Of a DNA stretch of 36,800 nucleotides, positions 1 through 36,800 are shown in pieces (positions within the stretch are counted from its first letter, which is position 1; each line of letters starts with the position of its first letter). A program made the position numbers and the translations under genes. Source of the stretch: a virus; the IMG/VR virus record IMGVR_UViG_3300005056_000221, positions 1-36,800 of that record. One strand, 5' to 3'. Under the pieces are notes generated by a model. The model was given only the letters and a program-made list of their open reading frames with translations, did not search any database and was not told the origin of the DNA.

Positions 1-399
1 CTAGTAACTCCAAAAGGAAACATGATCTTGTGGCCGATTATCAATGTGTACAAATCTTTTACTACCGACTTGTCGAACACCGATACCGCGCATTCCAAAG
101 TTTTTAGCGTCGGCAACTAATTGATAAGCTCTGTCTCTATCTATTCCAATATCAATAGCCTGACCCAGCAAGTGCAGGCTATTACTTCTACCACCTACAT
201 CGGTGTTATGTCTTGCACATCTAAAGCCGCTACTAACAGGAAATGGAAAGTCTAAGAATTTTCTTAAATCAATTACACGAACCATAAAGGCTGGTGACAT
301 TTCGCCACCGTCACATTCGGGGTAGCTGCAATGGCATTGTAGCTCTGCTTGAGTGAAGTAATCGTAATTAACCATATTTGCGCGCTTTAATTTTTCCAT
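1..399 (-). CDS. Phage endolysin, peptidase M15 family
   Basis: This 132-residue protein is a probable L,D- or D,D-peptidase that cuts cell-wall peptide crosslinks at lysis. It is a compact single-domain M15A-type enzyme. The zinc ligands are visible as H76 and D83 in the SLHLLGQAIDIGI segment and H118 in FVHIDNR. No signal peptide or membrane segment is present, so it should need a holin to leave the cytoplasm. The start at 399 is preceded by AGAAAGG about nine bases upstream; the alternative ATG at 375 has no such site. It overlaps the end of the 3-TM holin gene by 13 bases, forming a holin-endolysin cassette. The gene is complete, its stop codon being the first three bases of the window. 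The family call is firm; the exact bond cleaved is inferred. Confidence 0.9.
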   Translation of the reverse strand: MEKLKRANMVNYDYFTQAELQCHCSYPECDGGEMSPAFMVRVIDLRKFLDFPFPVSSGFRCARHNTDVGGRSNSLHLLGQAIDIGIDRDRAYQLVADAKNFGMRGIGVRQVGSKRFVHIDNRPQDHVSFWSY

Positions 400-770
400 T
401 TATCAATACCTTTCTCCACGCTTCGACCGATAACATAACCGCCCAAGCCAATTTTCAACAACGCCCATAAATCAGGCGGCAACACTAATAAAGGAGCGGC
501 GCTCCAAAACAACGAAAGGTAGGGATAAATAAGGTAGTTATTTACAATTATCGCTACAAAAGAAAGCATTGTAATAGGACGCCAAGCGGCTACTATCCAA
601 TGCTCACTTTTAGCTTCTGCTGCGATCACAGTCATGGCCGACTCTAACTCTTTTAGCTGCCCCGATTGTGATAACTCAATAAGCTTGATTTGTGCCTCTG
701 CTTTCGCCTGTGGATCTGGTATTAACTTATCCAGTAAAACTGTTACCGCCGGTATTAATAAATTAAACAT
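387..770 (-). CDS. Holin of the 3-TM family
   Basis: This 127-residue protein fits the 3-TM holin family that releases endolysins and gene-transfer particles. A short N-terminal hydrophobic segment (MFNLLIPAVTVLLDKLIP) is followed by a charged helix rich in Glu and Lys (about residues 22-58), then the conserved stretch HWIVAAWRPITML and two hydrophobic spans (roughly 60-85 and 90-112). A charged C-terminus ends in DKWKN. The reading frame extends to a TTG at 782, but the GGAG that would be inside that extension is an ideal ribosome-binding site for the ATG at 770, so the shorter start is chosen. It lies two bases after the tailspike stop codon and directly before the endolysin. It should form the membrane lesion through which the endolysin escapes. 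Confidence 0.85.
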   Translation of the reverse strand: MFNLLIPAVTVLLDKLIPDPQAKAEAQIKLIELSQSGQLKELESAMTVIAAEAKSEHWIVAAWRPITMLSFVAIIVNNYLIYPYLSLFWSAAPLLVLPPDLWALLKIGLGGYVIGRSVEKGIDKWKN

Positions 771-772
771 AT

Positions 773-3700
773 TTAACTCCAATCACCGGCAACAACATTT
801 ACAAATGTCATATCGCCAGTACCAATACTTGCTGCCTCTGTAGTGGTAGAGCCGCTATCAATATTCCATTTCGTTATCGTGCCACCAATATTAAATTCTA
901 ATTCTTTAAGAACGCCATCCCAATTATCCCAAGAGTCCTTATGCTGCCCGATTACATTGACTACGACCGGACTTGTAGCGGTCAGAACTATTGGGTGGTC
1001 ATTACCATCCATGTAGGCTGATATGTCGCTATTCCAGCCAACATTATTACCATCTATAGTAAAGCTAGTACGGGAGTTATCGAAGTCAGCTCTATTACTA
1101 GAATTGACACTGAACCTACCTCTTATTCCAGATGTTGAATCAAATAGGTATCGGCTTGAGCCTAGATTGTTAGAGTTGAATATCTGTGTTGCTGTGTCAC
1201 CTATTCCTAACGATTTATTGCTAAACGTAGCGTGAGTGTCAGCTCCATCAAAAGTAAGTTGTTGAGTGGCTGGTACGGCGGGGTTAATAACTATATCGGC
1301 TGTGTTAGATATAGCTGATTTAAGCGCACCATTAGATGCTGATATTGTAATGCCGGTCAGGTCTGGCACACCAACAGTTAATGCCGCTGCACTACTAAAT
1401 ACACATGTAGCCAAATTATATGTAATCTCGCTACCCATCACACCTGTTTCTAGCGTGTAAGTTGTAATGGCACCTGAGAAGCGGCCCGAGGCATCGTAAG
1501 AGTAGACCTCACCTTCGACACCGTCAGGAAGTGATAGCGTGCCCGAAAATACCGGAGCAACCGGAGCTACTGGCCCCGTACTAAAATCACCGTTTGCGGG
1601 GTCATTCCATTGAGGGTCGGTATCGTTATTTGTGTAGCCGATGGCTGTATTAAATGCCGCTAAGTCTTGGTTGCTGCCACCTGAATTTAAATGATTACCA
1701 CTAACATAATTAGGCGCTCTCAGTGTGTTACCTTTGGCTACTTGACTCTGGACACTGCCAGCATCTAGTAAGAGCGTTATCTCAGACGCGCCTTGGTTTA
1801 CAACAATATTATCAAATATTGCTGTGTGACCCTTGGTAACGGCTGTTAAATTTCTACTATCGTTATGTAAAGCGCCATTGTAAATTAGGTTATCTTGAAG
1901 AACTCTTGAGTAATTAGCATCTGTATAAGTGTACGAGGTGTTTCTAGCATTCGTAAACACGGCGCTAGTCTGCGGGTTCTTCAGATAAATCCTGTTGGCA
2001 ACAGCGAAGTACGACAAGATATTAAATGCAAATACCATTGTGAACTCTGAGTTGATGCTATTCCGAGCTAAGTACTGATGCTTGAACAAACCTTGATCAT
2101 GTCTATTGGATGAGTTAGAGCCATCCCAACCGTTACGCCCATTGTCTTGCTGGCAATCATGCCACGCGAAGTATTTACGCACTTGTGTTGTATTTTGTGC
2201 AGAATTATCGTTATTTTCCGCATAACCAATGCCCGTGTTTGAATGTCGATAATACACCCAGCCAAGGTAATAATGATCGTAAGAACCCTTACTATAAGAA
2301 TAGTGATCAAAGACGGCATCATCTGCGTCAGCATCAATAAACAAGCCGCAACGACCCTGCCAATACGTATCGCCAAACTCAGTATAAATACCAGATTTAC
2401 GGTATTCGCCAGACGGATTAGCTGGACTATGAAGGTTGTCAATCAAGCCGCCCCAGAATCCCACTGTACCTGTAGTGGCGTAGTCGAGCATTTGGATTGC
2501 GCGACCTGAGGCGGAGTTCTCAGCCGCGGTTGTTAGCCCCGCTCTTATCCAATCCGTTCTATCATAAATAAATTGATGCGTACCCACATCAACCGTAGAT
2601 GTGCATGTAAAATTCAGCGCCATCATGGTCGAATATTGACAATCAAATATTACGTTTGAGAACACAATGGTTTCAGGCAGGTAGCGAGTTGACCCCACAC
2701 CACCATCTAGCAAGTACCCATCTGTACCGATGGTGCTGGATAGTATTGTTGCCCTACCATCCCATGCCACAATCCCTTTTTGCACTGTTTTTGTAGCTGT
2801 CCATATTTTATAACTACTAGATACGTCATATGAGCCGCCGCGTAGATGCTCAATCGTATTATCTTGCTCTATTCCATTCCAGTTTTGTTTTGGCCCATTT
2901 GAGCTGGCCAGCCCTGTTTTGTTGCTACCTAGCTTGTCCTTTAAAATAATTTCGCCATCATTTGTTTTAGAGGCTATTTCTCGTAACGCCCCATCTACGT
3001 AAATAAAGTTAAAGTTATTGGTTGAGTAAGAAGCGGTGGCGGCTGCATGGTCGTAGCCTGTAAACTTACCGGCCTCTGTTAGAGCGCCAGTGGCCTCAAT
3101 ATAAGAAGCATTTGTAAGTGAAACACCAATAGGATCATTACCGTCATTTGCATTATTACCCCCTGCTATATCATAGTATCTATGCGTTATTCCTACAGGT
3201 TTGGCAACGACAATATCAAAGTTGACGGTAGCGGTTTCAAATGTAACGCCGTCAGCCTTAATGCCTTTAATGCTTAACTGCCCCTTGTAGGTCTGAGGGT
3301 CGCGCAGAATAAGCATCATGTCGGGGCTGATGACATCTATATATGGATTTACAACACCTACATCACCAACACGATTATCAGTAACTTCATTGAAGTATTG
3401 AACTGCACTTCCATCTTCGTTGGTCACTGTCCAGCGGTATTCAAAGTGCTCATAAAAGTCAACGGGTAGTGTTTCATATAATCTGGTGGCCACCCCTGAA
3501 ATAGCACTTGCAGACGCATGAAGCATGAAAGGTGCGTTACCTGCGGCCATGGCTGTAACGATGCCGCCAGATACATCTATCGATGTGGTGTCAATGTATT
3601 TGTGGCCATAGAAGTTAGTAGCTTCAACTAATGGCCCTACGAACATACTATCTAAATTAGAATCAGCATAATTAGTAGCGTTAGTGCCTCGAATGCCGTA

Positions 3701-3955
3701 ATCACTATAAGTTGCTGCTGTGGTTAACGTGCCCAGTACTTGACGACCAATAATGGCTAGGCCCGCTGGTAATGTACCTAACATTGAATATGTGGCTACA
3801 AGGCCACCTGTAGCAAAGTAGGGATCAAGATTAATGATTACTTCAGTTCCTACAGGCGCATCAGGGATACTGAAGTTGCCGCTGAAAATAGGGGCCGCAA
3901 CTGGTCCTGACTCTCCCCTGCCGCCTAGAAGAATATTAAATAAAAAACAGTTCAT
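773..3955 (-). CDS. Tailspike or receptor-binding protein
   Basis: This 1060-residue protein is probably the surface-recognition spike. Near residue 20 an Ig-like module begins with APIFSGNFSIPD; a related module begins near residue 795 with APVFSGTLSLPD, so the two look duplicated. The long middle part, roughly residues 260-790, is rich in Asn, Gly, Ser and aromatic residues with short beta-strand-like repeats, as in parallel beta-helix tailspikes. The last 150 or so residues (from QQLTFDGADTH) resemble a LamG or concanavalin-like sheet domain. No catalytic motif could be assigned, so depolymerase activity is only possible. The start is fixed by AGGAG seven bases upstream of the ATG, and an intrinsic terminator lies just before that site. 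It follows small tail genes and precedes the lysis genes. Confidence 0.7.
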   Translation of the reverse strand: MNCFLFNILLGGRGESGPVAAPIFSGNFSIPDAPVGTEVIINLDPYFATGGLVATYSMLGTLPAGLAIIGRQVLGTLTTAATYSDYGIRGTNATNYADSNLDSMFVGPLVEATNFYGHKYIDTTSIDVSGGIVTAMAAGNAPFMLHASASAISGVATRLYETLPVDFYEHFEYRWTVTNEDGSAVQYFNEVTDNRVGDVGVVNPYIDVISPDMMLILRDPQTYKGQLSIKGIKADGVTFETATVNFDIVVAKPVGITHRYYDIAGGNNANDGNDPIGVSLTNASYIEATGALTEAGKFTGYDHAAATASYSTNNFNFIYVDGALREIASKTNDGEIILKDKLGSNKTGLASSNGPKQNWNGIEQDNTIEHLRGGSYDVSSSYKIWTATKTVQKGIVAWDGRATILSSTIGTDGYLLDGGVGSTRYLPETIVFSNVIFDCQYSTMMALNFTCTSTVDVGTHQFIYDRTDWIRAGLTTAAENSASGRAIQMLDYATTGTVGFWGGLIDNLHSPANPSGEYRKSGIYTEFGDTYWQGRCGLFIDADADDAVFDHYSYSKGSYDHYYLGWVYYRHSNTGIGYAENNDNSAQNTTQVRKYFAWHDCQQDNGRNGWDGSNSSNRHDQGLFKHQYLARNSINSEFTMVFAFNILSYFAVANRIYLKNPQTSAVFTNARNTSYTYTDANYSRVLQDNLIYNGALHNDSRNLTAVTKGHTAIFDNIVVNQGASEITLLLDAGSVQSQVAKGNTLRAPNYVSGNHLNSGGSNQDLAAFNTAIGYTNNDTDPQWNDPANGDFSTGPVAPVAPVFSGTLSLPDGVEGEVYSYDASGRFSGAITTYTLETGVMGSEITYNLATCVFSSAAALTVGVPDLTGITISASNGALKSAISNTADIVINPAVPATQQLTFDGADTHATFSNKSLGIGDTATQIFNSNNLGSSRYLFDSTSGIRGRFSVNSSNRADFDNSRTSFTIDGNNVGWNSDISAYMDGNDHPIVLTATSPVVVNVIGQHKDSWDNWDGVLKELEFNIGGTITKWNIDSGSTTTEAASIGTGDMTFVNVVAGDWS

Positions 3956-3972
3956 ATCTGATCTCCTGACAT

Positions 3973-3993
3973 AAAAAAACCGCTTTCGCGGCT
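3973..3993 (-). terminator. Intrinsic terminator before the tailspike gene
   Basis: Read on the minus strand, AGCCGC-GAAA-GCGGTT forms a short stem (one G-U pair) closed by a GAAA tetraloop and followed by a run of seven T. It ends about 20 bases before the tailspike start codon. It is one of several similar elements inside the late operon. Confidence 0.65.
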
Positions 3994-4024
3994 AATATAT
4001 TTTTCCAGCTCATAAACTACCCTT

Positions 4025-4237
4025 TTATTTTTTCGGCTCTAACTGTTTACCGTATTCAACATCATTAAAATGAGATTTTTCACAATGACTGTCTTCCCAA
4101 AAAATTAACGTGTCAATAACCCTCTCCCATTTTGAGCTAACCCTAAAAGCGTGACCTGATAGAGATTCGTTTGGACTACCGTTAGTTAAAAGCACATTGA
4201 AGAATTGAGAAACTGCATCTATTAATTTAATAATCAT
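4025..4237 (-). CDS. Small conserved phage tail-region protein
   Basis: This 70-residue protein has an aliphatic N-terminus (MIIKLIDAVSQFFNVLLTNG), a Ser/Gly segment (NESLSGHAFR) and a C-terminal part with Trp and Cys-His residues (WERVIDTLIFWEDSHCEKSH). The pattern SxSGxxxR plus W...FFWxxxHC is one I associate with small phage proteins encoded beside tail genes, but no function is known to me. Its ATG overlaps the stop codon of the upstream gene as ATGA, so it is probably translationally coupled to it. It is not obviously a membrane protein despite the hydrophobic N-terminus. Confidence 0.6.
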   Translation of the reverse strand: MIIKLIDAVSQFFNVLLTNGSPNESLSGHAFRVSSKWERVIDTLIFWEDSHCEKSHFNDVEYGKQLEPKK

Positions 4238-4794
4238 GATATTAATGATGCCTGTATAAAGAGAGCGTCTAGTTCTGACTCATCCATCGAGAGAACCGCC
4301 GCCATCTGCTGAACTATAGCGTTGCTTCGCTGGAAAGTTCCCGCGTCACTCCAATCAATCATGGCTTTAGTTTGAGCGGGTTCAGGGAGCGCCTCAAGAG
4401 CAGCTATTACTAAAGATAAATGACCGTTGTCAAACAATGCTCTCTTAGCTTGTCTACGAGTCACTATAGTGGGTATTACTGGTTCAGGGGGTGGAGGAGT
4501 TGGGGCCGTTGTAGTCCATACAGGATCAGGTGTCACATTGATTACATTAACCTCATGCTTAACATCTCCTTCATCATAGCCGACATACCCTCTATAATCA
4601 GGCTGAATAGACCATGCATCTCGCGCAGTCAGAACGGCAACCTGATTGCCTGATAATGAAGGAGGGGCTACCAAAGTTCTCCACCGGTTAGTATTAATAA
4701 CAGCGGTTTTAACTAAATCGTAGTCAGCCCCTATTGCTTCTCTTGACAGGATATGTTCGTTATTGGATTGCGATGCAAAATGTATTAAAGGCAT
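4234..4794 (-). CDS. Tail fibre-associated protein, function unknown
   Basis: This 186-residue protein sits directly after the tail fibre gene, the usual place for a fibre assembly factor or an accessory fibre component. The N-terminal 100 residues have no feature I recognise. A proline-rich linker (PTPPPPEP) near residue 110 leads into a helical C-terminal part starting with VTRRQAKRALFDNG and including WSDAGTFQRSN. I have seen this RRQ..ALL and W..A..F.R.N pattern at the C-termini of assorted phage tail-region proteins. AAGGAG lies only two bases from the first ATG at 4800 but eight bases from the ATG at 4794, so the second is preferred. Assignment as fibre assembly protein would be inference from position only. 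Confidence 0.6.
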   Translation of the reverse strand: MPLIHFASQSNNEHILSREAIGADYDLVKTAVINTNRWRTLVAPPSLSGNQVAVLTARDAWSIQPDYRGYVGYDEGDVKHEVNVINVTPDPVWTTTAPTPPPPEPVIPTIVTRRQAKRALFDNGHLSLVIAALEALPEPAQTKAMIDWSDAGTFQRSNAIVQQMAAVLSMDESELDALFIQASLIS

Positions 4795-4806
4795 ATGCAT
4801 GACTCC

Positions 4807-6165
4807 TTAAATTAATGCTCTAAAGCAGTGTGAATAAACAATGTTTTTAACAGTGTTTTCAGGGCCACCAGTACTAGAAGTCTCAAACTCAACACCGTGA
4901 GTAAACCATTGCCGAATGTAGTCTGTGTCAAAGTGAGTAGAGATGTCTTTACCATACATATGCGTATGAGCTTTAACCTCATCTTCTTTATAACCACCGA
5001 CACCTTGGGTTGGGTTAACCCCCCTGCCCATATCATCTATTCTGATATGCATACCGCCCAGCATCGGTTTTGTAAAAGTCGTGGCTCCATTACCGTCACC
5101 CCAATTACCACCTAAATTAATAGGGTCGGCATCTTTAAGGGTCTGGCTAATCATATTGGCGCTTGCTAGCGCGTAATTGTACAGGTCAGGATAATCAGTC
5201 CTAACTAGTTCCAGCCCGTCTGGATATAAATGGTTCGCAGGTAAAGCCGTGCCTAGCATTGGTTTCAAAATACCAATATCTTGAACTGCTGCTGCCGATA
5301 ATGCCGCTGCTACAATTGAATTTACATCAGAGGTGGAGGTTTTTTCTGAGTCTAATTCATTAATAGCATCTTCAACATTAAGTGCTGACATTCCCCCCGA
5401 CGGATTGTAAAGGACTTGACTAGCAATAGCTGCTGAACTAAACGACACCCATGCCGCACCTGACTCATCGTAAAAGAACATCTCAACTGAAAAGGTATTC
5501 CAGTATGAGTTACCATCTACCAAAGCGCCTCCTTCATTATTTAGGATAGGACCGACAGCGAAAGAGCCCAAATATAAGTCGCCAAAAACAGTCAAGGCAT
5601 TTAATATAGACGCTGCAGATTCTTGAGCGGTCTCAGCGGCAGAAATTGCAAGCTGAGAATAGGCGATAATGTCGCTAACTGCTGGCCCATTAATAATAGA
5701 GTTGGCGGTTTCATTCCACACTAGCGAAGCATTGCTTTCAGGCTTTGGCAGTATTGTTGATGCCGACTGTAATGTTGAAGGCAGTTTTAACGTGTTCTCT
5801 AAGATCTTAAATGCAATACCGGCAAGTCTTGTATTTTTATCAAACGCATCTTCATGTAGTTGAGCAGAAAATGAAGATTGATTACCGAACGGTACAAGCT
5901 GGGATACTTCAATGTTGTCTTCAATGGTTAAGCCGTAATATAAAATTAATGCACCAGCAATTAATATTATAGCTCCTCCGTTATTATCACCAACCCCTAA
6001 TACATTGTAATCAACATCTAATATAAGTACGGCATCAACATCGTTTGTGTCGGTTACAGTTACAAGTAGATCAGATGCCGAGGTGATCTTAAACTCATAA
6101 TCAAAAGTATCTGCAGTACCATTACCAAGGTGGGTGGTGATGGCGCTGCCTACTGGTATTGTCAT
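4807..6165 (-). CDS. Tail fibre protein with T7-type N-terminus and collar domain
   Basis: This 452-residue protein should form the tail fibre that contacts the host surface. The N-terminus (FDYEFKI...VLILDVDYNVLGVG, then YGLTIEDNIEVSQLVPFGNQSSFSAQLHEDAFDK) matches the attachment part found in T7 gp17-like fibres. A coiled, Ala-rich segment with DVNSIVAAALSAAAVQD follows. The C-terminal part from about residue 290 looks like a phage collar domain: PMLGTALPANHLYPDG, DLYNYALASANM, NLGGNWGDGNG, TFTKPMLGGMHIRIDD, then HTHMYGKDI and a final GPENTVKNIVYSHCFRALI. AGGAG six bases upstream supports the start. No diversity-generating reverse transcriptase or template repeat was seen, unlike in BPP-1. 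Confidence 0.85.
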   Translation of the reverse strand: MTIPVGSAITTHLGNGTADTFDYEFKITSASDLLVTVTDTNDVDAVLILDVDYNVLGVGDNNGGAIILIAGALILYYGLTIEDNIEVSQLVPFGNQSSFSAQLHEDAFDKNTRLAGIAFKILENTLKLPSTLQSASTILPKPESNASLVWNETANSIINGPAVSDIIAYSQLAISAAETAQESAASILNALTVFGDLYLGSFAVGPILNNEGGALVDGNSYWNTFSVEMFFYDESGAAWVSFSSAAIASQVLYNPSGGMSALNVEDAINELDSEKTSTSDVNSIVAAALSAAAVQDIGILKPMLGTALPANHLYPDGLELVRTDYPDLYNYALASANMISQTLKDADPINLGGNWGDGNGATTFTKPMLGGMHIRIDDMGRGVNPTQGVGGYKEDEVKAHTHMYGKDISTHFDTDYIRQWFTHGVEFETSSTGGPENTVKNIVYSHCFRALI

Positions 6166-6191
6166 AGCTGGCTCCTGTTTATTTCAGACAT

Positions 6192-6214
6192 AAAAAATCC
6201 GCTTTAATGCGGAT
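6192..6214 (-). terminator. Intrinsic terminator before the tail fibre gene
   Basis: On the minus strand ATCCGC-ATTAAA-GCGGAT is a perfect six-base-pair stem followed by TTTTTT. It lies about 25 bases upstream of the tail fibre start codon and just after the 74-residue structural gene. The bases after the T run resemble those after the terminators at 13518 and 21224. Confidence 0.65.
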
Positions 6215-6237
6215 AGTGTTATTTTATTGACTATAAT

Positions 6238-6462
6238 TTACGCGACAAAAAAACCGCTTGCTGTAGATGATTCTTTTATCCTGATGCCGCTTGCCACGGG
6301 AAGCCACATGTTAGTAGGCGGCTGTGTAATAGTATGCGACTTACCTCCCTCCAACTCTAAAACTATATTGCCCGGCGACGTAATCATAACTAATTGAAAT
6401 AAATCTGGATCGGCGGCGTCGCTTTTTGCTTTGCCTCTAGTCAAACCAATAAATTTGTTCAT
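6238..6462 (-). CDS. Small structural protein, conserved in podovirus tails
   Basis: This 74-residue protein has alternating hydrophobic residues typical of a small beta-rich domain. Its central part reads GNIVLELEGGKSHTITQPPTNMWLPVASGIRIKES, where the MWLPV and IRIKEST pattern resembles short proteins found between the large internal protein and tail fibre genes of other phages. No catalytic motif, signal peptide or membrane segment is visible. AAGGG lies about eight bases before the ATG. It is separated from the tail fibre gene by an intrinsic terminator. A minor virion component is a reasonable guess, but I do not recognise a named family. Confidence 0.6.
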   Translation of the reverse strand: MNKFIGLTRGKAKSDAADPDLFQLVMITSPGNIVLELEGGKSHTITQPPTNMWLPVASGIRIKESSTASGFFVA

Positions 6463-6473
6463 AATTAACCCTT

Positions 6474-9400
6474 TTATTTAATTAATCGTTCAATATCTGT
6501 ATCTTCTTCTTTGCCTGTTACTAACGCTTCAAACGCAAACTCAATTGGTGACGGCTCGTTACCAGATTCGGCTAGCTCCATTAGGTAAGAAGCTGTTCTA
6601 TTTACTTGTATACCTGAAGGGAAGCCAAGCACAGGTAATGTATCTGTTATAGCTCTCAGCGCTCCCTTGTCAAACTCAGCATCGGGATCAAACGTTAAGT
6701 CATACGCCTCATAACCAAGCCTAACCGGTGCTGAGATAGTCCGCTGCAATGGCGTTTCAAACATTGTCCCGTATTTAACCAGTCCTCCCAGCTCGCGGAC
6801 ACCCACCCACTGGCCTAAGTAGTAACTGCCTAATGACTTTCCATACCGCGTAGCAAATTCTTCTGGCTCTTCATCATCGTTAGATCCTCGTAAAAACTCT
6901 TCTAGCAGAGCCGGAGCCAAGAATATCCAAAGCATATTTTCTGCCAACTTCGCCTTTGATATTTGACCTGTTTTAGACTTTCCTTTCTGTCTAATACTTA
7001 GATTTAAGATCGCATTAAAATAAGAATACATAGGCGTAAAAGTTCTCATTAACTCGCTACTATCTTCGTAGTGGGACAGGTCTATTTTTACGCCTGTGCT
7101 TTGCGTTCTAGCCACCGTTCTATCAGCTTCAAAAACGGCCTTATCTTCAGTTATTCCACTTTCAATAGCTTTATTATATGCAGCATCCCACACCGCCCTA
7201 GATATAAAGGCATCGACTTTTTGAATAAAAATAAAGGCGTTCGATTTAAATCTATTCCAGCCTTTATTTCCTTTCATGTCTCGTAAAATTGCATAAACAT
7301 CACGGTTAATTGTGTGCGCCCTATTTGTCATGAATACAGATTTGGCTTTAATGTCTCGCCCCATATCTAACGGGTGCTTCATTTCTTCCATCAAAGATGA
7401 GAACATTCTGACCTTGCCTACTTCGGGAATGGCGGGTAGAAACCCAGTGACATTCAATAACGCTGTGCCGAACGAATACCCCATCGCACCATAACTAACT
7501 GCGACACGAGAGAAGCGCAAGATGCCTTCCCATTCATTAAAATCACTAGGGTGGATATCACCACTGGCTAAGCGGGTTAGTGCGTTGCTTACAGCTTTAT
7601 ACCCTTCACTTCCAATAGCATCGGACATAGCATCACGGACATCTTTATTTCTCAGTATTCTATCGGCATCAATAACAGCTTGACGGTGCGTTAAGTCATG
7701 AACTATTCCATCGACATGTTTAAATAATCCGTCAATAGATAAGTTAATTACTTGTCCGCCAAATCCAATACGCTCAATAGTTGATCCGTGCTTAGTCGAG
7801 GCCCTTCCCCTGCCGCCCTGCAATAGTTTTTGCGCTCGCTCTTCTACAGCATGCGTTTCTGCTTTCCAGCTTAATGCTGAATCAGCTTGTAACGGATAGT
7901 AACCGCCCCGCATTTGAACGCCATTAACAGTAAACGGATCAGCCTCTACTTTTTGTGGGGCTACACCGGTTGCTTTTTGCTCAACCTTTGATAGCTCTGG
8001 ATAGAATTTATCCACGTACTCCCAAATCTTGTTAACTAGATCAATCTCTTCACTTGATAATGTGCTGATAGCTTTAATGACTTCACTATCTGTCATTTGT
8101 CTTTTTTCTTGGTGCCTTAGCGCCTCACGGTTTCCTTCGTTGCCATAGTTCAATGCCAGCACAACCCTGTCACCACGCGACAAGGACAGTGTGAGGCCTT
8201 CCTGACCTACTGGCATGACATGTATGTCTGTTTTGTTTTTAACTCCTATTGCTGTATCACGCAATGTGTCAGAATTTCTAGCAATAATATCTGCTGCATC
8301 CTGAATATTGTGAGCTAGTCCACTAAATAGGTATTCAAAACCTTCGAACAATTCATTTAATGATTCATGTTCGATATCAAGCCGTTGAACCTCGTTTGTC
8401 TGAGCATCCCATAACGGTTTGAATATATGAGCTTGCATCGGGCCATTATCTATCCAGCCATCAGCTTCTTGTAGCAATGACTCAAGCTTTCTATGTTTGG
8501 CGTTAAAGCCCGCTAAGCGACTTGCCCCTTTAGCTACGGCACTTCTATCTGACTGTCTAGGCTTAGGCTTGTCAGTATGTGTAACCACATGATCGACGAT
8601 CTCATTAACGTCAATATAAAACTGCTCGGTTGCTTCAGCGCTATTAGCCTTTCCTATCGTGAGTAAGTTTTCGGCGGCATCACGAACGGCTTGCAAATCA
8701 TCGAGTGTCATATCCTTCCATGACGTAATACTTTCCAGTAACGAGCCAGCAATTAAATCAGGGTTAGCCTCTTTTTGTGCTGCAATAAATTTATTTACAC
8801 GACCTAGAAGCGCTTCCGTATTTGTAGGGTTTTTTCTAAAATCAAACGCAGCTACCAATACCTTGATCTGCTGAATGTAATCTGGATCTACTTTTCTAGC
8901 CGAGTACTTAACGGTGCTTATTTGCTTTAACCTTGCTCTATGTTTGTCTGCTTTTTCTTTTGTTTTTAATGCTTCACGGTATAAATAAAACTGCCGCACT
9001 GCTTGGTGCTGATGTAATGCGGCCGCTCTATACTCTTTTGCAGTCGCCGCTTTAACAGCTTTATTACGTGCTGTTATTTCTTGTCTACGGTAAATATCAG
9101 GACGCACTTTGTTGATTGGCATTGTGGTCATTACTGACTCTGCCGCTGCTTTAAAATACTGCCTACTTGTTGGCTTGGTATTGGTTGCTCTATTTAACCA
9201 GTGCAACTCTGCAATTAATCTATCGGCCTGCTTCTCATTGTGAATAACGTGTCGTGCTTTTTCATCAACTGAGCCATCAATTAACATGTCTCCATGACGA
9301 TCACGCATACGCTGATCTGCTTCCACCGACACATAAGACTCCCGCTCAGACTTATTCATTGTGCCCAGCAATGCATTAACCAATTCATCACCACTGCGAT

Positions 9401-12400
9401 AGCCAAATAAAGGGGCTAATTGAGCAGGATTTGAACCGCCGGACTTACTCATCCGCCCCAATTTACGCATGGACTGTAGTCCGTAAATATCTTTAATGTA
9501 TTTACTATCTAATTTAGCTGGCAACATACCTTTAGGGATAGATGCGCCACTTAAATAATCACGCGCTCTGTATTCGGGCTGATCAGCTAATTGATCGCGT
9601 ACTTCATTCTTAAATTCTTCCACACCTTCACGCCACCATTTTTTACGCTCTCGATGCATCTCTGTCATGACTTCACGGGTAAGCTCTACATCTGCTTCCT
9701 CGCGTGCTTCATTGACTAAATCTTGATAACGACCCGCTTCGTCAGGTGTAAGCCCTAACACCTCCATTTCAAACGGTGCCAAGAACTGCAGCTCAGTATT
9801 AGCTCGCTCTATGGCTTCTTCTGAGGCTAGCAATCTATCCATAACAGAACGCACTTCATCTGATAATTCAACACCCTCTAAATCATTACGACTGAACACA
9901 TTCTTGAGGCTTTTATAAACTAGCGATAGCCACGATTTAAACCGCGAAAACACACTGTATAATTCTGGTGATGGCGCCTTACCTTCCATAAGATAGGACT
10001 CAAAACCACTGGCAAAACGTTCGTGAATGTCACGGTCAGTTTTAGCGCCCGTTTCTCTGGCCCAATTGTTAATAACATCTAAATCAGATTTTATGCTTTT
10101 ATCCTGATTAGAGAGGTCACGCATAACCTCTAAAAAGAAATGGCTAGATTCATGTAAAAATGTTGATAAATCAGCTTTAGGTGTCAGTGTTATTTCGTTA
10201 GATAGCTTATTAAAATAGCCACGCGGTTTGCTTTTATCATTTTGCGAGAGTATGGTTATGTTTAAGCCATCCGCACCTAATGGCTTACTAGTCTCCGCAC
10301 CTCGGGTAGATTCCTGAGTAAAAGTGGAGTCAGAAGGTTCACTCCCCTGAGATATTACTCGGGTAAGTTGTGAGCCTTTTTTATTGCCTTCAACAAGATT
10401 GTAGACAAGTTTTCCATGCGCATCTTCACCAACGGATAGCCTTACGTTATAAACTTCACCCCCCAAAGAAACATTGCCCTCAAAATAATGGAAGGCAATA
10501 ACCGTGTCGCTTCTAGGCTTATCTAGAGCAGTGCGACCAATATACTGGCCACGCTTTATGATTGATGGAATTGATGGGATTAGCCCACCTTTGACTGGAT
10601 TTGACTTTAAACCATTTCTAAGCTTATTCCAGCTTTTACCCGTAATACGAATATCACCAACTTGTGACTTTATTACCTTCCCCTGCAGATTGGCTTTGAA
10701 ATAATTCTGCACATCTTTAACTACTCCGGCACCAGTTACCGCTATCTCGTTACCAGTTAAGGTAGACACTGGCTTTGATGTGTTTTTGCTTTGTTCAAAT
10801 ATATTTGAACTGCCAGCGGGCGGTCGATACATGCCATCACTTAAGCTGTAAGCCTTGTTCTTTCCTTTGTTCTCAACAAACCCAGCACGCTTATAGAATA
10901 CTGTAAGCCGCTTTATTGATGTTGCGCCAAAATCTTTGCTCGGCGTAAGAGTGATTGTTTTTTTAGTTGAATCGGCGTAATCAGTGACGATCTTGAGCGC
11001 TTTCGCACCTATTCCTACCCCCCTTTTTTCAGCGGCAACAACAATCTTGTTGATTCTAATCAGATCTGTGTTTTCAGAAATAGATGCCTCAACGCCTATT
11101 TTTTCAAGTCTGATCTCAACATCTCTAATGCCTTTAATATTGGATTGGCTTAAAACTTCTTCCCCACTCCGAACTTGCTCACCGCCTAACGCCTGTTTAA
11201 TTTCTTCGTTATTCAGCGCGTTAACGTCCAAGCCAGCTTGATCAATAATATCTGCAAGCTGTTCTAAATTTTGCTGAACAGATTGTAATGCCGTATCTTC
11301 CTGACCCAATGCAAAGACGCTTTCACCTCGTAATTCTCGGTCAATAACATCGAGGACTTGATTCTCGTCACGCTCGGCAATGAAACCAGCTTCAGCCAGC
11401 AACTCAGCCATATCATCTATGCTGCGTCCCGTGCTTCGATATAAGGTGTTTTTACCTACTTTACCGGCATTGGCATCGCGTGACGCTAGTTCGCCGCCCT
11501 CATCTAAGATACCGCCATTCTCGGCTATAAATTGCGTGACTGTCTTGCCAAAGATATCTGCATTTTGTGGAATGTCACCAGTACGCAAACGATCAAGCAT
11601 GATGTCTGTGGTATCAATTTCTTTGGCGCGTTGTTTTAATTTTGGATCAATCTCACGACTTACTCGTAAACCGTAACTTTCATACAGCTCAAGAGGATTT
11701 TTTCCGACACGCTCCGCCATAGTGCGAAAAAACGCCTCATGTAAAATAGCGTATTGTTTGGCGGTGCTTTCACTTTGTCCTGTGGCAATTAATTGGCCCA
11801 ACACATCGTTATAAACTTCAGCTTCACTGGTTAACTTTTCCTCGGACATTGAAGCAAGAGCTCTGATCTCGGCTTGAATATCCTTGTCTTGCGATTCTGC
11901 CGGCGTTAATGCGTCAGGGTCTAATTTCATGTGAGGCATTAAACCTGACTCAAATTCAGTGCCAGCCAATTCTGTTGCAAAAATTTCTACTGGAACTTCT
12001 AGATTTCTACCCTCTTCAATTGCTTTAGGGATATCCTGAACCAGTGAAGTTACTGATTCTGGCGCGTCCTCTAGCGGCAACCCTTGAAAATAAGTTGCAG
12101 CCCCTTCAGGATTGATAAATACTGTGCTTGCATCTGTGTTTTGGCCCATCTTGCGAACAAGCTCTTTAAATGCTTCGCTATTATTTTCTCTTAATTTTGA
12201 GTTCTGAGAAGCTTTACTTAGATCGATAAGCTTCTGTTGATCTGTTTTACCCTTTTTGGCTTGAGATATATCACTGGCAAGATTAACTGATGCGCCTGGC
12301 AGTGCTAGTAAAGCCATGCCCCTGCCTACTTTATTAAATATATCAGCCAGCCGGTTATCCCAGTCTTCTTGGGACATTTTTTCGAAATCGCCTTTTGATA

Positions 12401-13568
12401 GATCTTTAGCTAGATCTGCCGCCTCCATAGTTACGATTTCTTGCAATATCTCAGTTGAAACCTCACCAGTCCAAGCTGTTGCGTAATTACGTGCAAACCG
12501 AAGAACAGCATCACGCGTGCTTGGGTTTTTAAGTGCGTTTTTAACTGCATTGTTTGTATAACGCTTAATCGTCGCCTTTACTGGCGCAGTCACTGTAGCC
12601 AAGCCCGTCAATTCAAGCGCAGCATTAATAACGCCAACACTTATTGCTCCGTACCTAGCTATTTCTGGACCAATTTTTTCTCCATTTTTACCTGTAATTT
12701 CAAGCATTTCAATATATGAATGCCCGGACTCCACCTTAAATGCATGAATCCCCATACCAACAGCCGCACCATAACTAAAACCCATCACACCCGCAGCCGG
12801 TATGGTTACAATCTCTTCAGGTATTGCCAGTTGCGGCCCTGCCTGTCCGGCAGCAAATGCGCCAAGCATGGCAACGGCAGAAGATGAAGCCGCAGTATCG
12901 GTTGAATCAGCCATGCTTGCCAGCATTTGACCCACTATCTCAGCCGCCGGATCAATCCACTCATCAATAAAGGAGCCGCCCTCCTCTGGTGCTAAAGCCA
13001 GAATATGAGCATTGATATTATCAAGCTCTTGCTGCCCGTCAGGGTTAAAGTTTTTTAATTGTTCAAAACCCGCAACACCAGCACGGTCTGTTGCTCTTCC
13101 TCTTTGAAATGCGTCGATCAATCTTGTCGGCACGCTTCTTTTTGATACTTGTTCCGCCTCTTTTATTGTGCCTAACTTTTCATGCCCCGGCAAACCTTCT
13201 GTGTCGTCAAGATCGCCACGCTTGTATGTCTTGATAGCTTGTTCGACCGTCACAAGGCTGTCGATATCATCATGGGCTTGTTTTGCATTATCTGGATCGG
13301 ATAAAAACTCACCTGTTGTTGGTGACTTTTCAAGAATCTTATCTATATCAATATTATTGTATTTCTGATCGATTTCTACGCGGCCCTTATTTCGCTCGAC
13401 AACATCAAAAGGCACTCCCGACTCTTTACTGATAGAGCTAATGTCGGCGGACACAGCGGGATCGAAAGCAACCGAACCCTGCAAGCTGGCCTGCAATTTT
13501 CTTTTACTTTCAGACATAAAAAAACCGCCTTCTTCGGCGGTTTTTAGTGCTTCGTCCCAGTCGGTCAT
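6474..13568 (-). CDS. Giant polyvalent internal virion protein (GNAT, nuclease-like and zincin segments)
   Basis: This 2364-residue protein occupies the position of the T7 gp16-type internal core protein that is ejected with DNA. It looks like a polyvalent protein, a known class of phage proteins that carry several effector domains into the host. Visible parts in order: a helical N-terminal region with hydrophobic Gly/Ala stretches near 220-330; a GNAT acetyltransferase-like segment near 800-905 (RGVGIGAKALK acetyl-CoA loop, VFYKRAGF end); a BECR nuclease-like domain near 945-1060 (GDIRITGKSWNKL, DTVIAFHYFEG); and a zincin motif HESSH at 1139-1143. Long helical regions and a C-terminal part beginning near GGYYPLQADSALSW follow. 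The start at 13568 directly follows the upstream TAA, with GGAG 11 bases away; a second ATG at 13517 follows a terminator-like hairpin. Domain borders are by eye. Confidence 0.85.
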   Translation of the reverse strand: MTDWDEALKTAEEGGFFMSESKRKLQASLQGSVAFDPAVSADISSISKESGVPFDVVERNKGRVEIDQKYNNIDIDKILEKSPTTGEFLSDPDNAKQAHDDIDSLVTVEQAIKTYKRGDLDDTEGLPGHEKLGTIKEAEQVSKRSVPTRLIDAFQRGRATDRAGVAGFEQLKNFNPDGQQELDNINAHILALAPEEGGSFIDEWIDPAAEIVGQMLASMADSTDTAASSSAVAMLGAFAAGQAGPQLAIPEEIVTIPAAGVMGFSYGAAVGMGIHAFKVESGHSYIEMLEITGKNGEKIGPEIARYGAISVGVINAALELTGLATVTAPVKATIKRYTNNAVKNALKNPSTRDAVLRFARNYATAWTGEVSTEILQEIVTMEAADLAKDLSKGDFEKMSQEDWDNRLADIFNKVGRGMALLALPGASVNLASDISQAKKGKTDQQKLIDLSKASQNSKLRENNSEAFKELVRKMGQNTDASTVFINPEGAATYFQGLPLEDAPESVTSLVQDIPKAIEEGRNLEVPVEIFATELAGTEFESGLMPHMKLDPDALTPAESQDKDIQAEIRALASMSEEKLTSEAEVYNDVLGQLIATGQSESTAKQYAILHEAFFRTMAERVGKNPLELYESYGLRVSREIDPKLKQRAKEIDTTDIMLDRLRTGDIPQNADIFGKTVTQFIAENGGILDEGGELASRDANAGKVGKNTLYRSTGRSIDDMAELLAEAGFIAERDENQVLDVIDRELRGESVFALGQEDTALQSVQQNLEQLADIIDQAGLDVNALNNEEIKQALGGEQVRSGEEVLSQSNIKGIRDVEIRLEKIGVEASISENTDLIRINKIVVAAEKRGVGIGAKALKIVTDYADSTKKTITLTPSKDFGATSIKRLTVFYKRAGFVENKGKNKAYSLSDGMYRPPAGSSNIFEQSKNTSKPVSTLTGNEIAVTGAGVVKDVQNYFKANLQGKVIKSQVGDIRITGKSWNKLRNGLKSNPVKGGLIPSIPSIIKRGQYIGRTALDKPRSDTVIAFHYFEGNVSLGGEVYNVRLSVGEDAHGKLVYNLVEGNKKGSQLTRVISQGSEPSDSTFTQESTRGAETSKPLGADGLNITILSQNDKSKPRGYFNKLSNEITLTPKADLSTFLHESSHFFLEVMRDLSNQDKSIKSDLDVINNWARETGAKTDRDIHERFASGFESYLMEGKAPSPELYSVFSRFKSWLSLVYKSLKNVFSRNDLEGVELSDEVRSVMDRLLASEEAIERANTELQFLAPFEMEVLGLTPDEAGRYQDLVNEAREEADVELTREVMTEMHRERKKWWREGVEEFKNEVRDQLADQPEYRARDYLSGASIPKGMLPAKLDSKYIKDIYGLQSMRKLGRMSKSGGSNPAQLAPLFGYRSGDELVNALLGTMNKSERESYVSVEADQRMRDRHGDMLIDGSVDEKARHVIHNEKQADRLIAELHWLNRATNTKPTSRQYFKAAAESVMTTMPINKVRPDIYRRQEITARNKAVKAATAKEYRAAALHQHQAVRQFYLYREALKTKEKADKHRARLKQISTVKYSARKVDPDYIQQIKVLVAAFDFRKNPTNTEALLGRVNKFIAAQKEANPDLIAGSLLESITSWKDMTLDDLQAVRDAAENLLTIGKANSAEATEQFYIDVNEIVDHVVTHTDKPKPRQSDRSAVAKGASRLAGFNAKHRKLESLLQEADGWIDNGPMQAHIFKPLWDAQTNEVQRLDIEHESLNELFEGFEYLFSGLAHNIQDAADIIARNSDTLRDTAIGVKNKTDIHVMPVGQEGLTLSLSRGDRVVLALNYGNEGNREALRHQEKRQMTDSEVIKAISTLSSEEIDLVNKIWEYVDKFYPELSKVEQKATGVAPQKVEADPFTVNGVQMRGGYYPLQADSALSWKAETHAVEERAQKLLQGGRGRASTKHGSTIERIGFGGQVINLSIDGLFKHVDGIVHDLTHRQAVIDADRILRNKDVRDAMSDAIGSEGYKAVSNALTRLASGDIHPSDFNEWEGILRFSRVAVSYGAMGYSFGTALLNVTGFLPAIPEVGKVRMFSSLMEEMKHPLDMGRDIKAKSVFMTNRAHTINRDVYAILRDMKGNKGWNRFKSNAFIFIQKVDAFISRAVWDAAYNKAIESGITEDKAVFEADRTVARTQSTGVKIDLSHYEDSSELMRTFTPMYSYFNAILNLSIRQKGKSKTGQISKAKLAENMLWIFLAPALLEEFLRGSNDDEEPEEFATRYGKSLGSYYLGQWVGVRELGGLVKYGTMFETPLQRTISAPVRLGYEAYDLTFDPDAEFDKGALRAITDTLPVLGFPSGIQVNRTASYLMELAESGNEPSPIEFAFEALVTGKEEDTDIERLIK
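13518..13545 (-). terminator. Terminator-like hairpin at the start of the polyvalent gene
   Basis: On the minus strand AAAACCGCC-GAAGAA-GGCGGTTTT is a perfect stem followed by seven T and then ATG. If translation starts at 13568 the hairpin lies inside codons 9-17; if it starts at 13517 the hairpin is in the leader. The A run on the other side could make it work in both directions. Confidence 0.7.
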
Positions 13569-13826
13569 TTACTGTCTATCTCCATAATCTACCTCTTTAG
13601 CTTTACGCCTGTTCTTTCCTAACCATAGCCATACCGCCATAATAGGCCACCAAGCAACAGCAAATGCTGCGGCAGCATAGGCTATGAAATACTCATCAAG
13701 CGACACTTCTTCCTCGTGTTTTTTAGATATGGCCTTAGCATCAGTGATATGATCAAACATAACTTTATGTCCAAAAAAGACGTATCCGACAACAATCCAA
13801 ACAATAGCGAATGGTTCAATATACAT
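13569..13826 (-). CDS. Small two-span membrane protein
   Basis: This 85-residue protein has two hydrophobic segments: about residues 5-20 (PFAIVWIVVGYVFFG) and 48-70 (YFIAYAAAAFAVAWWPIMAVWLWLG). A charged stretch of Lys, His and Glu separates them, and the C-terminus is basic (KNRRKAKEVDYGDRQ). It lies between the gp15-like and the giant internal virion protein genes, and its stop codon abuts the ATG of the latter. I recognise no family. It could be a minor virion or membrane-acting protein; position alone does not decide this. Confidence 0.6.
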   Translation of the reverse strand: MYIEPFAIVWIVVGYVFFGHKVMFDHITDAKAISKKHEEEVSLDEYFIAYAAAAFAVAWWPIMAVWLWLGKNRRKAKEVDYGDRQ

Positions 13827-13890
13827 AATCTCGTCCCTAGCAAAGTAAAAGCCAAGTCTACTCGTTTAATAATTATTATGGCAACTGCGA

Positions 13891-15489
13891 CTATTGACTC
13901 AGGTAAAGTTGCATAATATTGTCAGGCGTAGTTGAATGACCGCCCGACTCTAGCGCGTCTCTAATAGCTTCAAGATCATCAACAGGGATATCATTGATCC
14001 CCATTTCTTCATCTGGGTTTAACCAGTCAACTCCTAAGAAAGAATCTTTACGGATCACCTCTATTGCAAATTCGTCTAAAATCTTTCTACGTTCTGCCTC
14101 AGGCACCTGATCGACATTATTAGTATCTTTGTAGCTGTTTAATTGCTCCTGATACATGCCTGCAAAAACATTATATTGTCGATTCCATTTTTTACGCTTA
14201 TCACCTTTAACTGGCTGCTTACCAGTGATACCTTCCATAGCCTTATCAAATGCTGCTTTCTCAGAAATAAAGCCTTTATACTGCTTGGTTGGTTTCTGTA
14301 AATCATTAATGATCTGTTTTGAGTCACCATGACTAAATTTGGCGGCATTTTTAATAAAAAATTGTTTGGCCGCATCTTTGTCGCCAACCATTAAACCTTT
14401 AAGCTCGTAATACGCGCCAAGGTCTGTTTTCGTGTCTTTGTTTTTAACTAAAGCCGTGCGTTGAGACGCGCTTAATTGACTCCACTTGTTAGGCTGCTTT
14501 AACTGTAGTTCTGTAGCTGAAGCACCATCTATTGCCGCTTGAGTGAACTCGTTATAAATATCAGTTTGAGCGTCTTGCTGGGCACGTTTTTCCACGGTGT
14601 AATCATGCTCAATCAGTGACATGAGTTCTTTGCGTTTTTCTGGATCGTTTTTAGTTAGCTCTCTGGCCTTACCTGTTCTTGATGTTAGCGAGCCGCCTGA
14701 CAAGCGGATTAAATCAGCATTATCCTGAGACCATTGAGCGTTAACCTGACTATTAATTATTTTTTGAATATCATCATGCAGTGATGGCGCTATTTCCTCT
14801 TTGTGTTTTTCAAAATACTCTTTAGCTAAAGAAGGGTTTTGCACCATCGCATTATCAATAGCCTGTTTATGCATTACCGACAGGTTTTTTTCTACCTCAA
14901 TTTCTTTCCGTTCTGGTGTCCATCCATTTCTTTTAGCTAAATTATTAACGCCTTTTTTTATCTGCTCCGAATAATCACCATTATCGTTATAGCGTAATGA
15001 TCCGTCCTCGATTGCTAAGGAAATAATCGCCCCGTCTTGCTCGTTGTGCCATGTGGTTCGCCCTTTTGCTGCGTGGCGACTCATACTGTCGAGTTCACGA
15101 TCTAGGTATTGAAGTGAAATAGCATCAAATTTATCACGCTGCCGTGGCGTAAGTTTTGAGGAAATATCTTTACGGCTTTTATCTAGATCGTCCTGTACAG
15201 AGCCATACGACTCAAATGCAGCTTTACCTTGAAGATTGTAATAAGCGCCTTCATCCAAATATGTTTTTTGATTAATGTCTCGACGGAAAGTGCTGGTCCC
15301 TTCTTTAACGGCGGCATCGTCTTCTTCCTGCTGCATCCTAGCCTGAATATCGCCCAGCGCTTGACCAACATTAAATACACCTCCCCCAATCTGCTCACCA
15401 AATGCACCGCTTGAGTTTAATCTAGCAGTAGTGTCTGGAAGAGGGTTATTCCCTACTTGAGGGGAGTCATAGCGTTGTACTTTTGGCAT
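13891..15489 (-). CDS. Internal virion protein, T7 gp15-like
   Basis: This 532-residue, largely helical and highly charged protein is probably part of the ejected internal core. Its N-terminus (MPKVQRYDSPQVGNNPLPDTTARL, then FGEQIGGGVFNVGQALGDI) has the Gln/Gly-rich opening seen in internal virion proteins of BPP-1-like and other podoviruses. It continues with long amphipathic helices (YYNLQGKAAFESYGSVQDDLDKS, RQRDKFDAISLQYLDREL) without transmembrane segments. It lies between the gp14-like gene and the small membrane protein that precedes the giant internal protein, matching the gp14-gp15-gp16 order of T7. It has no enzymatic motif I can see. Assignment rests on order, length and helical character. 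Confidence 0.75.
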   Translation of the reverse strand: MPKVQRYDSPQVGNNPLPDTTARLNSSGAFGEQIGGGVFNVGQALGDIQARMQQEEDDAAVKEGTSTFRRDINQKTYLDEGAYYNLQGKAAFESYGSVQDDLDKSRKDISSKLTPRQRDKFDAISLQYLDRELDSMSRHAAKGRTTWHNEQDGAIISLAIEDGSLRYNDNGDYSEQIKKGVNNLAKRNGWTPERKEIEVEKNLSVMHKQAIDNAMVQNPSLAKEYFEKHKEEIAPSLHDDIQKIINSQVNAQWSQDNADLIRLSGGSLTSRTGKARELTKNDPEKRKELMSLIEHDYTVEKRAQQDAQTDIYNEFTQAAIDGASATELQLKQPNKWSQLSASQRTALVKNKDTKTDLGAYYELKGLMVGDKDAAKQFFIKNAAKFSHGDSKQIINDLQKPTKQYKGFISEKAAFDKAMEGITGKQPVKGDKRKKWNRQYNVFAGMYQEQLNSYKDTNNVDQVPEAERRKILDEFAIEVIRKDSFLGVDWLNPDEEMGINDIPVDDLEAIRDALESGGHSTTPDNIMQLYLSQ

Positions 15490-15499
15490 AATGTCAACC

Positions 15500-15961
15500 T
15501 TAGCGAGAGCTATACCATTGACTAGAGACTTTACCGCCGCCAGTCAAAAGTGTGCTTATTGCGTTATTAGTGCCTCTGGATTTGTCCAGCTTTCCTTGAG
15601 CAATTGTATTAGATGCTCCCACCCTATAACCGTAAGCCTCGCGACTAGCATTGCCACGGATAGTTAACGCATCCAATTCACCCATCATGGCCGTGTCAGC
15701 TAAAACGTCTAAAGAAGAACCAGAGTTAACATCCGCTCCACTCGCTCCAAACTTGGCTCGTTGGCTTGACTTCATCTGAGCAACTTTTAACCTATGGTTC
15801 ATTTCATCGACTTCACCACGCTTGATAGCATCATCAGCTTGTCGTTGTTGAACTATGGCGTTGTTTTTAGCTAAATCTTCCTGATACTTGCCTTGTTGAT
15901 TTTGACTGTATGCTGAAAAAAGTGTTCCAGCCACCATCAACCCTATAGTTATAGAGCACAT
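15500..15961 (-). CDS. Internal virion protein, T7 gp14-like
   Basis: This 153-residue protein begins with a hydrophobic segment (ITIGLMVAGTLFSAYSQ) followed by a long helix rich in Gln, Asn and charged residues (NQQGKYQEDLAKNNAIVQQRQADDAIKRG). A conserved-looking Ser/Gly region follows (FGASGADVNSGSSLDVLADTA) before a second helix. This layout is that of gp14-like proteins, which are thought to insert in the outer membrane during DNA ejection. Its ATG overlaps the stop codon of the gp13-like gene (TAATG), indicating coupling. It should assemble with the two larger internal proteins encoded downstream. Confidence 0.8.
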   Translation of the reverse strand: MCSITIGLMVAGTLFSAYSQNQQGKYQEDLAKNNAIVQQRQADDAIKRGEVDEMNHRLKVAQMKSSQRAKFGASGADVNSGSSLDVLADTAMMGELDALTIRGNASREAYGYRVGASNTIAQGKLDKSRGTNNAISTLLTGGGKVSSQWYSSR

Positions 15962-16425
15962 TATTTAAGCCTCTTTTCAAACGGATGGAAAAGCTCGCCA
16001 TTGAGCCCTATTTTTTGTGCTGGATGGATGGAAAAACCCAGCCATTTAAGCCAGCGAATGCTTAATTGATTCTCAGCGTGTACAGCGTTGGCTAGTGAAG
16101 GATAGGCCTTATTCATTTTCCCAACATAATTTTTGCACTCTTTTATGAACGGCCTTGATATCAACGCAATCTCATCTGTACCGAGCAGCCATGGAATACC
16201 CATGCCGCCCAAGATAGAAAAAGGCACTACACCAAAGATGAGGCAAGCCCTACCGTCAACTGTTGCCGTCCATACATGCGTACTTCTTCTTACCGAAGAA
16301 TCTAAAGCATTAAATGGCAACTCTGCACTTGACGCCATCACCTCTACAATATCCGCCTCGCGCATATTGTCTGCCACAAACTTAATATGCTCTGGCAGCG
16401 TCTCAACCACTCTGGCATCAACCAT
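15961..16425 (-). CDS. Gp13-like internal protein (DUF2833, GNAT fold)
   Basis: This 154-residue protein resembles T7 gp13 (DUF2833), a GNAT-like protein needed to assemble the internal core. Recognisable segments are the N-terminal HIKFVADNMREADIVEV, the middle WTATVDGRACLIFGVVPFSILGGMGIPWLLGTDEI, and the C-terminal ENQLSIRWLKWLGFSIHPAQKIGLNGELFHPF. The pattern of a sensor-like helix, a beta sheet with GIPWLL, then N..S...L..LGF is the GNAT plan, although an acetyl-CoA loop is not clear, so catalysis is doubtful. It overlaps the nozzle gene upstream by eight bases and the gp14-like gene downstream by one, so the three are probably co-translated. Confidence 0.8.
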   Translation of the reverse strand: MVDARVVETLPEHIKFVADNMREADIVEVMASSAELPFNALDSSVRRSTHVWTATVDGRACLIFGVVPFSILGGMGIPWLLGTDEIALISRPFIKECKNYVGKMNKAYPSLANAVHAENQLSIRWLKWLGFSIHPAQKIGLNGELFHPFEKRLK

Positions 16426-18697
16426 TTATTACGATCTCAGGAATAATAGCTAGAACGGTTGCCGGCAAAGGATATGACTGACGAATAAAAACCTGCCCCT
16501 GATCTGTCCATCCGGGACTTAAAACTGATTGAATTTGACCTGTTATCGCATCTACACTGCCGTACCCCATTGACGAAGTACGCTCTTTCGTTTCGTATAA
16601 ATTCTCACTGTTCTTACCAAATTTCAGACCTCTTGACTCAAGCACTCGTATAGTTATATTTGCAACTTGTTTCTTGCGTGATTGAACAACCTGATCCTGA
16701 AAACTTATTTCAAGCGATTTGATGTCGCATTCGTAAGGCAGTCCAATATGAATTTTTGACGCTTCGTGAGGTAAAGTAATACTGCCATTTACTACGGTTA
16801 AGTCGTCAACTACATTCCCGTCAGCCAAACCTACAACATTTTCACCCTCTAAATGGTGCAAATTTGTTAACGTAGAAGTCGGTGTGCCATCATAAGTCAA
16901 GCCGGAATCAACACAAAAAGCATCATCAATAACTTCGAAGTTACGCTCATGCATGCGTTCAACATAACGAACGTCAGCACCATTTATTGTTCGCTTAATA
17001 ATGGCATAGACAATATCCTCATTGTTTTCAGAGATAGAGGTTACTGACTCAACTAAGCCGTCGGTTTCATGTCTGGACCATGCAAAAACTTGATGCTCTT
17101 TTAGGTATGACAGTGACAATAAAACACCATCCTCACGTACAGCCCATATAATGCCGTAAGGCTCGTCAGCGTTACACCAATCAACAATCTCATGATCTTC
17201 AAATAAATGCCTAGCTAATATAGTTAAATCATTACCCGAGTACCGGTCCGTCTCAAAAGCGTAGGATAAATCGCGAATACGCGATCCCTTCTCCTGCACA
17301 TACAATGCAGACTCACCAATAATCAACGGTCTTACATGTGAACAGCCTCTATATCCTTGTGGTCTAAAATTGGTATTACTTGGTGTCATTACACCGTCTT
17401 GATCGCCCGTAGCCTTAAATGCTCCGCCAGAAGTTAATACAATTAAATCATCCAATACAACAAAGTGTCTTATTTCATTCACCTGCCTTGAAGCTAAAGT
17501 TCTTTCTATAGCGTCATCATCTCTGGTCGGTCTCGATCTATCCATGTTATCAAAATCACTAGTCTTACTCATCCAAACCGTTTGCGGATTAGTGTGTGTT
17601 GCCCCGTATACGATCCTTTGTTGTTCGTAATTAACACATGATGGATAATTATTAGTGGAGTCAAAAGGGTTATTTGCTGTCGGTGGTGTAACCGACATGT
17701 CAGGACCAAAGTTATAGTCTTTATATGTAGGTGAAACAGCATTATCCGCCTCACCTACAAATCCAAAAATACCTGATCCGACCGAATGTTCTTTGTATAC
17801 ATTGTAATACTCGCAATCAACAACAGCATTCCATACAAGTTTTACATGATGGGTTGTGCTTAGTGATGCTGTTGATATTGCTTGTATGTCAGACGCTATT
17901 GATTCGGCGCCATCACTCGCTATTGAAGTTATCACATAACGATAATCTTTAGCGCTTGATCCGGCACCGCCTCCCAATGCTGAAATCACAAAACCACTAT
18001 CTGGCGGTGAAATCCCTGCAGCGAAATCAATTACTGATAAATTCCAGTCATCATGATCTAAACGCGACAATTCTCTTTGTTTATACGCTGGATGGGTTAT
18101 TGTCATCACATCAGCGGACTGTGTGTATTTAAGCCTGAATAAATCAGCCTTTAGGTATGGTGTAGTTAACGTAAACACCCGTGATACCTGACCATCAGAA
18201 ACATAGGCATCAAAACTCAAGCCGTCAACACCGTCCAGGGTGAAGTTATCAGCATCTAATACCGTGATCCTGAAAAAACGATTGTTAGCTTCGCCGGGCC
18301 CAATTAATTCTGAAACATAAACATCGTCACCCGTACTGTATCCGTGTCCCGTAGACCCAATTTTGAACGGGTTCAGCGATGCCGTGCTTACTATGTTCTT
18401 ACCCACCTCTAAAACCTGTCCACCATTACGAATAACACGCATTTTTAAGTCGGTAAAAATCAAGGCATACGTTTGTTGTGTGTTGAATTGAAAATCAATA
18501 AGCCTTGATAGTGAAGTGCTGTCAATAGTTTCAGCTATATACTCAAATCCTGCTCGTGTAGAAACGCCACCTTGAGCATGTACAAACCAGTTCTTACATA
18601 AAGCCAAGCCACTACGATACTTTGCTAAGTCGGCATGAGAATGCAGCGCAGGAGAGAGCTCGCCACCCGCCAGTGACGTTTGAAGATCTTTAGGCAC
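16418..18697 (-). CDS. Tail nozzle protein, tail tubular B-like
   Basis: This 759-residue protein should form the nozzle of the short tail. The N-terminus is diagnostic: LQTSLAGGELSPALHSHADLAKYRSGLALCKNWFVHAQGGVSTRAGFEYI matches the SF.GGE.SP.L.gR.Dl.kY..G...c.N....p.Ggv..R.Gt.fi pattern of podovirus tail tube B and stabilisation proteins. A long beta-rich body follows, with tracts such as PSCVNYEQQRIVYGATHTNPQTVWMSKTSDFDNM and RGCSHVRPLIIGESALYVQEKGSRIRDLSYAFETD, both typical of this family. It is placed directly after the head-tail adaptor gene, the normal order. The stop codon lies inside the following gp13-like gene. Confidence 0.9.
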   Translation of the reverse strand: MPKDLQTSLAGGELSPALHSHADLAKYRSGLALCKNWFVHAQGGVSTRAGFEYIAETIDSTSLSRLIDFQFNTQQTYALIFTDLKMRVIRNGGQVLEVGKNIVSTASLNPFKIGSTGHGYSTGDDVYVSELIGPGEANNRFFRITVLDADNFTLDGVDGLSFDAYVSDGQVSRVFTLTTPYLKADLFRLKYTQSADVMTITHPAYKQRELSRLDHDDWNLSVIDFAAGISPPDSGFVISALGGGAGSSAKDYRYVITSIASDGAESIASDIQAISTASLSTTHHVKLVWNAVVDCEYYNVYKEHSVGSGIFGFVGEADNAVSPTYKDYNFGPDMSVTPPTANNPFDSTNNYPSCVNYEQQRIVYGATHTNPQTVWMSKTSDFDNMDRSRPTRDDDAIERTLASRQVNEIRHFVVLDDLIVLTSGGAFKATGDQDGVMTPSNTNFRPQGYRGCSHVRPLIIGESALYVQEKGSRIRDLSYAFETDRYSGNDLTILARHLFEDHEIVDWCNADEPYGIIWAVREDGVLLSLSYLKEHQVFAWSRHETDGLVESVTSISENNEDIVYAIIKRTINGADVRYVERMHERNFEVIDDAFCVDSGLTYDGTPTSTLTNLHHLEGENVVGLADGNVVDDLTVVNGSITLPHEASKIHIGLPYECDIKSLEISFQDQVVQSRKKQVANITIRVLESRGLKFGKNSENLYETKERTSSMGYGSVDAITGQIQSVLSPGWTDQGQVFIRQSYPLPATVLAIIPEIVING

Positions 18698-19342
18698 TTA
18701 CAGCGCTTCTTTTGGAATATCTGAATGACTACTCGAGCTATGTCTTGCCCGAATGCTTTTGGGTATATATTCAGGCTGATTGTTTTGCTCATTAGCATCA
18801 TGAGCTTTAGCCACGCCAAGCTTCATTTCGTACATTTTTAATGCTTTTTCACTTAGCCTTTGACCACTGTCGCCACCAAGAGAAATGGCAAGATCTGAAG
18901 CTAGCAGCCAAGCAACTAATTGAATAAATTTTTGAGTGAATAACCCTGTGTCGGTTACTAGTTTTGTATAACTGGCACCAACGTTTTCAGTATTAGTTAA
19001 GATCAGTTTAGACGATCCTACACTGCTGATTTCATACTTAATAGCTTGTGCTTTAACGTACTGATAACTAACTACGCCTACAGGAAATAGATAATTTATC
19101 TTCTCGCAATCATTTGGGTAGTCGTATGCGTATAGCCACTCATCAGGCACTACCTCTTTAAGAGATAAAGCTCTGGTTTTTTTTGCAAAATGCCATGCAA
19201 ACTCAGCAAGCACAGCATCACGAGTAATGCCGTATAAGATCCTACACTGATCTGCTTGCGGCGACACCTCTTGAAGAGATCCTATCGATCCCGCTTTAGC
19301 TCGACTTAAAGCCAAATTGCAAATATCAACTTCCGTAGCCAT
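18698..19342 (-). CDS. Head-tail adaptor, tail tubular A-like
   Basis: This 214-residue protein probably forms the adaptor ring between portal and nozzle. Its start, TEVDICNLALSRAKAGSIGSLQEVSPQADQCRILYGITRDAVLAEFAWHFAKK, is the conserved opening of tail tubular protein A homologues (ICN.AL..iG...I.sl...s..A..c...Y...Rd..L....W.FA). The rest (WLYAYDYPNDCEKINYLFP, FIQLVAWLLASDLAISLGGD) fits as well. The C-terminus is polar and likely flexible. It is immediately upstream of the nozzle gene, with only the stop codon between, and three bases after the small basic-tailed gene. Confidence 0.88.
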   Translation of the reverse strand: MATEVDICNLALSRAKAGSIGSLQEVSPQADQCRILYGITRDAVLAEFAWHFAKKTRALSLKEVVPDEWLYAYDYPNDCEKINYLFPVGVVSYQYVKAQAIKYEISSVGSSKLILTNTENVGASYTKLVTDTGLFTQKFIQLVAWLLASDLAISLGGDSGQRLSEKALKMYEMKLGVAKAHDANEQNNQPEYIPKSIRARHSSSSHSDIPKEAL

Positions 19343-19344
19343 GG

Positions 19345-19644
19345 CTATTTTTTAGCTCTACGTCTACGGCGTTTAGGTTTTATTTCTGGTTTAGTTGATA
19401 CTTTCTCTTCTCCATCAATCTTGTTTATATAGGCCTGAACACTTGTAACATTTCTATCTTTTGGCTCCGGCTCCGGCTCCGGCTCTGCAACAGCTTCACC
19501 TAACTCCCCCGCGTATTCAAGCGCGTGCGGCTGTTCATTTTCTTCAAATTTATCATCTACCGTGACAATATTATGTTTATTGTCTGGCGTGCGATATACG
19601 CCACCAAAAAAACAATCTTTGACTACTTTATACTGATGAGACAT
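19345..19644 (-). CDS. Small basic-tailed virion-region protein
   Basis: This 99-residue protein has three parts: an N-terminal segment with alternating polar residues (MSHQYKVVKDCFFGGVYRTPDNKHNIVTV), an acidic middle with a Glu-Pro repeat (AEPEPEPEPKD), and a very basic tail (KPKRRRRRAKK). The frame is open further upstream, but those codons are part of a terminator hairpin. GGAG lies eight bases before the ATG at 19644, which is therefore the likely start. Its place between cement and adaptor genes is often filled by small head-completion genes; the function is unknown. The Glu-Pro run is encoded by a six-base tandem repeat and may vary in length. Confidence 0.65.
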   Translation of the reverse strand: MSHQYKVVKDCFFGGVYRTPDNKHNIVTVDDKFEENEQPHALEYAGELGEAVAEPEPEPEPKDRNVTSVQAYINKIDGEEKVSTKPEIKPKRRRRRAKK

Positions 19645-19655
19645 TTCTTTCTCCA

Positions 19656-19687
19656 TAAAAAGGCGGCCCATAAGAGCCGCCTTTTCT
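19656..19687 (-). terminator. Intrinsic terminator after the cement protein gene
   Basis: On the minus strand AAAGGCGGC and GCCGCCTTT form a strong GC-rich stem with a short loop, followed by a T run. The A run on the opposite side would let it act on both strands. It separates the cement protein gene from the small basic-tailed gene. Confidence 0.75.
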
Positions 19688-19703
19688 TTATTACATCTAG
19701 TGT

Positions 19704-20147
19704 CTAATTAGACTGCAGGCTTGCTGGCAAATCAGCAGTAACCTTGCCGGCAGTCGTTGTAGCTGTACCAATAATATACTTGATCCGTAAATAATTTAAC
19801 GAACCATAGGGTACGTGCTCAGGCAACAAGTGAAGCCCTTGCACCAACTCAGCTAAAGAGAACTGTTTACCTGTCATTAAGTCAACAGGCGAGCTAAATG
19901 CTTCATCAGTCGACGTTTGCAGCGCCACTTGTACAGTCGCCGCTCCACCGGAAGTAAAAGCTTCTGTTACTTGGCACATCAAAGGTACTGCTCGACCCTT
20001 GCCTAAATCGCTACCAACGCCATTAGGCGCATCCTTTGAAGTGGTGTAGCCGGTAGCCTTTAATGAAAGAACATCTGAATAATAAGAGCCTGCCGCTTTT
20101 GCAAGATCTTGATCATCAGAAAACATTGTTAACGTATCTAAAATCAT
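19704..20147 (-). CDS. Bbp16-like capsid cement protein
   Basis: This 147-residue protein matches the Bbp16 family of BPP-1, which decorates and stabilises the capsid. The opening MILDTLTMFSDDQDLAKAAGSYYSDVLSLKATG is typical, followed by a beta-rich jelly-roll-like part (PLMCQVTEAFTSGGAATVQVALQTSTDEAFSSPVDL) and the closing YLRIKYIIGTATTTAGKVTADLP. It directly follows the major capsid gene, as expected for a cement protein. AAGGAAAATACT before the ATG supplies the ribosome-binding site. A strong terminator follows the gene. Confidence 0.85.
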   Translation of the reverse strand: MILDTLTMFSDDQDLAKAAGSYYSDVLSLKATGYTTSKDAPNGVGSDLGKGRAVPLMCQVTEAFTSGGAATVQVALQTSTDEAFSSPVDLMTGKQFSLAELVQGLHLLPEHVPYGSLNYLRIKYIIGTATTTAGKVTADLPASLQSN

Positions 20148-20174
20148 AGTATTTTCCTTAAATTAAAGGTTGAA

Positions 20175-21194
20175 TTAAAGCCCTATTACTCGAGCTTCAT
20201 TATTGATTAATGCATCTGTTTCACGTAAAGGCATTTTGCGATAAAACATTACCTCCTCACCCTCCACTTCACGGGTTGACAATCGCACGTTACCACTGGT
20301 TGTCGTACCTGATGTCGCAAGAGTTGGTGTGGTCTGAGCGTCCAGCGCTTCAAGCACGTCACTATTGCAGTAAATAGCAGGGCGACCACCGGCGATTTGG
20401 CGTTGTTTCAATGCGTAATATCCTTTACGCAACAGCCGGAACATATCGATATTGCTAGCCTTAAGATCATCAATATCGATATTGGCAATACGCACTACAT
20501 AACGCCAGTCACGCACTGAAACACCGCAGTCCCAATTAAATTTTTCTCGATAAACGTCCATTACACTGCCGTCGACCATGTCTTTCGTGGTTTTACCTTT
20601 GTCTTCGCGCTGGATACCCGCTTGAGTACCTTTAGGATAAATTCCGTGAACGGTACGCTCACTCCAAACAATCAGCCAAATAGAAGTGTTGTTTGAGCCA
20701 GTGCCGCCACCGTCAATGATTTGGCTTGCATTATCAGCATTTAAATCATTAAAACGGCCTGATAATCCACCGATTTGCTCAGGATCGCTTTCCAAGTTTG
20801 CATAAAAAACGCCAGTTGCCATGTCATTATTCATGCCTTCAATAGCCGCCATACCTTCACCCATACGGAAGCGGTTTGGGTTATTGCTGATATCAACCAG
20901 CTTGGCATCGATCTCTGACCACTGTTCCAGCATGCCGGTTGTATCTTCAACCTGTGTAACAGTGCCTTTTTGTGGTTGCACCCCTTGGTAAAGACGACGC
21001 CACGTTGCTTTGGGCAGGCCGCTACGAATAGATGTTAAATGCTTTGTTCCTTGGTTGCACTCAAAGAACGGCATGTCCTTTAAGATAGGATTTGTTTCGT
21101 TAAGGATCTCAATGATATCGACGATATCGCCCTTATCATCCATACGCTTAGATAAGTCAGCAAGCGTAGGATATTGGTTACTTAATGTTCCCAT
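20175..21194 (-). CDS. Major capsid protein, BPP-1-like
   Basis: This 339-residue protein is the main shell subunit, of the BPP-1-like HK97-fold group. The N-terminus (YPTLADLSKRMDDKGDIVDIIEILNETNPILKDMPFFECN) and the following TSIRSGLPKATWRRLYQGVQPQKGTVTQVEDTTGMLE are characteristic of this group, as are the GMNNDMATGVFYAN and CGVSVRDWRYVVRIANI stretches. The N-arm is short, so no long delta domain is present; a separate scaffold gene lies upstream. GGAG nine bases upstream of the ATG and a terminator before it mark the start. Being so highly expressed, it is the best reference for codon use in this genome. Confidence 0.92.
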   Translation of the reverse strand: MGTLSNQYPTLADLSKRMDDKGDIVDIIEILNETNPILKDMPFFECNQGTKHLTSIRSGLPKATWRRLYQGVQPQKGTVTQVEDTTGMLEQWSEIDAKLVDISNNPNRFRMGEGMAAIEGMNNDMATGVFYANLESDPEQIGGLSGRFNDLNADNASQIIDGGGTGSNNTSIWLIVWSERTVHGIYPKGTQAGIQREDKGKTTKDMVDGSVMDVYREKFNWDCGVSVRDWRYVVRIANIDIDDLKASNIDMFRLLRKGYYALKQRQIAGGRPAIYCNSDVLEALDAQTTPTLATSGTTTSGNVRLSTREVEGEEVMFYRKMPLRETDALINNEARVIGL

Positions 21195-21223
21195 TAGTTG
21201 TTACTCCAGTTTATTTTAGGCAA

Positions 21224-21247
21224 TAAAAAACCCGCACTGGGCGAGCT
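21224..21247 (-). terminator. Probable terminator before the major capsid gene
   Basis: On the minus strand AGCTCGC-CCAGT-GCGGGTT can pair over seven positions with two G-U pairs and is followed by TTTTTT. The stem is weaker than the others in the operon. The downstream bases resemble those after the terminator at 6192. Confidence 0.5.
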
Positions 21248-21276
21248 CGTATTTACCTGTTAGGACAGAATTAAAT

Positions 21277-21882
21277 TTATTTATACAGTCTATCTTCCAT
21301 TAGTGTCTCTTCGTTGACTGCATTGCCAGATCCGGGTTGATCTTCAGCGAGTAATTTGCCGATAGCGAGAGAAAATTTGAATAACTCTGGATGATTGCCA
21401 AACCCTGTGTCTTCAAGCAGTGTTTTAAGATCAGGTGTTCCAAATCTATCTATTGCTGCTCTTGCAATCGCCGCGTTCTTTTCAAACGCCTCACCACCTA
21501 GCTCTTTATCGTTTCGGATGTCACTAGACCATTGATCCTGTTGGTCATTAAATGCTTTCTCACCATCCGCCACTTCTTGCTTTTTATATTCAGCAAAGGC
21601 AGCGGTAAGCTCGCCAGCTTGATCTTGATTCAGTTTTAGATTTTTAAATATTGGTGTTATTGCATCCGCTAAACCTTGATCAAGCTCCATACCTTCGGGC
21701 ATATCAAATTCATAGCTCTCTGGTATTTCACCGTCAGAATCACCACCTTCTTCATCTTTAGTCTCAATATCACCTTCCGGTGTTACCTCGTCTTCTGACT
21801 CATTAGTGGTTACATCAGTCTGAGATTCTTCAGTGCCGGAATCGATGTCATTCTGTCCGTCTGTGAGTTCTTCCTCAGCCAT
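21277..21882 (-). CDS. Scaffold-like protein
   Basis: This 201-residue protein is probably the capsid assembly scaffold. It begins with an acidic, low-complexity region (about residues 1-60, rich in Asp, Glu, Thr, Ser), followed by YEFDMPEGMELDQGLADAITPIFKNLKLNQDQAGELTAAFAEYKKQE and a helical rest with GNHPELFKFSLAIGKLLAED, the usual plan of BPP-1-like and P22-like scaffolds. It directly precedes the major capsid gene. The frame runs on to a TTG at 21897, but GGAG then falls nine bases before the ATG at 21882, so this is the chosen start. No protease motif was found. Confidence 0.78.
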   Translation of the reverse strand: MAEEELTDGQNDIDSGTEESQTDVTTNESEDEVTPEGDIETKDEEGGDSDGEIPESYEFDMPEGMELDQGLADAITPIFKNLKLNQDQAGELTAAFAEYKKQEVADGEKAFNDQQDQWSSDIRNDKELGGEAFEKNAAIARAAIDRFGTPDLKTLLEDTGFGNHPELFKFSLAIGKLLAEDQPGSGNAVNEETLMEDRLYK

Positions 21883-22186
21883 TAATGTTTTCTCCAAACT
21901 TTGGTTTTAATAAATCAAAGGCCAAATCTTCGTTGACCTTCGCGTAATCAGCCCATATATCACGGGTGAAATCTTGTTTGCCAGACAGATGATAGGTTTG
22001 GCTGTTACCGGTCATTACCGACTGAAACATGCCACCTCTAGCAATCAAATCAGCCATGACACGTTGAAATGCTGGCTGCTTAAGTAATTGCTCTCTATCT
22101 CGGTGTAGTTGTAGGTTTTTCGCTTGTTCACGCTCAAGTGTTTCTTTGCGCTCTTTTATTTGTTCTTCGGGTTCTTGTTTTTTCAT
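21875..22186 (-). CDS. Bbp19-like small structural-region protein
   Basis: This 103-residue protein matches the Bbp19-like family: a charged helix (EEQIKERKETLEREQAKNLQLHRDREQLL) is followed by the core QRVMADLIARGGMFQSVMTGNSQTYHLSGKQDFTRDIWADYAKVNEDLAFDLLKP. The GG.F.S..TGNSQT..L.G...... pattern is the family signature. It lies between the portal and the scaffold, as in BPP-1-like phages. The ATG overlaps the portal stop codon (ATGA), and its own stop overlaps the scaffold start by eight bases, so all three are coupled. Its role in the head is not known to me. Confidence 0.8.
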   Translation of the reverse strand: MKKQEPEEQIKERKETLEREQAKNLQLHRDREQLLKQPAFQRVMADLIARGGMFQSVMTGNSQTYHLSGKQDFTRDIWADYAKVNEDLAFDLLKPKFGENING

Positions 22187-23844
22187 GCGCCACCCGTTAA
22201 TGCTTGTAATACGCTATCTTCGTCGAGTGAGGCTTCGCTTAATGTCTTAGCTGTTTGGGCTGCGCCTGCGCCTTGCTCCATTGCTTGCTGTTGTGCCAAA
22301 GCTTGATTCTCAGCATCCACTCTTGCTTGAGCTTCTTCATCGCCGCGTAGAATTTTTGGTGATGCGCCTTTAGCTTGCGCGTACTCATCAACGGCTTGCA
22401 TAGGTTTGATTTTATGTCTTACTTCAGGCCATACAACCGATAAGTTGGCAGCAAATGCCGTAGTTGCTTCGATACTGGCCGTGGACACTGCTTTTTGTGC
22501 TTGATGCAAAACGCTGATGTACTCTATTTTTAGATCTACATTTTCAAGCTCTTGTGGTGGCGGCGGGAATAATCCAGCCTTTTGGGCCATATTGAAAACC
22601 CTGTCTATTTCCGGATCGAACTCTTCTGTGTTGAGGCTTTCCAGTACCGGCCCCATCATCAGCATTTTCTCTTCTTTACGCTCAGCTATTTCAGTTGCCG
22701 TTATCTGTGCACGGTCTAAATCCGTGATCATTAAGAACAAATCAGCGTAAAAAGCCCTATCAATACGCGATTCTTTCTGCTTGATAGCCGCTACAAGCTC
22801 ATTAATTCTTGGGTTAACATCATAAACAGGTGCAAGCCCGGGCTTACCGGATGCCGACATATTTGGAACGTACGTTATGCCTCCGGCTATTAAATCTGCA
22901 CCGGAATTTCTAAGTGATGCGTCACCAACCAATGGCGGGTTATGCATCTTCTCACGGGCTATCGCGTAATCTAATTCTTCAACTTGTAATGATTTATTAG
23001 TGTTTAAACAGTCAATGCCTGGATAACTATTTGAGTAAACATCATCATCATCAGCTTGCCATCTTGGCGCCGTAAATGGTTTTGACTCAAAGCCCGACAC
23101 AAGCAAGAGCTTTTGACCTTCCGCTCCTTCTTCAATGTAGGTGCTGCGCCATGCCATTTCTCTCGCCAACGGTGAGTTAAATTCTCTTCCGTCATTCTTT
23201 TCAATTGCATGGACTATCTTGACCTTTGAATCTACCTTGCCTTTGTCGTATAGGTTTTTAACGGTACTACTTACTGCATTCCTGCCAAACCGCTTAACCA
23301 TGCCGCCGATAGACATACGCTGTTCACGGTAAAGAGCATCGGTTTTACGTTCGCCATCCGTACCTAAGAAATAACTACCTATGCCGTAAGGCTCAAAACG
23401 AGCAACATCATCAAAATTTTCGTAAATTCCTTTAGCCGTTACCCCAAAGCAGGATATATCCCTGTAAGTGAGCAGCATTGCTTTATAGAAATTAGATCTT
23501 GCCAAGATGCTTAGTGTGATTTTCTGGCAATTATCCAGCCACTCTTTTACCGGACCGTAATCCATTAAGTCCCTGTCTTCCATGCCGTATTGCATCCACG
23601 GTCTAGCTGGTGACGTAATGCCTGCCTGCATGCCGGACACTAATATCTTAGAGGCTTCTTTGGCTTTTTCGTTATAAAGTAGCTCATTTCTGCTTGCCTT
23701 GGAATCGCTACCCGTTAAAGAAGATGGTCGATAGCCTAAAACATAATCACTAACTGATTCCCACTCCGGCTTATACCTAGAATGCTCTATCTTTAATACC
23801 TCACGCCGCTGCATTGTGTGATCGTAAAGCTTTTTATCTTCCAC
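22183..23844 (-). CDS. Portal (head-tail connector) protein
   Basis: This 553-residue protein should form the dodecameric portal through which DNA enters and leaves. It belongs to the podovirus head-to-tail connecting group: the start has YKPEWESVSDYVLGYRPS, then EASKILVSGMQAGITSPARPWMQYGMEDRDLMD, SNFYKAMLLTYRDISCFGVTAKGIYEN and ARFEPYGIGSYFLGTDGERKTDALYRE. Further on, RIDRAFYADLFLMITDLDRAQITATEIAERKEEKMLMMGPVLESLNTEEFDP is the typical connector region. The C-terminus is Ala/Gln-rich. The start codon is GTG at 23844 with GGCGG upstream; a shorter ATG start at 23811 is possible. It follows the terminase and precedes head genes. Confidence 0.92.
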   Translation of the reverse strand: MEDKKLYDHTMQRREVLKIEHSRYKPEWESVSDYVLGYRPSSLTGSDSKASRNELLYNEKAKEASKILVSGMQAGITSPARPWMQYGMEDRDLMDYGPVKEWLDNCQKITLSILARSNFYKAMLLTYRDISCFGVTAKGIYENFDDVARFEPYGIGSYFLGTDGERKTDALYREQRMSIGGMVKRFGRNAVSSTVKNLYDKGKVDSKVKIVHAIEKNDGREFNSPLAREMAWRSTYIEEGAEGQKLLLVSGFESKPFTAPRWQADDDDVYSNSYPGIDCLNTNKSLQVEELDYAIAREKMHNPPLVGDASLRNSGADLIAGGITYVPNMSASGKPGLAPVYDVNPRINELVAAIKQKESRIDRAFYADLFLMITDLDRAQITATEIAERKEEKMLMMGPVLESLNTEEFDPEIDRVFNMAQKAGLFPPPPQELENVDLKIEYISVLHQAQKAVSTASIEATTAFAANLSVVWPEVRHKIKPMQAVDEYAQAKGASPKILRGDEEAQARVDAENQALAQQQAMEQGAGAAQTAKTLSEASLDEDSVLQALTGGA

Positions 23845-23847
23845 TTA

Positions 23848-24054
23848 TTAGCCGCCTAGAATGGTTTTGCCGGTAGCCGCCTGACTCTCCAAGCCTTGGC
23901 CACCAGTTAAAATGGTAGAGCTACGGCCTGCAGCCGCTCTTTGACGTTTCTTTTCACGACCACGCACGCCTTGAACATCAGCATCAACCTGAGTTACCGG
24001 CTCAGGCGGTGGTGGTGGCAGCGGCTGTACCTTTGGCTTCTTTCCTCCACACAT
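23848..24054 (-). CDS. Small proline-rich protein next to terminase
   Basis: This 68-residue protein opens with MCGGKKPKVQPLPPPPPEP, continues with a basic stretch (REKKRQRAAAGRSSTILTGG) and ends in Gly/Ala-rich sequence. Short proteins of this kind with a GRSSTILTGG motif are common between terminase and portal genes of short-tailed phages. I do not know an assigned function. The Cys-Gly-Gly start raises the possibility of a surface or linker role, but this is a guess. It lies two bases after the terminase stop and four before the portal. Confidence 0.7.
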   Translation of the reverse strand: MCGGKKPKVQPLPPPPPEPVTQVDADVQGVRGREKKRQRAAAGRSSTILTGGQGLESQAATGKTILGG

Positions 24055-24056
24055 AA

Positions 24057-25535
24057 TTACTTCAACCTCTCTTTTAATGGGTTATATGATTTATTTTTTT
24101 GTGTCCGCAACTTTTTGGCCGCTGGATCTTTCTTAACAACCGGTAGAGCAAATGTAAGTCCTAGCTGATCTAACTTATTCGGTGATCGCCCGATAATCTC
24201 TTTCATGTCGTCTTTTTTGGGAAATGTATATGCGCCGTCGAGAGTAGGTAACACCTCAAGAGCTATAAGCTCTTCATATAGCTCATCGTCCGGATCTACA
24301 ATCCCGCCTTCTTGCAGCCATTCCTTAACAAGAACAAGCATCTCGGCTCGTTTGTTTTTACAATCCGGTCTACTTGACTGACTGCCAAATGCTATTAGCT
24401 GCCAGTTGCGCCCCATTGTTTGCCCGACTGAATAAGCACCTGTCCCATAGCCTTGATCGATAAAGACCGCGTCAGCACCTAACTCATCTTCATATCGCGC
24501 CAACTTGTTAGCCAGAAGCACGTCATTGTCATTTTTAAGATAAGTTTCTAATATCTTGTGATACAGTCCCTGCCGATAACCTATAACTATTTCATCATCG
24601 CCCCACCACGCCGGATCACATGTCAGTATTACCGGTGCAAACTCATATTGAGACTTGTTTAAATGCTTGCCGCGTTGACTATCAATTAAGTCTGTTGGGT
24701 AGAACTGTGAAGCCGAAGCATTAGGAAACTCACCCCGTACACGGACTTTAAAAAAATCACTTTCTTCTCCATACGTATCTCTCCACTTCTCTATCTGCTT
24801 CTTGTTTGTGCCTTCGACGTAGCGGCTGTCAATTTTCTTAGTAGACCACATTTTTGAGAACTTTCTAAAGCACTCTCTGAACCGTCCAGTATTCTTTGTA
24901 GGGTTCCCGAAAGCTACCCAGATTATCTCTGTGTTCTCATCGGTTAACGCACCCTCAACTACTTCCCATATTAGATCGGGTATACCGCTGGCCTCATCAA
25001 ATATGATGATTAGGCGCTTACCTTTATTATGTAACCCTTGGAACGCCTCCGTGTTTGCAATTGACCATGGCGTGAAGTCGCAACGCCATGATTTCTCGTG
25101 GTCACTAACGACTGAGTAAATAGAAAGCGATGGCTTATTAAACCAGTGAGACGTAATAGATAAATTGAACCACTTTGATACTTCCGGTGCAGTTTTTGTT
25201 CTTAACTGCCCCTCTGTGTTCGCTGTTATTAATATCCGGCAATCTTTACATGTAGACATGCCCCAGTTAGAAAGCATTCCAATGAATGCTGACTTGCCAA
25301 CACCATGCCCTGAAGACCTTGCCAGCAACAACGGTTCAAACCGTGTTTCTGGATTTTCTAAATGCTCAGATATTTCTTCAAAAGCATCTAGCTGCCACTC
25401 CCTAGCATCGTCATATTCTTCTAACTCAGACCCTTCTTCGCCCCACGGATACGCAAACTGAACGTAACCAAACGGATCTAGTGAATACTTAGCCACCTCA
25501 TCAATGACAAGAGACTCAACACTTTCAACTCCCAT
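24057..25535 (-). CDS. Terminase large subunit
   Basis: This 492-residue protein is the ATPase-nuclease that packages DNA into the head. The ATPase Walker A is SSGHGVGKS at residues 74-82, and the Walker B with catalytic Glu is LIIIFDE at 175-181. The coupling region ends near IIWVAFGNPTKNTGRF. The RNase H-like nuclease has acidic residues in LTCDPAWWGDDE (D307) and AVFIDQGYGTGA (D360). Its ATG overlaps the stop codon of the small subunit gene (TAATG), so the two are coupled. The length is normal for the family, and both enzymatic domains look intact. Confidence 0.95.
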   Translation of the reverse strand: MGVESVESLVIDEVAKYSLDPFGYVQFAYPWGEEGSELEEYDDAREWQLDAFEEISEHLENPETRFEPLLLARSSGHGVGKSAFIGMLSNWGMSTCKDCRILITANTEGQLRTKTAPEVSKWFNLSITSHWFNKPSLSIYSVVSDHEKSWRCDFTPWSIANTEAFQGLHNKGKRLIIIFDEASGIPDLIWEVVEGALTDENTEIIWVAFGNPTKNTGRFRECFRKFSKMWSTKKIDSRYVEGTNKKQIEKWRDTYGEESDFFKVRVRGEFPNASASQFYPTDLIDSQRGKHLNKSQYEFAPVILTCDPAWWGDDEIVIGYRQGLYHKILETYLKNDNDVLLANKLARYEDELGADAVFIDQGYGTGAYSVGQTMGRNWQLIAFGSQSSRPDCKNKRAEMLVLVKEWLQEGGIVDPDDELYEELIALEVLPTLDGAYTFPKKDDMKEIIGRSPNKLDQLGLTFALPVVKKDPAAKKLRTQKNKSYNPLKERLK

Positions 25536-26116
25536 TACTTATTTTGTGTGCGCTTTATGGCCTTTTCTAATCTATCAGCCAGTGTGCTTGATACATGATG
25601 ATCGACACGTTCTTTGTAAGCTTGAACATCAACATGCTTGCCCAGTAGCTCTAAATTCTTAGTTTTGTCCGGCCATTTTATTTTCTTTAGAAAGCCGGAT
25701 AATTCTTTTTTTCCATCTGTATACTCAAATAACTCTGATATGTCGATTCCAGATATTGATATACGCCAGACTTTAGGCCACTCATTCAGCGGTAGTAGTG
25801 CAGTCATATCATCATTCATAATATCTAGCACATCCATCTGATCTATTTCAGCATGTCGTATTCTAATGTAATCACTGTCTATTTTTGTACGTTCAGCGCT
25901 CTCATTCCTTAGCTGCTGGATTTTGAGGGCTATTTTAGGGTTATTCTTTAATTTGTTAGCTTCAACATACACCGCTTTATCACTCATGTTTTCGCAGTTG
26001 TACGCCGATTTATACGCGTCAGAATCAGGGTCTCTAGGGTTGTCAGCCATATACTGAATAAACAATTCTTCTTTATTAGTGAACCCAGTGTCTTTGTTTC
26101 TAGCTGCTCTAGACAT
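25535..26116 (-). CDS. Terminase small subunit
   Basis: This 193-residue protein should recognise the packaging site and hand DNA to the large subunit. The N-terminal part (GFTNKEELFIQYMADNPRDPDSDAYKSAYNCENMSDKAVYVEANKLKNNPKIALKIQQLR) is the HTH-like DNA-binding region seen in small terminases; the middle has DYIRIRHAEIDQMDVLDIMNDD, and the C-terminal part is helical. It lies directly before the large subunit. The frame begins with a GTG at 26125, but ATG at 26116 fits the alignment with relatives equally; no strong ribosome-binding site decides between them. The upstream 33-residue ORF reads through this start region and may couple translation. Confidence 0.88.
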   Translation of the reverse strand: MSRAARNKDTGFTNKEELFIQYMADNPRDPDSDAYKSAYNCENMSDKAVYVEANKLKNNPKIALKIQQLRNESAERTKIDSDYIRIRHAEIDQMDVLDIMNDDMTALLPLNEWPKVWRISISGIDISELFEYTDGKKELSGFLKKIKWPDKTKNLELLGKHVDVQAYKERVDHHVSSTLADRLEKAIKRTQNK

Positions 26117-26210
26117 GACTGTCACTTATTAAATCAATTCTCAACAACTCAAGCTTTGCAACTTCTTGTATAAATAGCTTATTGATGAAGCTGTTTATTA
26201 AGACGCTCAT
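26109..26210 (-). CDS. Possible 33-residue linker ORF between holin and terminase
   Basis: The ORF encodes a short helical peptide (MSVLINSFINKLFIQEVAKL and a further 13 residues). Its ATG overlaps the holin stop as ATGA, and its stop lies just inside the small terminase start. It may serve mainly to carry ribosomes to the terminase gene, which lacks a good ribosome-binding site. Too short for firm support as a functional protein. Confidence 0.4.
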   Translation of the reverse strand: MSVLINSFINKLFIQEVAKLELLRIDLISDSHV

Positions 26211-26431
26211 GACTTGCGCTCATGACTCGCAATAATTGCTTTGTTCTTCTTGTGATTTGACCATGCTGTAAATCCTGCAAATATCACTGAAGCGATAACG
26301 CCTATCGCGCCTATCATTTCGTTGAACGTCAGTATCGAAGCTGTACCTGTAGCTGCACTCGCTGTGTAAGCTATTTTAGCTTGCAATGTAGTGCTCCCTG
26401 CTTCTGCTACATGTTGAGTGATGCTTGCCAT
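26207..26431 (-). CDS. Holin, HP1-like family
   Basis: This 74-residue protein has the pattern of HP1-type phage holins: a polar N-terminus, then KIAYTASAATGTASILTFNEMIGAIGVIASVIFAGFTAWSNHKKNKA, in which a weak hydrophobic stretch, the SLNE-like LTFNE and a strong membrane span (about 42-60) are followed by a basic tail. It would make holes in the inner membrane at lysis. It is the first gene after the terminator behind Q, at the head of the late operon and far from the endolysin at the other end. The 3-TM holin next to the endolysin gives the phage two holin-like proteins, one of which may act as an antiholin or pinholin. Confidence 0.7.
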   Translation of the reverse strand: MASITQHVAEAGSTTLQAKIAYTASAATGTASILTFNEMIGAIGVIASVIFAGFTAWSNHKKNKAIIASHERKS

Positions 26432-26443
26432 ATTTCATCCAAT

Positions 26444-26474
26444 AAAAAAGCCCCATCCATTTCTGGATAAGGCT
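26444..26474 (-). terminator. Strong intrinsic terminator between Q and the late operon
   Basis: On the minus strand AGCCTTATCCA-GAAA-TGGATGGGGCT forms a stem of eleven pairs (two G-U) closed by a GAAA tetraloop and followed by TTTTTT. It lies about 80 bases after the Q-like gene and 13 bases before the first late gene. This is the position expected for a terminator that Q protein must overcome. Confidence 0.85.
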
Positions 26475-26487
26475 GTTAGTTAGTTTG

Positions 26488-26501
26488 TTGGGGTTCCCCA
26501 A
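26488..26501. promoter_or_regulatory. Palindrome in the Q-late leader
   Basis: TTGGGG-TT-CCCCAA is a perfect inverted repeat between the putative late promoter and the terminator. It could be a protein-binding site or an RNA hairpin that pauses polymerase for Q loading. There is no T run behind it, so it is not itself a terminator. Confidence 0.4.
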
Positions 26502-26506
26502 TCTTA

Positions 26507-26534
26507 ACTGTAGATTAACACCGTTTGGCTGTAA
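26507..26534 (-). promoter_or_regulatory. Possible late promoter
   Basis: Read on the minus strand, TTACAG and TACAGT are separated by 16 bases, directly after the Q-like gene stop codon. The match to sigma-70 boxes is moderate. The place, between Q and the terminator at 26444, is where lambda-like phages have PR-prime. Other weak boxes nearby cannot be excluded. Confidence 0.3.
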
Positions 26535-26556
26535 TGCTTGCGGTGAATCTGTGCAG

Positions 26557-26952
26557 TTACAGTATTACTTGGTCTGCCACCTTCTGTTTTATAAACTCAA
26601 TCCTATATCTAACTTTAGATCTGCTCATGTTTAATCTTTTTGCGATCTTACTCACCTTTAAGCCTTGCCCCCATAGAAGTCGTGCGACTTCTTTGATGTC
26701 TGGCCGGATCTTACTCATAACACGGGCGGTGTCTTCGTCTTCTGGCAGCACTATGTAATTGTTACTACTGTAGTCACCGGCTAGGCTTTGCTCGGGTGAC
26801 TGATGCGGGTAACCAATATCAGGCAGTCCTTTTCTACTCAGCCAGATCCATCTTTTGATCAAGAACTCGGCCCTGTTCAACCTTGCTTTTGTCGTACTGG
26901 TTAATGAACCACAGGCAATCGTCGATAATATCTGAGTCTGTTGATTGAGCAT
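26557..26952 (-). CDS. Antitermination protein, Q-like
   Basis: This 131-residue protein resembles phage antiterminator Q proteins, which alter RNA polymerase so it ignores terminators in the late operon. The family pattern is visible as RAEFLIKRWIWLSRKGLPDIGYPHQSP near residues 27-53 and, after an acidic part (LPEDEDTARVMSKIRPDIKEVARLLWG), a helix-turn-helix near residues 98-122 (LKVSKIAKRLNMSRSKVRYRIEFI). It is the last gene before the late operon; a strong terminator follows it. GGGGGT lies six bases before the ATG. Its first 119 bases overlap the preceding gene in another frame. A sigma-factor-like activator is an alternative reading of the HTH. Confidence 0.75.
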   Translation of the reverse strand: MLNQQTQILSTIACGSLTSTTKARLNRAEFLIKRWIWLSRKGLPDIGYPHQSPEQSLAGDYSSNNYIVLPEDEDTARVMSKIRPDIKEVARLLWGQGLKVSKIAKRLNMSRSKVRYRIEFIKQKVADQVIL

Positions 26953-27106
26953 TGTAAACCCCCACTAAGTTAGTTTTACCAATTGATGCCGCTTTTACGC
27001 TTGTTGCCCTATGCGATCTCAATACACCATCATAAGAAATATATACTCTGCCGCTGTTTCTTATATCTGTTCTGAGTTTTTGCAGAAACTTAATGTTGTG
27101 ATCCAT
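26834..27106 (-). CDS. Small protein of unknown function before Q
   Basis: This 90-residue protein shows an N-terminal helical part (MDHNIKFLQKLRTDIRNSG) and beta-like segments (RVYISYDGVLRSHRATSVKAASIGKTNLVGVYNAQS), then an acidic helix (SDIIDDCLWFINQYDKSK). I do not recognise the family. Its ATG overlaps the stop of the preceding gene as TAATG, and AAGGAAG lies upstream, so translation is well supported. It overlaps the Q-like gene by 119 bases in another frame, an unusually long overlap in an operon where neighbours share only 1-8 bases. Confidence 0.6.
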   Translation of the reverse strand: MDHNIKFLQKLRTDIRNSGRVYISYDGVLRSHRATSVKAASIGKTNLVGVYNAQSTDSDIIDDCLWFINQYDKSKVEQGRVLDQKMDLAE

Positions 27107-27288
27107 TAGTGCACTTCCTTTATTTTTGCTATCTTTGCATCGAGATAAGCGAAGTCAGTATTGTTCATACTCAATACTTCTAGTTGCTCTTGACTCATAT
27201 CTTCACTTTTAACGTACTCATCGATCATGACTAGACATGAAAGCAATGCCAGTCGCATAATTGCTAAATCGTTATCTGTGAAATTCAT
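27106..27288 (-). CDS. Small acidic protein of unknown function
   Basis: This 60-residue protein is mostly helical and acidic (MNFTDNDLAIMRLALLSCLV, EYVKSEDMSQEQLEVLSM). I recognise no family. Its ATG overlaps the stop codon that ends the RusA-type frame (ATGA), and its stop overlaps the next ATG (TAATG), so it is coupled on both sides. Confidence 0.55.
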   Translation of the reverse strand: MNFTDNDLAIMRLALLSCLVMIDEYVKSEDMSQEQLEVLSMNNTDFAYLDAKIAKIKEVH

Positions 27289-27593
27289 GCTAAATACTCC
27301 TCAATTTCTATAATCGTCTTTTCCTCTTCACTTTTAATGCTTTCAAAAGTGATTGACGCGACTTGCTTGGTCGAATCATCTGCAAGTATTCCAGCCCGTA
27401 CAATTCCATCCAATACGGCTTTAGCCGATATACCGTCTGTGTCATGCTCTCTTTTTCTATAGCTGATAACTTTGATAGAGACGAGTGAATTAAATCTCGT
27501 AATTTTTTCCTTTCCCACGGGTTCATCGCCAATATTCTGTTCCATGTTGGCAGCGGGTAAGGTAGTTCTATTGTCACTTTCTTCATTTGCCAT
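27285..27593 (-). CDS. rusA: RusA-like Holliday junction resolvase, catalytic part
   Basis: This 102-residue frame contains the catalytic half of a RusA-type resolvase, which cuts branched DNA made during phage recombination and packaging. The metal-binding Asp residues are seen in REHDTDGISAKAVLDGIVRAGILADDS: D51, D53, the helix with K58 and D62, then D69-D70. These match the DLDN..K..D......DD pattern of E. coli RusA. The first 32 residues do not look like RusA; the expected N-terminal strand appears instead in the overlapping frame 27308-27586. The ATG at 27593 has a poorly placed ribosome-binding site. The stop codon forms ATGA with the next gene. Probably ribosomes enter through the other frame, by programmed shift or because an indel has split the gene. 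Confidence 0.6.
   Translation of the reverse strand: MANEESDNRTTLPAANMEQNIGDEPVGKEKITRFNSLVSIKVISYRKREHDTDGISAKAVLDGIVRAGILADDSTKQVASITFESIKSEEEKTIIEIEEYLA
27308..27586 (-). CDS. RusA-like N-terminal part or overlapping gene
   Basis: This 92-residue frame overlaps the RusA catalytic frame almost completely. It begins KKVTIELPYPLPTWNRILAMNPWERKKLRDLIHS; the strand ending in PxxxN is the usual N-terminus of RusA-type enzymes. The rest (TVYRLKPYW, YLQMIRPSKSRQSL, basic tail) lacks catalytic Asp residues. GAGG lies seven bases before its ATG, which overlaps the upstream stop codon as ATGA, so initiation here is much better supported than at 27593. A run of six A at codons 27-28 is one place where a minus-one slip would lead into the catalytic frame. 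It may alternatively be a separate conserved protein encoded in the same DNA. Confidence 0.5.
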   Translation of the reverse strand: MKKVTIELPYPLPTWNRILAMNPWERKKLRDLIHSSLSKLSAIEKESMTQTVYRLKPYWMELYGLEYLQMIRPSKSRQSLLKALKVKRKRRL

Positions 27594-27726
27594 CCTCGAT
27601 CACAGCCTCCAAATCTTTAATCAATTCGTCCTTTGAATAATCCTTTCCCACATAAACCATGTGATCGAATTTATGGGGTTTAAGCTTTTCTATAATCAGC
27701 TTTAATGATTCTTGTAATTCACTCAT
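27583..27726 (-). CDS. Small protein of unknown function
   Basis: This 47-residue ORF encodes an amphipathic helix (MSELQESLKLIIEKLKPHKF), a short middle part (DHMVYVGKDYSKDELIKDL) and ends EAVIEDGK. I recognise no family. Its TGA overlaps the ATG at 27586 as ATGA, and it starts seven bases after the preceding gene, so it fits the compact operon. A ribosome-binding site (GGGATAAGA) lies upstream. Confidence 0.55.
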   Translation of the reverse strand: MSELQESLKLIIEKLKPHKFDHMVYVGKDYSKDELIKDLEAVIEDGK

Positions 27727-27732
27727 TACTTC

Positions 27733-27888
27733 TTATCCCTCAAGCTTTGTCTGGTCAATATTGTTACTCCAAATCAGTAGCCCTACACCGAGCGCATCTA
27801 ATACCCCATCAAAAGCAGTAATAAGCCACACTCCCGCACAAGCCAGAATTACAGCGACACACAATAGTTGTAGTTCTTTTTTACTCAC
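27733..27888 (-). CDS. Small one- or two-span membrane protein
   Basis: This 51-residue ORF starts with GTG, preceded by AAGGGG six bases upstream. After MSKKELQ it has a hydrophobic segment (LLCVAVILACAGVWLITAF) and a second weakly hydrophobic one (VLDALGVGLLIWS), ending in a polar tail. The start forms a GTGA overlap with the stop of the upstream gene. The family is not recognised. Confidence 0.5.
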   Translation of the reverse strand: MSKKELQLLCVAVILACAGVWLITAFDGVLDALGVGLLIWSNNIDQTKLEG

Positions 27889-28052
27889 TTCTTACCCCTT
27901 AAATACCTAACCATTTTCAGATGTAATCTAGCCTGTCTTTTTTGCTCGTCGGTCTTATCTGCCATAAATTCTTTTAACTGTTCAGGCTGGTCAATTAAGG
28001 CTGTTATCCTTCCATTAATTACGCCTTGGGACGCTGTTGTTGAGCTAGGCAT
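27885..28052 (-). CDS. Small basic protein of unknown function
   Basis: This 55-residue ORF begins MPSSTTASQGVINGRITALI, has an acidic-basic helix (QPEQLKEFMADKTDEQKRQA) and a basic end (RYLRGKK). No family recognised. It overlaps the upstream 36-residue ORF by eight bases and the downstream GTG by four. Confidence 0.5.
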   Translation of the reverse strand: MPSSTTASQGVINGRITALIDQPEQLKEFMADKTDEQKRQARLHLKMVRYLRGKK

Positions 28053-28155
28053 CTAGCAGCCAGATAAAAATAGCTACACCTGTAAAAACAACCATCAGTA
28101 TTGATGAAATTACAAAAACTCCTGAAACAACCAAACGATCCGTTACCCATTTCAT
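28045..28155 (-). CDS. Small single-span membrane protein
   Basis: This 36-residue ORF has a basic N-terminus (MKWVTDRL) followed by one membrane segment of about 24 residues (VVSGVFVISSILMVVFTGVA and IFIWLL). GGGGGAG lies five bases before the ATG. It sits between the YbcO-like gene and other small genes of the early operon. The function is unknown. Confidence 0.5.
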   Translation of the reverse strand: MKWVTDRLVVSGVFVISSILMVVFTGVAIFIWLLDA

Positions 28156-28174
28156 CTATCTCCCCCAATCTAAA

Positions 28175-28474
28175 TTAGCTAACACTTATCAACCCTTCAC
28201 TTAGCAAAATAGCCTGCGTTCTAACCACGGCTTCTAAGTGAATTAAATCTCTCTTTTCACGTAGAACTAAATGCTCTACATATCCGCCATCCAGCCATTG
28301 ATGACATTCAAAACAGGCATAGGCTCCGTGGATGTCGTGAGACTTCATTCCAATGCCACCACCGTTAAGATGTGCGTACACTGTTTTTTCATTGTCGTAA
28401 CTACAGATGCCTATCACTCTTACTTGGCAATCTTTACCTTTAGCTGATTTTGTTATTTTTGTTTGTTTACTCAC
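28175..28474 (-). CDS. YbcO-like putative nuclease (DUF1364)
   Basis: This 99-residue protein matches the DUF1364/YbcO family of lambdoid phages, small proteins thought to be HNH-like nucleases acting in recombination. Likely metal or catalytic residues are C16 and C24 (DCQVRVIGIC), H35 in YAHLNGGGIGMKSHD, and C54, C57, H58 in AYACFECHQWLDGG. Start is GTG at 28474 with GAGGTGG upstream; it overlaps the end of ninB by eight bases. As in lambda, it keeps company with NinB and a RusA-type resolvase. Confidence 0.85.
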   Translation of the reverse strand: MSKQTKITKSAKGKDCQVRVIGICSYDNEKTVYAHLNGGGIGMKSHDIHGAYACFECHQWLDGGYVEHLVLREKRDLIHLEAVVRTQAILLSEGLISVS

Positions 28475-28961
28475 GCAACCACCTCAAATCATCAGGCGTT
28501 ATCAGTACTACTTGATATTTTTGCAGCACATACTTATCAACAGCGTCTAGCCATCTAGCCATTGATTTAACGCTCATATCTTTGGTTGAAATAACTCTGT
28601 CCCAGAATCCTTTTTGATATTGTTTTAATGCTTTTTCTGATACTTGCTGTAATGCCTTGCAGCTTTCTTTGTACACATCAAACACAGCTACATAGTCTTC
28701 GTCTTGAGCAATTAAAATCTCAGGCACGAATTTATGCTTAAAGTGAAGATTCCAGCCTTTTTTATCTCTACCCCTACCGACACCAGCTAATTGTTTTTCA
28801 AGCTGTGTAAACCACATCCATCTAAGCCTATGCTGTGCGTCTGATCGTGATTCTTTCTTATTTTTAATCGTCACTATCTGGTCAGTTCCAGCATTAAGCA
28901 TTGATATGAAAGCAATGCAGTTAGCTTTTACTTGTGGAGTTGATAAGATGAAGGTGTTCAT
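28467..28961 (-). CDS. ninB: NinB recombination protein
   Basis: This 164-residue protein is a homologue of lambda NinB (Orf), which binds single-stranded DNA and helps load recombinase in place of RecFOR. Conserved features include the N-terminal strands (FILSTPQVKANCIAFI), the motif KKESRSDAQHRLRWMWFTQLEKQ, the internal GRDKKGWNLHFKHKFVPEIL, and the C-terminal SMARWLDAVDKYVLQKY. A GTG at 28973 could add four residues, but the ATG at 28961 matches the family start better. It heads the recombination group with the YbcO- and RusA-like genes. Confidence 0.88.
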   Translation of the reverse strand: MNTFILSTPQVKANCIAFISMLNAGTDQIVTIKNKKESRSDAQHRLRWMWFTQLEKQLAGVGRGRDKKGWNLHFKHKFVPEILIAQDEDYVAVFDVYKESCKALQQVSEKALKQYQKGFWDRVISTKDMSVKSMARWLDAVDKYVLQKYQVVLITPDDLRWLRE

Positions 28962-28986
28962 CAGTCTTCCCACCCATCACCACAGG

Positions 28987-29838
28987 TCATTTTTCTGCTC
29001 CCCGTTTAGTCTTGAGTTGTGGGGATGGGTTTTTAACGGCCTCAATTACATCAGCCAAATGCAGATGGGTTTCAGCCACAATGTCGTGATGATTTACCAC
29101 CCAGATCATTGCCTCTCTTAATTTCTCACCATAAGCAATTTTCTTATCTAACTCCTGCTGAAGGTCTTTTATTCTCTGTTCATCTATTGGCTCTGGATAT
29201 TCAAGACCAGCTTCGCTTTTCACACGCTTAAATTCAGCCACAGCATCAGCCTGTATTTTTGCTAAGAGTTGTGGGGATGGGTTTTTGTTTAAGCAATATC
29301 CTACGTATGCCTGTCCTGAAATAGCAGCGGACGAATATTTTTTAAGCACACATTTAACGTGTTCACCATAAGCCACCTGCTCATCTAACTGCTGTTGGAG
29401 GTCTTTTATTTGCTCTGCTTGGACTAGACAGTCTTCGTGGAGGTGGACTACGCAGCCTATAGCAGGATTTTCCGTAATCTCCTCAAAAGTTTTGCCTTCG
29501 TGCCATAGCGACCCATCACTTAAATCAAAGAAATTTTCGTCAACTGCTTTTGAAAACTCAACGGGTAAGTCTTCTTGGTTTTCAGCCAACTCAGTTAACG
29601 GATGCTCACTTACAGGCTTATCTAGTTTTTGCTCTTGGATCTTGTAGGTGTCCACGTATTTCCAATCAACCGAACCTGCTGTTTCCGTAATCGGCAGCAT
29701 ATATTCCAATTTAAATGTAACTTCTACCTTCACCCCGCCAGGAACCGGCTGTCCTTTGCCGTCATAAGCTGTTTTTTCGCCTTGGGCTAATCTGCAAAAG
29801 TTATGTCCAGCTTTCGGGCTGTTAAATAGATTGCTCAT
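28987..29838 (-). CDS. Protein with internal duplication, function unknown
   Basis: This 283-residue acidic protein has a possible beta-rich N-terminal domain (VKVEVTFKLEYMLPITETAG) and a C-terminal region with two repeats. IKDLQQQLDEQVAYGE (about 144-159) returns as IKDLQQELDKKIAYGE (223-238), and KNPSPQL at 185-191 returns at 269-275, so a unit near 80 residues was duplicated. The matching DNA includes a 21-base identical stretch at 29014-29034 and 29266-29286. The coiled-coil-like repeats plus NPSPQLL.KI.A.A..E resemble Ea22-type phage proteins, but I cannot name a function. The ATG overlaps the preceding stop (TGATG); a GTG one codon earlier is possible. Confidence 0.65.
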   Translation of the reverse strand: MSNLFNSPKAGHNFCRLAQGEKTAYDGKGQPVPGGVKVEVTFKLEYMLPITETAGSVDWKYVDTYKIQEQKLDKPVSEHPLTELAENQEDLPVEFSKAVDENFFDLSDGSLWHEGKTFEEITENPAIGCVVHLHEDCLVQAEQIKDLQQQLDEQVAYGEHVKCVLKKYSSAAISGQAYVGYCLNKNPSPQLLAKIQADAVAEFKRVKSEAGLEYPEPIDEQRIKDLQQELDKKIAYGEKLREAMIWVVNHHDIVAETHLHLADVIEAVKNPSPQLKTKRGAEK

Positions 29839-29993
29839 CACCTGCCATCCTTAGAATCTTCAAACCAAATATAATCAGGTTGCTCTTGCTGTGCTGGCTT
29901 AGTTATTTCTGGCTTCTCTTTGTCGAGTAGTGAGATAGTTATCAAAGTTAGAAAGAAAATGATTAAACCTGCTATTAAGGTTTGGGTTTTCAT
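29838..29993 (-). CDS. Small membrane-anchored protein
   Basis: This 51-residue ORF has one N-terminal membrane segment (TLIAGLIIFFLTLITISLL) followed by a polar Pro/Gln/Glu-rich tail (DKEKPEITKPAQQEQPDY). Both ends overlap neighbouring genes, ATGA upstream and TGATG downstream, as is usual in this operon. The family is unknown. Confidence 0.55.
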   Translation of the reverse strand: MKTQTLIAGLIIFFLTLITISLLDKEKPEITKPAQQEQPDYIWFEDSKDGR

Positions 29994-30277
29994 GTCATCA
30001 CCCACGTTTGAGCCATAGTTTTATTCTCTGTACAGATGCGTATCTTTGCTCGTTTTAGATAAATACCTTCTGCATCAGGTAATCGTCTTGCAATCATGGC
30101 TCGGTCGTAACCGCTTACCTTTGCAAGCTCGGCACTGGTTTTATTTGGATTGCCTTGAACAAGGCCTACGACTAAATCAATTTGTCTTTGACGTTTGCCT
30201 GACTTTGTAATCGCATCGCCTGCTAAGTGACTAGATTCTGGATCTGAATTTCTACTGTGTGGGGTTTGAATATTCAT
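29990..30277 (-). CDS. HTH protein of the replication operon
   Basis: This 95-residue protein looks like a small winged-helix DNA-binding protein: KRQRQIDLVVGLVQGNPNKTSAELAKVSGYDRAMIARRLPDAEGI places a helix-turn-helix around residues 43-66. The N-terminus (PHSRNSDPESSHLAGDAI) resembles short phage proteins found after the helicase gene in lambdoid operons. It is coupled to the helicase gene (TAATG) and to the membrane-anchored gene after it (ATGA). The role is unknown; a modulator of replication or of host genes is possible. Confidence 0.65.
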   Translation of the reverse strand: MNIQTPHSRNSDPESSHLAGDAITKSGKRQRQIDLVVGLVQGNPNKTSAELAKVSGYDRAMIARRLPDAEGIYLKRAKIRICTENKTMAQTWVMT

Positions 30278-31188
30278 TAAGCTGCCTCACTTCTTACATC
30301 GGTTTGAAAGGGTCTGGCATCAGGGCCACTCAAGAACTGCTGGCTATCGGGATGAAAATACAAAGCAAATCTATCCTCGATACCGGCATGACGTTGTTTA
30401 GCTACAATTAGCGAGGTGTCAGGTTCGAGTTTATCGAACTGTTTGCCCTCTCTGATTTTGGCTTCTTTGTCTTTGTTGCGGTGAATGATGCAGACGTTAT
30501 CTACCAAGTCTGTTATTTCGCCAGCGCCTTTGATGTCGAACTTATCGGGCACTTTTCCTTCACGTTCAGACTTGCGTACATGGTGGACTAAGTGAATGTG
30601 AATGTTGTGTGTTTTAGCCGCCCAACATAGTTTGTCTACGAATTTCTTTTGGGCGTTGTAATCATCTACACCGAGTCCGCACTTAACGAGCGAATCGAGG
30701 ATAATGTTTTCAATACCTAGTTTTGTAGCTGCGTAATGGATCATGGCAATAATCCGATCTGCTGGGATAGTGTCTAGCTGATCATAGATCCATAACTGAC
30801 CATCAGTTGTTTTCATTAAGCTTTCGATATGGGTTTTGGATGGATTTGCAAAACCTGCCATCTGCCGAACCATTCGGTGCAGTGTTGCCCTCACCGGCAT
30901 TTCTAACGATGCGACCAGCCACTTGCTAACAGGAAGTGTTAACGCACATATCTGGCCGAGTAGCTGACTCTTACCATGACCGTTAATACCAGCCCATAAT
31001 GTGACCTCACCTTTACGAAGCTGAAAACGTTCATGCGTCTTTGGCCAAGGTAGTTGTAGACCTGCCATTGCCTCACCTTCCTCAAACGACTGGACAGCAA
31101 GCTCGGTAAAGTCATAAGCAGGTACGATGTTTTGAGATTCCTGAACGCTCAGGAAGTCTAAGAAGTCTTTATCTTTCAAGAGATCCAT
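30277..31188 (-). CDS. DnaB-like replicative helicase (helicase domain only)
   Basis: This 303-residue protein has the RecA-like core of DnaB-type helicases. Walker A is GINGHGKS at residues 67-74 (LRKGEVTLWAG before it), the region KWLVASLEMPVRATLHRMVRQMAG follows motif Ia, Walker B is IENIILDSLVKCG, and the motif 3-4 area is HNIHIHLVHHVRKSE with IKGAGEITDLVDNVCIIHRNKD. The N-terminal DnaB domain that binds primase is missing, as in phage helicases of this size. It follows the replication initiator gene, in the place of lambda P, so this phage probably brings its own helicase rather than recruiting the host one. Confidence 0.85.
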   Translation of the reverse strand: MDLLKDKDFLDFLSVQESQNIVPAYDFTELAVQSFEEGEAMAGLQLPWPKTHERFQLRKGEVTLWAGINGHGKSQLLGQICALTLPVSKWLVASLEMPVRATLHRMVRQMAGFANPSKTHIESLMKTTDGQLWIYDQLDTIPADRIIAMIHYAATKLGIENIILDSLVKCGLGVDDYNAQKKFVDKLCWAAKTHNIHIHLVHHVRKSEREGKVPDKFDIKGAGEITDLVDNVCIIHRNKDKEAKIREGKQFDKLEPDTSLIVAKQRHAGIEDRFALYFHPDSQQFLSGPDARPFQTDVRSEAA

Positions 31189-31889
31189 TATTTGTAACCT
31201 GCGTATTGGTTGTTTTGTGGATTGTCATTACTGTGATTTAAGTACCACTTGTAATTAACGCCCTTCCAGCTTTCCTGTAAGCACAAGCTAATCATGTCGT
31301 TCATTGAAATTGAATTTTCAACACATTCAATCAACCTGTTTGTAATTCCTGTTAATCCCCGTTTAGTTTGACTTGCTTTTTTTCTCACACGCAATTTCAT
31401 AAATGAATCCCATAATTCAACATCAACTGGATCTGGTTTTAAAAACATAATTTCAGTTGGGTTTAACAACTCATCGGGTGTTTTTTCCTCTAAACGTTTC
31501 TTAAGGTTAATAACTAAAGGATCTATAACCCGTTTTTGGGGGTGCTTAGTCCCACCGTTTTTGGGGGTGCTTATAGGTAATTTTGGAGGTGCTCCGTTTT
31601 TGGGGGTGCTTATTATTTTATTAAGATCCATGCTCCATATTTTGATACTATTTGTCCTGCCTTTTCTTCTTCCTGTGTCCTGTATGTAGCCCTGATTTTC
31701 AAGTGTGAGAATGTGTTTTTGAACGGTTTTTATGTCTAAACTTGTTTTATTGGCAATTGTTGTTATTGATGCGTAAAGCTCGTTGCAATCATGTTCGTTT
31801 GCATAATCGCTCATTGCGAGCAATACAAACTTCATTGAAGATGGCTTTATGTCTGATTTAAATACAGCATTAAGCAGTTCCAAGCTCAC
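31188..31889 (-). CDS. Replication initiation protein, O-like
   Basis: This 233-residue protein is the probable origin-binding initiator. Its N-terminal half has a winged helix (SSMKFVLLAMSDYANEHDCNELYASITTIANKTSLDIKTVQKHILTLENQGYI), typical of phage initiators that recognise iterons. The middle, STPKNGAPPKLPISTPKNGGTKHPQKR, is encoded by four iteron-like DNA repeats, as in lambda O where the origin lies inside the gene. The C-terminal half (ELWDSFMKLRVRKKASQTKRGLTGI, then ESWKGVNYKWYLN) resembles the C-terminal region of DnaT- or phage replication-type proteins. The start is GTG at 31889, forming GTGA with the upstream stop. Confidence 0.8.
   Translation of the reverse strand: MSLELLNAVFKSDIKPSSMKFVLLAMSDYANEHDCNELYASITTIANKTSLDIKTVQKHILTLENQGYIQDTGRRKGRTNSIKIWSMDLNKIISTPKNGAPPKLPISTPKNGGTKHPQKRVIDPLVINLKKRLEEKTPDELLNPTEIMFLKPDPVDVELWDSFMKLRVRKKASQTKRGLTGITNRLIECVENSISMNDMISLCLQESWKGVNYKWYLNHSNDNPQNNQYAGYK
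31530..31612. repeat. Iteron cluster, probable replication origin
   Basis: Three exact 19-base copies starting at 31530, 31555 and 31594 read CCGTTTTTGGGGGTGCTTA, and a shorter degenerate copy (TTTTGGAGGTGCT) lies at 31581-31593. They are inside the initiator gene. The DNA to the right, up to about 31680, is AT-rich and could be the unwinding region. Confidence 0.75.
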
Positions 31890-32314
31890 GCAGCCACCCC
31901 CGATTGCAAGTTACGCATCTCTACAAAAGCATTACGTTCTGTAGTTAAATCTTCATCAGTAAGTCTCATGCCTCTGGTGCGCATTTCTTCTGCCATATCT
32001 AGCCGTAACTGACATGATTTGATTTTGTCGTGAATAGTGGCGAGGCGTTTGTTTTCTTTGCGAACAACGTAAAGAGGCTGTATGCGATCTTCAATGGACT
32101 CTTCGAATAAATCACCTAACGACATATCAATAGCTTCTAATATTTCATCGGGTGAATGACCTGCAAAACAATGGATTAATACGCGACCATCAGGAAGCTC
32201 TTTAATGCCCATTTGAGCTGTTTTGACATGCCCGCAGGGGCATTGACACACCCACTGACTAGGGTTTGTTTGACGGACAAATTCAAGCCGGTCTAATATG
32301 TTTTGGACGCTCAT
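31886..32314 (-). CDS. Zinc-finger primase-like protein
   Basis: This 142-residue protein has the zinc-ribbon part of phage primases: WVCQCPCGHVKTAQMGIKELPDGRVLIHCFAGHSPDEILEAIDMSLGDLF. Likely ligands are C25, C27, H48 or C49, and H53. The polymerase (TOPRIM) part is absent; the rest of the protein is helical and charged (NKRLATIHDKIKSCQLRLDMAEEMRTRG). Such stand-alone fingers may help recognise the priming site or bind DNA beside the helicase. It overlaps its neighbours by four bases at both ends. Confidence 0.78.
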   Translation of the reverse strand: MSVQNILDRLEFVRQTNPSQWVCQCPCGHVKTAQMGIKELPDGRVLIHCFAGHSPDEILEAIDMSLGDLFEESIEDRIQPLYVVRKENKRLATIHDKIKSCQLRLDMAEEMRTRGMRLTDEDLTTERNAFVEMRNLQSGVAA

Positions 32315-32751
32315 ATATTTACGATCTTTGAGTTAATGTCCGTAGTGTGTAAATCGCGATCTAATTCATCAACGGTCTTTCGGATCTCATTTGTCAGCTT
32401 TAAGCAGTCTGCTTTTTCACGCTCAGTTACTATTCCATCCTCAACGGACTTATTGACTTCGTGTGCCGCCTTACCGACACTATCAACAACGTTTAAAATA
32501 GAGGTCGTGATTGAGTTATTGCCGACTATCTTCTTTGACTGATAAGCAACAAGGGCATCGTTAATAGAGTGGGTCTTGGTTGTTTTTTGGAGCAGTTTTA
32601 ATTGCTGAGGTGAGAAGTAGGCATTCTCTGTATTAAAGTTTGCTTTGTTAAGTAAGATCTGACGACTCATACCCATCAAATCAGCTAGTTCCTGCGTTCC
32701 TTCGGGAAAATCATGAACGGCGTCATAAATAGCTAGGTCTAACTGATTCAT
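32311..32751 (-). CDS. CII-like regulator (Phage_CP76 family)
   Basis: This 146-residue protein matches the phage CII/CP76 regulator family. The conserved part is the N-terminal LDLAIYDAVHDFPEGTQELADLMGMSRQILLNKANFNTENAYFSPQQLKLLQKTTKTHSINDALVAY, with a helix-turn-helix near residues 18-45; the rest is helical. Such proteins activate the establishment promoter for the repressor and so favour lysogeny. It follows the Cro-like gene and an intrinsic terminator, as cII does in lambda. GGAG lies eight bases before the ATG. Confidence 0.82.
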   Translation of the reverse strand: MNQLDLAIYDAVHDFPEGTQELADLMGMSRQILLNKANFNTENAYFSPQQLKLLQKTTKTHSINDALVAYQSKKIVGNNSITTSILNVVDSVGKAAHEVNKSVEDGIVTEREKADCLKLTNEIRKTVDELDRDLHTTDINSKIVNI

Positions 32752-32846
32752 TGTTTACGCTCCGTATATTTAAATATTTTTAATTGCTGTTTACTCATCT
32801 AAAATGTAACCATGCAAAAACTATTTTCTAAATTCATACTTCAGCT

Positions 32847-32874
32847 AAAAAAATACCCGTACCGAAATACGGGT
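32847..32874 (-). terminator. Terminator between cro-like and cII-like genes
   Basis: On the minus strand ACCCGTA-TTTCGG-TACGGGT is a perfect seven-pair stem followed by A and seven T. It lies immediately after the Cro-like gene, in the position of lambda tR1, and would limit expression of the replication genes until antitermination occurs. No N-like gene was recognised in the window. Confidence 0.75.
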
Positions 32875-32885
32875 GAAGCTGAGTT

Positions 32886-33068
32886 TTATGCTGCGACAAC
32901 CCGCTCATATAAGTCGCTTATCGCTGATGCTGTAGACGCTTTTATATCTACATGTACACCAGAAGCAATTCTAGATATTGTTGGCTGCGAAATACTGGTT
33001 TTACTAGCTATATCAAGCTGTGTAAATCCAGACTCAATGATCTTATTTAGTTTGTTTTGTGTATTCAT
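32886..33068 (-). CDS. Cro-like repressor
   Basis: This 60-residue protein is a single helix-turn-helix domain: FTQLDIASKTSISQPTISRIASGVHVDIKASTASAISDLYERV. The recognition helix is around SQPTISRIASG. It is divergently placed against the CI-like gene across shared operators and is the first gene of the leftward early operon. The promoter at 33077-33105 should start transcription within a few bases of the ATG, so the messenger is probably leaderless. It would antagonise the CI-like repressor at the same operators. Confidence 0.82.
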   Translation of the reverse strand: MNTQNKLNKIIESGFTQLDIASKTSISQPTISRIASGVHVDIKASTASAISDLYERVVAA

Positions 33069-33076
33069 GTTAGTGA

Positions 33077-33105
33077 ATCATATACGCATACGTATACATT
33101 GTCAA
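33077..33105 (-). promoter_or_regulatory. Early leftward promoter (cro operon)
   Basis: On the minus strand TTGACA and TATGAT are separated by exactly 17 bases. The operator palindrome at 33081-33096 lies in the spacer, so a bound repressor would block polymerase. The predicted start is near 33070, only two or so bases before the Cro ATG. Confidence 0.8.
33081..33096. promoter_or_regulatory. Operator 1 of the immunity region
   Basis: TATACG-CATA-CGTATA is a perfect inverted repeat with six-base arms. It overlaps the cro promoter. The same half-sites recur at 33131 and in the second cluster at 35816-35856. Confidence 0.75.
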
Positions 33106-33119
33106 TACGCGCCCGTTGC
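33104..33119. promoter_or_regulatory. Degenerate middle operator
   Basis: AATACG-CGCC-CGTTGC keeps one good half-site of the operator palindrome and lies midway between the two better copies (23 and 27 bases away). It is in the place of lambda OR2. Confidence 0.35.
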
Positions 33120-33130
33120 TATTCTTAATC

Positions 33131-33146
33131 TATGCGTTGACGTATA
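33131..33146. promoter_or_regulatory. Operator 3 of the immunity region
   Basis: TATGCG-TTGA-CGTATA matches the operator palindrome with one mismatch in the left arm. It overlaps the likely -10 box of the repressor gene, so binding here would limit repressor synthesis. Confidence 0.65.
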
Positions 33147-33148
33147 GT
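33143..33148 (+). promoter_or_regulatory. Maintenance promoter -10 box of the CI-like gene
   Basis: TATAGT lies seven bases before the ATG at 33155. No good -35 box is present at 17 bases spacing, as expected for a promoter that needs activation by its own repressor. The transcript would begin at or next to the start codon. Confidence 0.45.
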
Positions 33149-33154
33149 TTAGTT

Positions 33155-33754
33155 ATGAGTTTTGCCAAGAATTTAGAAAAATTAATGACCTCGCACAACA
33201 TGAGTCAGTACAGGTTGTGGAAGTTGTCGGGCGTATCACAACCCACGATCCTTAGGGCGTTAAACGGAAGTAATCCAAAATCTGAGACAATTAAAAAGCT
33301 TGCCGGAGCATTGAAAGCATCTTCATCAGATCTTATTGATGGAGTTTCTGAGCAAGCTGAAGATATAAGCCGGCACACGTCTAAAATGAAAGCGGAGGGA
33401 GGAACAACTAAGAGAGAACTAATACCATGGCCTGAACTGCTTGAGAAGCATTCGAACAATACACTGCCCGACATGTTTTGCGTGGACATAAACATAATTG
33501 ATGGAGGTTATTTAGAGACTATTTCACAATTTACTGTCTCACCTAAAAAACCCGAGGAAGAAACTATTTATTTAATCGGTCTGCACAAAAAGGAGGTGCG
33601 GCCGGATTTGTACGAATGGATTGACACCGGCGCGAATCAGTATCTGAAACGTGTCTACCCACAAAGCCACAGCTCTGTCTATCCACTTTCTGAAATTGAA
33701 GTGATCGCATATGTTGTTTTGGCGGTACATCGTCCGCTTCCGCCACGTCGATAA
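33155..33754 (+). CDS. CI-like prophage repressor
   Basis: This 199-residue protein should keep the phage in lysogeny. An N-terminal XRE-type helix-turn-helix is clear (NLEKLMTSHNMSQYRLWKLSGVSQPTILRALNGSNPKSETIKKLAGALKASSSDLI). The C-terminal part (VIAYVVLAVHRPLP near the end, YLKRVYP near residue 165) fits the fold of the LexA/CI dimerisation domain. The usual nucleophile motif Ser-Met with GD is not seen in the expected region (TLPDMFCVDINIIDGGYLE), so self-cleavage may be lost. The frame extends upstream to 33116, but those codons cover operator 3; the ATG at 33155 directly after the -10 box is the natural start. No ribosome-binding site is present, in line with a leaderless messenger. Confidence 0.82.
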   Translation: MSFAKNLEKLMTSHNMSQYRLWKLSGVSQPTILRALNGSNPKSETIKKLAGALKASSSDLIDGVSEQAEDISRHTSKMKAEGGTTKRELIPWPELLEKHSNNTLPDMFCVDINIIDGGYLETISQFTVSPKKPEEETIYLIGLHKKEVRPDLYEWIDTGANQYLKRVYPQSHSSVYPLSEIEVIAYVVLAVHRPLPPRR

Positions 33755-34006
33755 CATTTTTCATAACCAGCCCTTTTCTCTGCGCTTTTATTAAACACCC
33801 ACCTGAGATGATCACGCAAGAATTTTAAAAAAAACTGTTCCAAAAATGGCACTATTTAAAAAAAATCAATGACTTAGTGTTTTTTTAGCGAAAAAATGAC
33901 ACTATTTACATAACATCTGCAATTAGGACGCACTTAAAAAATTTGGAGTGCGCAAATTATTAAAAAAAGAGAAAACGTAGTAACACCAACGCCTAAAGTT
34001 CAACTT
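33755..34006. other. Regulatory intergenic region with direct repeats
   Basis: This AT-rich stretch of about 250 bases has no credible gene. A 17-base direct repeat (AAAAATGGCACTATTTA and AAAAATGACACTATTTA) occurs at 33842-33858 and 33892-33908, 50 bases apart, with a partial inverted copy (TTAGTGTTTTTTT) between them. These may be operators for the HTH regulator that follows. A GGAG at 33945-33948 is the only good ribosome-binding site before that gene. Confidence 0.5.
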
Positions 34007-34375
34007 TTGAGTGCTGATTTTTTATTAAACAGATTGGGAGATCGGCTAAAATATTGCAGAATAAAGAGCGGATTCTCATTTAGCAAAATTCAAGATAAAA
34101 CAGGGTATTCAAAATCTACAATTATTCGATGGGAAACGCACAGTTCTCTGCGAAATATGGATAAAATACAGACGCTTGCCGAAACTTATAACGTGTCTGT
34201 TGCTTGGCTCGCTTATTTCCAAGGACATCGAAAGCATAAAGTTGATAAATCAAAAATAGAAAGACTTTTAGATAGACGTGTCGCAATAGCAAGCCCTCGC
34301 CGAAAAAGACTGTACCTTGATTTGGTAACAGGAGTAGATGAAGAAATTGAAGCGTACAATAATGATGATGACTAA
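34007..34375 (+). CDS. Second XRE-type HTH regulator
   Basis: This protein of at least 122 residues has an XRE helix-turn-helix: LGDRLKYCRIKSGFSFSKIQDKTGYSKSTIIRWETHSSLRNMDKIQTLAETYNVSVAWLAYFQG. The C-terminus is basic then acidic. The annotated start is TTG at 34007, which has no ribosome-binding site. The frame is open back to 33938 with no ATG, GTG or other TTG, but ATT codons at 33956 and 33959 sit 7-10 bases behind GGAG, so a rare ATT start is possible and would add 16-17 residues. It lies between the CI-like gene and accessory genes, so it may control those or act as an anti-repressor. Confidence 0.7.
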   Translation: MSADFLLNRLGDRLKYCRIKSGFSFSKIQDKTGYSKSTIIRWETHSSLRNMDKIQTLAETYNVSVAWLAYFQGHRKHKVDKSKIERLLDRRVAIASPRRKRLYLDLVTGVDEEIEAYNNDDD

Positions 34376-34499
34376 ATTATTGTGCTTGTATAAGCACAAG
34401 TGGAAATTTAGCTGCATCAATGCAGAAGGTGAGAAAGTTTTTAAGTGTGGTCGCAATGGATGTAAAGCTATATTTATTGTCGGTATTGGAATTATTTAA
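34338..34499 (+). CDS. Small Cys-rich (zinc-ribbon-like) protein
   Basis: This 53-residue ORF overlaps the end of the HTH gene in another frame. Its sequence has HKWKFSCINAEGEKVFKCGRNGCKA, where the Cys and His residues suggest a small metal-binding knuckle, followed by a hydrophobic end (IFIVGIGII). AGGAG lies only three bases before the ATG at 34338; a start at the ATGs around 34362 would remove eight or more residues. Similar short Cys-rich phage proteins exist, but their role is unknown. Confidence 0.45.
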   Translation: MKKLKRTIMMMTKLLCLYKHKWKFSCINAEGEKVFKCGRNGCKAIFIVGIGII

Positions 34500-34554
34500 A
34501 AGGAAAATTTATAGCGCCTTTGTGAACTAATCGTAAAAACATTACTCTAAAACA

Positions 34555-34583
34555 TTGCAATTTGCTGATATTAGCGTTAATAT
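34555..34583 (+). promoter_or_regulatory. Promoter of the toxin-antitoxin operon
   Basis: TTGCAA and TAATAT are 17 bases apart, about 35 bases before the first gene of the pair. The -10 box lies inside a palindrome, which suggests self-repression. Confidence 0.6.
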
Positions 34584-34589
34584 TTAACG
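34575..34589. promoter_or_regulatory. Probable operator of the toxin-antitoxin operon
   Basis: CGTTAA-TAT-TTAACG is a perfect inverted repeat covering the -10 box of the promoter. The HTH antitoxin encoded downstream is the natural candidate to bind it. Confidence 0.55.
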
Positions 34590-34616
34590 GTTATTTTAAG
34601 TTGATGGCGGTGTGCT

Positions 34617-34940
34617 GTGGTGAAGAAGAATAGAGTAGTTGCGTTCACGTTAAACCCTGTGACCGCTAAACAGTCCATCATTGCTATAGCCTCCGACACC
34701 GATAAAATTATATTTACAGGCCATGCATTAAAGCGCATGAGGCAGCGGAAAGTATCTAGGGCTCAAGTATTGAAATGCTTGATACATGGGTTTGTTTCAG
34801 AAAACCCGCACATGGACATAAAAGGCAGTTGGAAATTAAATATTACAACTGTAACGGCTGGCCAACCATTGACGGTTACGGCTGTTTTAGGTAAAGATTC
34901 AAGCGGCGATAATGTAATTATTATCACTGTGTTTAGATAG
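34617..34940 (+). CDS. DUF4258 protein, probable toxin
   Basis: This 107-residue protein fits the DUF4258 family, small proteins related to RelE/BrnT-like toxins. The signature is IIFTGHALKRMRQRKVSRAQVLKCLIHGFVSENPHMDIKGSWKLNITTVTAGQPLTVTAVLG...NVIIITVF, with the HAxxRMxQR motif at about residues 36-44 and a beta sheet ending in VITVF. It is followed after nine bases by an HTH protein of the type that serves as antitoxin, so it is the likely toxin, perhaps acting on RNA. The start is GTG (two in tandem) with a poor ribosome-binding site. Activity has not been inferred beyond the family and context. Confidence 0.7.
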   Translation: MVKKNRVVAFTLNPVTAKQSIIAIASDTDKIIFTGHALKRMRQRKVSRAQVLKCLIHGFVSENPHMDIKGSWKLNITTVTAGQPLTVTAVLGKDSSGDNVIIITVFR

Positions 34941-34949
34941 GAGATTATT

Positions 34950-35390
34950 ATGTTTCATTATACAAGCTGCGGCTTGCAAAATATATGGCTTAGAAATGGA
35001 TACCGTAAAGTACAAACCCCTTACGGTTTAGGCTCATCTATTAGTGATTTAGAGGGCTTACACGCGGTCATTGGTATGCATATCGTTAATACAAAACCAA
35101 AATTGTCAGGTGCTGAGGTGCGTTTTCTTCGTAAAGAATTAGATTTACCACAAGTTCAGCTTGCACAGCTTCTTGGTGTTAGCGAGGTTTCCGTGCGAGG
35201 CTGGGAAAATCATAGGACGAAGATCTCAAAACCAGCAGACAAGATACTGAGATTATTGTATTCCCAGCATATCAATGGTGATGGAGACACTAAAGAGTTT
35301 ATCGAAAGGCTAAGTTATTTAAATAGGGCTGAATATACTCAAAAATTTGAAATAGAAGAGTCCGACCGAGGTTGGCAAGAAGCAGCCTAA
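34950..35390 (+). CDS. HTH antitoxin, MqsA-like
   Basis: This 146-residue protein has an N-terminal part MFHYTSCGLQNIWLRNGYRKVQTPYG, a known opening of HTH proteins paired with DUF4258 partners, and a C-terminal XRE domain (LSGAEVRFLRKELDLPQVQLAQLLGVSEVSVRGWENHRTKISKPADKILRLLY) like that of MqsA antitoxins. The N-terminal domain would bind and neutralise the upstream protein, and the HTH would bind the palindrome at 34575. GGAG lies before the ATG, nine bases after the toxin stop. A terminator follows the gene. It lacks the full zinc-binding CxxC set of E. coli MqsA. Confidence 0.75.
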   Translation: MFHYTSCGLQNIWLRNGYRKVQTPYGLGSSISDLEGLHAVIGMHIVNTKPKLSGAEVRFLRKELDLPQVQLAQLLGVSEVSVRGWENHRTKISKPADKILRLLYSQHINGDGDTKEFIERLSYLNRAEYTQKFEIEESDRGWQEAA

Positions 35391-35412
35391 GGTTTTAACA
35401 GAATTTAACACT

Positions 35413-35444
35413 AACCCGCCCTAAGCAATTACGGCGGGTTTTTT
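35413..35444. terminator. Convergent intrinsic terminator
   Basis: AACCCGCC and GGCGGGTT form an eight-pair stem around a twelve-base loop, followed by TTTTTT on the plus strand. It sits between the antitoxin gene and the convergent membrane protein gene. A flanking TAACACT...AGTGTTA repeat extends the symmetry, so both strands may be served. Confidence 0.75.
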
Positions 35445-35760
35445 ATTGAGTGTTAGTTGAGATCCCGTAATCTACTTTACACCACGCCGAGTAAGAGTAA
35501 ATTAGTCCGACAAAGAAAAATATCACAAACAATAATACAGAAAACACTGTTAAACCCTGCGCCCCGCCATTCTCCATCCCGCTGGCAGTAAGAGCTGCAT
35601 ACGGAACAAATATAACCAGCGACCACAAACCAAATCTAACGGAAAATGCAGCTCTACCCCCCGCCTTCCACCAATAAAGAAATAGAAAGTAAAGAATAAA
35701 CGGCATCACAAGAACAAATGATGCGCCAAGAAAACCATGAGCTATCGCGATAGCTTCCAT
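35443..35760 (-). CDS. Three-span membrane protein, possible exclusion protein
   Basis: This 105-residue protein has membrane segments at about residues 6-32 (AHGFLGASFVLVMPFILYFLFLYWW), 41-60 (FGLWSLVIFVPYAALTASG) and 72-95 (LTVFSVLLFVIFFFVGLIYSYSA). AGGAG lies five or six bases before the ATG at 35760, which is preferred over the GTG two codons earlier. It stands alone on the minus strand between the toxin-antitoxin pair and the second operator cluster, a place often used in prophages for lysogenic genes that block superinfection. That role is only inferred from context; I recognise no family. Confidence 0.6.
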   Translation of the reverse strand: MEAIAIAHGFLGASFVLVMPFILYFLFLYWWKAGGRAAFSVRFGLWSLVIFVPYAALTASGMENGGAQGLTVFSVLLFVIFFFVGLIYSYSAWCKVDYGISTNTQ

Positions 35761-35815
35761 AACCACTCCTTTGTTAAGTGTTTAATCCTACCTGATCACA
35801 GGCTCAAATAAAATA

Positions 35816-35831
35816 TATACGTTTACGTATT
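35816..35831. promoter_or_regulatory. Operator of the second immunity cluster
   Basis: TATACG-TTTA-CGTATT matches the operator palindrome of the cI-cro region with one end mismatch. It lies just upstream of the -35 box of the rightward promoter. Confidence 0.7.
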
Positions 35832-35858
35832 GACATAATGTATACGTGTGCGTATAGT
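35830..35858 (+). promoter_or_regulatory. Early rightward promoter
   Basis: TTGACA and TATAGT are exactly 17 bases apart, giving a near-consensus sigma-70 promoter for the zinc-ribbon operon. The operator palindrome at 35841-35856 covers the spacer and most of the -10 box. Confidence 0.82.
35841..35856. promoter_or_regulatory. Operator over the rightward promoter
   Basis: TATACG-TGTG-CGTATA is a perfect palindrome with the same arms as the operator at 33081. Its centre is 25 bases from that of the neighbouring site at 35816. Confidence 0.78.
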
Positions 35859-35890
35859 TACTCATCAAGCATTAAGACAAAAGGGAAAAG

Positions 35891-36112
35891 ATGATGAAGA
35901 TAAAAAAGATGATAAGTCAGCACAGGAGAGACTTTATAGCGCTCATGGAATGTGAGCATTGCGGCAATGAAGAAAGGAATAACAGTGGTTACGACGACGA
36001 TTTTTACCACAACACTGTAATACCTGACATGGAGTGCAAAAAATGTGGGTTGAAATCGGGGCAAGACTATGAGCCTAGAAGCACAAAATATCCTGCTGGA
36101 ATGGTTGTTTAA
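35891..36112 (+). CDS. Zinc-ribbon protein, first gene of the rightward operon
   Basis: This 73-residue protein has two CxxC pairs, MECEHCGNEE and MECKKCGLKSG, forming a probable zinc ribbon, with an acidic loop between them (GYDDDFYHNTVIPD). Small proteins with this spacing are common early genes of phages; their function is not known to me. GGGA lies seven or so bases before the first ATG. As the first product of the operator-controlled promoter at 35830 it would be made right after infection or induction, the position held by N in lambda, but it has no arginine-rich motif and is not an N homologue by sequence. Confidence 0.65.
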   Translation: MMKIKKMISQHRRDFIALMECEHCGNEERNNSGYDDDFYHNTVIPDMECKKCGLKSGQDYEPRSTKYPAGMVV

Positions 36113-36114
36113 TC

Positions 36115-36246
36115 ATGAAGGCTTCAATTGAATATCCAGAAGAACAGGAATTGGTTACGTACTGGCCTGAAACCCTCAAAACAATAGCAATGGTTGTAGT
36201 TATATCTTCTCTTGCTTTTATCTTTCTTTTAGCAGTTACGGGGTAA
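36115..36246 (+). CDS. Small single-span membrane protein
   Basis: This 43-residue ORF starts two bases after the preceding stop codon. It has an acidic N-terminal half (MKASIEYPEEQELVTYWPET) and a C-terminal membrane segment (IAMVVVISSLAFIFLLAV). No family is recognised; its place in the operon supports it. Confidence 0.5.
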   Translation: MKASIEYPEEQELVTYWPETLKTIAMVVVISSLAFIFLLAVTG

Positions 36247-36251
36247 TTGAT

Positions 36252-36491
36252 ATGAGTAACACAGCAATAGCTTATGACCGTTTTCAGAATGACACCGAAA
36301 CCGACTTTGCAGCAGATTTAGAAGCTGCACGTAATGAAGCTCGCGAGTCAATTATTAATGACTTACTAGCTGATGACTCTACTGCCTTCGGATTTAAAGA
36401 CGAAATGACAACAGAAGATGTATTGCAGCAGTGGATAGTGATACCAAACGATCGTCTTGATGATTACATGAGAAATCAGGCTGAACAATGA
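36252..36491 (+). CDS. Small acidic protein of unknown function
   Basis: This 79-residue protein is strongly acidic and helical (DRFQNDTETDFAADLEAARNEARESIINDLLADD). The C-terminal half has DEMTTEDVLQQWIVIPNDRLDDYMRN. It has no recognised domain. The ATG follows the previous stop by five bases, and the operon position makes it likely to be translated. Acidic proteins of this kind sometimes mimic DNA or inhibit host enzymes, but nothing in the sequence proves it. Confidence 0.6.
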   Translation: MSNTAIAYDRFQNDTETDFAADLEAARNEARESIINDLLADDSTAFGFKDEMTTEDVLQQWIVIPNDRLDDYMRNQAEQ

Positions 36492-36553
36492 ACATCTGGA
36501 TATTCATCACTGTTTTTGTAATTGCTCAAAATGTTTTTATAACGGTTGGATGA
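36488..36553 (+). CDS. Possible 21-residue membrane peptide
   Basis: The ORF MNIWIFITVFVIAQNVFITV-G is almost entirely hydrophobic and overlaps the preceding stop codon as ATGA. It may be a tiny membrane peptide. Support is limited to the overlap and the hydrophobic content. Confidence 0.35.
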   Translation: MNIWIFITVFVIAQNVFITVG

Positions 36554-36596
36554 TTATGATCACGCCGATCACGGCGTATAACTAAAAGGAAGAATT

Positions 36597-36800
36597 ATGA
36601 AAATTAACAGAAAAGAATTAGAGCAAATTTTAGAAGATCATAAAAAATGGCTCGACGATGAAGAAGGTGGAGTCAGAGCCAACCTAGTCAGAGCCAGCCT
36701 AGACAGAGCCAGCCTAGACGGAGCCAACCTAGTCAGAGCCAACCTAGACGGAGCCAACCTATACGGAGCCAACCTAGTCAGAGCCAGCCTAGACAGAGCC
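36597..36800 (+). CDS. Pentapeptide-repeat protein (cut by the window end)
   Basis: The first 68 codons are visible. After a charged N-terminus ([20 protein letters not shown]) the protein turns into pentapeptide repeats of the form A(N/S)L(V/D/Y)(R/G), starting at about residue 27. Such repeats fold as a right-handed quadrilateral beta helix. Some relatives bind DNA gyrase by mimicking DNA, but most phage members have no known role. AAGGAAG lies before the ATG. The codons are nearly identical from unit to unit, unlike most members of this family, where the protein pattern is kept but the DNA has drifted. The 3' end lies outside the window. Confidence 0.8.
36673..36800 (+). repeat. Tandem 15-base repeat inside the pentapeptide gene
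   Basis: About eight and a half units of GTCAGAGCCAACCTA and close variants (G/TAC, A/G, AAC/AGC changes) follow one another without interruption up to the window edge. Each unit encodes one pentapeptide. Confidence 0.85.

Follow-up and report, generated by a model that had tools for sequence, protein, structure and literature searches.

The window analysed here is a stretch of 36,800 nucleotides from a viral record (IMG/VR IMGVR_UViG_3300005056_000221). On its minus strand two reading frames, called A and B here, overlap (Table 1), B being the −1 frame of A and both remaining open throughout. The stop of an upstream ORF (27583..27726) shares an ATGA with the ATG of A, which is preceded at 7 nt by a GAGG; at the other end the TGA of B shares an ATGA with the ATG of a downstream ORF (27106..27288). 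An earlier note on this DNA had drawn the same picture: two open frames, the ATGA start overlap, ribosome-binding site and RusA-like N-terminal part in the 92-residue frame, and the catalytic Asp residues and the junction with the next gene in the 102-residue frame. On all of these points it was right. How, then, does a gene that is entered in one frame come to be left in another? Is there a −1 shift at a run of six A, an indel in this isolate, a sequencing error, or are there two proteins in one DNA stretch, the four candidates of that note? The run (T on the plus strand) is at 27503-27508, and not at 27490-27495 where it had been placed. The neighbourhood is that of a prophage, as NinB, YbcO, a DnaB-like ORF and terminase subunits are encoded nearby. 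The YbcO-type nuclease and NinB (28175-28474 and 28467-28973) are close to the A/B pair, which indicates a recombination module.

Table 1. Features of the A/B locus, in window coordinates.
Feature	Position	Strand	Basis
Gene A, 92 aa, RusA-like N-terminal part and basic tail	27308..27586	−	ORF list, coding constraint
Gene B ORF, 102 aa, RusA-like catalytic part	27285..27593	−	ORF list, RusA family matches
B core (strand-helix-strand-strand), overlays E. coli RusA residues 51-118	27288..27494	−	predicted structure, profile comparison
A residues 3-41, profile match to single-frame phage RusA residues 1-38	27464..27580	−	profile comparison
A tail motif Y67..MIRPSKS76, dual-coded with the ILADDS region of B	27359..27388	−	B wobble bases frozen at A residues
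B residues D51, D53, K58 ... D73, aligned with RusA D70, D72, K76, D91	27375..27443	−	alignment
A start codon, ATGA overlap with upstream ORF	27584..27586	−	
First B start codon, 7 nt before the A start	27591..27593	−	
Shine-Dalgarno-like GGAGG (27606-27610) and GAGG (27594-27597), before both starts	27594..27610	−	

What does each frame encode? The window B matches phrog_34 from residue 35 (6e-9) and Pfam RusA (PF05866) at E 0.0038, with 18.3-19.1 bits, under the curated 22.8; at E 0.1 Pfam RusA is matched by 6 of 68 B members, and the B of locus L150 reaches 24.0 bits. In a one-to-one comparison with a profile of single-frame RusA, built from 11 phage RusA, B aligns over columns 48-126 (E 6.9e-15). 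Within the B core D18, K25 and D40 are invariant and D20 is kept in at least 90% of 66 B sequences; these residues align with RusA D70, D72, K76 and D91, which we take to be the catalytic Asp/Asp/Lys/Asp. The model of the B core (pLDDT 92.5) folds as strand-helix-strand-strand and finds E. coli RusA as its best PDB match (1q8r_B, residues 51-118, Z 6.9, rmsd 2.2 over 66 residues). This structural match is modest, with a Foldseek E of 0.057 and a Z under the tool's safe level, the next unrelated row having Z 3.8; the B sequence profile also ranks RusA first (E 0.034). Alignments and model both suggest that B carries the RusA-like catalytic part. The N-terminal strand and helix of RusA are not in the B chain: the part that matches them sits in the other frame (at least 101 loci) or in a separate gene (three loci).

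Is A the N-terminal part that B does not have? At E 1 neither Pfam nor PHROGs matches the window A, A has no PDB match by sequence, and the A family gives nothing consistent in Pfam (68 members), NCBIfam (66) or PHROGs (66). When A and B are joined, RusA is matched in Pfam and PHROGs in the B part only, next to a weak, chance-like TFIIE_alpha match across the join (7e-4, below cut-off). One could imagine B as a shortened, self-sufficient RusA-like nuclease and A as an unrelated overlapping accessory protein, such as a DNA-binding partner or an inhibitor. The tail of A is basic and un-RusA-like, with no match to RusA in the profile comparison, and just 1 of 66 A members matches a RusA family in PHROGs, at 0.01, all of which would suit an unrelated protein. 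The profile comparison of the rest of A makes this explanation unlikely. The whole A aligns with the single-frame RusA profile over columns 3-41 (E 6.8e-5, prob 63.5), and the A N-part alone does so at E 3.6e-6 (score 32.3, prob 87.5), beating all 150 column-shuffled controls, the best of which scores 19.1. The match is to the RusA N-terminus, in the correct order relative to B, and the Asn that is invariant in A aligns with the one that is invariant in the RusA set; B itself is without the N-terminal RusA part. From these alignments the first ~40 residues of A would correspond to the N-terminus of single-frame RusA. The solo model of A is weak (pLDDT 66.8) and has no strand in residues 1-14, a segment that may be a strand awaiting its partner sheet.

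How widely is this layout kept? Queries and alignments of A and B were run against viral contigs, genome contigs and annotated phages, and the loci from these scans were screened with profiles of the A N-part and the B core. Two of the viral-contig scans contributed their best 80 loci each, and locus totals are lower bounds. At least 101 distinct loci, the window included (at least 100 besides it), have the overlapped layout, and in all of them B is read in frame −1 relative to A; this phase formed part of the locus filter, and the only loci with both motifs that the filter set aside are three in which A and B are separate genes. The spacing between A and B is 89 nt in 86 of the 101 loci, 92 nt in 10 and 95 nt in 5, and 88 non-redundant loci are left at <85% identity. 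In a first set of 100 distinct entries, window included, both motifs occur in 79 among the matches listed, of which 77 have the two motifs closely spaced, B being in frame −1, and two have them apart (L062, L110); the remainder are 20 entries with a B-like core alone and one with neither motif. All six B-only loci inspected are single-frame RusA ORFs. In the last scan A was present in 65 distinct loci, 62 overlapped and three separate, and B accompanied it in all 65 (among the matches listed). No single-frame version bearing the A motif occurs among the loci with both motifs, and the single-frame RusA that were inspected are more distant.

The relatives are mostly viral sequences. Among annotated phages the sole overlapped relative found is vir555 (L002, BK063671.1 12539-12826). 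Its record annotates only A, as a hypothetical protein, and leaves the RusA-like catalytic frame unannotated. One search of these phages, at E up to 10, reached 168 other records, mostly actinophage single-frame RusA among the 40 matches listed, and another gave three Klebsiella records at E 3. Relatives are present in 2 of 369 genomes of the class and 1 of 398 of the phylum, own genome included, and one A query found no match in plasmids. A tree of the B core is poorly resolved: it places L062 within the overlapped group with weak support and L150 near the base of that group, and single-frame entries on long branches are mixed into it. Six loci (L007, L060, L061, L063, L064, L068) are a divergent subgroup on one branch of this tree, with PSLNR or PSWNQ in A; in these loci the B frame is already open well before A begins, so that B may have its own N-terminal extension.

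Are both frames selected as protein? Across 50 codons of the B core, A is open in 87 of the 88 non-redundant loci against 13.8 expected from synonymous reshuffling of B (z 22); the third frame, taken as control, is open over the same span in 1 locus, where 1.03 are expected. Among the 56 wobble columns of B (67 loci), the eight that are most frozen (z from −10.8 to −35.4) each coincide with the middle base of a conserved A residue; with the profile start numbered 0, these residues are I31, H32, V35, Y65, I69, R70, P71 and S74 (I33, H34, L37, Y67, I71, R72, P73 and S76 in the window A); some other columns are frozen more mildly, with z down to −7.3. By codon position, site entropy (59 sequences) follows the A pattern of wobble freedom as far as A codon ~32 and the B pattern from ~36. 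In the frozen wobble columns A-frame constraint persists at codon 35 and again at 65-74. Protein-level constraint falls on both frames, as in a pair of the Rz/Rz1 type, and argues that both frames code. Over the N-half, as far as about codon 31, the third positions of A, which are B first positions, are roughly as free as expected (z above −4). The N-terminal extension of B is therefore not conserved as protein, and the first ~32 codons of B form a −1 shadow of A, unconstrained as protein; B is open over this N-half in 59 of 67 loci, more often than the 36.8 expected.

Two further observations concern single sites and loci. At A codon 32 (from 0; window 27485-27487) His is written CAC in 47 of the 47 loci that have His there, compared with 24 of 54 His elsewhere in the first 36 A codons (59 sequences), probably because its third base is the first base of the Arg/Pro codon of B. 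In L068, alone among the 88, A ends early, right after the helix, and B stays open; the tail of A may be dispensable in this locus.

What do the two genes look like when they come apart? Among the matches listed, A and B are separate in three distinct loci (L062/L167, L110/L150/L181 and L175), and the A of the second is identical in another contig, L151. In L150 (the L110/L181 contig) A has its own stop and is followed by an HNH endonuclease gene and then B; L175 is arranged likewise, with one further ORF before B, and in L062 the overlap is confined to the ends of the two genes. In L175 the first start available to B is the MAAKI ATG, which lies right at the catalytic core. L150 has this ATG too, but with an in-frame GTG upstream; the B ORF of L062 also has in-frame starts upstream of the core, and the core ATG comes first in L175 only. 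Between L181 and L175, pN is 0.18 and pS 0.76 for A (0.15 and 0.50 for its second half, which is partly overlapped by the HNH ORF), and 0.22 and 0.73 for B. These values indicate purifying selection on A, second half included, and on B likewise; as the A tail is overlapped by the HNH ORF in L150 and L175, part of the tail constraint may stem from the HNH gene. The separate A of L150 compares weakly with the overlapped tails (11.5 bits, i-E 0.073), and the tail of the L062 A was not found. As for the HNH gene (L150 3177-3725; L175 3135-3749), its longest ORF starts inside the A tail and uses the frame that belongs to B where the genes overlap; residues there, GLHGDNTSQQ in L150, still resemble GILADDSTKQ of B.

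Could ribosomes pass from A into B? Under a programmed −1 frameshift, translation would start in A and a fraction of ribosomes would slip to B near A codons 25-36, the A-B fusion being the real RusA and A alone a second product. Such a join would yield a full-length RusA, the constraint changes from A to B at codons 32-36, and A AAA AAR is found at A codon 25 in 9 of 88 loci, with six or more A at this place in 15 of the 88, window included. Against this, a slippery heptamer is not conserved (any X XXY YYZ at A codons 29-35 in only 4 of 88 loci), and the A frame stays under constraint well past the run of A. In L108 a stop in the B frame separates the codon-25 place from the B core, and the three loci just described have A and B as two separate genes. 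The starts of B point the same way. A candidate start in frame with B (ATG, GTG or TTG) exists in 87 of 88 loci, the exception, L228, lying at a contig end. Among 86 loci, a B-frame start falls 4 nt before the most upstream start of A in 17 and 7 nt before it in 13, compared with 2 and 2 for the third frame at the control distances of 5 and 8 nt. Where B is closed within the N-half of A (9 of 88 loci), all nine have an ATG (5) or TTG (4) at −9 or 0 of the core, which would be needless under frameshifting; among the other 79 loci 16 have a start near the core (Fisher 3.6e-6). Frameshifting as the main explanation therefore appears quite improbable, and the earlier note's shift at the six-A run is not supported; some fusion by frameshifting may occur in addition.

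Although this genome has its RusA parts out of frame with each other, an isolate indel, a sequencing or assembly error or a decaying pseudogene is excluded, because the same phase recurs in at least 101 distinct loci and selection acts on both frames. The layout in two frames is genuine and conserved, and no error. Of the four candidates two proteins in one DNA stretch is the best fit, so the domain split and the layout of the earlier note stand, and its six-A shift, indel and sequencing error do not. That note had also held that its reading would suffer from homologues covering the whole 102-residue frame, first 32 residues included, with the other frame not conserved: relatives do match those first residues, but this stretch follows A, and the other frame is conserved.

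It seems probable to us that the locus consists of two overlapping same-strand genes for a two-polypeptide RusA-like nuclease, rather than of one frameshifted gene. A (92 aa) would supply the N-terminal strand and helix together with its own basic tail, and B (about 70-100 aa) the remaining fold and all catalytic residues. B would be initiated independently, often from a start that precedes the A start by 4 or 7 nt and shares its ribosome-binding region, elsewhere from a start further upstream or from an internal ATG or TTG just before the core. Both products would presumably be made and associate in trans, rebuilding the RusA fold to cut branched DNA, Holliday junctions in particular, beside the NinB and YbcO genes of the phage. 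How might such a pair arise? We lean towards a single-frame rusA that was cut by a one-base shift, after which both parts stayed essential and became fixed as overlapping genes whose products reassemble in trans. The tandem starts at 4-7 nt would then balance the two chains, the out-of-frame tail of A would have been recruited for a new role, and the overlap would later have been undone in at least two lineages, in one of them with an HNH endonuclease gene between the parts. If this is true, the pair is a naturally split enzyme, its two parts encoded in different frames of one DNA segment, and roughly a hundred divergent loci, most of them viral, have kept it. Such a pair would allow tests of how a frameshift can yield two genes instead of being lost, and of how a subunit ratio may be set by start codons 4-7 nt apart. 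The locus also exposes a blind spot of gene calling, the sole annotated record found, vir555, calling only A.

How does this pair compare with known systems? With E. coli RusA (1q8r/2h8c/2h8e) and the phage RusA-like families (phrog_34, PF05866), B shares the D.D....K...D...D pattern and the core fold, and the RusA N-terminus with its invariant Asn is matched by the A N-part. RusA is one polypeptide, whereas here two polypeptides would come from two reading frames; A has an extra basic tail, and most members have D.DG, not D.DN. Programmed −1 frameshift genes (tail chaperones, dnaX, IS3 transposases) carry an N-terminal part in one frame and a C-terminal part in the −1 frame, and the A/B split places its C-terminal part likewise. 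Unlike them, A/B is without a conserved slippery site, B has start codons, the coding of A continues far beyond the switch, and versions with separate genes occur. The titles and abstract openings among the literature matches listed contain no account of a split or overlapping rusA; in the PRFect paper RusA/RuvC is one of the predicted 'false positives' for which a frameshift is said to be already known (PMC10885494). In gene architecture the nearest analogue is Rz/Rz1 of lambda, where two proteins of one complex are likewise encoded in overlapping frames of the same DNA (PMC6139136). The same paper describes embedded, overlapped, separated and single-chain spanins, with annotation often missing one gene (PMC6139136). 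Spanins are lysis proteins, whereas the products here appear to be parts of one enzyme fold; for this nuclease, too, overlapped, separated and single-chain arrangements are all found.
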